Notes: generated by a model not told the origin, from the sequence alone. A stretch of 64,000 bases of DNA from Gammaproteobacteria bacterium (GCA_016194635.1 JACQBC010000001.1:62001-126000); one strand, 5' to 3'; positions 1 to 64,000 are shown, counted from the stretch's first letter. Numbers and translations: made by a program.

Positions 1-162
1 GCGCAAGGTATGACGATTCTGTTGGTGGAACAAAACGCCAAGCTCGCCTTGCAAATCAGTCAACGCGCTTATGTAATGGAAAATGGCCGTATCACCCTCA
101 GCGGGGTTGCTGCAGCGCTGCTCGCCAACCCCCAGGTGCAACAAGCGTATCTTGGCGGATAA
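1..162 (+). CDS. ABC transporter ATP-binding protein, C-terminal end (LivF type)
   Basis: The reading frame is open from the first base and stops at TAA 160-162, so only the last 53 residues are present. The visible part begins AQGMTILLVEQNAKLAL, the switch/H-loop region typical of branched-chain amino acid (LivF/UrtE-like) ATPases, where a VEQN motif replaces the usual THD. It ends with a typical YLGG tail. The family energises import of branched-chain amino acids, or urea in the Urt branch; the substrate cannot be decided from this fragment. The stop codon lies two bases before a long inverted-repeat element. Confidence 0.85.
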   Translation, partial: AQGMTILLVEQNAKLALQISQRAYVMENGRITLSGVAAALLANPQVQQAYLGG

Positions 163-163
163 A

Positions 164-297
164 TACTACTGAGTCACATAGAAAGGATACCCTCCTATCA
201 AGACCGTCAGCCGCAGGGATGCGGCTGTCGAGTCTACAGGGAGGTATTGACGGCGTGTCTTGGTGGGAGGGTCTCCTTTCCATGTGACTCAGTAATA
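164..297. repeat. Hairpin-core intergenic element, copy 1
   Basis: Arms at 164-203 and 258-297 are inverted copies with a few mismatches (for example TACTGAGTCACAT against its complement). Between them lies the family core: CCGTCA 204-209 can pair with TGACGG 248-253, enclosing a hairpin GCCGCA-GGGA-TGCGGC and a second small hairpin around CTACAGGGAGGTA. The element fills the gap between two convergent genes. The arms closely match those of the copy at 39586-39718. There is no T-run, so it is not a standard intrinsic terminator. Confidence 0.85.
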
Positions 298-373
298 AAT
301 ACGTCCCTGCCGCGGGCTTGCGGGCATTCAATGTGGAACTCCATGCTTAGAGCCGTATATTGTTGTAGCATTT

Positions 374-1084
374 TCAATAAACGGATAATAACCGTGATAC
401 CACGGTGTTAACCGGTTGGCTTCGCAGTTGTTGCGGAGAACCGGTTTGAACAATCCGGCCGTGATCGTAAATGATCAATGTATCGGCGATACTACTGGCC
501 TCATCGATGTCGTGGGTGACGAGGATAATTGGTATCTTAAATAGATCCTTGATCGTGAGTAGATAATTGCGCATTTCATGGCGCAAGGGCCGGTCTAACG
601 CGGAGAACGGTTCATCGAGCAATAAGGCGTGGGGTTGGCGCATTAACGCCCGCGCCAGCGCCACCCGTTGTTTTTGCCCGCCGGAAATTTCATGCGGATA
701 ACGCGATTCCAAGCCGTCCAATTTAAAGGTATGGATCATCGCGCGCGCTTTTTCCAGGTTCGCCTGTTTGGATAGATCGGTTGTTCCATACAAGATATTC
801 TTTAATACCCGCATGTGTGGAAACAAGGCTAAATCCTGAAACACATAACCGAAGGCGCGTTGTTGGGGTGGAAGGTTAATTCCCTTCACATGATCGAAAT
901 AACAGGCCCCGTCCAAAACAATCCGGCCTACATCCGGGGTTATCAACCCGGCCAATAATTGCAAGGTCATGGTTTTACCGGCACCGGAAAAACCAAATAA
1001 TACCGCGGATTGGTTCTCGATTGCCCATTCGACATCAAGTGTAAAACCATTGACCTTCTTTACCAACTGTACTTGCAGACCCAC
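374..1084 (-). CDS. modC: Molybdate ABC transporter ATP-binding protein, short form
   Basis: ATPase that drives molybdate import through ModB. It carries Walker A GFSGAGKT, the signature ISGGQKQRVALARAL and Walker B LLLDEPFSAL, followed by the H-loop THD. I choose the GTG at 1084, which shares its G with the modB stop codon (TAGTG), giving 236 residues; an upstream in-frame ATG at 1177 would overlap modB by about 90 bases. ModC proteins are usually near 350 residues with a C-terminal molybdate-binding TOBE/MOP domain. That domain is absent here, and the protein ends soon after the ATPase core. It is the last gene of the modABC cluster. Confidence 0.9.
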   Translation of the reverse strand: MGLQVQLVKKVNGFTLDVEWAIENQSAVLFGFSGAGKTMTLQLLAGLITPDVGRIVLDGACYFDHVKGINLPPQQRAFGYVFQDLALFPHMRVLKNILYGTTDLSKQANLEKARAMIHTFKLDGLESRYPHEISGGQKQRVALARALMRQPHALLLDEPFSALDRPLRHEMRNYLLTIKDLFKIPIILVTHDIDEASSIADTLIIYDHGRIVQTGSPQQLRSQPVNTVVSRLLSVY

Positions 1085-1749
1085 TACAGCAGTCTCCGGC
1101 TGTAACGATTGGCGGCGTATAAAAATACGCCCGACATCAGCGTTAGCAGCAACACCATTAAATGCACCCTTGACCAATCGCCATCACTGGCGAGGTTATA
1201 AATTGCAATCGGCATGGTATCGGTTTTACCAGGAAGATTACCGGCAATCATCAAGGTCGCGCCAAACTCCCCCAAGGCACGCGCAAATGACAAAATCGTG
1301 CCCGCCACAATACCGCGACGGGCCAAGGGCAATACCACCTGGGTTGCGGTATGCCACTCGGAGTGGCCCAACGTATAAGAGGCGTTAATCAAATTTTTAT
1401 CGACGGACTCGATCGCAGCGCGGGCGGTTTTTATCATCAAGGGTAGCGCAACAACGAATGAAGCCAGCACCGCCGCATACCAGGTGAAGGTGATACTCAA
1501 GCCGATCCAGTCATACAGATAGTGTCCGAGCAAGCCATTGCGGCCAAAAATAACTATTAAATAATAACCCGTCACGGTCGGCGGCAACACCAAGGGCAGG
1601 GTGAGTACTACATCGAGGATTTCCCGGCCTCTGAAATCACGGCGCGCCAGAAAATAGGCCGTCGGTATGCCTACGACTAAAATCAGTAGCGTCGACACAA
1701 TGGCCACACGCAGTGACAAGGTGATCGAAAATACGATGGATTCATCCAT
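1084..1749 (-). CDS. modB: Molybdate ABC transporter permease
   Basis: Inner-membrane permease of 221 residues with about five hydrophobic segments. The cytoplasmic EAA-like loop for docking to the ATPase is visible around ARRGIVAGTILSFARALGEFGATLMIAG. The ATG at 1749 follows modA by eight bases and its stop overlaps the modC start, so the three genes are one transcription unit. Length and sequence fit ModB; a tungstate-specific TupB is less likely because modA and modC also look molybdate-type. Confidence 0.93.
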   Translation of the reverse strand: MDESIVFSITLSLRVAIVSTLLILVVGIPTAYFLARRDFRGREILDVVLTLPLVLPPTVTGYYLIVIFGRNGLLGHYLYDWIGLSITFTWYAAVLASFVVALPLMIKTARAAIESVDKNLINASYTLGHSEWHTATQVVLPLARRGIVAGTILSFARALGEFGATLMIAGNLPGKTDTMPIAIYNLASDGDWSRVHLMVLLLTLMSGVFLYAANRYSRRLL

Positions 1750-1757
1750 ACGCTAAC

Positions 1758-2576
1758 TCAGTCGCGGGCGGCAAAGCCGTATTTTGCCAAAATTTGCTTA
1801 GCCTCGGTAGACAATACCAGCGAAACAAACCGCGCGGCGGCGCGCTGCTGTTGCGTACCATTGATTATCGCGATGGGATAGATCACGGGGGCATGGCTTG
1901 CCGCCGGCGCCGTCGCTAACACGTCGATCGGCGCATTCAACGTAGCTACATCGCTGGCATAGACCAACCCCGCATCCACTTCACCGCGCGCAACATAATC
2001 CAGCACCTGACGAACATTTCCGGCGTATATCAGTTTGTCCGCCACGACAGTGTATAATTGATAATAGTCCAACACTTGCATGGCGTAACGTCCGGCAGGC
2101 ACGCTCTTGGGATTACCGATCGCTAGCAACTTGATAGTATTTGCCGACAATCCACCAAACGAGGATAGGCCGGTTTTTGCTCCCTGCGGAGCAATAAGGA
2201 CAATACGGTTAGATGCAAAATTGCTGCGCGAACCCGCACGCAACAGTCCTTTTCGCTCAATTAAATCCATGTCTTGTTGCGCTGCCGAGGCGAACACATC
2301 CACTGGCGCGCCGCCGATGATCTGTAACGCCAGGTCGCCTGATGCGCCAAAATTAAAATTGACATGGGTGGCATAGTTTGTCTCGTAGATTTTGGCGAGT
2401 TCTATGAACGATTTTTTTAAACTGATGGCCGCCGCAACCGTAATTTCGTTGTCCGCGCTGGAATACGCAGCGAATGGCGCAAACAATACTGCCGCCAGCA
2501 CGATCAACCCTAAATAAATCTGCCGCGGGAGAGAACGGCTTTTGGAGGGTGTAGGTAGAGCAATACAAGCAGTCAT
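1758..2576 (-). CDS. modA: Molybdate ABC transporter periplasmic binding protein
   Basis: Secreted solute-binding protein that captures molybdate for ModB/ModC. With the ATG at 2576 the product has a basic N-terminus and a hydrophobic signal core (IYLGLIVLAAVLFAPFAAYSSA), then the mature ModA start ITVAAAISLKKSF, and later the ligand-site stretch GASGDLALQI with FASAAQQDM. A longer version from ATG 2639 overlaps the upstream gene and would bury the signal peptide, so I prefer 2576. No clear ModE operator is visible upstream. First gene of modABC. Confidence 0.9.
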   Translation of the reverse strand: MTACIALPTPSKSRSLPRQIYLGLIVLAAVLFAPFAAYSSADNEITVAAAISLKKSFIELAKIYETNYATHVNFNFGASGDLALQIIGGAPVDVFASAAQQDMDLIERKGLLRAGSRSNFASNRIVLIAPQGAKTGLSSFGGLSANTIKLLAIGNPKSVPAGRYAMQVLDYYQLYTVVADKLIYAGNVRQVLDYVARGEVDAGLVYASDVATLNAPIDVLATAPAASHAPVIYPIAIINGTQQQRAAARFVSLVLSTEAKQILAKYGFAARD

Positions 2577-2628
2577 TACCGACGGCTGGATGATCACCGT
2601 CACGCCATAACTGGGTAATTCCCAAGTC

Positions 2629-3123
2629 TCAAGATCCATTTAGGGTCCGCCGGTAGGTTTCTTGAATAATCAAGGCATCGTAACTGGCTCGATGGCGTTG
2701 CAGTTGGAGTTCGTGGACCACGCCTTGTTTGGTGGAATCCCAGCTCGTTATTTGCTGCTCATTGAGGATATTTTCCAGTGGGCTGATAAAAAAATTCTGT
2801 TTCACCCTGGCGGCTGCAAACAGACAAATAATCCAGGGTTTATCAACCACCCAGCCGTCGCTGTAAACGGTATGATTTTGCAACAAGGCATTGAGTTCGG
2901 TCGCAACCTGTTGAACCGGTTTACCATGGCAGCGCAGCGTCTCGCGGGTAATACCGTGGATATGGGCGGCACGCTCATCCCAGTGTTTCCATTCATCGAT
3001 AGGTTGGATCAATGCGCAATAACGTTGCAGCGGTGCTAACGCCAGACCCACTTCGATGGGATAGCTATCCTGCCCAAACCCCGAGGCCTCAATATCGATT
3101 ATATAAGGTATCTGTTTGCGCAT
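2629..3123 (-). CDS. DEDDh-type 3'-5' exonuclease domain protein
   Basis: A 164-residue single-domain nuclease of the DnaQ/RNase T fold. Exo I is DIEASG near residue 10, Exo II lies around YSDGWVVDKPW near 90, and Exo III is HRASYDALI near 145, giving the DEDD set with the histidine spaced for the DEDDh class. Substrate (RNA or DNA) cannot be told. It is too short for DnaQ epsilon with its polymerase-binding tail and is not a clear match to RNase T or Orn. Its 3' end runs up to modA, so the two may be co-transcribed. Confidence 0.8.
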   Translation of the reverse strand: MRKQIPYIIDIEASGFGQDSYPIEVGLALAPLQRYCALIQPIDEWKHWDERAAHIHGITRETLRCHGKPVQQVATELNALLQNHTVYSDGWVVDKPWIICLFAAARVKQNFFISPLENILNEQQITSWDSTKQGVVHELQLQRHRASYDALIIQETYRRTLNGS

Positions 3124-3193
3124 TTACCACACAACGTGTGATCCGAACCTGACAATAGCATAGTCGAAATAATATTCAGATAATGTGTAAACT

Positions 3194-5839
3194 TCATAAC
3201 ACACGTACCGTCGGTGGGCCGTCCTCAAGATCGGCAACAGCGGGGGTCCGATTATTCAAGATATTCATCGAAGCAGTGGCCAATAAATTTAACAAATCGG
3301 CCTCGAACAGGGGCGGACTAAAATAAAACCCTTGATAATATTCGCAGCCTATCGCATGCAATTGGTCGCGTTGGGTAACGGTTTCCACGCCTTCCGCGAT
3401 CACTTGCAAATCCATATGCTTGCCAATGGCCACAATCGTCGCCACCAACGGATGGCCGCGCTGCGAGGAAAGTTCGGCGACGAAAGATTCGTCGATCTTT
3501 AAAATATCCAACGGCAGGCTCTTTAAATAGGAAAGCGCGGAATAACCCGTGCCAAAATCGTCTAACGCAATACGCAGCCCCATTTCGCGTAACTGGTGTA
3601 ATTTATCGATGGTTTCCTTAACATCATACAGCAAGGCCGATTCAGTGATTTCCAGGATCAGACGGCGGGTATCCATCCCATGGCGATGCATAGCCTTGGC
3701 CGTTTGTTCTACAAAATCAGAACGGGCAAACTGCCATGGGCTTACATTGATGGCGATATGTCCCGTAAAAGAGTCTGTCTGGGCTCTCCAGCGCGACAAC
3801 GCCTCACAGGCCTGTTGTAACACCCAGCCACCAATCGCATGAATCGCGCCGGTCTCTTCGGCCACGGGTATGAATAACGCCGGTGATATATCGCCTAATT
3901 CCGGGTCACGCCAACGTAATAAGGCTTCAACCCCTATCACCTTGCCAGTGGAGGTGACCTGAGGTTGAAACGCCAGACGAAAATTCCCGTTTTGCTGCGC
4001 CTCATGAATACCCCGTTCCAGGTGTAAACGTTCTTTTATCGCTGTCTGCATACTCGGTTTATAAAACTCAACCGTGCCTCGCCCGGCCTTTTTTGCCCGG
4101 TACAAAGCCATGTCGGCACGCCGCAAGATATCCAATTCCGTGGCGTCAGCGTCGGGAAATTCTACGATACCAATACTCACCCCAATATTTAATAATCGAT
4201 CACCCATCAGCAATGGATTGGATAATTCGTTTAATATCGTCTTGGCCAATGCTAGGGCGCTGTCACCGACAGCAGTCTGTGTTACCGCCGCAACTTGCAA
4301 GACCACCACAAATTCATCGCCTCCCATTCTGGCGGCGAACGCCTGGGCAGAGATAATCGCGCGCAACCGCCTGCCCACTTCGCGCAACACGGCGTCACCC
4401 ACTTCGTGACTCAGGGCGTCATTGATGGTTTTAAAATGATCTAAGTCGAGCAATAACAACGCACCTTGGCACTCACCCGCCTGTGACTGCGACAACACCT
4501 CGGACAGATGCAAGTGTAAGGCGGCGCGATTGGGCAATTGCGTTAAATAATCTTCATAGGCCATCCGCTGAATTTTTTGTTCGGCCTGCAAACGTTGAAT
4601 TTCGGCTGCCGCGCGCGCCGCCACGATCCCCATCATATCAACCATCAACTCGATGTCTTGCAAGGGTCGCATCGCCATAATAACAATTAAACCCAAGGGT
4701 TGATTATTAGCGTCAAACAGCGGTGTGCCGATGTAACTTTCAATCGCCCATTCTTTTAAAAGTTCATCCTGCGGAAAACGATCACTTACCGAGTGTAAGT
4801 AGACACATGTGGTTTGGCCCACCACCCCTGCGCAGGGACTATGTGTAAGTGAATATTGTATATTCTTGGTCACCACACCTTGACGGTATAACGCCAAGGT
4901 GGTGACGTAGTGGGACGAAGCTGTATCCACGGTCCCAATAAAGGCATAATCAGCGTTAAACATCCTGGCTAATTCTGTCACTACCTCACGAAAAAATAAC
5001 TCACCGGTCTGCCGCGACATCCCTTCAACCAAATGCCGCAGCGCGGCTTCGATCCGCTGCCGCTGCGCCACTTCAATTTGCAAGGTAGTGGTGGCCTTAT
5101 TAAGCCGTACCGTACTATGGTGTAATTCCATTCCCATGCCAACGCTCATCAGCGCGGCAAACCCTAGAAATGCAAAACCCGAGGTGTAGAAGAAATTGAT
5201 AATGCCGTTATCAATTAACAACCCTTCAATCCCGGCGATCAGCATCAACACTAAACAAATACTTAATAACACCGCCGCGCGGCGTGATCCGCTGCGAAAC
5301 TGCACGAACGCGCGCCCTATCGCCCAACCAAACACCGCCCAGTTAAGTATCCGCACTTCCATATTACCGATCGCCACTTCACCCCGAAAACGGGACAATA
5401 CTTCCCCCCAGGGAAGCCGTATTGTTCCATCGGCAATCAAGCCGTTATATCGAACACTATAGGGGGCAGAATAATTTTCTAGTAATAGAACACCCACGGC
5501 GATCACCACTAGGATAATCCAAGGGGGTAAGCGCGCTTGTTTCGTGTATAACCCCACGAACACAAAAAATGCCGGATGGAACAACAGGACATACATTGAT
5601 TGCATACGTAAGGCATCCGCTGCCACCCACACCGATGGGGTATGGTAATAAATCGCCATACTGTATTGGTAACCGGCGGCGCATAAGCAGGTAAACGCGA
5701 ACGCCAAATAGAGCGGCACGCGTTGCCCCACAATACCCACTACCGCCGACTGCACGCCGGTATACAGGATAATACCCGCACTCACCCAAAACGCGGGGAT
5801 TACAAACGCCGAAGGGATAGTTGCAACTGTGCTTTCCAT
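3194..5839 (-). CDS. Membrane GAF-GGDEF-EAL c-di-GMP enzyme
   Basis: A large protein (888 residues from a TTG at 5860; 881 from the ATG at 5839, used here; neither has a strong ribosome site). Residues about 20-245 form some seven hydrophobic segments, followed by a short coiled coil, a GAF domain (about 275-420), a GGDEF domain with intact RMGGDEF near 511, and an EAL domain. The EAL domain has EALLR, NVSPWQF, EITES, DDFGTGYS, DILKID and EGVET, so the phosphodiesterase residues are complete. There is no RxxD inhibitory site before GGDEF. Both activities may be possible; the net direction cannot be read. Confidence 0.92.
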   Translation of the reverse strand: MESTVATIPSAFVIPAFWVSAGIILYTGVQSAVVGIVGQRVPLYLAFAFTCLCAAGYQYSMAIYYHTPSVWVAADALRMQSMYVLLFHPAFFVFVGLYTKQARLPPWIILVVIAVGVLLLENYSAPYSVRYNGLIADGTIRLPWGEVLSRFRGEVAIGNMEVRILNWAVFGWAIGRAFVQFRSGSRRAAVLLSICLVLMLIAGIEGLLIDNGIINFFYTSGFAFLGFAALMSVGMGMELHHSTVRLNKATTTLQIEVAQRQRIEAALRHLVEGMSRQTGELFFREVVTELARMFNADYAFIGTVDTASSHYVTTLALYRQGVVTKNIQYSLTHSPCAGVVGQTTCVYLHSVSDRFPQDELLKEWAIESYIGTPLFDANNQPLGLIVIMAMRPLQDIELMVDMMGIVAARAAAEIQRLQAEQKIQRMAYEDYLTQLPNRAALHLHLSEVLSQSQAGECQGALLLLDLDHFKTINDALSHEVGDAVLREVGRRLRAIISAQAFAARMGGDEFVVVLQVAAVTQTAVGDSALALAKTILNELSNPLLMGDRLLNIGVSIGIVEFPDADATELDILRRADMALYRAKKAGRGTVEFYKPSMQTAIKERLHLERGIHEAQQNGNFRLAFQPQVTSTGKVIGVEALLRWRDPELGDISPALFIPVAEETGAIHAIGGWVLQQACEALSRWRAQTDSFTGHIAINVSPWQFARSDFVEQTAKAMHRHGMDTRRLILEITESALLYDVKETIDKLHQLREMGLRIALDDFGTGYSALSYLKSLPLDILKIDESFVAELSSQRGHPLVATIVAIGKHMDLQVIAEGVETVTQRDQLHAIGCEYYQGFYFSPPLFEADLLNLLATASMNILNNRTPAVADLEDGPPTVRVL

Positions 5840-6039
5840 GAGGAAGTTTGTGTGACCCAACTCTTAGAAGTTTAGTTGTTAAATGCAATCATGAAATATC
5901 CGGTTAATAGTATTTTTGCTAAACAACCTTCTGTTATCACAAGCTTTTTTATGGGTGATGCTTAAATATCGCGATTTACCCCCCATTTTACTCGCCGTAA
6001 GGCCCCACCGCAGCTGTTCGCTTCCCTGCCTGCAAATGT

Positions 6040-7773
6040 TCACTCGGAAGTCTTACCTTCTCGATTGCTGTCGCGCTGTTGTTTGATCAGCGCCGCCGCC
6101 GATTCAATGTCATTCGTAAGATGGTAGGTGGTCATGCCGGGCGCAATGCCGTAACGCTGTAATTTTCCCGCAACATTCGCTTTTACATGGCACAAGAATA
6201 ACTTAATATGCCGTTTGCGTAATTCATTGATCGTCGATTCCAGGGTCATCATTGCGGTAACATCCAGCATACTGACATCGCGCATGTCTAACACAATGAA
6301 ACGTGTGGCCTTATCCACCAACAACAGGGTCTTTAAAGCCTTGTAAGCCGCACCAAAAAATAAAGGGCCATCGATGTCATACACCACGACATCGGGAATA
6401 TCGGCCAGTGCATGGGTGTGGGTTTTGTGGTCCACTAACGAACTACCGGTAAGATCAATCATGCGACGGATAAACACTAGTGAGGCCAATGCCAGTCCGG
6501 CCGCCACTGCGATCTGCATGTCCAGAAACACCGTCAGTAAAAAACAGGTCACAAACACGGCAGCATCGGAACGTGGCGCCTTGCGGATGATCCGCACGGC
6601 GTGCCGCGCTTCACTCATGTTCCACGCCACAATGGTTAAAATCGCCGCCATCGAGGCCATCGGTATATACCCCAACCAATGCGCCAATACCAGCATCGCC
6701 AATAAGACGGTGAGGCCATGCACCACCGCCGCCAGCGGCGCGGTTGCCCCGGCACGGACATTGGTCGCAGTGCGCGCAATGGCCGCGGTGGCGGGAATGC
6801 CCCCAAACATAGCCACGCATAGATTACCGATTCCCTGGCCGATCAATTCCGCGTCGGAATGGTGCTTAAATCCGCTCATGCCGTCGGAGACCACCGCGCA
6901 CAACAAAGACTCCAACGCGCCCAATACCGCAATTGCAAACGCCGCTCCCAATAACATTTGAATCAAATTCAGCGATAATCCGATGGGTTGTCCATTGGGC
7001 GCGGGCAGGTTCCAGGGTAAAATGAGTTGTGGCAGCATCTCGGGTATGCCCGTGCCGCTGACACCGTTGAGCGTGTAACTAAAACGCGAAGCGATCGTGT
7101 CGACGGGGAAATTCACTAGGAAGGTATTGAACAGTCCTCCCAATAAGGCCCCCACCACCAACGCCACCAGATAAGGTGGGATACGGGTGGTGATCCGTTT
7201 TACCACGCCGATGGTCGCAAAGGTCGCACAGGCAATCACTAACTCCTGCCAGCGCAGGCTGGGTAAGGCTTTGATCAGCGCGATAAGTTTTTCATGATAG
7301 TGAATACCGTCACTCGCCGTGTGCAGACCTAATAAATCTTTAAGCTGCAGTGTGGCGATCACCGCGCCGATCCCCGCGGTAAACCCCACGATCACCGGAT
7401 AGGGAATCACCTGAATGATCCGGCCAAGCCGTAATAGCCCAAAACCGATCAAGATCAGACCGGCCAAAAATCCGCTCACCAATAAACCACCCAGGCCGTA
7501 AGTCTGGACAATCGGCAATAATACCACCACGAACGCGGCGGTTGGACCGGAGACATTGACCCGCGATCCTCCTGTAATCGCGATGATGATGCCACCTAAA
7601 ATGGCTGTATATAAACCGTGTTGCGGCGGCACACCGCTGGCAATCGCCAAGCCCATTGACAAAGGTAAGGCTACGATACCCACGGTAACTCCCGCGAGCA
7701 GATTACGCCGCCAATCGTTGCGCCAACTGGCATCGGCCAGGGACTCACGCAGGGCTGAAAATAACAACGACAT
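6040..7773 (-). CDS. SulP family anion transporter with STAS domain
   Basis: A 577-residue inner-membrane permease with about a dozen hydrophobic segments. The N-terminal family signature is visible (GIVALPLSMGLAIASGVPP, then GSRVNVSGPTAAF). The C-terminal STAS domain starts near residue 445 with VVYDIDGPLFFGAA and VLDMRDVSMLD. SulP members move sulfate, bicarbonate, dicarboxylates or other anions, and substrate cannot be assigned by sequence reading. No carbonic anhydrase lies beside it, which would have suggested bicarbonate uptake. An inverted-repeat element lies about 105 bases upstream of the ATG. Confidence 0.9.
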   Translation of the reverse strand: MSLLFSALRESLADASWRNDWRRNLLAGVTVGIVALPLSMGLAIASGVPPQHGLYTAILGGIIIAITGGSRVNVSGPTAAFVVVLLPIVQTYGLGGLLVSGFLAGLILIGFGLLRLGRIIQVIPYPVIVGFTAGIGAVIATLQLKDLLGLHTASDGIHYHEKLIALIKALPSLRWQELVIACATFATIGVVKRITTRIPPYLVALVVGALLGGLFNTFLVNFPVDTIASRFSYTLNGVSGTGIPEMLPQLILPWNLPAPNGQPIGLSLNLIQMLLGAAFAIAVLGALESLLCAVVSDGMSGFKHHSDAELIGQGIGNLCVAMFGGIPATAAIARTATNVRAGATAPLAAVVHGLTVLLAMLVLAHWLGYIPMASMAAILTIVAWNMSEARHAVRIIRKAPRSDAAVFVTCFLLTVFLDMQIAVAAGLALASLVFIRRMIDLTGSSLVDHKTHTHALADIPDVVVYDIDGPLFFGAAYKALKTLLLVDKATRFIVLDMRDVSMLDVTAMMTLESTINELRKRHIKLFLCHVKANVAGKLQRYGIAPGMTTYHLTNDIESAAALIKQQRDSNREGKTSE

Positions 7774-7878
7774 GGCCTTGGATCATAATGCAGCCACCCC
7801 ATTCCAACAACTGGCGATCCAGCCGAATTTATCGAGTTCCTAATCTAAAAATCGCCAGTACCGCCCAGGGATAACGAA

Positions 7879-8039
7879 GGCGTCGGCGGCCACCGGGGCC
7901 GGTCGGTGGCAGGGATGACGCACAAGCCGTGCTTAGTATTACGCCAGGCAGAGGCTGTGAGCGACTGCGCCCCCGAGCTTACATGGACGTATTTACAGCG
8001 AGCCCCTGCCACCGACCGACCCCGGTGACCGCCAACACC
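7879..8039. repeat. Hairpin-core intergenic element, copy 2 (divergent core)
   Basis: Arms 7879-7914 and 8004-8039 are inverted copies over 36 bases (GGTCGGTGGCAGGG pairs with CCCTGCCACCGACC), with four differences. All four are C on the left against T in the complement of the right, so they would be G-U pairs in RNA made from the minus strand. The enclosed region is longer and less conserved than in other copies, but GAGCTTACATGGACGTATT at 7975-7993 matches the second half of the core. It fills the gap between the secreted protein gene and the SulP gene; I see no other gene in 7774-8112. Confidence 0.75.
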
Positions 8040-8112
8040 TGCATCGCCACAACACCAAGCTAGTAATTTTTTGTTGGCCTAAGTCGGTAGTACGACGGAT
8101 CTAGACTATAAA

Positions 8113-8664
8113 TTAACGCACAATGTCATGGATAACATCCAGGATCAGGCGGTTACGTTTATCCATCAACACAATGTCATGATCAACGATCACACGTACA
8201 TAGTTATGATCCGGCAGCCGGCCCAATTTGCGTTCCAAATCTACCGGTAGACCCCGGCCTTGCAGACCCGGCGGTAGAGTTCCATTGCGTTGTAATTGCA
8301 TTTGCAACCCCGGAGGTAATGCTTCACGCTTGGCTAAACCCGGCGGGGTATTGTTGTGTTTGCCATGCTCGTCGTGGTCATGATCATAATCACCATCATC
8401 GTCATCGTCGTGGTCATGGTGTTTGTGTTTATGTCTTTTCTTATGTTTAACGTGTTCATCTCCATCATCATCGTCATATCGATAGCGGGTTTGAGTTTGG
8501 ATTGGTGTTTGGACTTGACCTTGATAAAACCTAGCAACAAATTGCCGGTCTTGATCGGTAAATTGGATCGTGGCTTGTAGCGTGGTACTGAACTGTGCGC
8601 TATGCACCAAGGCGGGACTGGCTGCTAATAAGCACAAATACAGGGTAATGACCTGGGGTCGCAT
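8113..8664 (-). CDS. Secreted His/Asp-rich protein with CigR-like C-terminus
   Basis: A 183-residue exported protein. A signal peptide ending near VHS-AQF is clear, and GAGGAG lies seven bases before the ATG. Residues about 63-103 are a low-complexity run of His, Asp and Lys (KHKKRHKHKHHDHDDDDDGD), a likely metal-binding or charged linker. The C-terminal half has three PPGL repeats, then DHDIVLMDKRNRLILDVI, which resembles the RcnB/CigR-like periplasmic family. Function is unknown; metal binding in the periplasm is an inference from the composition only. Confidence 0.8.
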   Translation of the reverse strand: MRPQVITLYLCLLAASPALVHSAQFSTTLQATIQFTDQDRQFVARFYQGQVQTPIQTQTRYRYDDDDGDEHVKHKKRHKHKHHDHDDDDDGDYDHDHDEHGKHNNTPPGLAKREALPPGLQMQLQRNGTLPPGLQGRGLPVDLERKLGRLPDHNYVRVIVDHDIVLMDKRNRLILDVIHDIVR

Positions 8665-8685
8665 TACATTCTCCTCGAACAGTCG

Positions 8686-9774
8686 TTAGTTTTGGTATTC
8701 GTAAGGTACCCGTGTGGTAACCCCGCACAACAATTGATAACCAATGGTATCAGCATGCTGGGCGATTTCTTCCACCGACAGGCCCTCGCCCCATAGGATA
8801 ACCGGATCACCGATCCTGGCCTGTGGCAACGATCGCAAATCGACGCTGATCATGTCCATGGATACGCGTCCGATCAACGGCACAGGTTGTCCGTTGACTA
8901 ATACCGGTGTCCCGCTTTTAGCATGACGTGGATAACCGTCGCCGTAACCAATCGCGATGACCCCCACCGGCATGGTTTCCGGACAGACATAGGTGCCGCC
9001 ATAACCGATAGCGGCTCCCTTGGGGTGTTGATTCACCGCGATGAGTTCTGAATGCAAGGTCATCACCGGCTGTAATTCGTGTTCCGCCGCCCGCGAATCC
9101 ACAAACGGTGACACGCCGAACAACATAATGCCGGGACGCACCCACGCCGAATGGGATGCCTTGCAACCTAAAATTCCAGCGGAATTTGCCGCACAGGTAA
9201 CCGGCGCGGGGGAGAGCTGCAAAGCATCGATGGTTTGATGGAATAGCTGTAACTGTACCGTCGTGCGGGTATCCTCGCGGACATCGGCATTGGCTAAATG
9301 CGTAAAGAAGGCAATCGGTTTCTTAACCGCGCCACAGGCCAACAAGCGTTGATAGATTGTATTGACCCGTTGTGGCGCAAACCCCAAACGGTGCATACCG
9401 GTGTCGATTTTGAACCATACCCCGACCGGCACGCCGGGATGCGCCTCTAGGATCTCAAGCTGTTGTTCATGGTGTAACACGACATCGAATTGGTGGAGCC
9501 GTAGTTTTGCCAATTGTTCCGCGCGGGTAAACCCTTCCAGCAAGGTAATGGGTTGGTGAATCCCCGCCGCGCGTAATTGCAAGGCCTCGTCGAGGGTAGC
9601 CACTCCAAAGGCATCCGCCTTGGATAACGCCCGAGCCACCTGCGATAGACCGTGCCCATACGCGTTGGCCTTGATGATCGCCATCACCAAGGAATACGGC
9701 GCGGCGCGGCGCGCCACCTCCAGATTATGTTGCAACGCGGCCAGATTAATCACGGCGCGCGTGGCGCGCGTCAT
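8686..9774 (-). CDS. alr: Alanine racemase
   Basis: PLP enzyme that interconverts L- and D-alanine for peptidoglycan. The PLP lysine is K35 in IKANAYGHG, and the second catalytic base is the tyrosine of IGYGDGYPR in the C-terminal half. At 362 residues it has the normal length. Its ATG overlaps the dnaB stop (ATGA), so it is translated in the same operon as dnaB, a common gammaproteobacterial arrangement. Confidence 0.96.
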   Translation of the reverse strand: MTRATRAVINLAALQHNLEVARRAAPYSLVMAIIKANAYGHGLSQVARALSKADAFGVATLDEALQLRAAGIHQPITLLEGFTRAEQLAKLRLHQFDVVLHHEQQLEILEAHPGVPVGVWFKIDTGMHRLGFAPQRVNTIYQRLLACGAVKKPIAFFTHLANADVREDTRTTVQLQLFHQTIDALQLSPAPVTCAANSAGILGCKASHSAWVRPGIMLFGVSPFVDSRAAEHELQPVMTLHSELIAVNQHPKGAAIGYGGTYVCPETMPVGVIAIGYGDGYPRHAKSGTPVLVNGQPVPLIGRVSMDMISVDLRSLPQARIGDPVILWGEGLSVEEIAQHADTIGYQLLCGVTTRVPYEYQN

Positions 9775-11177
9775 GAATAGCCCTCAGCGCCGTAACGCGA
9801 TTGATCCGCATAATTCTCAAAACGCGTGTACTGCCCTAAGAAGGTTAAACGGGTAGTACCGATTGGGCCGTTACGTTGTTTACCGATGATAATTTCCGCG
9901 ACTCCCTTATCGGGGGTATCTTCGTTATAAACCTCGTCACGGTATATAAATACGATCAAGTCGGCGTCTTGTTCAATCGCGCCGGATTCACGCAAGTCGG
10001 ACATCACGGGGCGTTTATTGGGACGTTGTTCGAGCGAGCGATTGAGCTGTGACAGGGCAATCACCGGTACATTTAATTCCCTTGCCAGGGCCTTTAAACT
10101 GCGGGAAATATCCGAAATTTCCGTGGCCCGGTTTTCTTTGGCCGCCACCGGCGAACGCATCAACTGTAGATAGTCGATCACGATCATCCCCAGGCCATGT
10201 TCACGTTTGATGCGACGGGCGCGGGCGCGAATTTCGCTGGGGCTCAAAGCCGGGGTATCGTCGACAAAAATCGGGGCTTCCGATAATATTCCCACCGCCG
10301 AGGTTAACCGCGGCCAATCGTCGTCACCGAGTTTACCGGTACGGATCTTATGCTGATCGATATGCCCCAAGGACGACAACATACGCATCACCAAGGACTC
10401 ACCGGGCATTTCCATGCTGAACACCGCCACCGGCACCTTGTGGGTGATGGCGGCGTTCTCCACCAGATTCATGGCGAAGGTGGTTTTACCCATCGACGGC
10501 CGGCCCGCGACGATGATCAAATCGGATTTTTGTAAACCGGCGGTTTGTTCGTCGAAATCTTTAAAACCGGTAGGCACCCCGGTCAGCGGGTTTTCCGATT
10601 GAAATAATTTCTCGATGGTATCAATGGCGCGGGTCACCAGTTGATTCACCCCTTGGTACTCCAACCGGCCGCGCGCGCCACGCTCGGCAATGTCGAAGAC
10701 TAATTTTTCGGCGTGTTCGAGGATATCGCTACTGCTGCGTCCTTCATTTTGATAGGCATGGGTGCTGATGTCATTGGCGGCGGAAATTAATTGCCGCAGG
10801 ATCGAACGTTCGCGGACGATGTCGGCATAGGCCTTGACGTTGGCCGCGGTAGGCGTGTTCTTCGCCAAACCACCTAAGTAACTCAAGCCGCCGACGTTTT
10901 CCAGTTCTTTGCGCTGTTCGAGCCATTCGGATAAGGTGACCGCATCAAACGGCTGGCTGGTATTGGCCAAATGTGCAATCGCACGGTAGATCAAACGGTG
11001 GTCGCGCCGGTAGAAATCCTCCTCCACCAAGACATCCGCCACATTGTCCCAAGCGTTATTGTCCAGCATCAGGCCGCCTAACACCGCCTGTTCGCCTTCG
11101 ATGGAAAAGGGGGGGACTTTTATCGATTCGGTCAGTGTGTCGACACTGGGCAATTTCGGATAGGCGCGATCGGCCAT
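9771..11177 (-). CDS. dnaB: Replicative DNA helicase
   Basis: Hexameric 5'-3' helicase of the replication fork. The N-terminal DnaB domain (PPFSIEGEQAVLGGLMLD) is followed by the RecA-like core with Walker A GRPSMGKTT and the VIDYLQLM motif. The start is decided by the ribosome site: GGAGG lies five bases before ATG 11177, inside a longer frame that begins at 11189. The product is 468 residues. No intein interrupts the Walker region, a common insertion spot in this gene. Confidence 0.96.
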   Translation of the reverse strand: MADRAYPKLPSVDTLTESIKVPPFSIEGEQAVLGGLMLDNNAWDNVADVLVEEDFYRRDHRLIYRAIAHLANTSQPFDAVTLSEWLEQRKELENVGGLSYLGGLAKNTPTAANVKAYADIVRERSILRQLISAANDISTHAYQNEGRSSSDILEHAEKLVFDIAERGARGRLEYQGVNQLVTRAIDTIEKLFQSENPLTGVPTGFKDFDEQTAGLQKSDLIIVAGRPSMGKTTFAMNLVENAAITHKVPVAVFSMEMPGESLVMRMLSSLGHIDQHKIRTGKLGDDDWPRLTSAVGILSEAPIFVDDTPALSPSEIRARARRIKREHGLGMIVIDYLQLMRSPVAAKENRATEISDISRSLKALARELNVPVIALSQLNRSLEQRPNKRPVMSDLRESGAIEQDADLIVFIYRDEVYNEDTPDKGVAEIIIGKQRNGPIGTTRLTFLGQYTRFENYADQSRYGAEGYS

Positions 11178-11323
11178 GGGATCCTCCACAATTTATCTAA
11201 TAGGTATGGTAGCAAATAACACCGCGCGTAACCCAAGCACGGGCCGTAGGACGAGGGAATATAGCAATACCGCGTGGAGAGAACCAGGCACAACCCTGTT
11301 GATAACTTGTCGACAAGTGTACA

Positions 11324-11359
11324 AAATGAAAACCCGGCTAAATGTAGATCAGCCGGGTT
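11324..11359 (-). terminator. Intrinsic terminator after rplI
   Basis: Reading the minus strand, the stem AACCCGGCT pairs with AGCCGGGTT around an 11-base loop, followed by TTCATTTT. It lies about 30 bases past the rplI stop and should end the rpsF-rpsR-rplI transcript before dnaB. Confidence 0.8.
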
Positions 11360-11391
11360 GTTATTACAGATATAGATTAAGCCGCAATACG

Positions 11392-11841
11392 TTACGCCGC
11401 GACGACGTTGACTTTAATCTTTTGCAGAACATCGGTGTGCAGGCGAATTGTTACTTCGTATTCACCAATGGCGTGGAACGGTCCCTGCGGCATCAACACT
11501 TCGCGTTTGGCCACTTCGATACCCTTGGCGGTGAGCGCCTCGGCGATATCGACGTTGGCGACGGACCCAAACAACTTACCTTCTTCACCGGCATTGTGGG
11601 CAATCGTGACGCTAGCCAGCGTTAATAATTGCTCGGCACGTAATTGCGCGAGTGACAGTGCATCGCCCGCGGCTTTCACCAACTCGGAACGCCGTGCCTC
11701 AAACTTGGCCAAGTTTTCCGTCGTGGCAGACGCGGCTTTTTTTTGGGGAATTAAATAATTACGGCCATAACCGGCCTTGACTTTGACTTTGTCACCCAGG
11801 TTTCCCAAGTTGGCGACTTTTTCTAACAAAATGACTTCCAT
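11392..11841 (-). CDS. rplI: 50S ribosomal protein L9
   Basis: Ribosomal protein of 149 residues binding 23S rRNA. The N-terminal signature [30 protein letters not shown] is plain, followed by the long connecting helix and the C-terminal domain. GAGG lies eight bases before the ATG. Last gene of the rpsF-rpsR-rplI operon and followed by a clear terminator. Confidence 0.97.
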
Positions 11842-11874
11842 TGTGATTACCTCATCGATTCATTAAGCCGTGGG

Positions 11875-12102
11875 TTATTTATGCGCGTCGCTATAGGGTA
11901 ATAACGCCAGGAAACGGGCCCGCTTGATGGCGGTGGACAGTTGGCGCTGATAACGCGCGCTGGTGCCCGTGATCCGGCTGGGGACGATCTTGCCGTTTTC
12001 CATAATATAGTTACGCAGTAAATTGATATCTTTGTAATCGATCTCAATAACGCCTTCGGCTTTGAAACGACAAAACTTTTTACGACGGAAAAAACGTGAC
12101 AT
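11875..12102 (-). CDS. rpsR: 30S ribosomal protein S18
   Basis: A 75-residue basic protein with the S18 signature [16 protein letters not shown] and a zinc-less N-terminal RRKKFCRF. It binds S6 in the small-subunit platform. AAGGAG lies seven bases before the ATG. Placed between rpsF and rplI; there is no priB between rpsF and rpsR as in enterobacteria, which is usual for other gammaproteobacteria. Confidence 0.97.
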
Positions 12103-12121
12103 TAGAGGTCTCCTTTAGAGA

Positions 12122-12499
12122 TTAGGCAGCAGCGCTGTCGTCGTCGAAATCCCGGCCGAAATCTTCCACGACGCGGTCATCTTCTTTTTTCATGAGCGGT
12201 GAAGGTTCGGTGTCGGCCTTCTCACGTTTGATTATCATATGGCGCAATACCGCGTCATTGAAGCGAAAAGCGCTTACCAATTCATCCAAGGTGGTTTGTT
12301 CGCATTCGATATTCATCAACACATAATGGGCCTTGTGGGCTTTTTCGATGATAAAGGCCAATTGGCGGCGGCCCCAATCTTCCAGACGATGGATCTTGCC
12401 ACCCTTGCCTTCGATAGCGGCTTTATACCGGTCGATCATACCGGGGACTTGTTCACTCTGATCCGGGTGAACCAAAAAAACGATTTCATAATGACGCAT
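12122..12499 (-). CDS. rpsF: 30S ribosomal protein S6
   Basis: A 125-residue protein beginning [21 protein letters not shown], the S6 signature, with an acidic C-terminal tail (DFDDDSAAA). E. coli S6 receives post-translational glutamates on its C-terminus; the acidic tail here is encoded instead. AAGGAG lies seven bases before the ATG. First gene of its operon; a promoter and a leader hairpin are visible upstream. Confidence 0.97.
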
Positions 12500-12552
12500 G
12501 AGCGTCTCCTTCTGGGTTAATGCCTCCTGACGGGGCAGTGAGGCAAGGCGTT

Positions 12553-12575
12553 GATAAAAATCTCGGTGAACCGAG
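12553..12575 (-). promoter_or_regulatory. Leader hairpin with T-run before rpsF
   Basis: On the minus strand CTCGG-TTCA-CCGAG is followed by ATTTTTAT. It would sit at the very 5' end of the rpsF transcript. The stem is only five base pairs (six if the loop is pinched), so attenuation or an S6:S18 autoregulatory site are both possible but unproven. Confidence 0.4.
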
Positions 12576-12583
12576 GGGCGGGT

Positions 12584-12612
12584 ATTCTACGGGTGGGCCA
12601 AGGTTTGGGCAA
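12584..12612 (-). promoter_or_regulatory. sigma70 promoter for rpsF-rpsR-rplI
   Basis: The minus strand shows TTGCCC (12612-12607), a 17-base spacer and TAGAAT (12589-12584), followed by the GC-rich run ACCCGCCCC typical of growth-rate-controlled promoters. The predicted start is near 12577, about 78 bases before the rpsF ATG. Confidence 0.65.
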
Positions 12613-12648
12613 TGGTTAATCCGCAGGAAAGAAACCAGCCCCTCCGGA

Positions 12649-13425
12649 CTAGGGTGCGGGTGGGGGGAAGGAAGATGGAATGCGCCGCTGCCGTACCGCC
12701 TCGTACAGCGCAATCCCGGTTGAAACACTGACGTTCAGGCTGGCGACCGTACCGGTCATGGGCAGCTGGCCTACATGGTCCATCAGCTCGCGGGTGAGTT
12801 GCCGTAACCCCGCACCCTCGGCCCCCAACACCATGGCTAAGGGCCCTTTTAAATCAATTTCATACAACGAGGCCGCGGCATCCGCGTCCAACCCTACACA
12901 CCATATACCCCGCTCTTTAAGTCCACGCAGGCTACGCGCCAGGTTGGTCACTTGGATAAACGGCACCAGTTCCGCCGCCCCGCAGGCCACTTTTCGCACC
13001 ACGGCAGTCAGTCCACAGGCCCGATCCTTGGGAACAACCACCGCGTGTACCCCGGCCGCATCCGCCGTGCGCAGACAGGCCCCCAGATTATGCGGATCGG
13101 TTACCCCATCCAATACCAATATAAAGGGAGGCACGTGCAGTCCATCGAGCAGATCCTCCAAGTGGTTCTCACCGCCTGCTTGACCTGGAACGATGTAGGC
13201 CAGCACCCCCTGGTGCGCAACCTCGCCCGCCTGCCGGTGTATTTCCTCCTTGGCCACGCGTTGCACGGCGATACCCGCCGCGAACGCCATAGCCAATAAG
13301 GATTGTATGCGGGCATCGTGACGGGAATGATCAACCAATAAACTGCGGATTTTTTCCGGTTGACGGGTCAACAAGCTCTGTACCGCATGCACGCCGTACA
13401 GCAGCGCAAGCGGGGCGGTATTCAT
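12649..13425 (-). CDS. rlmB: 23S rRNA (guanosine-2'-O-)-methyltransferase RlmB
   Basis: SpoU-family enzyme that methylates the ribose of G2251 in 23S rRNA. The N-terminal substrate domain starts LLYGVHAVQSLL; the knotted SAM-binding domain has LDGVTDPHNLGACLRTADAAG, MVLGAEGAGL and SLNVSVSTGIALYEAVRQR. The last residues (SSFPPPAP) run past the usual end into a C-rich stretch. The ATG overlaps the rnr stop codon, so rnr and rlmB are coupled. Confidence 0.96.
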   Translation of the reverse strand: MNTAPLALLYGVHAVQSLLTRQPEKIRSLLVDHSRHDARIQSLLAMAFAAGIAVQRVAKEEIHRQAGEVAHQGVLAYIVPGQAGGENHLEDLLDGLHVPPFILVLDGVTDPHNLGACLRTADAAGVHAVVVPKDRACGLTAVVRKVACGAAELVPFIQVTNLARSLRGLKERGIWCVGLDADAAASLYEIDLKGPLAMVLGAEGAGLRQLTRELMDHVGQLPMTGTVASLNVSVSTGIALYEAVRQRRIPSSFPPPAP

Positions 13426-15797
13426 CGACGTGAGCGGCGGCGTTTGGTCTTCTTGGACGGTGTGTCTTGAGCGGTGGTTGACTTGATCGCAGCGGGTTTG
13501 GTGTTAGCCTTTGTCGATTTTGAAGCACGCGCGGGTTTCTTAGTACGTTGTTTATGGCCTTTAGTCGGCTTATCGCCAGGGCCAACGCGTGCTTTACCCG
13601 CAGATCGATCCGTGCTCTTAGTCGGTTGATGATCGGTGAGTTCAAAATCCAGCTTGCGTTCATCCAAATCAACCCGGCTCACCCGCACCCGGATCGGATC
13701 GCCCAGCCGGAAACTGCGTGCTGTGCGTTCGCCAATTAAACGGTGTTGGACCGGATCGAATTGATAATAATCACTGGGCAGCCCGGTGATATGCACCAGG
13801 CCCTCCACATACACCTCGGACAAGGACACGAACAAACCGAAATTGGTCACCGAACTGATAATACCTTCGTACTCGGTACCCAGCTTGTCTTGCATATACT
13901 CGCATTTCAACCAATCCATCACATCACGGGTGGCCTCGTCGGCGCGCCGTTCCGTCTTGGAGCAATGATCGCCCAACATCAGCATATCCGCGTGGCTGTA
14001 GGTAAAACTCTTGGCATTCTTGTGTTGTAATAAATGCCGTATGGCGCGGTGCACCAATAAATCGGGATAACGCCGGATCGGCGAAGTAAAATGGGTATAC
14101 GCCGGATAGGCCAAACCAAAATGACCCGCGTTATCGGGGCTGTACATGGCTTGTTTTAGGCTGCGCAGCATCACGGTTTCGAGTAAATGACTATCCGGAC
14201 GTTGCCGCACGCGTTCGATCAATTGGGTAAAATGCTTGGGTTCAGGCGCTTCCCCTCCCGCCAAACTCAAGCCGAAACTACCAAGGAATTCGCGTAGATC
14301 GGCCAGCCGTTCGGCACTGGGGGGTTCATGATTGCGGTACAAAATGGGAATTTTATGTTCGGCCAGATAGTTCGCTGCGGCGACGTTCGCCAATAACATA
14401 CATTCTTCGATCAAGCGGTGGGCATCATTGCGCTGCAGGGGCACGATACGATCGATCTTACGATCCGCGCCGAACACGATCCGCGTCTCGGTACTATCAA
14501 AATCAATCGCTCCGCGCTGATTACGCGCCTGATGCAACACCTTGAAGAGCGCATAGAGTGAATCCAGCGGCGCGAGTATGCCTGCGTATTGCTGGCGCAA
14601 TTGCGCATCGCGCTCCACCACAATAGCCGCCACCTTGGTATAAGTCAGCCGTGCCTTGGAATGCATAATGGCTTGGCTAAATCGATACGCCTTCACCATA
14701 CCGCGCGCATTAATATCCATCTCACACACGATACACAAACGGTCCGTCTGTGGGTTGAGTGAACACAACCCATTCGATAATATCTCCGGTAACATCGGGA
14801 TCACCCGCTCTGGAAAATACACCGAGGTGCCGCGTTGCTTGGCCTCCGCATCCAGCGCGGTATTAGATTTGACGTAATGCGAGACATCGGCGATGGCGAC
14901 ATACAAACGCCAGCCCTTACCGTCGGTTTTGCAATACACCGCATCGTCAAAATCCCGGGCGTCTTCGCCGTCGATGGTCACCAAGGCTAAATGCCGCAAG
15001 TCCTCACGGCCGAATTTATCGTCCTCACGCACCTCGGGACTTAACGAGGCGATTTCTTGTGTAACCTCGCCAGGCCAGGCTTGGGGCAGGCCATAGCTGC
15101 GGATCGCAATATCGATTTCCATCCCCGGCGCCATATGCTCACCGAGCACCTCGGTTACTTTACCGATCGCCTGGCATTGTTTGGTGGGGAATTCGGTGAT
15201 TTCTATCATTACGATCTGGCCGTGGTTGGCCCCATTAAAAGCCTCGTGCGGGATCAAAATATCTTGGTGGATACGTTTGTTGTCGGCGATGACAAAACCC
15301 ACGCCGCTTTCAATAAACAACCGGCCGACTAATTTGTTTTGGGCGCGTTCCAGCACCTCAACCAACATCGCCTCACGCCGGCCACGGCGATCCACTCCGA
15401 CTTCACGCACCGCCACGCGATCGCCGTGCATCACCGCGCGCATTTCATGCGCGGGTAACATCAAGTCATCCCCACCCTGGTCGGGGATAACAAAACCAAA
15501 TCCCTGCGAATGCCCCACCACCCGACCGGTAATCAATTCCACCTTGGTGGCCAGGCAATATTCATTGCGGCGATTAAATAACAGCTGCCCGTCGCGCTCC
15601 ATGGCGCGCAGGCGACGTTGCAAGGCATCCAATTGCTCCTCGCCCTCAAGCTGTAACGCCGTGGCAATCTGCTGACGGCGCAGGGGCTTGCCGGCCTGCT
15701 CCAATAACGCCAGGATAAACTCGCGGCTGGGGATGGGTTGGGCATATTTCTGGGCCTCACGCTCGGCGTGGGGATCTTGCGGAAAAGGCTTTGACAT
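13422..15797 (-). CDS. rnr: Ribonuclease R
   Basis: Processive 3'-5' exoribonuclease for structured RNA. Domains in order: N-terminal winged helix, two cold-shock OB folds, the RNB catalytic domain with DGEDARDFDDAVYC and RYPDLLVHRAI, an S1 domain (YEGIISSVTNFGLFV), and a long Lys-rich tail (KPTKGHKQRTKKPARASKS) thought to help bind RNA. I start at ATG 15797 (791 residues); an in-frame extension to 15947 would run into the tRNA gene. Confidence 0.95.
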   Translation of the reverse strand: MSKPFPQDPHAEREAQKYAQPIPSREFILALLEQAGKPLRRQQIATALQLEGEEQLDALQRRLRAMERDGQLLFNRRNEYCLATKVELITGRVVGHSQGFGFVIPDQGGDDLMLPAHEMRAVMHGDRVAVREVGVDRRGRREAMLVEVLERAQNKLVGRLFIESGVGFVIADNKRIHQDILIPHEAFNGANHGQIVMIEITEFPTKQCQAIGKVTEVLGEHMAPGMEIDIAIRSYGLPQAWPGEVTQEIASLSPEVREDDKFGREDLRHLALVTIDGEDARDFDDAVYCKTDGKGWRLYVAIADVSHYVKSNTALDAEAKQRGTSVYFPERVIPMLPEILSNGLCSLNPQTDRLCIVCEMDINARGMVKAYRFSQAIMHSKARLTYTKVAAIVVERDAQLRQQYAGILAPLDSLYALFKVLHQARNQRGAIDFDSTETRIVFGADRKIDRIVPLQRNDAHRLIEECMLLANVAAANYLAEHKIPILYRNHEPPSAERLADLREFLGSFGLSLAGGEAPEPKHFTQLIERVRQRPDSHLLETVMLRSLKQAMYSPDNAGHFGLAYPAYTHFTSPIRRYPDLLVHRAIRHLLQHKNAKSFTYSHADMLMLGDHCSKTERRADEATRDVMDWLKCEYMQDKLGTEYEGIISSVTNFGLFVSLSEVYVEGLVHITGLPSDYYQFDPVQHRLIGERTARSFRLGDPIRVRVSRVDLDERKLDFELTDHQPTKSTDRSAGKARVGPGDKPTKGHKQRTKKPARASKSTKANTKPAAIKSTTAQDTPSKKTKRRRSRR

Positions 15798-15853
15798 AAG
15801 CGCTAGTGTAGCCTTATTTGAGGGGGTAACGATACCCTGGGTGGTCGGCTTGA

Positions 15854-15883
15854 TTGACAAAACAGGGCAAATCCCGCTAGAGT
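15854..15883 (+). promoter_or_regulatory. sigma70 promoter for tRNA-Leu
   Basis: TTGACA (15854-15859), an 18-base spacer and TAGAGT (15878-15883), followed by GCGCGGCC, a GC-rich discriminator typical of stringently controlled stable RNA promoters. It lies 36 bases before the mature tRNA. Confidence 0.65.
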
Positions 15884-15919
15884 GCGCGGCCTTATGGGTC
15901 GGTGATCCTCGCCCATCTT

Positions 15920-16004
15920 GCCGAGGTGGCGAAATTGGTAGACGCACTAGTTTCAGGTACTAGCGGGGCAACCTGTGGAGGTTCGAGTCCTCTCCTCGGC
16001 ACCA
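15920..16004 (+). tRNA. tRNA-Leu (anticodon CAG)
   Basis: An 85-base class II tRNA. The acceptor stem GCCGAGG pairs with CCTCGGC, then A and an encoded CCA. The anticodon arm is CTAGT-TTCAGGT-ACTAG, giving anticodon CAG for CUG codons. The variable arm is long (CGGGGCAACCTG region) and the T arm has GTTCGAGTC. In Pseudomonas a tRNA-Leu also sits between purA and rnr. Confidence 0.96.
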
Positions 16005-16079
16005 AATTCTACAATCCATCCAGTCGCATAGCTTACCCCATTGTTAAGGGTTATCCGCCTAGGGTTCATATGCCACGGT

Positions 16080-16292
16080 TTATTTACGTAACAACTTCCT
16101 CATCATGCGCTGATAAAAGTTTTCCTGGGTTAACTGGTACTGCTCCCTGGCTTCGATGATGGCTTTGGCCTGTGCAATCGCGTTAGTCGTTTCCACTATC
16201 TCGGCCCTCTTTGGATAACACCTTTCCTCAACCGTCGGTTTGTAATTTGGACCGCCAACGTAGAAATAGCGCTGGCGGGAATCGCGTAAGGA
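16080..16292 (-). pseudogene. Cryptic open frame directly after the second immunity-like gene
   Basis: Immediately past the TAA of the gene ending at 16293, and in the same frame, there are 70 more sense codons ending at TAA 16080. The translation looks protein-like (RYFYVGGPNYKPT, then AIAQAKAIIEAREQYQLTQE). No ATG precedes the conserved-looking part; a GTG at 16196 would give only 38 residues. It may be the tail of a gene cut by a stop codon, a remnant of a third cassette gene, or a short gene with an unusual start. I cannot place it in a family. Confidence 0.35.
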
Positions 16293-16709
16293 TTAGATCG
16301 CCAGCACGTGTAATGTGTTCGACACATACCTACCCAGTGAGATCGTAATAAAATATTCTCTTTTTGTAGCCATCCTCGGCCAGTCCGCCAAGTCAAAACT
16401 AAAGTAACCTTTATACATCGCATCAATACGGATCTCGTCATCCTCAAACAGAACCATGTCACCTACCAAATTTCGGGTAAGGTGCTGTTCGCCTGCAATA
16501 GCGGTAATGATAAGCGCTTTTTGTAATGGCCGAGTGTCTATTAACAAGGCATCTGTATGCGGTATCTGGTAGGTACCCTGCAACCAGCGCTGTGGGCTTC
16601 CCGTCTGGGATCGCATCTTACGGATAACAATGTCCACGCCGCACCCATCGGCCTGAGGCTCCGGCGCTGCAATCATCTTGGAAAATGTCAGGCTGTTAAT
16701 AGTGCTCAT
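16293..16709 (-). CDS. Unknown protein, possible immunity paralog
   Basis: About 138 residues from ATG 16709 (a TTG at 16790 would extend it over the upstream gene). There is no signal peptide from this start. I do not recognise a family. Its C-terminal pattern YFSFDLADWP...GRYVSNTLHVLAI resembles the end of the upstream protein, YFNIDVFYF...GIKSNVIEIEITK, and both have a preceding stretch of hydrophobic beta-like segments, so the two are probably tandem paralogs. Position behind a metalloprotease effector suggests an immunity role (inference). Confidence 0.6.
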   Translation of the reverse strand: MSTINSLTFSKMIAAPEPQADGCGVDIVIRKMRSQTGSPQRWLQGTYQIPHTDALLIDTRPLQKALIITAIAGEQHLTRNLVGDMVLFEDDEIRIDAMYKGYFSFDLADWPRMATKREYFITISLGRYVSNTLHVLAI

Positions 16710-16773
16710 ACTCAATGGGGTACCTTCTGTGTACTTGATATTCGTGGTACGCACACCCGCCGCTGTTACCCAT

Positions 16774-17355
16774 TTATTTCGTGATTTCAATCTCGATCAC
16801 ATTCGACTTGATGCCGCGATTTAAGGCATACACCGTATAACGTGCTGGGAGCTTGGGGAAATCGGGTTTAAAGTAAAAGACATCGATGTTGAAATATGTT
16901 TCGGTCATAAAATTCTCGTGATTCAGGATTTTATCAGCGGCCAGTTCTGGATAATCACCGGAAATAAGTTCAGGTCGAGGTCCATCCACCCGATCTTTAT
17001 TTGGGATTAAATTAAAACTAATGGCTTGGTGAGTTTTGATATTAACAAAAACGATAACGGTCTCATCAACTATCCTCGCGCCCAAAATACTGATCACGGT
17101 GTTTGCGAGACGGTACCCTCCACACAGGGGAATCTTGGTATGCTGGCCTAAGTTCACTTGTTTTGGTCCGGCAAGGCGTACTCCCGTGAATTTTTTGTCC
17201 AGTTGAGGGCTGCATTTACTCTTCCCAGAGGTTGGTAATTTATCATCAAAATAATCACTGTCATCCATTGCCTTTCCTTTATTGCTGAGCACAAGTAAAC
17301 TAACGCATAAAACAAGGATGAGCCAATGTCGGTGGTCCGCGCACCTCATCCCCAA
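16774..17355 (-). CDS. Secreted unknown protein, candidate periplasmic immunity factor
   Basis: A 193-residue protein with an N-terminal hydrophobic segment (WLILVLCVSLLVLSNKGKA) that looks like a signal peptide, so it should act in the periplasm. The mature part is beta-rich with paired cysteines. Its start overlaps the end of the upstream metalloprotease gene by ten bases, so the two are translated together. A periplasmic protein coupled to a toxin-like protease is the usual layout of an effector-immunity pair; this role is inferred, not seen. Confidence 0.65.
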   Translation of the reverse strand: MGMRCADHRHWLILVLCVSLLVLSNKGKAMDDSDYFDDKLPTSGKSKCSPQLDKKFTGVRLAGPKQVNLGQHTKIPLCGGYRLANTVISILGARIVDETVIVFVNIKTHQAISFNLIPNKDRVDGPRPELISGDYPELAADKILNHENFMTETYFNIDVFYFKPDFPKLPARYTVYALNRGIKSNVIEIEITK

Positions 17356-18554
17356 CCTCTGTTCTTCATTTTATCTTTGGTTAAATCCGCTTCTCTAACA
17401 AACTCTTTGCAGGTGTCACAAAAGGTATAGTGCTCACTGCTGTAGGCATACATGACACAAGTACCGTTCGTATATTGACCTGCAAACGTACCGCCTTGGG
17501 CAATGGATTTTTGATCTGGGTCAGCGCCATAATGACAGTGGCTCCCCATACCGCCATTGGCATTGCTGTATTGCAGGATATGGCCACGGGTGGGCACCAT
17601 GCCCACGGCATGGCCGATTTCGTGCGCCACCGTTTTGCTTTTGCTCTCATCCGAGCGGGGTTTTCCCACGGCGATAAAGACATTGGGGGGGAATGACGCG
17701 TCACCGGTGTATTCCCCTGCCAAGACTTTATATTCAATGCCCACCGTGACCGGTGCCGTTGTAAAATCCAAACCACTACTGCTCAGGTCAATTTCGATTC
17801 CCTTTTTTCCATTGCGTGTGGTTCGGGTTAATGTGGGGGTAGCCGTTTTGCCACTAGTGTCCGTTGCCAGAGTATTGACGATCCAGTCTTGGAAGGGCCA
17901 ATGTTCCTTATCTGGCGGTATTGTAATAAATGTTTTTTGAGCAGTGACCTCACCCACAGAACTGAATCGTTTAGCATCACACTGCCTATCGATAAGCACG
18001 ATATGAGCCTCAAAAGGCGTTTTTGTTTTTTTAAAATAGGCGCGGTAAGCCGCAAGATCGTCTGTTTCCAGGTTTTCTTTATAAGGAACAATTTCAGTGC
18101 GGGTGGCTTCTAATTCGATGTTGTGTTTTTTATATTCCCCCAGCACCCGGCCAAAAGGGAAGTCAAAACTGGCTTTCATTTTAGAGGTTTGGTAATACAA
18201 TTTTTTCCACACCTCGTGTGTCACCCCTGTCTCTTTTACTCCCTTGTGTCCCTTTTTTTCTTTCGCAACCTTGACTGAAAATTTATCATTGGCATAGGTT
18301 GATAAAAATAAATCGAACCTCACCGTACCGTCACTCTCGGTCATTTTCGCCAACATTGCCCTGCCAGGTGAATCAATGCCTGCTCTATTTTCCAGTTTTA
18401 ATTTTTTGGGGTCTTTATTTTTAGGGTCCGGCACCAAAATAATATACACCATGACAGGCTTGCGAACATTGATCTTGGTTTTACACTCAATTTTCCGGCC
18501 AAATGCCGGTGTGGCCGAGACGGTTTCCATATTCACATAATTTTTAATCGCCAT
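17346..18554 (-). CDS. Zinc metalloprotease, putative type VI effector
   Basis: A 402-residue protein without a signal peptide. A zincin motif HEIGHAVG is at residues 311-318, with another histidine (GH) at 325 and HCH at 339-341. CVMY at 366-369 could be the Met-turn of metzincins. The N-terminal 300 residues are unrecognised. The strict metzincin spacing HExxHxxGxxH is not kept, since position 321 is proline. The upstream neighbour is a PAAR-like protein, which would load this protein on a type VI spike. No T6SS structural genes are in the window. Confidence 0.75.
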   Translation of the reverse strand: MAIKNYVNMETVSATPAFGRKIECKTKINVRKPVMVYIILVPDPKNKDPKKLKLENRAGIDSPGRAMLAKMTESDGTVRFDLFLSTYANDKFSVKVAKEKKGHKGVKETGVTHEVWKKLYYQTSKMKASFDFPFGRVLGEYKKHNIELEATRTEIVPYKENLETDDLAAYRAYFKKTKTPFEAHIVLIDRQCDAKRFSSVGEVTAQKTFITIPPDKEHWPFQDWIVNTLATDTSGKTATPTLTRTTRNGKKGIEIDLSSSGLDFTTAPVTVGIEYKVLAGEYTGDASFPPNVFIAVGKPRSDESKSKTVAHEIGHAVGMVPTRGHILQYSNANGGMGSHCHYGADPDQKSIAQGGTFAGQYTNGTCVMYAYSSEHYTFCDTCKEFVREADLTKDKMKNRGWG

Positions 18555-18578
18555 GACAGCCTCTTATTCATCCATAAA

Positions 18579-19070
18579 TTAACTGCTTGGCGCCACTTCT
18601 TCAACACTGACCAGTTCAAAATCCTCGTTTGTCTCCGGTTCGACCTTCGGCACCACCACCATCGGCGGTTGCACCTCTGGCATCGGCGGGGTGTTAAACG
18701 CAGAACGTTTATTTTGCAGCATCAAATCACCCAGGCGCGGCACGTTTTTACCTTCTACCTTTACATCAAACGAGTAATTAATAAATTCGGCCTTGCCCTT
18801 GGTGCATTGTGATGCCACTCCCCCCAGGGCACCGGGCTCATCCCCGGTGCTGGTGGAAAAGTTCGACCCCTTGAGCATGATGGGATTGCCATCCACCTTG
18901 ACGGTTTTACTGCCGTTGGCCGTGTCTTTGGAAAACGCGACATTGGGATAGGGAATCGGTACCACGGGTGGACCACACTGGGTTTTGCACACGTCAGGGA
19001 AGGTGGTCGCTACCCCGCCACTGTCTTTGTGTACGACGGTCCGTCCATTCACGTTCATGCTGGCAGCCAT
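18579..19070 (-). CDS. PAAR-like (DUF4150) protein
   Basis: A 163-residue protein of the DUF4150 PAAR-like family. It starts MNVNGRTVVHKDSGGVATTFPDVCKT and contains GPPVVPIPYPN, DGNPIMLKGSNFSTSTGDEPG and VEGKNVPRLGDLML, all typical of that family. Such proteins cap the VgrG spike of type VI secretion systems and carry cargo toxins. The last 30 residues are Pro/Glu-rich. It heads the four-part cassette running down to about 16.1 kb, 24 bases ahead of the metalloprotease gene. Confidence 0.82.
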   Translation of the reverse strand: MAASMNVNGRTVVHKDSGGVATTFPDVCKTQCGPPVVPIPYPNVAFSKDTANGSKTVKVDGNPIMLKGSNFSTSTGDEPGALGGVASQCTKGKAEFINYSFDVKVEGKNVPRLGDLMLQNKRSAFNTPPMPEVQPPMVVVPKVEPETNEDFELVSVEEVAPSS

Positions 19071-19558
19071 ACTGTTTCTCCTTTATCCATTGCCTAGTTT
19101 GGTAGGGTCAAAACCATTCTATGACTGCGATAACGGGTTGTCTATAATAGTCTATTAGTAAGGAGGGCGTTTTTCATTACTATACTATTTCTAAAGGTAC
19201 TGGTAGTTCTACATCGGGGCCTGTATCCCTCATACCAATGCAGAATAGCCGTGGCTAGGGTTGTTAAATCTTCGCTGTAGCCTGCGTCCCTGTTTATTGC
19301 AAATGAACCGACGCCCCGATGTGCTCAGATATTTCGCGCGTTTTAATTAGAAAAAAAATATTGCCGGCAAAATACCTCTATGCACCGGTAATCCGACAAA
19401 ACATTGGCCGCGTAAATTCCAAATAGTGGAGTTTATCCTTACAAACGCTCCCCTATGTTTGTTCATCAAACATCACCCCCCACGTGGGGTTATAGCAAAA
19501 TGGGCTGGTCTATTTATTATTATCGATTTATTTCAAAGTAAGGGAGTTTTTTCGGGTT
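19071..19558. other. Gene-poor spacer between cassette and small orphan gene
   Basis: No convincing gene in these 488 AT-rich bases. Two small inverted repeats are visible: TGTTTG-TTCAT-CAAACA at 19456-19472 and the perfect 12-base palindrome CCCCACGTGGGG at 19478-19489. They lie 70-100 bases before the next gene and could be part of its control region. Confidence 0.5.
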
Positions 19559-19828
19559 ATGAAACTAAGTGACTTCTCGATAGGTTGTGAATTCGTTTGT
19601 GCAGACAAACGTTGGCGTTGTACTGATGTCGGTACGCGTGTGGTGGTGGCAATTTGCCTTGAACCTGGGCAAATCTCCCGTTATAGACCCGGCTATCAGC
19701 AGGACCCGGCGGTAGCGGTCGAGCGACTACAGAGTAATGATCCGTCCTGGTTTAAGGGTCCTCCCTATGCCATCAGTGAGATCGTGTTCGACGAATACGA
19801 TCATCCCGCTTGCATCCGGGTTAAATGA
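19559..19828 (+). CDS. Small conserved-looking protein of unknown function
   Basis: An 89-residue soluble protein starting MKLSDFSIGCEFVCADKRWRC, with TDVGTRVVVAI, DPSWFKGPPYA and a C-terminal FDEYDHPAC. The composition is that of a folded protein, and AAGGGAG lies about 12 bases before the ATG, rather far. I believe similar small proteins occur in accessory regions of other proteobacteria but I cannot assign a function. It stands alone on the plus strand between the effector cassette and the arsenic operon. Confidence 0.7.
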   Translation: MKLSDFSIGCEFVCADKRWRCTDVGTRVVVAICLEPGQISRYRPGYQQDPAVAVERLQSNDPSWFKGPPYAISEIVFDEYDHPACIRVK

Positions 19829-19927
19829 TCCTTGTTCACTCATCACCGTGGGTAATACCTCCACTCGCGTACACCCCTCGCATCGTGCCCCGCGTCTGTT
19901 TGAACGCAGGGTGGTATATAGCAATCG

Positions 19928-21013
19928 CTAAGGCGATGACGTTGCTGAGTGTTCATACCACCGGCGGCTGCGGTTAACGATCAATACCACCGATAACATC
20001 ACCGGCACTTCGATCAATACGCCGACCACGGTGGCCAACGCGGCAGCGGAGTTAAGGCCAAACAAACTGATTGCGGTGGCGACCGCCAGTTCGAAGAAAT
20101 TACTCGCGCCAATCAACGCGGACGGAGCGGCGATACAATGCGCCACGCCCAAACGCCGGTTCAACACATAGGCTAACCCGGCGTTGAAATACACTTGAAT
20201 CAGGATCGGCACGGCCAACAACAAAATCACCAACGGTTGCGCTAAAATTTGCACGCCTTGAAATCCAAACAACAGCACCAGGGTTAGCAGCAAGGCTGAC
20301 AAAGAAATCGGCTGCAACCGGCGCAACCACGCGCCAAGCAAGCTCTCGCCACCTCGCTGTAATAATCGGCGGCGACCCAATTGCGCGACACCCACGGGTA
20401 CAACGATATATAGAACTACTGAGAGCAGCAAGGTATTCCAGGGAACGCTCACCGCCGTGAGACCGAGTAGCAGACCCACCAGCGGCGCAAAGACAAACAG
20501 CATGATGACATCATTCAACGCTACTTGGGCGAGGGTAAAATGCGGCTCGCCGCGGCACAAATTGCTCCACACAAACACCATCGCAGTGCAGGGCGCGGCG
20601 GCCAGCAGGATCAAGCCGGCGATATAACCGTCAATCTGTCCCGCAGGCAACCACCCCGCAAACACCTGCCGAATAAAAACCCAACCCAACAAGGCCATTG
20701 AAAAGGGTTTTACCATCCAATTAATAAACAAGGTTACTCCCGCGCCCTTCCACTGCGCACGCGCATCCTTGAGCGCGGTGAGATCGATCTTGAGTAACAT
20801 CGGAATAATCATCAGCCAGATGAGCCCGGCCACGAGCAAATTTACCCGCGCCAGTTCAAGCGTGGCGATAAACTGAAATACCCGGGGAAATACTTGGCCC
20901 ACTCCGATGCCAACAACAATACAGGCAAATACCCACCAACTGAGATATCGCTCGAAGCGACCCATCTGAGTTTCGCGGGTGGACGGTGTCACCACCTCAC
21001 ATGACACGGTCAT
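19928..21013 (-). CDS. acr3: Arsenite efflux transporter, ACR3 family
   Basis: A 361-residue membrane protein with about ten hydrophobic segments. The essential ACR3 cysteine is in LLAAAPCTAMVFVWS, and the family stretches NWMVKPF and APSALIGASNFFELAVATAI are present. It pumps out arsenite (possibly antimonite) using the proton motive force. AGGAG lies eight bases before the ATG. Last gene of arsR-arsC-acr3. Confidence 0.94.
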   Translation of the reverse strand: MTVSCEVVTPSTRETQMGRFERYLSWWVFACIVVGIGVGQVFPRVFQFIATLELARVNLLVAGLIWLMIIPMLLKIDLTALKDARAQWKGAGVTLFINWMVKPFSMALLGWVFIRQVFAGWLPAGQIDGYIAGLILLAAAPCTAMVFVWSNLCRGEPHFTLAQVALNDVIMLFVFAPLVGLLLGLTAVSVPWNTLLLSVVLYIVVPVGVAQLGRRRLLQRGGESLLGAWLRRLQPISLSALLLTLVLLFGFQGVQILAQPLVILLLAVPILIQVYFNAGLAYVLNRRLGVAHCIAAPSALIGASNFFELAVATAISLFGLNSAAALATVVGVLIEVPVMLSVVLIVNRSRRWYEHSATSSP

Positions 21014-21038
21014 GTAATGAACTCCTGTTCTGGTGTTG

Positions 21039-21485
21039 TTACTGTTCTGATGTTATTACGGTTTTTATTTCATTGACCAGCGTCTGTACGCGCTGCCGGA
21101 TCTCTTCACGTGTGGTACGAAAGGTTTGCAGTACTTCCACATCGCTGCCCCGTGCCTTGGCCGGATCACTCAATGGCCAATGTTGTTTGCGTTTGCCCGG
21201 TGGAACCGCCGGACAATGTTCGTCGGCATGTCCACATACGGTGATCACAATATCCGCCCAGCTGAGCCATTCGGGCGGTAACACCTTGGATTCCTGTGCG
21301 GCAATATCCACACCCGCTTCGCGCATCACTTCAATCGCACGTGGATTTTTACCATGGGCCTCAATCCCGGCGGAACGCGCCTCGATATGCAGGCCACCCA
21401 GATGTTTCGCCCAGCCTTCCGCCATCTGCGAACGACAGGAATTACCGGTGCACAAAAACAACACACGCCGCTTACGTGAGTGCAT
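21039..21485 (-). CDS. arsC: Arsenate reductase, thioredoxin-coupled type
   Basis: Reduces arsenate to arsenite for export by the downstream ACR3. The fold is that of low-molecular-weight phosphatases, with the P-loop CTGNSCRSQ near residue 12 and the redox pair in VCGHADEHC, spaced seven residues apart as in the Staphylococcus/Bacillus ArsC. This indicates thioredoxin, not glutaredoxin, as the electron donor. GGAG lies seven bases before the ATG. Confidence 0.93.
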   Translation of the reverse strand: MHSRKRRVLFLCTGNSCRSQMAEGWAKHLGGLHIEARSAGIEAHGKNPRAIEVMREAGVDIAAQESKVLPPEWLSWADIVITVCGHADEHCPAVPPGKRKQHWPLSDPAKARGSDVEVLQTFRTTREEIRQRVQTLVNEIKTVITSEQ

Positions 21486-21509
21486 AACAAGCTCCGTTTT
21501 GCAAAGCCA

Positions 21510-21863
21510 TCACCCACACCCCAGCGTGCCAGGGCGATTAGGCATGGCCTTTAACGTGGATAAATCCGAATAATAAGGCGCTTGTTTCGCCAATCCGCTC
21601 ACCGTGGTAATAATCACTTTACGCACCCAACGGGGTAAACGTGGCGCTAAGCGGTAATATATCCAGATCCCGGCGCGACGATCGGCTACCAATCCCGCCT
21701 CGCGCAAATAGGCAAGGTGCCGCGATATCTTAGGTTGGGATATACCCAGTGCGTAGGTGAGTTCACAAACACAGAGCTGTTCTTTTGCCGCTAACAAGGC
21801 AAGACAGCGTAGACGGGTTGAATCGCTTAATGCCCTAAACAAATTGTCGGTCGAAAAATCCAT
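21510..21863 (-). CDS. arsR: ArsR family arsenic-responsive repressor
   Basis: A 117-residue winged-helix repressor of the ars operon. The metal-sensing CVC sits in the recognition region (EQLCVCELTYALGISQPKISRHLAYLREAGLV). I choose ATG 21863 since the promoter lies over the two ATGs further upstream (21875 and 21932). That start leaves the gene with almost no leader. The protein ends GTLGCG, adding one more cysteine at the C-terminus. Confidence 0.9.
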   Translation of the reverse strand: MDFSTDNLFRALSDSTRLRCLALLAAKEQLCVCELTYALGISQPKISRHLAYLREAGLVADRRAGIWIYYRLAPRLPRWVRKVIITTVSGLAKQAPYYSDLSTLKAMPNRPGTLGCG

Positions 21864-21870
21864 ATGCGTA

Positions 21871-21899
21871 ATCATATGCCAGTCCATATATATGGTCAA
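21871..21899 (-). promoter_or_regulatory. arsR promoter and likely ArsR operator
   Basis: The minus strand shows TTGACC (21899-21894), a 17-base spacer and TATGAT (21876-21871). The spacer contains ATATATATGG and the preceding bases are CAATATATATGC, so AT-rich repeats typical of ArsR operators overlap the promoter. The predicted start is at or next to the arsR ATG at 21863. Confidence 0.65.
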
Positions 21900-21967
21900 G
21901 CATATATATTGAGTCGAAACAATCCTTCGCATTACTCAAATAACACTAGCTTTATCTGTAGGATATC

Positions 21968-22087
21968 GTTGCTGTTTGGCGGGTTAACCGGAGCGAGTGA
22001 CTCGCCGTAAATACATTCTTGTAGACTCGACGGCGGCATCCCTGCCGCCGACGGTCACTCGCCCCGGTTAACCCGCCAAACAGCAAC
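21968..22087. repeat. Hairpin-core intergenic element, copy 3
   Basis: Arms 21968-22000 and 22055-22087 are inverted copies over 33 bases with one mismatch; each contains GGGTTAACCGG. The core is in reverse orientation: read on the minus strand it has CCGTCGGCGGCAGGGATGC and then GAGTCTACAAGAATGTATT. It lies between the purA 3' end and the arsR promoter. Its arms resemble those of the copy at 52062-52195. Confidence 0.88.
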
Positions 22088-22182
22088 CTCACTAGGAGAG
22101 AAATTTGCGATTGATTTTTATTTAGTAAAACGCGTGTTGATCCGCGAATAGTTCCAAGAGATGAACGGCAGCAGTGGGAGGT

Positions 22183-23490
<1,308 letters not shown>

Positions 23491-23503
23491 CTATATTTAA
23501 CGA

Positions 23504-24682
23504 TTAAACCGATTCGATTCGCCACTGCGCGCCACTCTGGATCAATTGACGATCACATCCCATCCGCGCTGCGTCTCCCTGTTGACCAGGTAAGACTACG
23601 ATGACACGCTCACCCTGCGCGCGTAATCCGGCGATAGCCGCTTGCAATTGCGCATCATCCGAGGCAGGCGCCCAGATCCCAGTGTGAGTCACCGCCGCGG
23701 GGGTAGCGTAAGTCAATAAAGTGCGTAAATCCGCACTAAAACCGGTGGCGGGACGCGCATTGCCAAACACCTTGCCGATGCCATCGTAACGACCGCCCTG
23801 TGCGACTGCCTGACCTTGGCCGGGCACATAGGCCGCGAACACCACCCCCGTGTGGTAGTGATATCCGCGCAATTCGGCCAAATCAAAATGTAAATCTAAA
23901 TTCGGTACACGCGCCTGCAGTGCGAGTGCAATCTGGCGCATCTCATCCAATGCCATGTGCACACTGGCTTGCGCCGACTTGAGAATTTTTCCGGCTGTAG
24001 TGAATATGACCTCATCGCCATTTAAATCCACCAAGGCCAACAACATCTCGGCAAGCGCCGGTGCCAGCATCCAAGTACGCAACATTGTATTGATTTCAGG
24101 TTTCGCCTTGCGCTGCAAGGCGTCGAATAACTCGGCCTCTTGTTGCGGGGTTAATCCGGCTTGCGCAACCAAGCCTCGGTAGACACCCACATGACCTAGG
24201 TCCATGTAGATATTTTCGATCCCGCAGCAACCCAAGGTTTCAATCATCAAATGAATGATTTCCACGTCACTGTGAATACCGCTGTGACCGTATAATTCCG
24301 CGCCCACTTGCATTGGACTACGCGAGCCGGCAAAACCATCCGGCCGGGTATGCAACACACTCCCGATATAACATAAACGTGTCGGCTCTGCGCGTTTGAG
24401 CAGGTGCGCATCGATGCGCGCTACCTGCGGTGTCATATCGGCACGTACACCCAGCATGCGTCCATTAAGCTGATCGGTGAGTTTAAAGGTTTGTAGATCC
24501 AGATCATCGGCGGTACCGATCAGTAACGAATCGAGGTATTCGATCAGTGGAGGAATAACCAGTTCATAACCCCAGCAGCGGTAACGATCTAATAAGGTGC
24601 GGCGCAGGGCTTCCAAATGCTGCGCCTGTGGCGGCAACACTTCTTCGATACCCTCTGGCAATAACCAACGATCGTTTTTCAT
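23504..24682 (-). CDS. hisZ: ATP phosphoribosyltransferase regulatory subunit
   Basis: A histidyl-tRNA-synthetase paralog that binds short HisG and controls histidine synthesis. Class II features (GVRADMTPQVARIDAH, RLCYIGSVLHTRP, then the YYHTGVVFAAY region) are present, but there is no anticodon-binding domain and the length (392) fits HisZ, not HisS. It lies between DUF2065 and purA in the standard order. Its presence implies a short-form HisG elsewhere in the genome. Confidence 0.93.
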   Translation of the reverse strand: MKNDRWLLPEGIEEVLPPQAQHLEALRRTLLDRYRCWGYELVIPPLIEYLDSLLIGTADDLDLQTFKLTDQLNGRMLGVRADMTPQVARIDAHLLKRAEPTRLCYIGSVLHTRPDGFAGSRSPMQVGAELYGHSGIHSDVEIIHLMIETLGCCGIENIYMDLGHVGVYRGLVAQAGLTPQQEAELFDALQRKAKPEINTMLRTWMLAPALAEMLLALVDLNGDEVIFTTAGKILKSAQASVHMALDEMRQIALALQARVPNLDLHFDLAELRGYHYHTGVVFAAYVPGQGQAVAQGGRYDGIGKVFGNARPATGFSADLRTLLTYATPAAVTHTGIWAPASDDAQLQAAIAGLRAQGERVIVVLPGQQGDAARMGCDRQLIQSGAQWRIESV

Positions 24683-24686
24683 TGAA

Positions 24687-24875
24687 TTAGGATTTTAAGA
24701 AATAGAGTGCTATCGCACCGACTATCATTAGCAACAAACCAAAATTGCGAATTAAGCGGTCATCTCTTTCACCCAGTAATTGCAACATGCGGCGGTAGCC
24801 ACGCGGGTTTAAGGCGGGTAATAGTCCTTCCACCACTAATACCAAGGCCAGCGCCACCCACAGATCATTCCACAT
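24687..24875 (-). CDS. DUF2065 small membrane protein
   Basis: A 62-residue protein with two hydrophobic segments separated by a charged loop (MLQLLGERDDRLIRNFGL), matching the DUF2065/YjeT family. It occurs in this exact place, between hflC and hisZ, across gammaproteobacteria. Function is unknown. The stop is four bases before the hisZ ATG. Confidence 0.88.
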   Translation of the reverse strand: MWNDLWVALALVLVVEGLLPALNPRGYRRMLQLLGERDDRLIRNFGLLLMIVGAIALYFLKS

Positions 24876-24887
24876 CGCCTATCCCAT

Positions 24888-24912
24888 AAAAAACCGGGCG
24901 GATAAGGCCCGG
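24888..24912 (-). terminator. Intrinsic terminator after hflC
   Basis: On the minus strand ACCGGGC-CTTATC-GCCCGGT is followed by TTTTTTAT. It lies about 60 bases past the hflC stop and should end the upstream transcript just before the DUF2065 gene. Confidence 0.8.
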
Positions 24913-24970
24913 TGTAACTTGCGTACGGTTCGCTCGAGTACCTCAATGCCAACAGTACGGCCTTGAGCCA

Positions 24971-25834
24971 TTATTTACTGGCATTAAAGTACTTGAAAAA
25001 CTCCGAATCCGGTTCAAGTATGATGACATCGTCTTTACTCGCAAACGCATTACGGTATCCCTGTAAGCTACGGAAAAACGCGTAAAACTCCTGGTCCTGG
25101 TTATAGGCGGCCGCGTAGATGCGCGTGGCCTGGGCCTCACCCTCACCGCGGATCCGTTCGGATCGCTTGCCCGCTTCGGCCTGGATCTCAACCGCCTTGC
25201 GGTCGGCTTCGGCGCGGATGATACGCGCACGTTTTTCACCTTCGGCGCGTAAACCGCGTGCCACGGTTTCACGTTCGGCGTTCATGCGTTGGTACACCGA
25301 TGTCAATACCTCGCCTTCTAATTCGATTTGCTTAATCCGCACATCGACTACTTGAATGCCATATTTTCTTACCTTTTTATTGGTCTCATCCGTCAAGTTG
25401 CGCATGATAGTATCGCGTTCAATCGACACCACTTTTTCAATGGTACTTTTATTGAATTCGATCTGTAGTTGACTATTAATAACGTCCGCGAGTTGTTGAT
25501 TGGCGTTGAATACATTGCCTTCACGGAAGGTAACGTAGAATTCCTTTAAGTCACAGATTCTCCATTTCGCGAAATAATTCACGGTCACGTTTTTCTTCTC
25601 GCCGGTCAATACCCGTTCCGGGGCCGAATCCAAGGTCAACAACCGCCGGTCGAATTTCTCAACATTTTCCCACGGCAGCTTACTGTGCAAACCAGGCTCG
25701 GTAACCACCCGGCTGATCTTGCGAAACGCCAACACCACGGCCTGCTCTTTTTCTCCAACAGTATAAACCGATGAAAATATAATAACTAACACCGCCAGCA
25801 CAGCGATGATCGACAGAAGATTCTTCTGACCCAC
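24971..25834 (-). CDS. hflC: HflC, FtsH modulator subunit
   Basis: Membrane-anchored SPFH protein that forms with HflK a large cage around the FtsH protease. One N-terminal transmembrane segment (LLSIIAVLAVLVIIFSSVYTV), then the prohibitin-type domain (EQAVVLAFRKI) and a coiled coil rich in ERAEA-type repeats. The start is a GTG that shares its G with the hflK stop (TAGTG), so the two are translationally coupled. Confidence 0.95.
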   Translation of the reverse strand: MGQKNLLSIIAVLAVLVIIFSSVYTVGEKEQAVVLAFRKISRVVTEPGLHSKLPWENVEKFDRRLLTLDSAPERVLTGEKKNVTVNYFAKWRICDLKEFYVTFREGNVFNANQQLADVINSQLQIEFNKSTIEKVVSIERDTIMRNLTDETNKKVRKYGIQVVDVRIKQIELEGEVLTSVYQRMNAERETVARGLRAEGEKRARIIRAEADRKAVEIQAEAGKRSERIRGEGEAQATRIYAAAYNQDQEFYAFFRSLQGYRNAFASKDDVIILEPDSEFFKYFNASK

Positions 25835-27129
25835 TAGCGTATCCTCCCTTCCGTACCACGGGTTGAATCCGTACCCGATGGTGTCAGCGGTGTAGAATCC
25901 GTCGAGGTTTTGTTCTCGTTGTTAGTGGAAGCGGTTGCATTCTTATTCATGAATTTATCGATCGGTAGATACATGACGTTGTTTCCCTTGGATACCTTCA
26001 CCAGCACCTTGCTCGATTTACTCAATAAATATTCCATGGTTTCTAAATACATACGCTTACGCGTGATCTGGGGGGCTTTATGGTATTCGGTTAAATTCTG
26101 CAAAAACCGTTGTGTCTCGCCTTCGGCCTTGCGGATCACCTGTTCGCGGTAGGCGCTGGCCTCCTGGATACTACGTTCGGCGTCGCCTTCGGCCTTGGGG
26201 ATTAAATCGCGGGTATAAGCCTCGGCCTTTTTATGCAAGGTTTCCTGGTTTTCCTTGGCGCTGACCGCGTCTTGGAACGCCTTCTGCACTTCATCTGGGG
26301 GTTGTAACTTCTCTAAATTAACCTTTGTTACCAAATAACCGGTGCGATATTTATCGATGGTTTTTTGGATCTGTTCCTTAATTGCATTGACCAATTTTTC
26401 ACGCCCTTCGCCCTCGCTCAGGATGTCATCCATGGTCGTGCCACCCACCACCTCGCGTAAGGCACTTTCAGTGCTTTCCGATAATGAACTGTGGGGATCC
26501 TTCACCGCAAACACATTATCCGTGATGTAATTACGGTTAAGCGTACTAATCACAGGTATAGCCGAGCCTGCTTCCCCCGCACTGATCGGGCACGAAAGTT
26601 GTTTAGTTTGGGCCAGGTAAGCCTCATCGAACATTTCTTTATCATTAATCTTGTATTGCACCACTAAGGATATCCGGATCAGGTTCAAATCCTTGGTCAG
26701 CAACTGTGCCTGCATGGGAATACGTTGTACTTGACTGACATCAACCTTTTCCACTGAATCAATAGGGCGCGGAAACTGAAAATTTATCCCCGAGGTCTGC
26801 ATCCCGACATAGCGACCGAAGCGGGTAACAATACCTCGCTCCGCCTCTTTCACAAAATAAGTACAATCGTAGACCAGCCATATCACTAACAGGAACACCG
26901 CCAAGGGTAAGAACGTGCGGGTCATCTCATTGCCGCCGCCACTGCTGCGATGCCCGCCGCCGCCGCTACCACCGCGCCCTCGGCCGCTCAACAGTCCAGT
27001 GAGTTTTTTGCGTAGGTTTTTGAATATCTCATCTAAGTCCGGCGGCCCGCCCGAGGAATTGGGGCGGTTACTCCACGGATCACGATTTTTGTCTTTATCC
27101 CCAGAACCACCGGGTTCATTCCATGCCAT
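25834..27129 (-). CDS. hflK: HflK, FtsH modulator subunit
   Basis: Partner of HflC. The start at ATG 27129 gives the family N-terminus MAWNEPGGSGDKDKNRDPW; a longer frame from 27171 is less likely. A Gly/Ser/Arg-rich cytoplasmic leader (GRGRGGSGGGGHRSSGGG) precedes one transmembrane segment, then the SPFH domain (KEAERGIVTRFGRYVG) and long coiled coil. The C-terminal tail is Ser/Thr-rich. Lies between hflX and hflC. Confidence 0.95.
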   Translation of the reverse strand: MAWNEPGGSGDKDKNRDPWSNRPNSSGGPPDLDEIFKNLRKKLTGLLSGRGRGGSGGGGHRSSGGGNEMTRTFLPLAVFLLVIWLVYDCTYFVKEAERGIVTRFGRYVGMQTSGINFQFPRPIDSVEKVDVSQVQRIPMQAQLLTKDLNLIRISLVVQYKINDKEMFDEAYLAQTKQLSCPISAGEAGSAIPVISTLNRNYITDNVFAVKDPHSSLSESTESALREVVGGTTMDDILSEGEGREKLVNAIKEQIQKTIDKYRTGYLVTKVNLEKLQPPDEVQKAFQDAVSAKENQETLHKKAEAYTRDLIPKAEGDAERSIQEASAYREQVIRKAEGETQRFLQNLTEYHKAPQITRKRMYLETMEYLLSKSSKVLVKVSKGNNVMYLPIDKFMNKNATASTNNENKTSTDSTPLTPSGTDSTRGTEGRIR

Positions 27130-27172
27130 GTTCAAAACCCCGCTGCCAGACGAATGATTAGAAGCAGGCATT

Positions 27173-28501
27173 CTAGGCAGACTGGCTTAAGGCTGCAAGG
27201 CGGGAGGAGGCATAGGTGGGACAAAATTGCTCAATTTGAAAATGCTTGTTAAGCATCTGCCAGAGAGTGGCCGGTAATCGTACTGACGCTACCCATTGAC
27301 CCTCGGGATCGATATGTTCCTGTTCCACCACCCCTAAGGCGTGCAGCTTGGCGTGTAATTTCCCCTGCGTAGCAGGTAATACCAGGACTTGGTGAATAAT
27401 CGATTCCGCTAACAATTCAGCAACCGCTTGACGCACCAGCTCCATGCCCCGCGCATTACTTGCACTCACCCACACCCGCCGGGGGCGTCCTTGGGCATCG
27501 CGTTCCAGATGGGGTTCGACACCGTCCAGTTGATCAATTTTATTGTAAACCTCAAGTTGCGGCAGTCCCTCAGCCTCAATTTCGCGTAACACGGCATTCA
27601 CCTGTTCAATATTGTCATCGCGCGCCAAACTCGAAGCATCCACGACGTGCAGTAACAACTGCGCATCGCGGGTCTCTTGTAACGTGGAATGAAACGCCGC
27701 GACCAAGGAGTGGGGCAAGTCGCGAATAAAGCCCACTGTATCGGCGAGGACGATCGGTTGACCGATGGCGACATCGATGCGTCGCAAGGTGGGATCTAAG
27801 GTTGCAAATAACTGGTCGGCTGTGTAGACCTGCGCCTGAGTAAGTGTATTAAATAAAGTGGATTTACCGGCATTGGTATAACCGACAACCGAAACCATGG
27901 CCAATTCGGCCCGTTTACGTTTACGCCGGCCTTGTTCGCGCTGCGCTTGAACACGACCAAGTCTACGTTTGAGTTGTTTAATGCGTTCCGCGACTAAACG
28001 CCGATCCGTTTCCAGCTGGGTTTCGCCCGGACCCCGCAAGCCGATCCCGCCTTTTTGCCGTTCCAAGTGGGTCCAACCGCGTATCAAGCGCGTCGATAAA
28101 TGCCGCAGCTGGGCCAATTCCACCTGCAGCTTACCGTCATGGCTACGCGCCCGTTGCGCGAAGATATCCAAGATCAACCCGGTACGATCCAGCACCCGGC
28201 ACTTTAACTCGCGCTCGAGGTTGCGCTCTTGAGCAGGTGACAAGGTGTTGTTGAATAACACCACTTCCGCTTGCTGTTCCAGCACGGCCTGCTGCACTTC
28301 CGCCAACTTACCGCGGCCGATAAAATACGCCGGATCGGGGCTACGACGGGTAGTGGTTATCACCTGCAAAGGCTGCACCCCAGCGGAGTGCGCCAATGCG
28401 ATGAACTCCTGCAATACGTCGTGATCCGATCCGCTGTGCTGATCAACATGAACGAGAATGGCTCGTTCACCACCCACAGGACGATCAAACAACCGCGTCA
28501 C
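27173..28501 (-). CDS. hflX: GTPase HflX
   Basis: Ribosome-associated GTPase that splits stalled ribosomes under stress. The N-terminal domain ends in GGIGLRGPGETQLETDRR; the G domain has GYTNAGKSTLFNTL, DTVGF and NKID, followed by a C-terminal extension. The start is GTG at 28501, closely preceded by AACAGGG. Between hfq and hflK as in most gammaproteobacteria. Confidence 0.95.
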   Translation of the reverse strand: MTRLFDRPVGGERAILVHVDQHSGSDHDVLQEFIALAHSAGVQPLQVITTTRRSPDPAYFIGRGKLAEVQQAVLEQQAEVVLFNNTLSPAQERNLERELKCRVLDRTGLILDIFAQRARSHDGKLQVELAQLRHLSTRLIRGWTHLERQKGGIGLRGPGETQLETDRRLVAERIKQLKRRLGRVQAQREQGRRKRKRAELAMVSVVGYTNAGKSTLFNTLTQAQVYTADQLFATLDPTLRRIDVAIGQPIVLADTVGFIRDLPHSLVAAFHSTLQETRDAQLLLHVVDASSLARDDNIEQVNAVLREIEAEGLPQLEVYNKIDQLDGVEPHLERDAQGRPRRVWVSASNARGMELVRQAVAELLAESIIHQVLVLPATQGKLHAKLHALGVVEQEHIDPEGQWVASVRLPATLWQMLNKHFQIEQFCPTYASSRLAALSQSA

Positions 28502-28530
28502 CCCTGTTGGGTTTACTACCGGTCAATAGC

Positions 28531-28782
28531 TTATTCTTCCGGTAGCGGCTGATGTTGTTCATCAAACATAGGTAGCTTGACGTTGCGCGCCGGCACCACG
28601 GTCGAAATGGCGTGCTTATACACCATTTGGCTGACACTGTTGCGTAGCAACACAACGAATTGATCAAAGGATTCTACCTGACCTTGTAGTTTGATACCGT
28701 TCACCAAATATATTGATACCGGAATCCGTTCTTTACGCAGTGCATTTAGGTAAGGATCCTGAAGCGCTTGACCTTTACTCAT
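28531..28782 (-). CDS. hfq: RNA chaperone Hfq
   Basis: Hexameric Sm-like protein that helps small RNAs pair with mRNAs. Sm1 ([22 protein letters not shown]) and Sm2 ([11 protein letters not shown], containing YKHA) are intact. At 83 residues the disordered C-terminal tail is short ([14 protein letters not shown]). GGAGA lies about eight bases before the ATG. Confidence 0.97.
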
Positions 28783-28897
28783 CTATTTATTCTCCATTAT
28801 GTATTTTAGTTTTATGTTCAGCTTAAGTAGGACCCATCTACTCAAACCGACAAATACGACAAACATGCAATAAGACAGTCTAGCACAGCTATTGCTG

Positions 28898-29830
28898 TCA
28901 AAAAATGCGGGCCTGTTGCAACGTTTTCAAGACCTCGGGTGCTAAATTACTGTTTAAACAATCAAAATACCTGACTGAGGGTGTGGATCGTAACCAGGTC
29001 AATTGGCGTTTGGCAAGCTGCTGTGTGGCGTGAACCGCCTTGTTAACCATTTCTGAATAAGAATACTGCGCCGCGAGGTACTCCCACACTTGACGATAAC
29101 CCACTGCCCGAATCGCGGGGGTATCCAGGCTCAAATCCGTGCGCAGCCGTAAGCGCATGACCTCCTCGATTAAACCCGCTTTAAGCATCTGGGTAAATCG
29201 ATCCGCGATACGTAAGCGCAATACATGCCGATCCGAGGGGACAAGCCCCAGCAAAAATCGTGCTTCGGTGAGTGGCTGGGTGGTATGCTGCTGCCAATAA
29301 CTGAGTGGCCGACCGGTGAGTTGAAAGACCTCCAAGGCACGTTGGATACGTTGCGGGTCATTGGGGTGGATGCGTTGCGCTGCGACGGGATCAACCCGCA
29401 TCAGCTCCGCATGTAATGCAACCCAGCCTTGCGCTTGGGCCTGAGCAACCAGTGCGGCGCGAATCGTTGCCGACGCTGGCGGCAAGCGGGCAATACCCTG
29501 GAATAAGGCGCGAAAATACAGCATGGTGCCCCCCACTAACAAAGGCACCCGTCCCCGCGCGCGGATCTCCACTATTTCACGTTGGGCATCGGTCACAAAC
29601 CGGGCCGCAGAGTACGCTTCCGCCGGATCTAAAAAATCAATTAACCGGTGCGGGGCCACGGCGAGCACTTCGGCAGCGGGTTTCGCGGTACCAATATCCA
29701 TGCCTTTATACACCAAGGCAGAATCGACACTGACAATCTCGCAGGGCAAAGCCTGGACCAGCTGCACCGCCAGGTCGGTTTTACCGCAAGCGGTGGGTCC
29801 CATTAAACAGATGATCGGTGCGCCGTTCAT
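28898..29830 (-). CDS. miaA: tRNA dimethylallyltransferase
   Basis: Adds the dimethylallyl group to A37 of tRNAs reading UNN codons. P-loop GPTACGKTDLAVQL at the N-terminus, then DSALVYKGMDIGTAKP and the RxLE-type region NDPQRIQRALEVFQLTGRPLS. ATG 29830 overlaps the mutL stop (ATGA) and is preferred to an upstream start at 29863. The product is 310 residues, normal for the family. Confidence 0.95.
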   Translation of the reverse strand: MNGAPIICLMGPTACGKTDLAVQLVQALPCEIVSVDSALVYKGMDIGTAKPAAEVLAVAPHRLIDFLDPAEAYSAARFVTDAQREIVEIRARGRVPLLVGGTMLYFRALFQGIARLPPASATIRAALVAQAQAQGWVALHAELMRVDPVAAQRIHPNDPQRIQRALEVFQLTGRPLSYWQQHTTQPLTEARFLLGLVPSDRHVLRLRIADRFTQMLKAGLIEEVMRLRLRTDLSLDTPAIRAVGYRQVWEYLAAQYSYSEMVNKAVHATQQLAKRQLTWLRSTPSVRYFDCLNSNLAPEVLKTLQQARIF

Positions 29831-31503
29831 TCGGTAAGCGGCGGGGAATAGCCTGTCAACCATGCAAGCAGCTGCGATTCCAATATCAACCAGCGACAGG
29901 CCGCGAGACTGTCCACTGCGATCCGGTCTGCATCCTGCAATAAACTCACAAGCTGGGTAGTATCAATATGCCTGCACACCTGTCCTAATTTTTCAATAAT
30001 CATGGCGATCACCTGATCCGGCTGGCTAATATCAAAGGGAGCGGATAATAGTTCTTTACACAGGGCCGCACCACAGCTTACGGGTACGCGCGCGGGCAAG
30101 GCGCGCAACAACATACTCTGTGGACCGGCGAGGCTAAGATCAAACGACAAAACCTGTAGCAGAGGTGTAAGCGACTCAAGACGCGGAACTTGCAGTGGGG
30201 CTATATCGATAAGTTGTGGTACTAATAAAGGGCGAGCGACAATGGGAGTATGTTCCCGGTCGAGGAATTGTCGGTGAAGCAGCTGCGCCCGGACCCTGAC
30301 CAGATCGGTGATTTGTAACCCCGGCGACAGGGCTTGCAGGTAATAACGATCCCACAACAAGAGGCCTGCACCCGGTTCAGTTAAGTGATGCGCGGGAGAA
30401 TCCGGCATCGGTTCACGCACGTGTAATGTATGGGGAACCTGGGGGGTGTCACCTGACCTATGTGTGGACGGTAAACGCGGGGATGAACTCCTATCATCGC
30501 GCTGCAGGCTATCGCGTAAACTGCGCGCTAAAAAATCATGGACTTGACGGGTATCGTGGAATCGCACCTCGTGTTTGGTCGGGTGGACATTCACATCCAA
30601 TTCGCGTGGGCTCATCTCCAAATACAATACATAGGCCGGCTGACGCCCAGGCGGAAGCCTGTCTTGATAGGCTTGACGCACCGCATGATTAATCAGGCGA
30701 TCGCGGATGATCCGGCCATTGATATAAAAATATTGCTGATCGGTTTGCTGCCGCGAGTAATGAGGGTTGCTCAACCAACCGTATAACCGCAAGCTCTGGT
30801 AGGAAAATTCGATGGCTAATGCGTGTTGAATAAAATTTTCGCCCAACAATTGGGTCACACGGCGGTTGCGGCCGATGTCATCATTCACTGCCGCCATGCG
30901 GTGTACTTGCCGTTGGTTGTGTTGCACATAAAACCCAACCTCGAATCGGCTCAAGGCCAAGCGTTTAACCACATCATCACAGTAGCGGTATTCGGTCGGT
31001 TCACCGCGCAGGAATTTGCGCCGCGCCGGGGTATTAAAAAATAAATTGTGGATGCTCACAGTGGTGCCCGGAGTATGGGCTACCGCGACAGGGCGGCCCG
31101 GGTCCTGGTGATGCAGGCGCACCCCCTGCGCCTCGGAGTGACGGTGGGTCAACACCTCCCACTCACTGACCGAACAAATACTGGCAAGGGCCTCGCCGCG
31201 AAATCCCAGGCTGTATAAATTTTGCAGATCCTCCAGTTGCGCGATTTTACTGGTGGCATGACGGCTGATCGCCAGTGCCAGTTCTGCGGCGGCAATACCT
31301 TGACCGTTATCGCTGACGCGTAGCAAGGTCATGCCGCCGTGCTGTAATTCCACCTCAACCCGCGTGGCACCCGCATCCAAACTATTTTCGATTAATTCTT
31401 TGACAACCGAAGCCGGTCGCTCGATCACTTCACCAGCGGCGATCTGATCGGCTAAGTCCGAGGGTAATAAGCGGATCGGGGCAAGGGTTTGGCTAACGGA
31501 CAT
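29827..31503 (-). CDS. mutL: DNA mismatch repair protein MutL
   Basis: GHKL ATPase that links MutS to downstream repair. Motifs ENSLDAGAT, DNGQGI, SKI...LGFRGEAL and the later PTKHEVRF are present, followed by a linker and C-terminal dimerisation domain. No DQHAxxE-type endonuclease motif is seen, which fits organisms that use MutH. The ATG at 31503 is chosen over a TTG at 31533. About 558 residues. Confidence 0.95.
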   Translation of the reverse strand: MSVSQTLAPIRLLPSDLADQIAAGEVIERPASVVKELIENSLDAGATRVEVELQHGGMTLLRVSDNGQGIAAAELALAISRHATSKIAQLEDLQNLYSLGFRGEALASICSVSEWEVLTHRHSEAQGVRLHHQDPGRPVAVAHTPGTTVSIHNLFFNTPARRKFLRGEPTEYRYCDDVVKRLALSRFEVGFYVQHNQRQVHRMAAVNDDIGRNRRVTQLLGENFIQHALAIEFSYQSLRLYGWLSNPHYSRQQTDQQYFYINGRIIRDRLINHAVRQAYQDRLPPGRQPAYVLYLEMSPRELDVNVHPTKHEVRFHDTRQVHDFLARSLRDSLQRDDRSSSPRLPSTHRSGDTPQVPHTLHVREPMPDSPAHHLTEPGAGLLLWDRYYLQALSPGLQITDLVRVRAQLLHRQFLDREHTPIVARPLLVPQLIDIAPLQVPRLESLTPLLQVLSFDLSLAGPQSMLLRALPARVPVSCGAALCKELLSAPFDISQPDQVIAMIIEKLGQVCRHIDTTQLVSLLQDADRIAVDSLAACRWLILESQLLAWLTGYSPPLTE

Positions 31504-31547
31504 GGCGCTAGTGTAGGCGGCCACCACGTCCAAGGGAATGCTAAGAA

Positions 31548-32765
31548 TTAACTACGGCTGGGGTTATCGCGGATCGCCAAGCGCTGTTTCTTTTGCCACA
31601 GTTCCGCCATGCGCGTATCCGGGGGAGGATTTTGTTTAAAATAGGTGACAATCCCCTTAAAAATAGCTTTGGCAAAACCTTCTTGATGCGCTGCATTGCG
31701 CAACTTGGCTTCTTCGGAGGGATTGGAAATAAAAGCCGTTTCTATCAACACCGACGGAATATCCGGGGCCTTCAGCACACGAAATCCCGCTTGTTCAACC
31801 CGGCCTTTGTGCAAGGAGTTTACCTGACGTAATCCTTTGAGCAAATATTTAGCGATGTTGTGGCTATCTTCAATGGTGGAATTGCGCACCATATCGACTA
31901 ACACCCTTTTCAATAAATCGTCTTTATCGTCCAAGCTTACTCCGCCGACCAAGTCCGAATTGTTTTCGCTGTCGGCAAGAAAGCGCGCCACCTGCGAACT
32001 GGCGCCGTGTTCGGACAACACAAACACCGAGGACCCCTTGGCGCGCCGATCGTTAAAGGCATCGGCGTGGATCGATACGAACAAATCCGCCTGCGCCTCG
32101 CGGGCTTTTTCGACCCGTTGGTGCAAGGAAATAAAATAATCCCCCTGGCGGATCATCACCGCCTTCATGCCCGGTTGTTGATTGACGAGGGTTTCCAGAT
32201 ATTTGGCAATTTTCAGCACCACGTCTTTTTCACGTGTGCCCTTGCGACCCAGTGCGCCGGAATCGTCCCCGCCGTGGCCGGCATCAATGGCGATCACGAC
32301 GTCACGGGGATGCGGGGCCATCGGAAGTTCTTTGGGCGGGGATTTAATCGGAGCCGCCGGACCTGTGTCGTACTCAAGATCCAATACCAACCGGTATCCG
32401 TACTCTCCTTGGGGCTTGAGACTAAAACTTTTGGCCTTGACCGGACGACTGAGATCTAATACCACCCGTAGATCCGTCTGACCGCGTTTGGCATAGCGGA
32501 TGTCTTTAACCACGGCCTCGGATGATTTGGATAATGTGGGTAGCGCAGCGGTAATGTCTGCCGCGTTAAGATCGATCACCACACGTTGTGGATCAGCCAG
32601 GGTAAACAGGCTGTGCTGCACGGGTCCATCGAGGTCAAAAACCAAACGGGTATGGTCGGGCGCGGGCCATAACCGCAGCCCCTCGACCGTGACTGCCTGA
32701 GCACTCATGCCCAGAAGCAAACCTAAGGTGAACAATCCCCCACGGCCTGTCCTTAAACACCACAT
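31548..32765 (-). CDS. amiC: N-acetylmuramoyl-L-alanine amidase (AmiC type)
   Basis: Periplasmic amidase that cleaves septal peptidoglycan during daughter-cell separation. An N-terminal hydrophobic export segment (LFTLGLLLGMSAQA) leads to an AMIN domain (about 25-135) and then Amidase_3 with zinc ligands in DAGHGGDDSGA, SIHADAF and the catalytic ETAFISNPSEE. There is no LysM domain. Located between tsaE and mutL, the usual place for amiB/amiC-type genes, so AmiB is an alternative name. Confidence 0.92.
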   Translation of the reverse strand: MWCLRTGRGGLFTLGLLLGMSAQAVTVEGLRLWPAPDHTRLVFDLDGPVQHSLFTLADPQRVVIDLNAADITAALPTLSKSSEAVVKDIRYAKRGQTDLRVVLDLSRPVKAKSFSLKPQGEYGYRLVLDLEYDTGPAAPIKSPPKELPMAPHPRDVVIAIDAGHGGDDSGALGRKGTREKDVVLKIAKYLETLVNQQPGMKAVMIRQGDYFISLHQRVEKAREAQADLFVSIHADAFNDRRAKGSSVFVLSEHGASSQVARFLADSENNSDLVGGVSLDDKDDLLKRVLVDMVRNSTIEDSHNIAKYLLKGLRQVNSLHKGRVEQAGFRVLKAPDIPSVLIETAFISNPSEEAKLRNAAHQEGFAKAIFKGIVTYFKQNPPPDTRMAELWQKKQRLAIRDNPSRS

Positions 32766-32879
32766 TTAAATTTACCCCGGGAATTTTCCCACCTGTATTA
32801 ATTGTGCCTAAATTGGGGACAATTTCAAGAAAAAAATGATATTTTTTATAAGGATACACAATATATCTAAACTAATAGA

Positions 32880-33359
32880 TTAATTGATGGCAGAAATACA
32901 CGGGTGGGCCAGGGTCAACCAGCGCTCGCCCACCTCGGTACCGGCCTGGTAGTGGATTAACCGAGCCTCGTTCTGCGTCTGAAGAAGGATAATCACGTCG
33001 GGTGACGGCAACATCCCAGCCCCGCGGCTAGGCCATTCCAGCAGGCATATCCCAGGACTGCCCAACAGTTCGCGGGCACCGATACATTCAAGTTCGAGTG
33101 GATCGTTGAGGCGATATAGATCAAAGTGATAGACCGGACCGCTGGCTAATAGGTAGGGCTCTACCAAGGTAAAGGTAGGGCTTTTCACCACGCCGGAATA
33201 GCCACAGGCGCGTAAGAATCCACGCGCCAACGTGGTTTTACCCGCCCCTAAATCACCGCTTAGATTCACCACACCCTGAACAGGACGCACCTTGCCCCAG
33301 CAGGCCCCAAACGCCTCGGTCTGAAGCGCGGTAGAAAGCTGCACCTGGTGCTGGGTCAT
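32880..33359 (-). CDS. tsaE: tRNA t6A synthesis ATPase TsaE
   Basis: A 159-residue ATPase that works with TsaB, TsaC and TsaD to make t6A37. The P-loop is GDLGAGKTTLARGFLRA, followed by VKSPTFTLVEPY and HFDLYRL, hallmarks of the family. It starts three bases after the nnrD stop, so the two genes are co-transcribed. Confidence 0.95.
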   Translation of the reverse strand: MTQHQVQLSTALQTEAFGACWGKVRPVQGVVNLSGDLGAGKTTLARGFLRACGYSGVVKSPTFTLVEPYLLASGPVYHFDLYRLNDPLELECIGARELLGSPGICLLEWPSRGAGMLPSPDVIILLQTQNEARLIHYQAGTEVGERWLTLAHPCISAIN

Positions 33360-33362
33360 GTG

Positions 33363-34847
33363 TTAGGCCGGATTAATCAATCGGCGCAGCCAACTCATCA
33401 AATCACTGGCCAATAAACCGCGTTCTCCCGCCGCCTTGGCCGCCGCGTCGGCGGCGGCGGCATGCAGTACCACCCCCAGTTGGGCCGCGGCAAGTAGATC
33501 AAACTTTTGCGCAATCAAGCCGGCGATGGTACCGGTAAGCACATCCCCCATACCACCGCTGGCCATGCCTGGGTTGCCTTCACTGCATAACCACAGCGGC
33601 AGATCCGCGCTAGCAATCAAACTGCCCGCACCTTTGAGTACCACCACGCCGCCGAAATTTTTTTGCAAAGCCATAACCGCATCGAATCGGTCTTCATGAA
33701 CTTCATGGCTTGCCCGTCCCAAGAGACGCGCGGCTTCACCTTCGTGCGGTGTCAACACCCATTGCGAACGTAGACTGGGTTGTTGCGCCAATAAATTCAG
33801 CGCATCGGCATCCACCACTAAGGGCAACCCCGATTCCATTGCCAGATCAAATAGTTGTTTAGCCCACGGGCCTTGCCCTAACCCTGGACCGATGGCGATC
33901 ACACTGGCACGTTCGGCCAAGGTCTGGAACGCCTTATCATCCTCAACCCCATGCACCATCAATTCCGGTCGGGTCGCGTTTAACACCGCCGCGTGCGCGT
34001 GTCGGGTGGCGAGCGATACCAGCCCCGCGCCACAGCGCAATGCCGCCTCGCCGGCGAGACGCGCGGCACCGGTAAATCCTTGTTCACCGCCAATGATCAA
34101 CACCCGGCCAAAATACCCCTTATGCGCTTGACGCGCACGGGGTTTAAGCAGGGATTTGAAACGGGCGTAATCGATGCGTTCAACCTGTGGGATTTGTTGT
34201 TGATAGGTCGCGTCAGGCACGTTGAGATCATGAAACACCACGCTGCCACTGTAATTGGGACCATCCCCCGTGAACAAACCGCGTTTTAAACCTAAGAAAC
34301 TGACGGTACAATGCGCATGCACGGCCAGCCCACGCGGCATTCCACTATCCGCGTCTAAACCCGAGGGCATGTCCAGGGCTAATACCGCCTGTCCCGATTG
34401 ATTGATAACCGCAATCGCCTGCGCCGCTTGCCCCCTGACCTCTCCTTTAAGCCCTGTCCCTAAGAGCGCATCGACCAGCACATCACAGGGGATTAAGGGG
34501 ATACTGCCAAACGGTTCAACCCTGACGTCTAAATTTTGCAGCCGTTGCAACGCCGCCAGGCTATCCCCGTGCAAACGATTAATATCACCCACTTGCACCA
34601 CGCGCACATCCAGATCCGCTTCCTTGGCCAAGCGCGCTAATACGAATCCATCCCCGCCGTTATTGCCAATCCCGCACACCACAATGATACGAGTGGCCTT
34701 GATCCAGCGCCGCCGCAGTTCGTTAAACGCCGCGCTGCCGGCACGCTCCATCAACACCGTCCCGGAGACCCCACCGGTGTGGATGGCATAGTGATCAAGC
34801 GCACGGATTTGTTCGCCACGATAGAGCGAGTAAGGTAAGGTTGGCAT
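33363..34847 (-). CDS. nnrD: Bifunctional NAD(P)H-hydrate epimerase/dehydratase
   Basis: Repairs hydrated NAD(P)H. The N-terminal epimerase domain has GNGNNGGDGF-like GIGNNGGDGFVLAR; the C-terminal ADP-dependent dehydratase has GPGLGQGPWA, DADALNLLA, TPHEGEAARLLG and GMGDVLTGTIAGLIAQ. AAAGGG lies about seven bases before ATG 34847, supporting this start over the in-frame ATG at 34898. About 494 residues. Divergent from queG with a 61-base gap. Confidence 0.95.
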   Translation of the reverse strand: MPTLPYSLYRGEQIRALDHYAIHTGGVSGTVLMERAGSAAFNELRRRWIKATRIIVVCGIGNNGGDGFVLARLAKEADLDVRVVQVGDINRLHGDSLAALQRLQNLDVRVEPFGSIPLIPCDVLVDALLGTGLKGEVRGQAAQAIAVINQSGQAVLALDMPSGLDADSGMPRGLAVHAHCTVSFLGLKRGLFTGDGPNYSGSVVFHDLNVPDATYQQQIPQVERIDYARFKSLLKPRARQAHKGYFGRVLIIGGEQGFTGAARLAGEAALRCGAGLVSLATRHAHAAVLNATRPELMVHGVEDDKAFQTLAERASVIAIGPGLGQGPWAKQLFDLAMESGLPLVVDADALNLLAQQPSLRSQWVLTPHEGEAARLLGRASHEVHEDRFDAVMALQKNFGGVVVLKGAGSLIASADLPLWLCSEGNPGMASGGMGDVLTGTIAGLIAQKFDLLAAAQLGVVLHAAAADAAAKAAGERGLLASDLMSWLRRLINPA

Positions 34848-34908
34848 GATTGCCCTTTTTAGTGGATTCATTGGTAGGCTTATAGCTCCATCAAGCATAA
34901 AATTTCAT

Positions 34909-35976
34909 ATGACCGACGTCCATCTCAATACACTCCGCCAACAAATAAAATCCTGGGGCAAGGCGCTAGGGTTTGCGCAAATCGGCATCAGTTCTACCGA
35001 CCTACCGCAGGCCGAGACCGCTCTGGCGAAGTGGTTAGCCCAGGGTTACCACGGTACGATGCAGTGGATGGCCACGCACGGCGCCAAACGTTCACAACCC
35101 GCACAACTGGTTGCCGGTACGCTACGGGTGATCAGCGCGCGGTTGGATTACTGGCCGGATTCTGCCCAGGAACCCTGGTCGGTGTTGCACGATCCGCAGC
35201 AGGGGTATATTTCACGTTATGCCCTCGGGCGCGATTATCACAAAGTGGTACGCCAGCGGCTGCAACAATTAGCCGATCGCATCACCGCGGCGATTGGTCC
35301 GTTCGGACATCGGGTATTTTGCGACAGCGCCCCGGTACTGGAAAAACCCCTGGCCGAAAAGGCAGGACTGGGCTGGGTCGGAAAACACAGCAATCTCCTG
35401 CAGCGTGAACACGGTTCGTACTTTTTTCTAGGCGAGATTTACACCGATTTGCCGCTGCCGGTGGATAATCCCTCCAGTAACCACTGTGGTGATTGCCAAC
35501 GTTGTATTGATGTCTGCCCCACCCAGGCGATCGTCGCGCCCTATGTGGTGGATGCGCGGCGCTGCATTTCCTATCTAACCATCGAACTGCGCGACGCGAT
35601 ACCGGTGGAATTACGTCCATTACTGGGTAATCGTATCTATGGTTGCGATGACTGCCAATTGGTGTGTCCATGGAATCGTTTTGCCCAACCCACCCAGGTC
35701 GATGACTTTCAACCTCGCCATGGCCTGGATGCGCCGGCCTTGGTGGCGTTATTTCGCTGGAATGAGGCGGAGTTTTTACAACGCACCGCAGGGATGGCGA
35801 TTCGCCGCATCGGCTATGAATGCTGGTCGCGCAATATCGCCGTGGCCTTGGGCAATGCACCGAGCACCGTGCCCGTCTTGCAGGCGCTTCATTTACGACG
35901 CGAGGACCCCAGCGCCTTAGTCCGTGAACACGTGCAATGGGCCTTGCAACGCCATGCGGAGGTTAAACCTGGATAA
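34909..35976 (+). CDS. queG: Epoxyqueuosine reductase
   Basis: Last enzyme of queuosine synthesis in tRNA; a cobalamin-dependent iron-sulfur protein. Two ferredoxin-type clusters are seen in CGDCQRCIDVCPTQAI and GCDDCQLVCPWNRF. The start MTDVHLNTLRQQIKSWG at 34909 fits the family; an upstream ATG at 34846 overlaps the nnrD start. The only plus-strand gene in this part of the maintenance block. Confidence 0.95.
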   Translation: MTDVHLNTLRQQIKSWGKALGFAQIGISSTDLPQAETALAKWLAQGYHGTMQWMATHGAKRSQPAQLVAGTLRVISARLDYWPDSAQEPWSVLHDPQQGYISRYALGRDYHKVVRQRLQQLADRITAAIGPFGHRVFCDSAPVLEKPLAEKAGLGWVGKHSNLLQREHGSYFFLGEIYTDLPLPVDNPSSNHCGDCQRCIDVCPTQAIVAPYVVDARRCISYLTIELRDAIPVELRPLLGNRIYGCDDCQLVCPWNRFAQPTQVDDFQPRHGLDAPALVALFRWNEAEFLQRTAGMAIRRIGYECWSRNIAVALGNAPSTVPVLQALHLRREDPSALVREHVQWALQRHAEVKPG

Positions 35977-35988
35977 ACCCAACTAAAT

Positions 35989-36831
35989 TTAGCGTGCGCG
36001 ATAATTACTCGACAAATACGCACGGGTTAGGGTGTGATCCAAGGTATCGTGGAGCGACTGCTCACTATATTCTCTAGCGTTCACCAATTGCTGTTTGATC
36101 CCATCGACCCAACCCTGTTCCACGATGAATAAGTTGTCCGAATGGAATTTGGTATTTAATTCGGCGTCAAAACGGATCACCAAGTTTCCACCGCTGGCCT
36201 CGTAGACTAAAAAATTATTATCATCAAGCTTAACTAAACCAGGATCGACATTCTCAATCCGCGCATCAATCTCGGTACGAGGCTTAGTATCATCACAGGT
36301 TTCATCAACGCGGAGTCTGCGCGGGGTTTGGTTACGATACAGCAGCAGCTTGCTTAACAACACCTTGCCCTGTGGATTTTTCTTGACCAGGGCATGATTA
36401 ATAAGCTTGTAACAGTTATAGGGGTTACCGCTCACCTCGATGGTATCGCCGTTACTCAGCTGGATTTTTTTATCGGGTTTAAGCAGCGGGTTATTACTGT
36501 CGTGGAAAAAATCGTCGTACTCATCTAAGGTGAAATCCACGGTTCGTTTAGTAAAAAAACCAATGCCTTTTTGCAAAAAGGCATCCTCACAACAAGTGTT
36601 GTCCAGCTTCAAGGTCTGGATAGGTTCACTCACGTAGGTGATCAGGATATCCCCGTCCGGCATTTTAAATAAACGTGGGTGAACGTTGCGAATTTCCTTG
36701 TTATAGATCGGCAGTTCATAACCCCATACCTCGGGAAATTGCGTCCAGGATTTTTCGTGTTCGACCAGCCCGGAGTTAGTAAACGACGGGAACAATCCGA
36801 ACACAAAAATCGCTGTACCGATAAAATGCAT
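35989..36831 (-). CDS. Secreted protein of unknown function
   Basis: A 280-residue protein with an N-terminal hydrophobic export segment (MHFIGTAIFVFGLFPSF). The rest is hydrophilic with five cysteines, two adjacent (CC) near residue 80, and an FTLDEYDDFFHDSNNP stretch. I do not recognise a family or catalytic motif. Its stop is 12 bases from the convergent queG stop, with no terminator visible between. The next gene upstream encodes a very small protein on the same strand. Confidence 0.7.
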   Translation of the reverse strand: MHFIGTAIFVFGLFPSFTNSGLVEHEKSWTQFPEVWGYELPIYNKEIRNVHPRLFKMPDGDILITYVSEPIQTLKLDNTCCEDAFLQKGIGFFTKRTVDFTLDEYDDFFHDSNNPLLKPDKKIQLSNGDTIEVSGNPYNCYKLINHALVKKNPQGKVLLSKLLLYRNQTPRRLRVDETCDDTKPRTEIDARIENVDPGLVKLDDNNFLVYEASGGNLVIRFDAELNTKFHSDNLFIVEQGWVDGIKQQLVNAREYSEQSLHDTLDHTLTRAYLSSNYRAR

Positions 36832-36897
36832 TGTTCTACTCTGAATCTGTGGCTAAAGTTGGCATTCAAGTATCGCTACCGGGTTGTAATGCGAAAC

Positions 36898-37068
36898 TTA
36901 TGCCAGTACATCGAGGTGTTTGCCCAGGTTGTCACTGGAGCTCGCGGTGGAGAGGTTTTTTTGCGCCGCCTCGGCGGCTTCCTTGGTCGCTGTGGGAGCG
37001 GAATCCATGGCCTTATAGACCCCGCGTTGAACATTGCTGATAGTACCGTTGATGCTTACATCCGACAT
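36898..37068 (-). CDS. Small unknown protein (56 residues)
   Basis: Starts MSDVSINGTISNVQRGVYKAM and ends NLGKHLDVLA; Ala/Ser-rich, without membrane segments, probably helical. GAGGTGGG is well placed before ATG 37068, which favours this start over one at 37089. I cannot assign a family. It lies upstream of the secreted unknown protein and divergent from mobAB. Confidence 0.6.
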   Translation of the reverse strand: MSDVSINGTISNVQRGVYKAMDSAPTATKEAAEAAQKNLSTASSSDNLGKHLDVLA

Positions 37069-37163
37069 GGCGACCCACCTCACGAACAAACGATTGATTT
37101 GTAGCTATTAGCGTCGCCGTGGTTAAAATGTTTAACCCGCCCCAACCCCCTGCCCAACCCGCT

Positions 37164-38273
37164 ATGAGCATCGACTTGAACACCGTCACCGCCGTCATCT
37201 TGGCCGGGGGCCGTGCCACACGGATGGCAGGGCACGACAAGGGCTTGTTACCCTATTACGGTAAGCCGCTGATTTGCCATGTAATTGACCGCTTAAAAGG
37301 GCAACTGCCCCGGATTGTCATTAATGCCAACCGCCATCTCGCAGCGTACGCACAACTGGGTTATAGGGTGATCCCGGATCTGGATGAGAACTTTGCCGGA
37401 CCGCTGGCGGGGGTCCGCGCCGCGTTAACCCAGGTCGATACCCACTGGGTAGTGTCCGTCCCTACTGACGCCCCACACCTACCCACCGATTTAGTAGCGC
37501 GACTGTGTCGCGCCGCCACGGCTGCACGCATCCATGTCACCCGCACCCAGGACGAACTACAGCCGGTGTTTGCCCTATGGCCGCGTCAATGCCTCCCCGC
37601 GTTAAATCAATTTCTAGCCGCAGGTAACCGCGCGGTACAGGAGTTCTTACACGCGCAACAGGCCGTGGGGGTGGACTTTTCCGATCAAGTCGAGGCCTTT
37701 ACCAATATTAATACTCCACAACAACTCTCCACGGGGATGATTGCACCTGTATTGTGCATGGTGGCCTGGAGCGGTACAGGCAAAACCACCTTGTTAAAAC
37801 AAGTAGTCACGCGATTGTGCGAACGGCGATTACGCGTGGGCATCGTTAAACACGCCCACCATCGGTTTGATATCGACATTCCCGGCAAGGATAGTTATGA
37901 GTTACGTCACGCGGGCGCACAACAGGTGTTAGTGGCATCCGACCAACGTTGGGCGATGATTACTGAAACCGGTCCGGACAAGCAAGTTGACCCCGATTTA
38001 ACCACACTGCTGCAACATATGGATCACGCCCTACTGGACATTATCCTGGTGGAAGGCTTTAAACATTCACACTATCCCAAAATCGAATTACACCGGCCTT
38101 CGCTGCAGCAACCGTTATTAACCACGACCGACCCCACGATTATTGCCGTGGCCAGTGATGTCGGCGTATTGCCTGGAGTGACGGTGCCGCTCCTCAACCT
38201 CAATAACACCGAACAAATCTCCGGGTTTATCCAGCAATGGTTACTGGATCAAACACCGGTGACTTCGGCATAA
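37164..38273 (+). CDS. MobA-MobB fusion for molybdenum cofactor
   Basis: Two proteins fused. The N-terminal half is MobA, which adds GMP to molybdopterin (LAGGRATRM-GHDKGLL, PTDAPHLP). The C-terminal half from about residue 205 is MobB, a GTP-binding helper (WSGTGKTTLLKQ, KHAHHRFDID, DIILVEGFKH). In E. coli they are separate neighbouring genes. Possible starts are GTG 37119, ATG 37128 and ATG 37164; none has a clear ribosome site. The next gene, moeA, begins eight bases after the stop. Confidence 0.93.
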   Translation: MSIDLNTVTAVILAGGRATRMAGHDKGLLPYYGKPLICHVIDRLKGQLPRIVINANRHLAAYAQLGYRVIPDLDENFAGPLAGVRAALTQVDTHWVVSVPTDAPHLPTDLVARLCRAATAARIHVTRTQDELQPVFALWPRQCLPALNQFLAAGNRAVQEFLHAQQAVGVDFSDQVEAFTNINTPQQLSTGMIAPVLCMVAWSGTGKTTLLKQVVTRLCERRLRVGIVKHAHHRFDIDIPGKDSYELRHAGAQQVLVASDQRWAMITETGPDKQVDPDLTTLLQHMDHALLDIILVEGFKHSHYPKIELHRPSLQQPLLTTTDPTIIAVASDVGVLPGVTVPLLNLNNTEQISGFIQQWLLDQTPVTSA

Positions 38274-38281
38274 TCCCCGCT

Positions 38282-39544
38282 ATGAAAACCCCTATCCCCG
38301 TTACTCTCCCGCCGCGGGATGAACGCGATCCTGGTTTGCTCAGCGTGGAACAGGCGCAGCAACAGATCCATGGGTTATTGACCCCGGTCACGGCGATTCA
38401 GGATATCGCCTTGCACGAGGCGTTTGGGCGTATCCTCGCACAGGATCTCAGCGCGCCGATCAATGTTCCCCCCTACGCCAATTCCGCGATGGACGGATAC
38501 GCCCTGTGCGGTAGCGATATTCCCGCCAGCGGATCAATACCCCTGAGCCTGGTGGGTACCTCGTGGGCGGGTAAACCGTTTACCGGTCGGGTCAATACGG
38601 GACAATGTGTGCGCATCATGACCGGGGCTAAAATTCCGGAGGGTACCGACACCATCGTGATGCAAGAACAAGCTCAGCGGCTTGAACAGCAGATTACAAT
38701 CAGCTCCGGCCATCAAACCGGGCAACATGTCCGCCATCCCGGCGAAGACATTCGCCAGGGCAGCGTGTTGTTACCTCAGGGTAAAAAAATCGGCGCGGCG
38801 GAATGGGGGCTGCTGGCCTCGCAAGGCATCGCGCAGCTACCGGTATACCAGCGTCTGCGCGTCGCATTCTTTTCCACCGGAGATGAACTGCGCCCGGTGG
38901 GTGAACCCTTGCAGGACGGGCAGATTTACGACAGCAACCGCTACACCTTAACCGGTATGTTGTTGCAAGCCGGGGTCGAGTTAATTGACCTGGGGGTCAT
39001 CGCCGATGAACTAACCGCGATTGAAAACGCCATGCACAGCGCTGCGAAATGCGCCGAGGTGATCATCACCACCGGTGGTGTATCGGTAGGTGATGCCGAT
39101 TATGTCAAACAGGTGTTGCAGCAACTCGGCCAGGTGAATTTCTGGCGTATCGCCATGAAACCCGGCAAACCCCTGGCCTTAGGTAAAATTGGCCCTGCCC
39201 TGTTTTTCGGCTTACCGGGTAATCCGGTGTCGGTGATGGCGACGTTTTACCAATTCGTGTTACCGGCCTTGCGTGCCATGAGCGGTGAAACAGCGCGACA
39301 ACCCTTAGTCCTCAAAGCCGTCGCCCGTGCGCGTATAAAAAAAGTCCCGGGGCGTACCGATTTTCAACGCGGGGTGTTAACCAGCGACAATGGAAAACTC
39401 TTCGTCGACACCACGGGTATACAAGCCTCGCACGTGCTCAGCGGCATGAGCCGCGCGAATTGTTTTATCGTATTACCGCGCGACTGTGGCAACATCGAAG
39501 CGGGAGCAGAAGTAGAGGTACAACCGTTCAGCGAGTTTTTATAA
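38282..39544 (+). CDS. moeA: Molybdopterin molybdenumtransferase
   Basis: Inserts molybdate into adenylated molybdopterin. Family motifs: NVPPYANSAMDGYAL, GDELRPVGEPL, ITTGGVSVGDADYVK, MKPGKPLALG and GLPGNPVS. Start at ATG 38282 gives 420 residues, the usual size; an upstream in-frame start at 38237 lies inside mobAB. Forms an operon with mobAB and complements the modABC transporter at the other end of the window. Confidence 0.95.
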   Translation: MKTPIPVTLPPRDERDPGLLSVEQAQQQIHGLLTPVTAIQDIALHEAFGRILAQDLSAPINVPPYANSAMDGYALCGSDIPASGSIPLSLVGTSWAGKPFTGRVNTGQCVRIMTGAKIPEGTDTIVMQEQAQRLEQQITISSGHQTGQHVRHPGEDIRQGSVLLPQGKKIGAAEWGLLASQGIAQLPVYQRLRVAFFSTGDELRPVGEPLQDGQIYDSNRYTLTGMLLQAGVELIDLGVIADELTAIENAMHSAAKCAEVIITTGGVSVGDADYVKQVLQQLGQVNFWRIAMKPGKPLALGKIGPALFFGLPGNPVSVMATFYQFVLPALRAMSGETARQPLVLKAVARARIKKVPGRTDFQRGVLTSDNGKLFVDTTGIQASHVLSGMSRANCFIVLPRDCGNIEAGAEVEVQPFSEFL

Positions 39545-39585
39545 AACCAGGGACGGAATGACCTCCGCCCCCGCTCTAAGATTTA

Positions 39586-39718
39586 TTACTGAGTCACATG
39601 GAAAGGATACCCTCCAACCAAGACCGTCAGCCGCAGGGATGCTGCTGTCGAGCCTACAGGGATGTATTGACGGCGTGTCTTGGTCGGGGGGTATCCTTTC
39701 CATACGCCTCATTAGTAA
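39586..39718. repeat. Hairpin-core intergenic element, copy 4
   Basis: Arms 39586-39623 and 39678-39718 are inverted copies (ATGGAAAGGATACC pairs with GGTATCCTTTCCAT) with some differences at the outer ends. The plus-strand core has CCGTCAGCCGCAGGGATGC and GAGCCTACAGGGATGTATT, with TGACGG closing it. It fills the gap between the convergent moeA and kinase genes and ends directly against the kinase stop codon. Arms match copy 1. Confidence 0.87.
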
Positions 39719-42700
39719 CTACGCAACTTTGACAGTGAGATCAGCCGGTATGATAATCCACGACTCAAACGGCAGAAAATCGCTATTACCACTCTTGGCC
39801 TTGAAGTGAATCTCAACCTTGCCGCCGAGTTTTTCCACGAATTTACGAATCGCGTCCATGCCGACTCCACGGCCGGACACGTCACTGACACTGTCCGCCG
39901 TCGACACCCCCGACATGAAAATTAACTCGGCCAATTGTTCGTCGTTAACCTCGTCCACATTCTTGAACAAGCCTTTTTCAACGGCCTTGTGCTTTAATTT
40001 TTTCATCGCCAAGCCGCGGCCATCATCGGATAACCGCAATACAATACCTCCCTGATCGTTCTGCTTCACTTCCAGGGTAATCGTACCTTGTTCGGGTTTG
40101 CCACTGGCCTTGCGTTCAGCGGGAGGTTCTAGGCCATGGTCGATGGCATTACGAAACCCATGCGTGAAGACATTTTTGATAACTGGAATGGCCTCGGCGG
40201 TTAAACGCACGTCGTTGTCCTTGATAATAATGTTCGGCGCGGTTTTACCCAATCGCTGCGCGATTTCCGGCATCGATTTGACAATCGCATCAAGTACTGA
40301 AGAAATAGATTCTGTACCGATGGCGGTTAATACATTACGCACCGTGGCCACCGTCGCGCGCAACTTCTCGATATTATGGTCGTCAACCTTATCCAGCGAA
40401 ACCCGGAGCTTATCCACCAGCAGCTTATCGACAAAGACACCATCACTGCTCCCGCCAGAGAGTTTTTCTTTATAAATCATCTCATAGGTCTGCACCAATT
40501 CGCGGGTCTGGTACAACTCGTGTAACATTGTATCGGTATCCCATGCGAGGCTCGAATCTTTACGCATCGTGTCATAGGTGCTTTCGGCTTCGTGAGCCGC
40601 ATCGGTAATCGAACCAAAGCCGTAGGTGCGGGCATTACCCTTGATGGTGTGCATGTTACGGAACAAGGTCGCCACTGCCTCGGTGTCGGATTGCTGGGTT
40701 TGTTTGATCAGCGCTTCGTTCTCTTGTATAAAACGGTTGGCATCTTTAGTGAATGCCAGGAACTTGTTGGCCGACACCGCCAGGATCTGGCCGATAATCT
40801 CCAATTCCCATTTTTGCTTCTCGGCCTCGGCTTGTAAGCCACGCAATTCGGTCACGTCACGCACGGTTACCATCAGTTTATCGATAGTACCGTTTTCCGA
40901 AGTGATCGGGTCCCAGTCTAATTCCAGAATCTTAGCCTTGGCGTTAGGCATGGTCTTGATGAATTCCTTCACCAAACAATGCCGGTTGAAATCGAACATC
41001 ATGGCATCTTCGCCCAGTATCGCGGCCAGGGCGGCCTGCACTTGATTAACCGCGTTAGACCCAAGGTTGGTATTGGTGAACAACAGATTCATGACATCGG
41101 CATCCGCGATCTGATGACTTTCCAGGATCGTCTCAAGATAACGCGAATATTCCGCATGCACCTTACCTCCCATTACAATAGTAAAGATCCCCTGGTGCAT
41201 GTTCTGCAACATATTGTTGATGTCATTGGTTTTTTGTTTTAACTGCGCGGTACGTTCTTCCACCTTGTGTTCCAAGGTACGGTTTTGTTCTTCAATCACA
41301 TTTAACATATGAATATTCTTAAAGCTCACCACCGCCATGCGTGATATGGTCTCGGAAAACTCAATATCGGACTCCTCGAATTTCACCGCACCCACTTTAC
41401 CGCTGAAATTCATCACCCCAAACACCTCATCGTTATCCACCATCGGCACGCAAATAATCGAGCGTGGCAGGTGTTTATCCCCGGGTTTGGCGGCGTAGTT
41501 TGAATCTTTCGAGGTATCGGGGATATAGATCACGTGTTTATCCGCCGCGGCCTTACCCGCGATACCTTCGCCGAGCTTAAAGCCGCGCGCGGCACCGGCA
41601 TCTTGATCATAACGGGTGGGGTGAAAGGTTTTTACTTCGAGTAATTCGGTTTCTTTATTGTACAGATACACCGATCCCCATTCGATATTGGTGTGTCCAC
41701 GCATGACCATCAAGGCGCGCTCCAACACCTGCAGCGGCTCATGCATGCTCGCCATGATCTCACCGGTGACATTCAGCACCCGCAGATTTTCCATCTTCTT
41801 CTTAATGGAATCCCGCATATCGGCAAAGCTGCGCGCTAAACTACCGAGTTCATCGCGGCGTTGCGTATCGATCTCTTGGTCCAGATTGCCGTGGGCTAAT
41901 TCCTTGGCGCTGCTGCGCAATTTTTGAATTGGAATCGTTATCGCCCGCGATAATAACACGCCAATCAACAAGGCGCAGAACAGTCCGACGCCGATCAAAC
42001 CAGCCACTTTTACTTGAGTCTTTTTAACTTGTTCGGTAAGTGCAGTGCTCTCCGCAACGCTCGTCTCCTGCTGCTCCTTCACCAAGGTGCTCAAATGCTT
42101 TTGAATCGACAGCAATAAAGGTGAGATCTCCTTGCGTATGGTATAGGCATCCAAGCGGTAATCCTCCGCACCGTGGATCTTCATTAAAATTTCCGCTTTT
42201 GGAAAATACTCCTTATAGACTTTATTGAATGTATTCAGTGCATCGGCTTGTTCAAAAGTCAAGACGTCCTCGCCATACGAATTTAATTTCTTGACATCAC
42301 GCTCCACCAATTCGACATAGTTATGAAAGTTTGAAATATTACTCTGTACCCGAAACGCCAAATACAGGCGTAATTCGTTCACGGCACTGGAGAGATTGGT
42401 ACGTAAGCCATAGATGTCGAAGAGTAATTGTTTACGCACCGGATCGGACTTTTGATCCTTTTCAGAGGCGATCATTTCACCCAGGGCTTGTAATAAAACC
42501 TGCACCCGTGGATTTACCTCGTTGGCGGCAAATTTGGTTGCCCTCATGTTTTCTACGTCGCTAGAGGCATACAACATCATGCGATCTTTATAGCCCTGTA
42601 ATTTTTCAACCTCGGCATTGACCTGGGCCACCAAGGCCGTGGTGGTGGCGTCACGCTTGACCACGTTCATTTGCCGAAGGGTCGCCATGGATTCGGTGAT

Positions 42701-42964
42701 CCTGCCCATGTACTTGAGGTAATCTTTTTTATGCAGCTCTTCTTTGCTGAGCAAGTAAAACCCTAACGATGACGAGGCATGGTCCAGTTCGTCGACGATA
42801 TTGAGTGATAACACCACCGCGGGGGTAACATCATTGACTAAGGTGGAGAGTTTCTCTTTATTAGCCTTGAGGCTATCGTTAGCGATATAACCCACAGCAA
42901 GTAACAATGCCACTAAAAATAAAAAACTCAGCCAAATTTTGTAGCGGATCGACAGTTTTAGCAT
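39719..42964 (-). CDS. Membrane-bound CheA-like hybrid sensor kinase
   Basis: A 1081-residue protein (start ATG 42964). Order: membrane segment, periplasmic four-helix-type sensor region (about 35-320), second membrane segment, HAMP, GAF (about 420-560), coiled coil, a PAS-like region, HPt with phospho-accepting His in NMHTIKGNARTYGF near residue 772, then a CheA-type ATPase with N-box HGFRNAIDHGLE, DDGRGL and VSGRGVGMD. The CheW-like coupling domain of CheA is missing, and HPt is central instead of N-terminal. No response regulator gene is adjacent. Confidence 0.9.
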   Translation of the reverse strand: MLKLSIRYKIWLSFLFLVALLLAVGYIANDSLKANKEKLSTLVNDVTPAVVLSLNIVDELDHASSSLGFYLLSKEELHKKDYLKYMGRITESMATLRQMNVVKRDATTTALVAQVNAEVEKLQGYKDRMMLYASSDVENMRATKFAANEVNPRVQVLLQALGEMIASEKDQKSDPVRKQLLFDIYGLRTNLSSAVNELRLYLAFRVQSNISNFHNYVELVERDVKKLNSYGEDVLTFEQADALNTFNKVYKEYFPKAEILMKIHGAEDYRLDAYTIRKEISPLLLSIQKHLSTLVKEQQETSVAESTALTEQVKKTQVKVAGLIGVGLFCALLIGVLLSRAITIPIQKLRSSAKELAHGNLDQEIDTQRRDELGSLARSFADMRDSIKKKMENLRVLNVTGEIMASMHEPLQVLERALMVMRGHTNIEWGSVYLYNKETELLEVKTFHPTRYDQDAGAARGFKLGEGIAGKAAADKHVIYIPDTSKDSNYAAKPGDKHLPRSIICVPMVDNDEVFGVMNFSGKVGAVKFEESDIEFSETISRMAVVSFKNIHMLNVIEEQNRTLEHKVEERTAQLKQKTNDINNMLQNMHQGIFTIVMGGKVHAEYSRYLETILESHQIADADVMNLLFTNTNLGSNAVNQVQAALAAILGEDAMMFDFNRHCLVKEFIKTMPNAKAKILELDWDPITSENGTIDKLMVTVRDVTELRGLQAEAEKQKWELEIIGQILAVSANKFLAFTKDANRFIQENEALIKQTQQSDTEAVATLFRNMHTIKGNARTYGFGSITDAAHEAESTYDTMRKDSSLAWDTDTMLHELYQTRELVQTYEMIYKEKLSGGSSDGVFVDKLLVDKLRVSLDKVDDHNIEKLRATVATVRNVLTAIGTESISSVLDAIVKSMPEIAQRLGKTAPNIIIKDNDVRLTAEAIPVIKNVFTHGFRNAIDHGLEPPAERKASGKPEQGTITLEVKQNDQGGIVLRLSDDGRGLAMKKLKHKAVEKGLFKNVDEVNDEQLAELIFMSGVSTADSVSDVSGRGVGMDAIRKFVEKLGGKVEIHFKAKSGNSDFLPFESWIIIPADLTVKVA

Positions 42965-43109
42965 GCTTATACCCTGGAATCTTACCGAATGGACAAAACC
43001 CAACAGGGGTGGTTATTGAGCCCACTCCTACCAGGGAGGTATATCGACTGAACGGTAATTTCCTAAAGGCCGGGGCCGGGCCAAGATTATCCAAGGCGCT
43101 GTCGGGTGA

Positions 43110-43490
43110 TTAGGTCGCTGCAGGGTCCGCAGAATCCCCTTGCGCCACGGATTGATGGACCTCAGCCATGTCGAGGGCCTTGGCATCGTTGATCAATTGG
43201 GTGAAGGCCCCCGCCGGTAACGAGCCCGGTTCGGAGTACAAGATCACCTGTTCACGAAAGATCATTAAGGTGGGAATGGAACGGATTTGAAACGCGGCCG
43301 CCAGATCTTGTTGGTCCTCGGTATTAACCTTGGCGAATACAATCTCCGGAAATTGTTCAGAGGTCGCTTCATAAATCGGCGCAAACGCGCGGCAGGGACC
43401 GCACCAGGGGGCCCAAAAATCAACGATCACAAAATCGTTGGTTTCGATGGTGGATTTAAAATTAGCATCGGTCAGTTCCAAGGTGGCCAT
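43110..43490 (-). CDS. Thioredoxin with C-terminal extension
   Basis: A 126-residue thioredoxin: active site WAPWCGPCR near residue 32 and the cis-proline loop SIPTLMIF. A short Ala/Asp-rich tail (VAQGDSADPAAT) extends past the fold. A standard cytoplasmic disulfide reductase or stress thioredoxin; the C-terminal tail is unusual for TrxA. The arsenic reductase of this genome needs a thioredoxin partner, but nothing links the two specifically. Confidence 0.9.
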   Translation of the reverse strand: MATLELTDANFKSTIETNDFVIVDFWAPWCGPCRAFAPIYEATSEQFPEIVFAKVNTEDQQDLAAAFQIRSIPTLMIFREQVILYSEPGSLPAGAFTQLINDAKALDMAEVHQSVAQGDSADPAAT

Positions 43491-43539
43491 GGGGGTCTCT
43501 AGAAGTTTTCGGTACGTATAGTGTACCAGGGGCTTCGAC

Positions 43540-43974
43540 TTAACGCAGCGGGGTCAGTGTTCCAGACTCACGGTAACAGCGGTAATCCTGCAATACTTGT
43601 GCGTGATCAAACGCCAATTCAGGCGGTAAGTGATCGAGGTCGAACCTCGCCAGGTGCTTGGCATCATCCGCCGCGCGGGGTTCACCGTAGGCCCGTGCTA
43701 CATACACCGCCGTCACGGTATGACCCCGCGGATCGCGTTGCGGTTGCGAATACAAACCCAGTAATACGATAAGCTCCACCTGTAAGGAAGTTTCTTCCTT
43801 GGCTTCCCGGATTGCAGCGGCCTCGACGGTCTCGCCGAGATCGACAAACCCTCCTGGGATCGCCCAACCGTAGGGTGAATATTTACGTTCAATTAACACC
43901 ACTGGCCGGTCTGGGTAATCGAGTAACTCAATAATCACATCGGCGGCCAGTGACGGGGTAACAGGACGCGGCAT
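43540..43974 (-). CDS. Nudix hydrolase
   Basis: A 144-residue Nudix protein with the box GGFVDLGETVEAAAIREAKEET, in which all catalytic glutamates are present. It begins immediately at the hslR stop (TAAATG, no gap). Substrate is unknown; the sequence resembles ADP-ribose-type pyrophosphatases more than MutT, but this is not certain. Confidence 0.88.
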   Translation of the reverse strand: MPRPVTPSLAADVIIELLDYPDRPVVLIERKYSPYGWAIPGGFVDLGETVEAAAIREAKEETSLQVELIVLLGLYSQPQRDPRGHTVTAVYVARAYGEPRAADDAKHLARFDLDHLPPELAFDHAQVLQDYRCYRESGTLTPLR

Positions 43975-44373
43975 TTAGGTTTTTCCTTGCCATTGTTTGA
44001 GTTGTCGACGGCTGCGTTTGTCGGGACGTTTATCGGGGTGAGGATTCGCCGCACCCCCCAACAATTTGTATTGCTCGGCTTGCGCGGTGCGCGCCGCGAG
44101 GCTTGCGGGATGTTCTTCGTAGAGAGACTGCGCCAGTAAACCACTGCCGCGTTTATCACTGAGTTGTTTTACACTCAGGGTATAACGGTACGGCGGCTTG
44201 GCGATCTCGATAATGTCGCCGACATTGACCAAACGCGAGGTTTTGCTGCGTTGACCGTTGACCTGGACTCGACCCCCGTTCACGGCTGCACTGGCCAGGC
44301 TGCGGGTTTTATAAAAGCGTGCCGCCCATAGCCATTTATCAAGACGAACATCGGCTGGCTCGTTTTGGCTCAT
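43975..44373 (-). CDS. hslR: Heat shock protein 15, S4-domain ribosome factor
   Basis: A 132-residue RNA-binding protein. The S4 domain is visible in VRLDKWLWAARFYKTRSLA and GRVQVNGQRSKTSRLVNVGD. The C-terminal tail is basic (RPDKRSRRQLKQW). Hsp15 rescues 50S subunits that carry a stalled nascent chain. No sigma32-type promoter is visible directly before it; it is preceded by two bases after the membrane protein gene. Confidence 0.9.
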   Translation of the reverse strand: MSQNEPADVRLDKWLWAARFYKTRSLASAAVNGGRVQVNGQRSKTSRLVNVGDIIEIAKPPYRYTLSVKQLSDKRGSGLLAQSLYEEHPASLAARTAQAEQYKLLGGAANPHPDKRPDKRSRRQLKQWQGKT

Positions 44374-44375
44374 TT

Positions 44376-44762
44376 TCAGTGATGCAAGATGCGCAGGTAG
44401 ATGTAAAGGGCCACGATACTATCAAAGACGATACCCGCTAACGCAAAGCTGGGTTTCACCCGCGCACCTAGGCTACCGGGCTGGTGCAAGAGATGCCAGA
44501 GGGCATGGGTCGCAAAACCTATGACTAATAGAAGCGGCCATTTGCCCATGCCGTAATAGGCCATCGCGCCAAAGACCACGGTGGCCATGGATTCCAACAC
44601 GATTTTATCGCGCCGACCGTCCGCCACGGCGAAGCCAATGTAACTACCCGCGGCGGTACTCAATAATAATGCATAGATATGTAGCGCCTTGGCATGCGAT
44701 AACCCTTCACCGGCGGCACAAGTGATCGCTGCTAAGCCTACGGCGAGTATTAATGCAATCAT
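44376..44762 (-). CDS. Small membrane protein of unknown function
   Basis: About 128 residues with four hydrophobic segments (for example MIALILAVGLAAITCAAGEG and SFALAGIVFDSIVALYIYLRI). AAGGGA lies five bases before ATG 44762, which decides the start; a longer frame to 45014 would read through an inverted-repeat element. No family recognised. Heads the operon with hslR and the Nudix gene. Its leader must contain the element at 44779-44909 unless the promoter lies inside it. Confidence 0.75.
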   Translation of the reverse strand: MIALILAVGLAAITCAAGEGLSHAKALHIYALLLSTAAGSYIGFAVADGRRDKIVLESMATVVFGAMAYYGMGKWPLLLVIGFATHALWHLLHQPGSLGARVKPSFALAGIVFDSIVALYIYLRILHH

Positions 44763-44778
44763 AGATGTCCCTTGTTTG

Positions 44779-44909
44779 AGAGTATTGAGGCCGGTGTTAT
44801 TGTACCCAGCGCTGCGACACGCAAACCCACATCCTTGTGGGCTCGACGGCCGCATCCCTGCGGCCGACGGTCGCAGCGCTGGGTACAATAACACCGGCCT
44901 CAATACTCT
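44779..44909. repeat. Hairpin-core intergenic element, copy 5
   Basis: Arms 44779-44817 and 44871-44909 are a perfect 39-base inverted repeat. The 53-base centre folds into two hairpins: CCCACA-TCCT-TGTGGG and CGGCCGCA-TCCC-TGCGGCCG. Read on the minus strand these are the family core (loops AGGA and GGGA). The arm sequence is unrelated to that of the other copies. It is the only copy between two divergent genes, 16 bases before the membrane protein ATG. Confidence 0.92.
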
Positions 44910-45056
44910 GCCACGCTGTTTAAGATTCTGCACAAAACACTTCAGTTCAAATTCAAAATACGCCAGATTTGATTGGGAATAGCGAGTTAACATTTTAAAT
45001 TCACTACAAAACACCCCACAGTGGTTTTATCCAGCGTCAACCGTTAAACTCACACC

Positions 45057-46547
45057 ATGTCACTCTACGCAGAACAACTCCCGCCGATCTCACTCTCGCG
45101 TGTTGAGATGGTCCGTGCCCTGCGGCGGATCCTGCCGGCGGACGCTATCTTACACCAACCTGAAAGCTTGCGGCCGTATGAATGCGATGGTTTGTCGGCC
45201 TATCGCGAATTACCCTGGGTGGTGGCGATTCCCGATACCCTCGCGCAAGTACAAGCGATTTTAAAATTATGCCACAGCCATAAAATTCCGGTGATTGCGC
45301 GTGGCGCCGGTACCGGATTATCGGGTGGCGCCCTGCCGCGCGATCAGTGTTTGTTACTGAGCATGGCCAAATTCAACCGCATTCTTAATCTTGATCCTGT
45401 GAATCGACTCGCTCGCCTGCAACCCGGGGTGCGCAATCTTGCTATCAGCGAGGCCGCTGCTGCCCATGGCTTGTATTACGCGCCTGATCCGTCATCACAG
45501 ATCGCCTGCAGTATCGGCGGTAATGTGGCGGAAAACTCCGGTGGGGTGCATTGTTTAAAATACGGCTTAACCGTACACAATGTCCTGGAAGTACAATTGC
45601 TGACGATGGACGGTGAATCGGTCAGCTTGGGATCCCAGGCACTGGACGGCCCGGGTTTGGATCTGCTGGCCGTAATCCACGGCTCGGAAGGTTTGTTGGG
45701 GATCATTACCCAAGTTACCGTGAAGCTCTTGCCCATACCTGAATGTGCCCAGGTAATGATGGCGGCGTTTGATAGTATCCCCGAGGCCGGCGCCGCGGTG
45801 GCGGCAATCATTGCCGCGGGTATCATCCCGGCTGGGTTGGAAATGATGGATAACTTGGCGATCCGCGCCGCGGAGGATTTTGTCCATGCCGGTTATCCCA
45901 CCGACGCCGCCGCGATTTTATTGTGTGAGCTTGACGGTAGCAATGCCGAAGTTTCTGAACAATTGTTGCGCGTGCATCACCTCTTGCAGGAATGCGGCGC
46001 TACTCGTTTACGCACCGCGAATAACGAGGCCGAACGGCTGCAACTGTGGAAAGGGCGTAAGTCCGCTTTTCCAGCGGTGGGGCGGTTATCGCCGGATTAT
46101 TATTGCATGGACGGCACCATCCCGCGCCGCGCCCTAGCCGGTGTGTTGCAATCCATCGCCGACCTGTCGCAACGTTACCAGTTACCGGTGGCCAATGTAT
46201 TTCATGCCGGGGATGGAAATTTACACCCGTTGATATTATACGATGCGAATAAACCCGGCGAATTGGTCAAGGCGGAACAATTCGGCGCGGAGATTTTGCA
46301 ATTGTGCATCGCCGTCGGCGGTACCATCACCGGCGAGCACGGGGTGGGCATTGAAAAGATCAATCAAATGTGCGCGCAATTTTCCAGCGCGGAGTTACAA
46401 CAATTCCATTCGCTCAAGCGCGCGTTTGATCCGGACGGCCTGCTTAACCCCGGCAAGGCCATTCCCAGCTTGCGGCGTTGCGCAGAACACGGAGCGCTGC
46501 ACGTGCATCACGGGAAATTAGCGCACCCCGGCTTGGAGCGTTTTTAA
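45057..46547 (+). CDS. glcD: Glycolate oxidase, FAD subunit GlcD
   Basis: A 496-residue flavoprotein that oxidises glycolate to glyoxylate. The FAD-binding domain has VIARGAGTGLSGGALP and DPSSQIACSIGGNVAENSGG; the C-terminal domain has NVFHAGDGNLHPLI and GGTITGEHGVGIEK. Followed after ten bases by glcE. D-lactate dehydrogenase relatives share these motifs, but the adjacent GlcE-type gene favours GlcD. Confidence 0.93.
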   Translation: MSLYAEQLPPISLSRVEMVRALRRILPADAILHQPESLRPYECDGLSAYRELPWVVAIPDTLAQVQAILKLCHSHKIPVIARGAGTGLSGGALPRDQCLLLSMAKFNRILNLDPVNRLARLQPGVRNLAISEAAAAHGLYYAPDPSSQIACSIGGNVAENSGGVHCLKYGLTVHNVLEVQLLTMDGESVSLGSQALDGPGLDLLAVIHGSEGLLGIITQVTVKLLPIPECAQVMMAAFDSIPEAGAAVAAIIAAGIIPAGLEMMDNLAIRAAEDFVHAGYPTDAAAILLCELDGSNAEVSEQLLRVHHLLQECGATRLRTANNEAERLQLWKGRKSAFPAVGRLSPDYYCMDGTIPRRALAGVLQSIADLSQRYQLPVANVFHAGDGNLHPLILYDANKPGELVKAEQFGAEILQLCIAVGGTITGEHGVGIEKINQMCAQFSSAELQQFHSLKRAFDPDGLLNPGKAIPSLRRCAEHGALHVHHGKLAHPGLERF

Positions 46548-46557
46548 TTGTAAGCAC

Positions 46558-47625
46558 ATGAATCAAACCGATCATAGCCGCGACTGGCAACAACAGATCC
46601 AGGAACATCACGCTAAAAAATCGCCCTTGATGATCATCGGTGGTAATAGCAAGGCGTTTTATGGACGCCGCGCTGACGCGACCCAGGTTTTACAAACCCG
46701 GGCCCATTGCGGCGTGATCGAGTACGAACCCGCCGAACTGGTGATCACGGCCCGCGCCGGAACACCCTTACGTGAAATTGAAACCACCCTTGCCCAACAC
46801 CAACAGATGCTCGGCTTCGAGCCACCGCATTTTGGTGAACATGCCACCTTAGGCGGCTGTATCGCGGCGGGTTTATCCGGCCCGCGCCGACCCTATAGTG
46901 GATCGTTGCGCGATCATGTTTTGGGAGTAACGGTGATCAATGGCCGGGCCGAACAATTACATTTTGGTGGCAAGGTTATGAAAAACGTCGCGGGTTATGA
47001 CCTCGCCCGTTTGTACGCGGGGAGTCTAGGAACCCTGGGGGTAATACTCGATGTTTCACTCAAGGTGTTACCACTACCGGAAACCGAACTCACCCTACGT
47101 TTTGAAATGCATGTCGAGCAAGCCCTAGCGAAGATGCAGCAAATCGCGCCACAACCCCTGCCCCTCTCCGCCGCCTGTTATGATGGTGCAGAATTATCCC
47201 TGCGTTTGTCTGGAACCCCGCAGGGGGTGCAACATGCCCGCAGCCTGCTCGGCGGGGAATCCGTGCCCAAAGCCGATCATTTCTGGCGGCAGGTACGCGA
47301 ACAAACGCACCCCTTCTTCCAACATCCCCAACCGTTATGGCGCATCGCCGTACCGCCAGCTACATCTATGATAACATTGGGTGACGCGCAATGGATCGAC
47401 TGGGGTGGCGCACAACGCTGGATGTATAGCGAAACGTCGTCGGAGGCTATATTCTCCCTCGCACAGCAACACGGCGGACATGCCAGTTTATTTCGCGGTG
47501 GTGAGCAACCCAGGGATGTCTTTCAGCCCTTGCACGGTAAACTCAAGGAACTGCATGTGAATACCAAACTTGCCTTTGACCCGCTATGCCTATTTAATCC
47601 CGGCCGGATGTATTCCTATTATTAA
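46558..47625 (+). CDS. glcE: Glycolate oxidase, FAD-binding subunit GlcE
   Basis: A 355-residue partner of GlcD. A shorter FAD-binding domain with ATLGGCIAAGLSGPRRPYSGSLRDHVLGV and KVMKNVAGYDLARLYAGSLGTLGVI, typical of GlcE. The third subunit, the iron-sulfur protein GlcF, normally follows but is missing here: the next gene is a PAP2 phosphatase after a 146-base gap with no fragment of glcF. Confidence 0.92.
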   Translation: MNQTDHSRDWQQQIQEHHAKKSPLMIIGGNSKAFYGRRADATQVLQTRAHCGVIEYEPAELVITARAGTPLREIETTLAQHQQMLGFEPPHFGEHATLGGCIAAGLSGPRRPYSGSLRDHVLGVTVINGRAEQLHFGGKVMKNVAGYDLARLYAGSLGTLGVILDVSLKVLPLPETELTLRFEMHVEQALAKMQQIAPQPLPLSAACYDGAELSLRLSGTPQGVQHARSLLGGESVPKADHFWRQVREQTHPFFQHPQPLWRIAVPPATSMITLGDAQWIDWGGAQRWMYSETSSEAIFSLAQQHGGHASLFRGGEQPRDVFQPLHGKLKELHVNTKLAFDPLCLFNPGRMYSYY

Positions 47626-47771
47626 ATCAAAGAACTGGTCGACCGCAGATTAAATACCCTAACAGGTATAAACCCAGCCTATAAGCACGTGTCATAAAAC
47701 CTTCACCGCGGTGTAATAATCCGGCCATCGCGCTACAGCATAGTTATCCGCATCAACCTAGGTAACTTGCC

Positions 47772-48311
47772 ATGGCCAGCACAACTGATCGAACCCGACT
47801 CGCGCGCGCAGTGGACTGGGAGTTGTCACTGTGTTTTCGTATCAACCATGCTTTTAGCCAGCAGCTAACGCAACGCCTGTTCGTCTTCATCAGCCGCCTT
47901 GGTGACGGTGTGTTTTGGTATAACTTGATTATTGCCTTGCCATTTATCTATGGCATCTCCGCGCTGGCGGTGTGCCTGCGCATGGGATTCGTGTCATTGA
48001 CCGGCCTGGCAATCTACAAACTCATTAAATCCTTCACTAGCCGTGAACGCCCCTATCGTAAACACGGCGCGATAAAACTCGGTACCCATCCCTTGGATCA
48101 TTATAGTTTCCCTTCCGGCCACACCCTGCATGCCGTGGGTTTCACTGCCACCGCCATGGTAAGTTACCCCGAATTGGGATGGTTATTGGTACCATTCAGC
48201 GCGTTGGTAGCAATGTCGCGTGTCGTGCTAGGACTGCACTACCCGACCGATGTTTTAGCAGGTGCTAGCATCGGCGCGGGCCTGGCTTATCTGAGTACGG
48301 TTCTTTTTTAG
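47772..48311 (+). CDS. PAP2 family membrane phosphatase
   Basis: A 179-residue membrane protein with the three acid phosphatase motifs: KSFTSRERP, PSGH (FPSGHTLHA) and SRVVLGLHYPTD. Such enzymes remove phosphate from lipids such as phosphatidate, undecaprenyl diphosphate or phosphatidylglycerophosphate. It is followed by a lipid-type glycosyltransferase and an LpxH-like phosphoesterase, which suggests a role in envelope lipid metabolism (inference). Confidence 0.88.
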   Translation: MASTTDRTRLARAVDWELSLCFRINHAFSQQLTQRLFVFISRLGDGVFWYNLIIALPFIYGISALAVCLRMGFVSLTGLAIYKLIKSFTSRERPYRKHGAIKLGTHPLDHYSFPSGHTLHAVGFTATAMVSYPELGWLLVPFSALVAMSRVVLGLHYPTDVLAGASIGAGLAYLSTVLF

Positions 48312-48365
48312 ATAATGTTCCACCCAGGCTAAGCCTCTAGCCTCTGTTCCCTGGGAAATAGTTGC

Positions 48366-49592
48366 ATGCGAATATTGATGATCTCCGATGTATATTTCCC
48401 GCGCGTCAACGGCGTATCGACATCGATTCAAACCTTCATGCACGAATTAGAGCGCCTCGGTCACGAGGTCCGGTTAATCGCCCCGGATTACGGACCAGGG
48501 CAAGAACCCCACGCGAACATACTGCGTATCCCGGCAGGTAGGGTGTGGTTCGACCCCGAAGATCGCATGCTGAAGTATTCCGTGGCAATGCGGATGCGGC
48601 AACATTTAATGCAACAAAAATTCGACCTGATTCATATCCAGACGCCGTTCGTGGCGCATTACCTGGGTGTGGCGCTGTCACGAGAATTTGGCATCCCCTG
48701 CGTGGAAAGCTATCACACCTATTTTGAGGAATACCTATTCCATTATGTACCGTTCTTGCCTAAGTCATGGCTAAGGTTTGCTGCGCGTTATCTTACCCGG
48801 CTGCAATGCAATGCGGTGCACGCCGTTATTGTTCCTTCCACGGCGATGCAACAGGTGTTGACCAACTACGGGGTACGCAAACCCTTACCTATTATTCCCA
48901 CCGGCATAGAACTAACGCGTTTTAAAGGGGGTGATGGCGCACGGTTTCGCCAACAACACGGCATCGATCCACAACGACCCGTGATGGTATTCATAGGCCG
49001 GGTAGCATTTGAAAAAAACATCGAGTTTCTGTTGCAAGTAGTGGACACCGTGCGTATCCGTCTACCAACGATATTATTGATCATTGCCGGCGAAGGCCCG
49101 GCGCTTGAAACCTTAAAGCGCGCGGTGCGTCGTATGCGATTGCACAGCCATGTGTTGTTCGTGGGATACTTGTCGCGTAACGACAGTTTATTAGATTGTT
49201 ATGTCGCCGCCGATATTTTTGTGTTTGCTTCGCGCACCGAAACCCAAGGCCTGGTATTGCTCGAAGCCATGGCCTTGGGGGTACCGGTCGTGTCCACCGC
49301 GCAGATGGGCACACGTGACATTTTACTTGCCCAGCGCGGCGCCCTGGTCGCTGCAGAAGACATCGAACACTTTTCTCAAGCGGTGATCCGTATATTCAAC
49401 AACGCCTTATTACGCGCGCGCTTAGCGCGTGAAGCCATGGAATATGTCAAAGAGTGGTCGGCCTTGGCCATGGCACATAAGCTGGTTGATTGTTACCAAC
49501 AGTTACTTGGACAACCCCCCACCCCGCACCCCAACCTTATCGCTACGCCACCCGCGCAACATCGGCTGTCGGTGCGTATAAATCCGCCTTGA
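48366..49592 (+). CDS. Glycosyltransferase, GT4 family
   Basis: A 408-residue GT-B enzyme. The N-terminal acceptor half starts MRILMISDVYFPRVNGVSTSI; the C-terminal nucleotide-sugar half has VFIGRVAFEKN, VGYLSRN and the E-x7-E motif in ETQGLVLLEAMALGVPVV. It resembles sugar transferases acting on diacylglycerol or phosphatidylinositol. The last 50 bases overlap the end of the opposite-strand phosphoesterase gene. Confidence 0.9.
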   Translation: MRILMISDVYFPRVNGVSTSIQTFMHELERLGHEVRLIAPDYGPGQEPHANILRIPAGRVWFDPEDRMLKYSVAMRMRQHLMQQKFDLIHIQTPFVAHYLGVALSREFGIPCVESYHTYFEEYLFHYVPFLPKSWLRFAARYLTRLQCNAVHAVIVPSTAMQQVLTNYGVRKPLPIIPTGIELTRFKGGDGARFRQQHGIDPQRPVMVFIGRVAFEKNIEFLLQVVDTVRIRLPTILLIIAGEGPALETLKRAVRRMRLHSHVLFVGYLSRNDSLLDCYVAADIFVFASRTETQGLVLLEAMALGVPVVSTAQMGTRDILLAQRGALVAAEDIEHFSQAVIRIFNNALLRARLAREAMEYVKEWSALAMAHKLVDCYQQLLGQPPTPHPNLIATPPAQHRLSVRINPP

Positions 49593-50358
49593 GGGCGAGT
49601 TGCCGATCCGACCAATGAATCAATTCCAGGCTGCCGTCGTATTTTTCAACCAAGGCGGTGCAATTCTCCACCCAGTCGCCGTCATTGCAGTACAACACCC
49701 CGTCGATGTTGCGTATCTCGGGATGATGGATATGGCCGCAGATCACCACATCCATGTGACGGTGTTTGGCTTCACGCGCCACGCTCGCCTCGAATCGACG
49801 CACATGGTTGCGTGCGTTGCGGATATTGTTCTTGATGTAACCGGCCAAGGACCAATATCCATACCCACAATAACGCCGCAGTTTATATAAGATACGATTA
49901 ATAAACAGCAGGCCGTCATAACCGATATTGCCGATAAAATCCCAGCCCCGGCCGCACGACAGCAGTGCATCAAATTTATCGCCGTGCAATAGCAACACCC
50001 GGCGGCCATCGCGGGTCGTGTGTACGTATTCCGTGTGGATGGAGAGATTACCAAACACCGCACCATCGAATTCGCGTAAGGACTCGTCGTGGTTGCCGGG
50101 GATATAGATCACCTTGGTGCCGTGTTTGGCCTTACCCAGAATAGTGCGAACCACATTGTTATGTGACTGCGGCCAATACATGGTTTTACGCATCGACCAC
50201 AGATCGATAATGTCGCCCACCAGAAACAGGTAGTCCGTCTCTACCGTGCGCAATAAATCCAGCAGATAGTCCGCCTTGCAGCCCCGATAGCCCAGATGCA
50301 CATCGGAAATCCAGATCGCGCGATATTTTAACGGCTGAATTTGATGTAAGGGTGTCAT
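49543..50358 (-). CDS. LpxH-like metallophosphoesterase
   Basis: A 271-residue calcineurin-type enzyme (ATG 50358; an in-frame ATG at 50403 is less likely). Metal-binding motifs SDVHLG, VGDIIDLW, PGNHDE, HGDKFD and CGHIHHP are all present. It resembles UDP-2,3-diacylglucosamine pyrophosphatase relatives but is longer than LpxH, so the substrate is uncertain. It is convergent with, and overlaps, the glycosyltransferase gene by 50 bases. Confidence 0.87.
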   Translation of the reverse strand: MTPLHQIQPLKYRAIWISDVHLGYRGCKADYLLDLLRTVETDYLFLVGDIIDLWSMRKTMYWPQSHNNVVRTILGKAKHGTKVIYIPGNHDESLREFDGAVFGNLSIHTEYVHTTRDGRRVLLLHGDKFDALLSCGRGWDFIGNIGYDGLLFINRILYKLRRYCGYGYWSLAGYIKNNIRNARNHVRRFEASVAREAKHRHMDVVICGHIHHPEIRNIDGVLYCNDGDWVENCTALVEKYDGSLELIHWSDRQLALKADLYAPTADVARVA

Positions 50359-50437
50359 CACGGCGGCTACCCGATATAGATTGGGATGAGTATCGCCGGC
50401 CAATGTTACACTGGTCGGTCAGCACGATGAAACTTCG

Positions 50438-52042
50438 ATGACCGTGACAGGCAGTATGAATGTGGTACACTCAATAAATACCAATAACGTTACGGGCTAC
50501 TCTACATCGATGCAACGCCCCCAGTCCATGCAACAGTCTCAGCCAATAGCGGTGCCACAAACCTTGGCCGCCGTCGATTTAGGTTCCAATAGTTTTCATC
50601 TGATGGTGTGCCGGGTACAAAACACCCAATGGGTCGTGGTTGATCGTCTACGTGAACCGGTGCGCCTAGCCGCCGGGATCGACCCGGACAATAATTTGAG
50701 TCACGCCGCTCAAGGACGGGCGCTTGCCTGTCTGACGCGCTTTGGCCAACGCCTGGCGCAGATCCCGCCCAACTGTATCCGGGTTGTGGGTACCAACACC
50801 CTGCGCAGCGTGCGCAACGCCAGCCAATTTATTAAAGCCGCCGAAGCTGTGTTGGGCCATCGCATTGAGATCATCTCCGGTGTGGAAGAAGCGCGGCTGA
50901 TCTACCAGGGCGTGGCGCATAGCAGCGCCGCCGACAAACACCGCCGCCTGGTCATCGACATTGGCGGCAGCAGTACCGAACTGATCGTCGGCGAAAATTA
51001 TCATCCCCTGCATATGGAAAGCCTGCACATAGGTTGTGTCAGCCTGTCAACGCAATTTTTTGCCGAGGGGCGCATCAGCAATAAAGCCATCAAATCGGCG
51101 GAATTGTCGGCGCTACAGGAATTTGAATTGGTGGTTGCGCATTACAAACGTCTAAAATGGCAAACCTGTATCGGGGCCTCGGGGACGATTCGGGTCATTG
51201 ATCGCATCCTCAGCGCTACCGGCTGGTCAAAACAAGGCATCAGCCGCGAAGGCCTTAAACTGTTGGTTAACCATCTGCGCGAACGTAATCACATCAGTGA
51301 GTTGAATTTGCCCGAGCTGGATGCGGAACGCGCGGCCGTATTACCCGGCGGGGTGATGATCCTCGCGGCCGCCTTCAAGGCCTTGGACATCGATCACCTG
51401 CGTGTCTCCGAGGGCGCCCTGCGCGAGGGATTGATCCACGACTTGTTAGGACGTTTCCAACACGAAGACGTGCGCGCCTCCAGCGTTAATGCCCTGGCCG
51501 ATCGCTACCATGCCGATCGGGAACAGATCCAACGCGTTACCCACACCGCGCAGGATTGTTTCACACAAGTCGCCGCGGATTGGAATTTAGAGAGCGACCA
51601 TGATGCCCAATGGCTGTACTGGGCGGTTAGCTTGCATGAAATTGGCCTGGATATCTCGCATAGCCACTATCAGAAACACGGTGCCTATGTGATCGAACAC
51701 ACCGATCTAGCGGGTTTCTCGCGCCAAGAGCAACAATATTTAGCGCTCTTGGTCCTCGCGCACCGACGTAAATTTCCCGATAAGAATTTTCGCGAGCTGC
51801 CCCAGCCACAAGAAAAAACCGCGCGCCGCCTGGCGGTACTGTTACGCCTGGCGGTGCTGTTACACCGTAGCCGTAATACCGAACCGCTACCTAAAATTGG
51901 TTTACACGCCAAGGGTAAAACCCTAACGGTGCGATTCCCGCCCCAGTGGTTGGCCAATCACCCGCTGACCGAAGCGGATTTACAACAAGAGGCGCACTAC
52001 TTACAAGACGCGGATATTACCTTGAGTGTGGAAGAGATTTAG
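50438..52042 (+). CDS. ppx: Exopolyphosphatase
   Basis: Ppx/GppA-family enzyme that releases phosphate from polyphosphate. The N-terminal domain has AAVDLGSNSFHLMVCR and the phosphate loop VIDIGGSSTELIVGE; the C-terminal HD-like domain has SLHEIGLDISHSHYQKHGAY. The start may be at 50438 or at ATG 50510; the region before AAVDLGSN is longer than normal. Convergent with ppk with a repeat element between. Confidence 0.92.
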   Translation: MTVTGSMNVVHSINTNNVTGYSTSMQRPQSMQQSQPIAVPQTLAAVDLGSNSFHLMVCRVQNTQWVVVDRLREPVRLAAGIDPDNNLSHAAQGRALACLTRFGQRLAQIPPNCIRVVGTNTLRSVRNASQFIKAAEAVLGHRIEIISGVEEARLIYQGVAHSSAADKHRRLVIDIGGSSTELIVGENYHPLHMESLHIGCVSLSTQFFAEGRISNKAIKSAELSALQEFELVVAHYKRLKWQTCIGASGTIRVIDRILSATGWSKQGISREGLKLLVNHLRERNHISELNLPELDAERAAVLPGGVMILAAAFKALDIDHLRVSEGALREGLIHDLLGRFQHEDVRASSVNALADRYHADREQIQRVTHTAQDCFTQVAADWNLESDHDAQWLYWAVSLHEIGLDISHSHYQKHGAYVIEHTDLAGFSRQEQQYLALLVLAHRRKFPDKNFRELPQPQEKTARRLAVLLRLAVLLHRSRNTEPLPKIGLHAKGKTLTVRFPPQWLANHPLTEADLQQEAHYLQDADITLSVEEI

Positions 52043-52061
52043 CAAAATAGCCGTTCCAAAA

Positions 52062-52195
52062 TGATGAGGTTGGTGGTTGCCGGGTTAACCGGAGCAGGTG
52101 ACCGTCGGCGGCAGGGATGCCGCCGTCGAGGCTACAGGGATGTATTCACGGCGAGTCACCTGCTCCGGTTAACCCGGCAACCACCAACCTCATCA
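52062..52195. repeat. Hairpin-core intergenic element, copy 6
   Basis: Arms 52062-52102 and 52155-52195 are a perfect 41-base inverted repeat containing CCGGGTTAACCGGAGC. The plus-strand core has CCGTCGGCGGCAGGGATGC, then GTCGAGGCTACAGGGATGTA. It fills the gap between the convergent ppx and ppk stops. The arms are related to copy 3 but not identical. Confidence 0.92.
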
Positions 52196-52222
52196 CCATG
52201 AGACGATTGAGGAATACCTAAT

Positions 52223-54304
52223 TTAAGTTGACGGCGCACCGGCTAAAGTTTCCAGTAAATGCTGCTGCGCGCAAAAAGGACGTTCTGTTGCCGCGGTTAA
52301 GCGCGTGTAGCTGCCATCGGCATTGAGCCGCCATGCCTGGGTGTTATCCTGCAAATAATACTTCAGATCCTGCACGATACGCTCCTGCAAAGGCTTGGTC
52401 TCGATCGGAAACGCGATCTCCACCCGGCGAAATAAATTACGCGGCATCCAATCGGCGCTGGAGGCATATACCTCGGGTTTGCCGTTATTCTCAAAATAAA
52501 AAATCCGGGTGTGTTCCAAGAAACGTCCAATCACCGAGCGCACTCGGATCCGATCCGACACCCCCGGTACGCTGGGGCGCAATCCGCAGATACCACGCAC
52601 GATGAGGTCGATCTCCACGCCCGCCCCCGACGCCTGATACAAGGTTTGGATCAGCTGCGATTCGATCAACGAATTCACCTTAATGATGATCCGGGCGGGT
52701 TGTCGTTGCTCTGCGTGTTTGATCTCGCGCTTGATAAGGCCTATCAATGCCTCCTGCAGGGTGAAAGGTGATTGTAGAATTTTATTGTGTTTGGCCACCT
52801 TGCCGAGGCTGGTGAGTTGCAGGAATAATTTATGGATATCCTCGGCCACCTGCGGATCACAGGTTAACAAACCATAATCCGTGTATAAACGCGCGGTACG
52901 GGAATGATAATTGCCGGTACTCAAATGCACGTAATGGTGTAATCCACTGCTCTCACGCCGCACGATTAACGTCATCTTGGCATGGGTTTTATACCCCACC
53001 ACCCCATAGACCACGTGTACACCGGCTTCTTGCAATCGGCTGGCCAGGGCTACATTGGCTTCTTCATCAAAACGCGCGCGCAGCTCGATCACCACGGTGA
53101 CCTCTTTGCCAGAGCGTGCCGCCGCCAATAATGATTCGACAATCGCCGATTCGGAACCTGTGCGGTAGAGGGTCTGTTTGATCGCCAGCACCTTGTTGTC
53201 TTCCGCGGCTTGACGGACAAATTCCACCACCGGCGCGAACGACTCAAACGGGTGGTGTAATAAAATATCTTTTTTACGGATCGCCGCGAAGATGCTCTTG
53301 CTGGTGGACAATTGCCGGGGCAGACTCGGGGTAAAGGCTGGGAATTTTAAATCCGGCCGATCCATCAGATCGGCCATCGCCGACACCCGGTTCAGATTCA
53401 CCGGGCCGTTGACCCGATAAATATCGTCGTCACTGAGATGGAATTGATCGCGCAAAAAATTAACCACATCGGCCGGGCAGTTATCCGCCACTTCCAGGCG
53501 CACCGCGTCGCCGTAATGCCGTCCCGCCAATTCACCCTCGACGGCGCGCAACAAGTCGTCGTTTTCTTCCTCATCCACAAACAAATCGCTGTTGCGGGTT
53601 ACTCGAAACTGATAACAACCGGTGGCCTTCATGCCATAAAACAATTTATCGACATATTCATGGATCACCGACGACAAAAACACAAAATCGTACTGGCTTT
53701 TATTCGTATAGGTAGAGGGCAACTGGATCAGCCGCGGCAAGGCGCGCGGCGCCTGCACAATCGCCAGACCACTGTTACGGCCAAACGCATCTTTGCCGGT
53801 GAGCGAGACAATAAAATTTAAACTTTTATTCAAGATCCGGGGAAATGGGTGGGCCGGGTCGAGTCCTAATGGGCTTAAGATCGGCATCAGTTCGTTTTCA
53901 AAATATTCCCGCAACCATACCTCTTGTTGCGGCGTCCATTCGGCGCGTTTGAGACTGCGCACACCCTTGTCTTGCAACAGGGGCAAGATCACTTGGTTGA
54001 GCACGCGGTATTGATCGTCGACTTGCTGGCGGGCGCGTTTATGGATGGCCTTGAGGATCTCCGCCGGTAATAGATTGTCCGGACCGGCCTGCACCGAACC
54101 GTGCTCGACCATTTGTTTGAGGCTGGAGACCCGCACCTCAAAAAACTCATCGAGGTTGCGCGAGGAAATACACAAGAACTGCAGTCGTTCCAGCAGGGGA
54201 GTGTATTCGTCCTCCGCCATGGCTAAGACCCGTTGGTTGAACTCCAACAAGCTAAGTTCACGGTTGATGTATAACTCGGGTTGTTTTAAATCGAGGGTAT
54301 CCAT
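52223..54304 (-). CDS. ppk1: Polyphosphate kinase
   Basis: Makes polyphosphate from ATP. A 693-residue PPK1: N-terminal NRELSLLEFNQRVL, then the PLD-like core with the phosphorylated histidine in the KTHAK region (GYKTHAKMTLIVRR) and a second catalytic histidine in HLSTGNYHSRTARLYTDYG. C-terminal IRVRSVIGRFLEHTRIFYF is typical. Probably PhoB-controlled through the Pho box upstream. Confidence 0.95.
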   Translation of the reverse strand: MDTLDLKQPELYINRELSLLEFNQRVLAMAEDEYTPLLERLQFLCISSRNLDEFFEVRVSSLKQMVEHGSVQAGPDNLLPAEILKAIHKRARQQVDDQYRVLNQVILPLLQDKGVRSLKRAEWTPQQEVWLREYFENELMPILSPLGLDPAHPFPRILNKSLNFIVSLTGKDAFGRNSGLAIVQAPRALPRLIQLPSTYTNKSQYDFVFLSSVIHEYVDKLFYGMKATGCYQFRVTRNSDLFVDEEENDDLLRAVEGELAGRHYGDAVRLEVADNCPADVVNFLRDQFHLSDDDIYRVNGPVNLNRVSAMADLMDRPDLKFPAFTPSLPRQLSTSKSIFAAIRKKDILLHHPFESFAPVVEFVRQAAEDNKVLAIKQTLYRTGSESAIVESLLAAARSGKEVTVVIELRARFDEEANVALASRLQEAGVHVVYGVVGYKTHAKMTLIVRRESSGLHHYVHLSTGNYHSRTARLYTDYGLLTCDPQVAEDIHKLFLQLTSLGKVAKHNKILQSPFTLQEALIGLIKREIKHAEQRQPARIIIKVNSLIESQLIQTLYQASGAGVEIDLIVRGICGLRPSVPGVSDRIRVRSVIGRFLEHTRIFYFENNGKPEVYASSADWMPRNLFRRVEIAFPIETKPLQERIVQDLKYYLQDNTQAWRLNADGSYTRLTAATERPFCAQQHLLETLAGAPST

Positions 54305-54324
54305 AAACAGCCATCTTTACAGTC

Positions 54325-54358
54325 ATATTACAAATTTAGCATGACAGAACGATGACAT
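54325..54358 (-). promoter_or_regulatory. Pho box and promoter of ppk
   Basis: On the minus strand ATGTCAT-CGTT-CTGTCAT (54358-54341) has two 7-base direct repeats at the canonical 11-base period. Ten bases further is TAATAT (54330-54325), the right place for the -10 of a PhoB-activated promoter. Two further half-sites (GTGACAG at 54366, GTTACAG at 54381, plus strand) lie upstream with irregular spacing. The start codon is 20 bases beyond the -10. Confidence 0.75.
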
Positions 54359-54435
54359 ACGGTCTGTGACAGGGTAACCTGTTACAGCGATATGCTGTAC
54401 TTTGGAAACAAAAGCGCCCTATAAAGACGGCCGGG

Positions 54436-54750
54436 TTAGCCCTTACTACCGCCTAAACAGGGTGGTGAGATGGGGCTGTTAGCGTGTTTCTCCCGCCATT
54501 CTTGCGCGGTATAGGTATGCAGGGCCAAGGCATGGATAGTGTGCTGTAACTCCTGTGCAAGAATTTGATTTACCAACCGATGCCGGGCTAATAACGGTTT
54601 ATCAGTAAAATCATCGGAAACCACCACCACTTTGAAATGCGACTCCGAGCCTGGCGGCACATTATGGTTAGCGCTTTCGTTGATTACTTGCAAATGTTGC
54701 GGCTGCAATTGATCAGCCAGCTTGGTTTCAATCGTCTGTTGTAGCGTCAT
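54436..54750 (-). CDS. BolA family protein
   Basis: A 104-residue BolA-type protein with [27 protein letters not shown] and the conserved [13 protein letters not shown]. BolA proteins partner with monothiol glutaredoxins in iron-sulfur trafficking and affect cell shape. GGAGA lies seven bases before the ATG. The C-terminal tail (PPCLGGSKG) is slightly longer than usual. It is transcribed toward ppk. Confidence 0.9.
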
Positions 54751-54771
54751 CGCCGTATCTCCTGCCTTGCA

Positions 54772-55461
54772 TCAAGAATCGGCTACCACCGGTTCAATGA
54801 TGATCTCAACCCGACGGTTCTGAGCACGGCCTTCCGCGGTTGCATTATCCGCGCGGGGTTGGGTCTCACCGGCACCCTCCACCCGCAATCGTTCTGGATG
54901 CACATTTTGGCCGACAAAATACTGCGCCACGGCTTGCGCGCGCCGCTCGGAGAGTTCCTGGTTATATTTATGCGAACCGGTGTTATCGGTATGACCGACG
55001 ATATCCAGCGTGGTCTTACCGTATTTGTTGACGATTTTACCGATCTTATCCATCGTCGAATTAAAGTTGGGTTTAATTTGCGCGGAATTGACGTCAAACG
55101 CGGTTTGCGCCGTCATGGTCACACGCAATACATCCTTGGGCAATTTTTCCACCAGAATCGCGCCGGATTCACGCTCCGGGGCCAACACCTTTTCAAAATC
55201 CTTCTTTTGACTGTCCATATAATTACCCACCGCAGCGCCGGCCAAGCCGCCACCGATGGCGCCGATCAACACGCCCTTGGTACGCTTGTCCTTCTTACTC
55301 GCCACCGCACCGATCAATGCACCTGAAATCGAGCCAATTAACGCGCCCTTTTCGGTTTCGGTCAGGGGACGCGAACGCCCGTATTCATCCGTGGCGCAAC
55401 CGGCCAACACCAGGGTGGAAATAATCAACGAGGTTAACGCGAGGCGTGTGGTGATTCGCAT
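54772..55461 (-). CDS. OmpA-like lipoprotein with glycine zipper
   Basis: A 229-residue outer-membrane lipoprotein: lipobox LVLAGC, two glycine-zipper segments (GALIGSISGALIGAVASKKD, then LIGAIGGGLAGAAVGNYMD) and a C-terminal OmpA domain that binds peptidoglycan (DIVGHTDNTGSHKYNQELSERRAQAV, with NRRVEIII). It resembles YiaD-type proteins. GGAG lies seven bases before the ATG. Confidence 0.92.
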   Translation of the reverse strand: MRITTRLALTSLIISTLVLAGCATDEYGRSRPLTETEKGALIGSISGALIGAVASKKDKRTKGVLIGAIGGGLAGAAVGNYMDSQKKDFEKVLAPERESGAILVEKLPKDVLRVTMTAQTAFDVNSAQIKPNFNSTMDKIGKIVNKYGKTTLDIVGHTDNTGSHKYNQELSERRAQAVAQYFVGQNVHPERLRVEGAGETQPRADNATAEGRAQNRRVEIIIEPVVADS

Positions 55462-55579
55462 GAGGCTACTCCTAAATACATGTATGAAATCAACGCTAAT
55501 ACCGCAAGAACATGGGTTACTGGCGCGGGATCATAGCCGATTCTTATCACTTTCCCTAGTAGCGCGTATGTCCGAGGTA

Positions 55580-56044
55580 TTATTCTTCAAAACAAATTTC
55601 AACAAAAAATTCCCCGCTAGGGGCTTGAAACGGCAAGATGATGGTACGCCCTTTGAACTGATGTGAAATCACGTGCCCCTTGCCGGATAACACACTGGGC
55701 GTCGACATGGCAAAATCGTAACCCTGGGTAGAAAAAACATTTTTAGCCCCGCCCACCATCATATTGGCCATTTCACCGGTTAAATCACGCGCCGAATCAG
55801 TAATTTCGGTGATATCTTCACCCAACATTCGTTTGACGATGTCACAAATAACCGGGGTGGTAAATGAAATCGCCAACGATGCACGGGCCTTGGGACTCAC
55901 CATGCTCATCACCCCAGTGACCTCGCCACGGGCGACTTCTCCTGATTTAATGCTGGGCTTACCCACCTTGGGGCTAAGGTTGGCCATTGTGATCAGAATC
56001 TTCAATATGGACTCTAAGACAGGATTGACTAACCGAACGTCCAC
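55580..56044 (-). CDS. CheX-like chemotaxis phosphatase
   Basis: A 154-residue CheC/CheX-family protein. It has the catalytic ExxN in DLTGEMANMMVGGAKN near residue 95 and the family starts VNPVLESILKIL and VARGEVTGVMSM. CheX removes phosphate from CheY-like regulators. Starts with GTG at 56044, preceded by GAGGG. No CheY or other chemotaxis gene is near, but the CheA-like kinase at 39.7 kb could be in the same pathway (inference). Confidence 0.85.
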   Translation of the reverse strand: MDVRLVNPVLESILKILITMANLSPKVGKPSIKSGEVARGEVTGVMSMVSPKARASLAISFTTPVICDIVKRMLGEDITEITDSARDLTGEMANMMVGGAKNVFSTQGYDFAMSTPSVLSGKGHVISHQFKGRTIILPFQAPSGEFFVEICFEE

Positions 56045-56184
56045 CGTTCCACCCTCTGGCCCAGATGCCGCATTGTTTATCAGCTTTTATGTCGGCTGAG
56101 GGGCAGTAAAACTTTATCACCAGAGAGGGCACTACCCCTGTAAATAAGGGGCAATAAGCAAATGATAGTGTGACTTGAGGTAAA

Positions 56185-56880
56185 TTATGTTGTGACTTGG
56201 AAGGCTTTGTGCAGACGCTGCTCGATCATGGCCAGGTCTTGGCTATTTTGGGCCACAATGGCCAGACTACCGTTCTGAATCGGCACCACAACCCCGCGGT
56301 AATGCTGATCCGCGATGATCTGACGCCGATCGATAGGATCACCAGGCATTATTAATACCGTCACTGGACCGTGTTCGCCTTGGAAAACCAGGTGGAATCC
56401 AGCCGCACGCCGCATCGCACAAGGGCTGGCAAAGTTAATGGTCGCCACGGCCGCAACCAGGTGTGCCCCGTATTTTTGCAACTGGTGATTAACCTTCTCC
56501 AGGCTGACATTATCGTGAGCATGGAGGTGCCGTTGCTCATGCTCGACATGGGCCAGCACTGATTCTTCCAAGGATAATGAGGTGGAGGAACCAGGCCAAT
56601 TCATCGCAATGCCCACGCTCAATAACACGGTGGCCGCGACCGCCCATAAACCCCGCTGCCAAAACCGCCGCCGGGTGGCGAGGCGTTGGCGCAACAATAC
56701 CCGCGAGGCCAAGCCTTCTGGAATATCAACCTGCAAGCTGTTTTTCAAGGCATGTTCCAGCGCAAGCGCGCGCGCGGCATAACTGGCGCAGGCAGGGCAC
56801 ACCAAGCGATGTTCCGCGATAACGGGTGATTTCGCCAGGGGTGTGGACAGCAGTTGACGACGAAACTCCAAACAATTCAT
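56185..56880 (-). CDS. Membrane anti-sigma factor (DUF3379-like)
   Basis: A 231-residue single-pass membrane protein. Cytoplasmic N-terminus with a HxxxCxxC zinc-finger-like motif (HRLVCPAC), a transmembrane segment near residue 80 (LWAVAATVLLSVGIAM) and a periplasmic domain. Its ATG overlaps the stop of the ECF sigma gene (ATGA). Such a pair implies that the protein holds the sigma factor at the membrane until an envelope signal releases it. Confidence 0.85.
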   Translation of the reverse strand: MNCLEFRRQLLSTPLAKSPVIAEHRLVCPACASYAARALALEHALKNSLQVDIPEGLASRVLLRQRLATRRRFWQRGLWAVAATVLLSVGIAMNWPGSSTSLSLEESVLAHVEHEQRHLHAHDNVSLEKVNHQLQKYGAHLVAAVATINFASPCAMRRAAGFHLVFQGEHGPVTVLIMPGDPIDRRQIIADQHYRGVVVPIQNGSLAIVAQNSQDLAMIEQRLHKAFQVTT

Positions 56881-57401
56881 GACGGTACCTTTTTAGTGCG
56901 TTGGGTTGTTTCCCCTTCGAGAACGTGGCGTAACTTCTGCCGGGCACGGCATACCCGTGTCATCACCGCCCCGCCGGAAATACCCAATAACTCACCGATT
57001 TCATCACAGGAATACCCACCGAGGACTTGCAACAGCAACGGGTCAAGGTAGTCCTTGGGTATCTCCTCCAAGGCGCGGTGCAAGGCCCACTGTTCAACCG
57101 CGCTAGGGCCATGGTCCACCTCCAACCACTGGTCCAACTCGGTATCACTCTCGTAGTGCACGGTGTCATGCCGGTGTTTCCCAAAATGGCGGGCAATTTC
57201 CCGCCGTAAAATGGTAATCAACCAATACTTAGCGGCCTTGTGGTCATGCAGGCTATGCAGCGCCTTCCAGGCACGCATAAAGGTCTCCTGTACCATGTCT
57301 TCGGCCAAGTGTTTGTCACGCGTCAACCAGTAGGCATAGCGATACAAATCCGCTGAATAGGCATTTACCAGGGCCTCAAACGTCAGTTGTGCGTTTTCCA
57401 T
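56877..57401 (-). CDS. ECF-family RNA polymerase sigma factor
   Basis: A 174-residue sigma factor with region 2 (LYRYAYWLTRDKHLAEDMVQETFMRAW) and region 4 (SCDEIGELLGISGGAVMTRVCRARQKLR). ATG 57401 is preferred to the extension to 57485. Translationally coupled to the anti-sigma gene. Target promoters are unknown; a sigma factor usually reads its own promoter, but I could not define one upstream. Confidence 0.92.
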   Translation of the reverse strand: MENAQLTFEALVNAYSADLYRYAYWLTRDKHLAEDMVQETFMRAWKALHSLHDHKAAKYWLITILRREIARHFGKHRHDTVHYESDTELDQWLEVDHGPSAVEQWALHRALEEIPKDYLDPLLLQVLGGYSCDEIGELLGISGGAVMTRVCRARQKLRHVLEGETTQRTKKVPS

Positions 57402-57544
57402 ATGCTGAATATAGACCTCAACGGTTGGCAAAACCTTTCCTAATTTGAGAGGCCACCTTATCTTCGGAGTTCTTGAGCCAGTCAAGGATTCAAGCGGTGA
57501 AATAACCCAAGGTGAGGAAAGGAGTTAGGGTAGGGGTAAAAATT

Positions 57545-57832
57545 TTATTTCGGATCTTTGTAAAACCGCATACCGATATAGAAAGTTTTGTCTTTGTAAC
57601 GGCGATGCACCACTTCCCCGAGGGCATTGACCACATGGCTGCGACCGTGGCCGCCAATGTTCATCGACACCCGTAGCATTTCGCCGATGTCGCGCGGCTG
57701 GGTGGTTTTGAACCCCAGCCCTTCCATGGAAAAATCCAATCCCATAATTGACAGCCGTTCACCGTCTTCTGTGGTCACGCGAATGGGCTTCATAAAGCGG
57801 ATCCGTCGCCGTTGGCGTTTCTCGTGCATCAT
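57545..57832 (-). CDS. PilZ domain protein
   Basis: A 95-residue single-domain PilZ protein. The c-di-GMP motifs are seen as RxxxR in RQRRRIR and DxSxxG in LDFSMEGLGFKT. It would read out c-di-GMP made or degraded by enzymes such as the GGDEF-EAL protein at 3.2 kb. GAGGTG lies about 11 bases before the first of two ATGs. Lies just upstream of the sigma/anti-sigma pair on the same strand. Confidence 0.9.
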   Translation of the reverse strand: MMHEKRQRRRIRFMKPIRVTTEDGERLSIMGLDFSMEGLGFKTTQPRDIGEMLRVSMNIGGHGRSHVVNALGEVVHRRYKDKTFYIGMRFYKDPK

Positions 57833-57999
57833 GTCCGTATTTCACCTCACCCCGCTTGATTCAACCATACCTACGATAAGGGGTTGCACATAGTATATAC
57901 AGCTTTAAAAAAATTTCAGCCCTAGATTGGCATTTTCCTCAATTAAATCACCAGGTTACCATCTATCAACCCTTCCCTACCGCCGGTCTCCTGGGGCGG

Positions 58000-59904
58000 T
58001 CAAGCGGTTGACTCTAAGCTCAGTAACAGCAGTAACTGATTGATACGTCCCACAAAAGCCACAGGATCGTCCAGTTGTCCCCCTTCGCTCAACATGGCTT
58101 GATCAAACAATACCTGGGTCCAGTCGTCAAACCGCTGGGGGTTGGTTTCGCTGTCAAGGCGTTTAACCAAGGGATGCTCGGGATTGATCTCCAAGATAGG
58201 CTCGGACTCCGGCAATTTATGCCCGGCTTGCTTGAGTAATTTTTGCATGCTCACCGCCATGTCGTGTTTTTCCACCACCAGGCAGGCGGGAGAATCGGTA
58301 AGACGATTCGTTACCCGCACCTCTTTAACCTTGCTTCCCAGGGTAGCCTTCATCTTGGCAAGCAGATCTTTGTAGTGCTTTTCGGCTTGCTTGGCCTTTT
58401 CCTGTTCCTGCTGGTCTTCAAGTTTGCCTAAATCCACCACACCCTTGGCCACCGAAACAAATGACTTGCCTGCGTATTCAGTGAGGTACGACATCATCCA
58501 TTCATCGACACGGTCACCCATCAATAACACTTCCACGCCCTTCTTTTTGAAGACTTCTAAGTGTGGACTGTTCTTCACGGCATTGAAGCTGTCCCCGGTG
58601 ATGTAATAAATCTTGTCCTGTTCGGGTTTCATGCGGCTGAGGTAGTCGTCCAACGATACCTCCTGGGCCTCACTCTGGGTATGGGTGGAAGCAAAACGGA
58701 ATAACTTGGCAATCTTTTCTTTGTTAGCGAAGTCTTCTCCCGGTCCTTCTTTGAGCACTCGGCCAAACTCTTGCCAAAACGTCGCGTATTTTTCTTTGTT
58801 TTCCGCGGCAATATTTTCGAGTGTGGCCAGGATCTTTTTCACCGAGCCGCCGCGGATCGTATCGATATGTTTGTTGTGTTGTAAAATCTCCCGCGATACG
58901 TTCAGAGGCAGATCGTCGGAATCGACAATACCGCGCATAAACCGCAGGTAATTGGGCATTAATTGATCGGCGTCGTCCATGATAAACACCCGTTTGACAT
59001 ACAGTTTGATACCGTGACGGTGATCGCGATCAAACAAATCAAACGGCGCGCGCTTGGGGATATAAAACAAGGTGGTATAGGACTGGGTACCTTCCACATG
59101 ATTGTGGATCCACTCCAGGGGTTCATCAAAATCATGGGCGACGTGTTTATAAAACTCTTTATACTCTTCGGGTGTGATCTCCGACTTTGGACGCGACCAT
59201 AGCGCCGACGCCTTGTTCACATTTTCAAATTCATCGGTGGCCTCACCCTTGTCGTTTTGTTTACGCATTTGGATAGGCAAGGAGATGTGGTCGGAATATT
59301 TGCGGATAATACCCCGCAGTTTCCAATCGGCGAGTAATTCGTCTTCGTCGGCGCGCAAATGCAAGGTCACCGTGGTGCCACGGGCTTGGCGGGTGATAGT
59401 CTCGATCGAAAACTCACCCTCACCGTTGGACTCCCAACGCACGCCGGCATCGGCCGGTACTCCGGCGCGCCGGGTTTCGAGCGTGACCTTATCCGCCACA
59501 ATAAATGACGAATAAAATCCAACCCCGAACTGGCCGATCATTTTGGCGTCTTTGGCCTTATCGGCACCCAGGCTTTCGATGAATTTACGGGTACCGGAAC
59601 TGGCGATGGTACCGATGTTATCGATGACCTCCTGACGGTTCATGCCCACCCCGTTGTCGCTGATCATCACGCTGCGGTTAGCTTTATCGAATTCCACGCG
59701 GATCTTTAATTCAAAATCGTCTTCGTATAACGCCGCCGAGGTCAGGGCCTCGAAACGCAGCTTGTCACAAGCATCCGAGGCATTGGAGATCAATTCGCGT
59801 AGAAAGATTTCTTTGTTGGAATACAGCGAGTGGATCATCAACTGTAACAGTTGTTTGACTTCGGTTTGAAAGCTCAGGGTTTCTTTGTGGGCGGCCACGC
59901 TCAT
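58000..59904 (-). CDS. htpG: Chaperone HtpG (Hsp90)
   Basis: A 634-residue Hsp90. The GHKL ATPase motifs [22 protein letters not shown] and GQFGVGFYS are intact; the middle domain has [16 protein letters not shown] and the C-terminal dimerisation domain is complete. GGAG lies seven bases before the ATG. A heat-shock promoter is visible about 70-95 bases upstream. Confidence 0.96.
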
Positions 59905-59972
59905 GCGGTTCTCCTTTAAAATATACTATGGCGCATTGCTAATTTTTATTTAGGGTAACAAATCTCGCCGGG

Positions 59973-60001
59973 ATATGGGTGCCGTGGTGGAAACTTTCAA
60001 G
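59973..60001 (-). promoter_or_regulatory. sigma32 heat-shock promoter of htpG
   Basis: On the minus strand CTTGAAA (60001-59995), a 14-base spacer and ACCCATAT (59980-59973), close to the consensus CTTGAAA/CCCCATNT. The -35 overlaps the last codons of ppsR. It gives a leader of about 60 bases before the htpG ATG. Confidence 0.75.
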
Positions 60002-60824
60002 CCGGTCGGGCCTGGGAACGGCCGGTTTGTAGCAGGATTTGTCCAGCCACCTCTTCCACCGAACGCGAGGTCACGTCAACAAAACCGATCGCCTCTTGCC
60101 GGTACAGGCCCTCCATGCGGCGCACCTCATACTCACACTGCGCCAATTCGGCATAGGGACTATTGGGGCGACGCTCCTGGCGGATCTCATGCAAGCGCGC
60201 GGCTGAAATACTGAGCCCGAATAGGCGCGGGCGGTGCGGTTGCAACACGGCGGGGAGCCCGGCCAACTGTAAGTCGTCCTCAGTAAGGGGATAATTCGCC
60301 ACAAATAAACTGTACTGCATGGCCAGATATAGGGAGGTCGGGGTTTTACCGCTGCGCGACACGCCTAATAAGATTAATTCCGCTTTGTCGTAGTGTAAGG
60401 ACTGCACCCCGTCATCACAGGTCAAGGCAAACTGCACCGCCTGCATACGGCGTTCATAATTGGGCGTTGCCCGCCGGCCGTGACTGCGGCCGCGCAGGGC
60501 CATGGAGTGGACGTCCCAATGTTGCTCCAGGGTCGGGATGAAGGGGGCAAACACATCCAATACCAGCGCCTGGGTCTGTAACAAGGTACGGCGCTGGTTG
60601 GGATCGATCAGCGAGCAAAACACCACCGGGGCCAAACCCGCTTGTTGGGCTTCGGTGATGGCATGGCACACCCGTAATAAAGATTCCTCATCTTCGACAA
60701 AACGAAACACCCGCACGTCGTATTCCGCGCTGGGGAACTGGCTCAAAATTCCCCGTCCGAGGGTCTCTACGGTAATCGCCGTACTATCGGAGATGAAAAA
60801 TACCGGTTGTTTTTGATTGTCCAT
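59997..60824 (-). CDS. ppsR: PEP synthase regulatory kinase/pyrophosphorylase
   Basis: A 275-residue DUF299 enzyme that switches PEP synthase off by ADP-dependent phosphorylation and on by phosphorolysis. The P-loop GVSRSGKTPTSLYLA and the start FFISDSTAITVETLGRGIL are typical. Divergent from ppsA with 66 bases between, the usual arrangement for target and regulator. Confidence 0.94.
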   Translation of the reverse strand: MDNQKQPVFFISDSTAITVETLGRGILSQFPSAEYDVRVFRFVEDEESLLRVCHAITEAQQAGLAPVVFCSLIDPNQRRTLLQTQALVLDVFAPFIPTLEQHWDVHSMALRGRSHGRRATPNYERRMQAVQFALTCDDGVQSLHYDKAELILLGVSRSGKTPTSLYLAMQYSLFVANYPLTEDDLQLAGLPAVLQPHRPRLFGLSISAARLHEIRQERRPNSPYAELAQCEYEVRRMEGLYRQEAIGFVDVTSRSVEEVAGQILLQTGRSQARPA

Positions 60825-60890
60825 GGCCGCAATGATAATCCAATTGCGCTAAATCAAAAATCCACACTATCAATCCGCTAAAATACACCT

Positions 60891-63269
60891 ATGCAGACAA
60901 ATTTTTTCCAATGGTTCGAGGACGTAGACATTAACGCGATAAGCCAGGTGGGGGGTAAAAACGCTTCGCTGGGGGAAATGATCCGTGGTTTGAGCCAAGA
61001 GGGTATTCGCGTGCCGGGCGGATTCGCCACCACCGCGCAGGCCTACCAGCATTTTCTCACCCAAGCAGGGTTAGATAAACGTATCTATGCCGCGTTGGAT
61101 GATCTTGATATCGCTGATGTTTCTGCTTTAACGCACACCGGCGCGCAGATCCGCCAGTGGATACTCGCCACCCCCCTGCCCGATGATCTCATTAACGTAT
61201 TACGCCAGGCGTACCAGCAACTCAGCGCGCGTTATACCGAACCGGTCAGTTTTGCGGTTCGCTCCTCGGCCACCGCCGAAGACTTGCCCCAAGCCTCCTT
61301 CGCGGGGCAACAGGAAACCTTTTTAAATATTAAAGGTGAGGAAAATATGCTGGCCGCGATCAAGGCGGTGTATGCCTCGTTATTTCATGATCGGGCCATC
61401 GCCTACCGGGCCCACCACGGTTTTGCGCATTCACAGGTGGCTGTCTCCGCCGGAGTGCAAAAAATGGTGCGCAGTGATCGTGCCTGCAGCGGGGTGATCT
61501 TCACCTTGGACACCGAATCCGGATTTTCCGACGTGGTGTTGGTGACCAGCGCCTATGGTCTGGGCGAAACCGTGGTACAAGGCGGGGTGAATCCTGATGA
61601 ATTTTACGTCTACAAACCCAATCTGCGGCAACACCGCCCCGCGGTTGTCCGGCGCCGACTCGGTACCAAGGCCACGGCGATGATCTTTACCCAGAGCAGC
61701 GAACCTGGCCGGTCGACCCAGGTGATCGATATCCCGCCCGCTCAACAACAACAATTTTCACTTACGGACGCAGAAGTCGAATCCCTGGCCTCCATGGCGA
61801 TTACCATTGAAGCCCACTACGCCCGGCCGATGGATATTGAATGGGCTAAAGACGCGGACGATCAGCAACTGTACATCGTGCAAGCCCGGCCTGAAACCGT
61901 GAAAAGCCGTGAACCGGGTAATCGCTTAGAACGTTATGAATTACAACAACGCGGCCGGGTGTTATGCCGTGGCCGAAGTATCGGGCAACGCATTGGTACG
62001 GGTAAGGCCAGCGTGATCGCCTCGGCCAAACAGCTCGACCGGGTACAGCCCGGCGATGTGTTAGTGACCGACATGACCGATCCGGATTGGGAACCGATCA
62101 TGAAACGCGCCAGTGCGATCGTCACCAACCGTGGCGGACGCACCTGTCACGCCGCTATCGTCGCGCGTGAACTGGGTATCCCGGCGGTCGTTGGCTGTGG
62201 TAATGCCACCCAACGCATTCAAGACGCCGAGCCGATCACCGTGTCTTGCGCCGAAGGCGATGACGGTTACATTTATGCCGGCGAACAACCGTTTGTGATC
62301 CGCACCATCGAACTGGATCGCATGCCACCCCTACCCTTTGAGCTGATGCTCAATGTGGGCAATCCCGAACGTGCGTTTGATTTCCGCGCTTTACCCAATG
62401 CGGGTGTGGGGCTGGCACGACTGGAATTTATCATCAATACCATGATCGGAATTCATCCCAAGGCGTTATTGCAATTTGATAAACAGCCTCCCACGGTTCA
62501 AAAGCAGATCCGCGCGCGCATCGCCGGTTATGCTGATCCCGTGAACTATTACATCGACAAGCTCACCGAAGGCATTGCCACCATTGCCTGTGCCTTCACG
62601 CCCAAACCCGTGATTGTGCGTTTATCGGATTTTAAATCCAATGAATATGCCAATTTGATCGGTGGTAAGGCCTTTGAACCCCTGGAAGAAAACCCGATGC
62701 TAGGTTTTCGGGGAGCATCCCGTTATGTCGCGGAGGATTTTACCGACTGTTTTGCCTTGGAATGCCAGGCGATTCTAAATGTCCGTAACACCATGGGACT
62801 GCGCAATGTTGTGGTAATGGTCCCGTTTGTACGTACGCTGAGCGAAGCGCAGCAGGTCATCACCCAATTGGACAAACACGGTTTACGCCGCGGCAAAAAT
62901 GATCTCAAGGTGGTCATGATGTGCGAAATCCCTTCCAACGCCCTGTTGGCCGACGCATTTTTGGATTATTTCGATGGCTTCTCCATTGGCTCCAACGATT
63001 TAACCCAATTAACCTTAGGCGTGGACCGCGACTCGGCCCTGGTCGCCGCATCCTTTGACGAACGAGACGCGGCGGTTAAAAAATTACTGGCGATGGCCAT
63101 CAGCAGCTGCCGCGCGAGAGGTAAATATATCGGTATCTGCGGCCAGGGACCGTCCGATCATCCGGACCTGGCGCTGTGGCTGGCGGAACAAAAAATTGAA
63201 ACCATCTCCCTCAACCCGGATTCCGTGGTGAGTACCTGGTTGTACCTGGCGGAGCATCTCATGCGGTAA
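60891..63269 (+). CDS. ppsA: Phosphoenolpyruvate synthase
   Basis: Converts pyruvate and ATP to PEP, AMP and phosphate for gluconeogenesis. A 792-residue three-domain enzyme: N-terminal ATP-grasp ([15 protein letters not shown]), the phospho-histidine domain with [15 protein letters not shown] near residue 420, and the PEP-binding TIM barrel with MCEIPSNA and [16 protein letters not shown]. All catalytic segments are present. Confidence 0.96.
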
Positions 63270-63299
63270 ACCTTGCCTCATCACATTGGATACTCCTGT

Positions 63300-63318
63300 C
63301 TCCCATCGGTGGTGGGAG
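63300..63318. terminator. Possible hairpin between ppsA and the aminotransferase
   Basis: CTCCCA pairs with TGGGAG around a seven-base loop, 31 bases after the ppsA stop. No T-run follows on either strand, so termination is uncertain. Confidence 0.3.
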
Positions 63319-63357
63319 TGGGCTGGGGTGAGGGGGGTGCAAGCGTCGTCGCCGAAA

Positions 63358-64000
63358 TTAACTAGCCTTGGCGAGTGTGTTAAACGCGCCCTTGGCGGCG
63401 TCGACCGCCACACCGGTTTTGATTTTAGCGCCGGCCTTGGTTAACACTTTATCAAGGGCGTTCAGGCAATACTCGACATGCCACATACTGCTACTACCGC
63501 CCATCAAACCAATGCGCCAGATCTTACCCGCGAGCGATCCTAAGCCCGCGCCGATCTCCATGTTGTGATCATTCAATAATTGCGCGCGTATAGCCGCTTC
63601 GTCGACACCCTCGGGAATGGTTACAGCATTGAGCTGCGGGAGGCGATCAGATTCCTTGACAATGAATTGCAAGCCCATGGCTTCAATGCCGGCCCGCAAG
63701 GCCAAGTGATGATCGCGATGACGCTGCCAAGCCTTGGATAGGGTTTCGTTTTGTAACATCACCAGCGCTTCGTGCAAGCCATACAAATTATTGATCGGCG
63801 CAGTATGGTGATATGCACGTTTACCGGTACCCCAATACCCCATGATCAGGTTCATATCCAGGAACCAGCTTTGTACTTTGTGTTTGCGTTTCTTGATGAC
63901 CTCCAGCGCCCGTTCGCTAAAACTCACCGGTGACAAGCCCGGCGGGGCCGACAGGCATTTTTGCGTACCGGAATAGGCCGCATCGATCTGCCATTCATCC
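63358..64000 (-). CDS. Alanine-glyoxylate-type aminotransferase, C-terminal part
   Basis: The frame runs off the right edge, so the start is outside the window. The visible 213 residues include the PLP lysine region YSGTQKCLSAPPGLSP and the C-terminal LGSLAGKIWRIGLMG of class V aminotransferases (alanine-glyoxylate, serine-glyoxylate or serine-pyruvate). It could convert glyoxylate from glycolate oxidation (glcDE) to glycine. Convergent with ppsA. Confidence 0.9.
   Translation of the reverse strand, partial: DEWQIDAAYSGTQKCLSAPPGLSPVSFSERALEVIKKRKHKVQSWFLDMNLIMGYWGTGKRAYHHTAPINNLYGLHEALVMLQNETLSKAWQRHRDHHLALRAGIEAMGLQFIVKESDRLPQLNAVTIPEGVDEAAIRAQLLNDHNMEIGAGLGSLAGKIWRIGLMGGSSSMWHVEYCLNALDKVLTKAGAKIKTGVAVDAAKGAFNTLAKAS

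What the first reader, a model, noticed from the sequence alone, without database searches (positions are those of the whole stretch)
44779..52195. Arms differ between loci but each arm perfectly matches its own partner
Copy 5 (39 bp) and copy 6 (41 bp) have perfect inverted arms with unrelated sequence, around the same core. Copies 1 and 4 share arms, copies 3 and 6 share a GGGTTAACCGGAGC segment, and copies 2 and 5 are unique. Independent mutation would decay perfect 40-bp pairing, so there is either strong selection for pairing, frequent arm-to-arm copying (hairpin-templated repair), or an insertion process that creates an inverted duplication of whatever flanks the core. The last would be an unusual kind of mobility.
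Basis: partly seen in the sequence, partly recalled or inferred. Interest (0 to 1): 0.75.

Follow-up and report, generated by a model that had tools for sequence, protein, structure and literature searches.

The report
Dispersed hairpins with paired GGA loops
The six hairpin copies belong to a widespread family of chromosomal elements in one large group of bacteria: the long arms can take almost any sequence as long as they pair, and they hold up two small loops that look like docking sites for the regulatory protein CsrA.

Summary
Copy 5 (44779-44909) has perfect 40-bp arms, copy 6 (52062-52195) perfect 41-bp arms, unrelated to each other, around one core. The genome holds about 121 cores; about 50 copies share near-uniform arms, over 35 have their own. 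The core recurs across Gammaproteobacteria with different arms in each lineage.

I ran the proposed check in Marinobacter. At one intergenic site the arms differ between species yet pair within each (97.7% of cells paired; 18 of 25 pairs changed on both sides; covariation 0.63 against 0.11 or less when slid). Sixteen empty sites contain neither arm. So the arms changed together, and the 'inverted duplication of the flank' reading is not supported.

Residual mispairs outside the window's genome are strand-biased (G.T 132 : A.C 29), so one strand is folded and selected, probably as RNA. Both core hairpins present C-ANGGAN-G loops about 23 nt apart while their stems vary, matching the CsrA/RsmA site (RUACARGGAUGU).

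Best reading: a dispersed RNA hairpin displaying a two-site CsrA ligand on a stem of free sequence. CsrA binding is inferred, not shown. Arm-to-arm copying may also contribute. No mobiliser was found.

The parts
44779..44818 (-). Copy 5, arm (40 bp, perfect partner of 44870-44909)
   Evidence: arm I2
44819..44869 (-). Copy 5, core on the - strand: two hairpins with AGGGAT and AAGGAT loops
44870..44909 (-). Copy 5, second arm (40 bp)
   Evidence: arm I2
52062..52102 (+). Copy 6, left arm (41 bp, perfect partner of 52155-52195)
   Evidence: arm I1
52103..52154 (+). Copy 6, core; hairpin 1 at 52107-52124 (GGCGGC-AGGGAT-GCCGCC), hairpin 2 at 52133-52144 (TAC-AGGGAT-GTA); the two GGAs are 23 nt apart
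   Evidence: loop motif
52155..52195 (+). Copy 6, right arm (41 bp)
   Evidence: arm I1
164..297 (+). Copy 1, family A (arms 164-204 / 257-297, 88% paired)
7878..8040 (+). Copy 2, arms 7878-7914 / 8004-8040 (89% paired), longer core
21968..22087 (-). Copy 3, family B, arms 21968-22001 / 22054-22087 (97% paired)
39583..39718 (+). Copy 4, family A (arms 39583-39624 / 39677-39718, 83% paired)

Best explanation
Each copy is one unit of a dispersed chromosomal family that folds, from one strand, into a long stem (about 25-49 bp) capped by a head of two (sometimes more) short hairpins with C-ANGGAN-G loops. Only the pairing of the stem and the GGA loops are kept. Stem and arm sequences evolve freely by paired changes, so arms differ between loci but match their own partner. 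The folded strand is most likely RNA, and the head most likely binds the regulator CsrA/RsmA as a two-site ligand (one dimer bridging both loops), so that transcripts carrying it hold or titrate CsrA. Shown here: the paired arms, co-change of the arms at orthologous sites, strand-specific selection on pairing outside the window's genome, conservation of GGA loops on changing stems, and empty sites without arms. Inferred: that the folded strand is RNA, that CsrA binds it, what it does for the cell, and how it spreads.
For: Covariation at one orthologous site: 97.7% of cells paired, 18 of 25 pairs changed on both sides, score 0.634 against 0.109 or less when slid, 0 of 500 shuffles as high. G.T over A.C mispairs in the arms on the core strand: 132:29, 52 organisms against 8, p about 5e-9; symmetric in both arms, 63:15 and 69:14; Marinobacter alone 66:9. 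GGA in the hairpin-1 loop in 200 of 215 copies on 58 different 6-nt stems. Unrelated cores at one site keep the same two-ANGGAN-hairpin layout. The loop, the GUACAGGGAUGU match and the 23-nt spacing fit the published CsrA rules (PMC7652899). csrA is present in the window's genome and in 17 of 19 other genomes searched, 18 of which carry the core.
Against: No binding or transcript data. Orientation to neighbouring genes is near random, unlike a classical leader or 3'UTR element. In the window's own genome the G.T bias is absent (14:12 in family B). G.T wobble also stabilises folded single-stranded DNA, so RNA is not proven. csrA was not found in two core-bearing genomes (G021 and G364, fragmented or incomplete). 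Stems here are longer than in most CsrA SELEX ligands. Rfam's Ysr224 transcript is the opposite strand.
Confidence: 0.6

Rival explanations
1. Arm-to-arm copying: during replication or repair the palindrome folds and one arm templates the other (quasi-palindrome correction), so a mutation appears on both sides at once. Pairing is then a by-product of the palindrome rather than selected.
For: Arm lengths at the Marinobacter site range from 23 to 29 nt but are equal on both sides in 26 of 29. Several ortholog comparisons show only mirrored changes, e.g. L391 v L417 2 mirrored and 0 one-sided, L381 v L389 3 and 0. Family B in the window's genome shows no G.T bias, as copying predicts.
Against: The strong, symmetric G.T bias elsewhere needs selection on one folded strand. 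One-sided drift also occurs. Some site comparisons may reflect whole-allele replacement rather than stepwise change.
Confidence: 0.2
2. Folded single-stranded DNA: the element is a non-autonomous mobile element whose single strand is recognised as a hairpin by a transposase or recombinase (as REPs by RAYTs, or attC sites by integron integrases); loops and pairing are kept for mobility.
For: Many dispersed copies, MITE-like family A, filled and empty sites and an opposite-orientation insertion at one site, near-random orientation to genes. Y1_Tnp genes occur in 12 of 15 other core-bearing genomes.
Against: No Y1_Tnp in the window's genome. The six Y1_Tnp genes examined are not flanked by the core. 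No transposase family is linked to the elements. Not seen in phage, plasmid or viral-contig collections. Conservation of ANGGAN on changing stems fits CsrA better than any transposase site I know of.
Confidence: 0.13
3. Insertion that makes an inverted duplication of whatever flanks the core.
For: Unrelated perfect arms around one core within a genome, such as L049 with 49 bp.
Against: Empty orthologous spacers contain neither arm beyond chance. The one-armed site L420 keeps part of a right arm like that of its relatives and looks like a deletion remnant. Arms at a fixed site keep changing together. About half of the family B arms resemble one consensus, so arms travel with the element.
Confidence: 0.04

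Closest known systems
CsrB/CsrC and RsmX/Y/Z sRNAs (CsrA/RsmA antagonists)
   Same: Repeated hairpins with GGA in the loop, on one strand; spacing that allows bridging by a CsrA dimer
   Different: Those are one to a few dedicated sRNA genes with promoter and terminator; this is a dispersed family of up to about 120 loci with two hairpins on a long stem and no terminator seen
TwoAYGGAY (RF01731) and Bacillaceae-1 (RF01690) RNA motifs, proposed CsrA-binding in PMC4333381
   Same: Two apical AYGGAY/GGA loops on a shared stem, predicted CsrA ligands
   Different: Neither family is among the Rfam matches of the elements searched at relaxed thresholds
Ysr224 (RF02770), Yersinia sRNA
   Same: Its model aligns through the whole core, including both loops, of L091, copy 6 and L168
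   Different: Opposite strand; scores are below the family's cut-off (38.5 against 70 bits); described as a single sRNA, not a repeat family
REPs/BIMEs with RAYTs; CGTC-REPs (PMC3733652)
   Same: Dispersed intergenic palindromes; that paper also reports REP dimers lying within long palindromes in Anabaena variabilis and Halothiobacillus neapolitanus
   Different: REPs are 20-40 bp with a fixed unpaired tag; here the stem sequence is free and the loops are what is kept; no RAYT in this genome
MITEs (NEMIS, ERIC, Nezha, Correia-like)
   Same: About 130-bp palindromic non-coding elements in many copies; family A here looks like one
   Different: MITE ends are conserved for a transposase; family B arms are not conserved, and no cognate transposase was found

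Membership tests
CsrA/RsmA ligand RNA | GGA in a hairpin loop, consensus RUACARGGAUGU, hexaloop ANGGAN | tested here: met
   GUACAGGGAUGU in hairpin 2; GGA in 200 of 215 hairpin-1 loops on 58 stems
CsrA/RsmA ligand RNA | Two sites 10-63 nt apart on one RNA | tested here: met
   GGAs 23 nt apart in copy 6; range from PMC7652899
CsrA/RsmA ligand RNA | Selection on the RNA-like strand | tested here: met
   G.T 132: A.C 29 in other genomes; not seen in the window's own genome (14:12)
CsrA/RsmA ligand RNA | Binds CsrA; is transcribed | not testable with these tools
   needs gel shift, CLIP-seq, RNA-seq
REP/BIME mobilised by a RAYT | Resident RAYT (Y1_Tnp) flanked by the repeat | tested here: not met
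   none in the window's genome; the six RAYT loci examined in other genomes are not flanked by the core
CGTC-REP | Conserved unpaired CGTC at one end of a stem of 8-9 bp with a 4-5 nt loop | tested here: not met
   the CGTC position varies (TGTC, CCTC, CGTA and others) and loops are mostly ANGGAN hexamers
MITE | Conserved terminal inverted repeats shared by copies | tested here: inconclusive
   met for family A, not for family B
MITE | Target-site duplication and a parent transposase | tested here: inconclusive
   filled and empty Marinobacter spacers too diverged to read a duplication; no linked transposase family
TwoAYGGAY / CsrB / RsmZ (Rfam) | Rfam model match | tested here: not met
   no match at gathering threshold in the window nor among relaxed matches

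The most novel reading that the evidence does not exclude
A widespread, previously unrecognised gammaproteobacterial family of chromosomal elements acts as a distributed set of CsrA/RsmA-binding RNA heads, spread over tens to about 120 loci per genome. The head is presented on long stems whose sequence is free and is refreshed by fold-back copying between arms, and whole heads can be exchanged at a locus.
Probability: 0.35. Interest if true: 0.88.

Novelty: new variant of a known kind. Interest (0 to 1): 0.74.

Why it matters
CsrA/RsmA is a global regulator thought to be titrated mainly by a few dedicated sRNAs. If dozens of dispersed hairpins also bind it, part of the CsrA budget of many Gammaproteobacteria is set by a repeat family nobody counts. 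The family is also a natural experiment on how long perfect palindromes keep pairing while their sequence changes, and it makes selection versus arm-to-arm copying directly testable.

Tried and rejected
G001 (same genus, no copy matching the pattern) was tried for empty sites, but its spacer at copy 5 is unalignable. RAYT mobilisation: no Y1_Tnp in this genome. Linked transposase: only common gene families near the elements. Phage or plasmid carriage: no match. Inverted duplication of flanks: not supported. A mutational bias of one arm as the source of the G.T excess: rejected, because the excess is symmetric. Rfam microRNA hits were dismissed as generic long hairpins. Literature: searches on the core motif, on Ysr224 and on CsrA with repeats, REPs or MITEs found no description of this family; the library holds only open-licence papers, so an earlier description elsewhere is possible.

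Full report
OBSERVATION. The window holds six copies of a palindromic element. Copy 5 (44779-44909, core on the - strand) and copy 6 (52062-52195, + strand) have perfect arms of 40 and 41 bp with unrelated sequence around the same core. Copies 1 and 4 share arms (88% and 83% paired). Copies 3 and 6 share part of their arms. Copies 2 and 5 stand alone. The core of copy 6 reads GACCGTC-GGCGGC-AGGGAT-GCCGCC-GTCGAGGC-TAC-AGGGAT-GTA-TTCACGGCGAGTC: two hairpins, each with an A-N-GGA-N loop. Copy 2 has a longer core.

GENOME-WIDE. The core occurs 121 times in the 3.7-Mb genome, with none for the reversed-pattern control (89 with an earlier pattern). I read 88 copies with flanks. Fifty form family A, with nearly uniform arms ending TACTAATGAG...CTCAGTAATA, MITE-like. 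The other 38 form family B. Each family B copy has its own arms, mostly 90-100% paired with their partner, up to 49 bp perfect in an AT-rich sequence (L049), although roughly half resemble a consensus GTTGGTGGTTGCCGGGTTAACCGGTGCGGGTGAC. No Y1_Tnp transposase gene was found in the genome; csrA is present.

DISTRIBUTION. The core was found in 28 of 369 sampled genomes of the class and in at least 118 stretches of a public genome set: Marinobacter, Microbulbifer, Halopseudomonas/Pseudomonas, Rheinheimera, Luteimonas, Shewanella, Zobellella, Oceanimonas, Porticoccus, Sedimenticola and others, all Gammaproteobacteria as far as the record titles tell. The arms differ between lineages. No exact core was found in viral contigs and no core hit in plasmid or phage records. 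Rfam's Ysr224, a Yersinia sRNA, aligns through the whole core on the opposite strand, below its cut-off.

THE DECISIVE COMPARISON. Eleven Marinobacter genomes carry 5-19 copies each, and 53 pairs of copies from different species share both flanks. I then compared one site across 120 Marinobacter genomes. Of these, 52 match the query nearly end to end. I read 30 of those plus 20 of the others. Sixteen spacers of 31-89 nt are empty and contain neither arm beyond what shuffled spacers give. L420 keeps a piece of right arm and looks like a deletion remnant. L419 has an element in the opposite orientation with other arms, probably an independent insertion. In 29 occupied orthologs the left arm equals or nearly equals the reverse complement of the right arm, although arms differ between species. 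For 14 distinct 25-nt arm pairs, 97.7% of cells are paired, 18 of 25 positions changed on both sides, and the covariation score is 0.634 against 0.109 or less for any slid pairing and none of 500 shuffles as high. The arms therefore change on both sides together at a fixed site, and they are absent from empty sites.

SELECTION OR COPYING. If only DNA copying kept the arms alike, leftover mispairs should be as often A.C as G.T, since a transition gives one or the other depending on the side. In other Gammaproteobacteria G.T outnumbers A.C 132 to 29, with more G.T in 52 organisms and more A.C in 8. The excess is symmetric between the arms (63:15 and 69:14), so it is not a mutational bias of one arm. 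Marinobacter alone gives 66:9. The strand carrying the GGA loops is therefore folded and selected. In the window's own genome the bias is absent (family B 14:12; family A 43:31, not significant), so there the pairing may be kept by copying, or the copies are recent. In favour of some copying, arm lengths at the Marinobacter site range from 23 to 29 nt yet are equal on both sides in 26 of 29, and several comparisons show only mirrored changes. One-sided drift also occurs (L163/L270, L188/L237; L372/L373). Some comparisons mix different core types at the site, so replacement of whole alleles may account for part of the pattern.

WHAT THE HEAD IS. Across 215 copies the first hairpin's loop contains GGA in 200, on 58 different 6-nt stems; family A and other related copies contribute many of these, so the 215 are not independent. 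The second hairpin's stem varies as well. At the Marinobacter site some species carry a core of unrelated sequence with the same two ANGGAN hairpins inside very similar arms (L385 v L417). What is kept is two C-ANGGAN-G loops. That is the recognition element of CsrA/RsmA: SELEX consensus RUACARGGAUGU, six-nt loops, bridging of two sites 10-63 nt apart with an optimum above 18 nt (PMC7652899). The common core's GUACAGGGAUGU fits all 12 positions, and the two GGAs lie 23 nt apart. This rests on sequence only. CsrA-binding RNAs with two such loops have been predicted before (TwoAYGGAY, Bacillaceae-1; PMC4333381), but not, in what I could search, as a dispersed high-copy family.

WEAK POINTS. Orientation to neighbouring genes is close to random, with divergent promoter regions least used. 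That fits neither a simple 3'UTR element nor a leader. A folded single DNA strand could also give the G.T excess. No mobiliser was identified, and the spacers are too diverged to read a target duplication. Arm boundaries and gene calls come from my own simple procedures, and the loci were found with patterns that fix most of hairpin 2, so only hairpin 1 and the arms are unbiased tests.

VERDICT. The finding is real. Selection for pairing is supported, arm-to-arm copying is possible in addition, and inverted duplication of flanks is not supported. The most likely identity is a dispersed RNA hairpin presenting a two-site CsrA-type ligand; CsrA binding needs an experiment.

Noticed in passing
L385 and L417 (Marinobacter, same intergenic site): Two unrelated core types, both with two ANGGAN hairpins, sit within nearly the same arms at the same site: the head appears to have been swapped or the allele replaced.
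   Followed up: partly
L091:1472-1559 + strand: Rfam family Ysr224 (Yersinia sRNA) is very probably the opposite strand of this element, which would make that Rfam entry part of a repeat family.
   Followed up: partly
window 7878-8040; L028, L051, L092, L101, L125: Longer cores carry additional hairpins with GGA-type loops (CAAGGAAG, CAGGATG, CAAGGATG) between the arms.
   Followed up: no
L001, L040, L044, L045, L054 (own genome): Family B copies often come as divergent pairs about 300-450 bp apart, with no obvious gene between them.
   Followed up: no
L206, L267: In these cores one GGA hairpin appears inverted (CCATCCCTGG / CCATCCATGG on the core strand).
   Followed up: no
L417: In this Marinobacter genome the second core hairpin carries an insertion of several tens of nucleotides in its loop.
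   Followed up: no
own genome, about 50 loci incl. window 164-297 and 39583-39718: Family A looks like a recent MITE-like burst with ends TACTAATGAG...CTCAGTAATA and possibly a TA target; its mobiliser was not found.
   Followed up: partly
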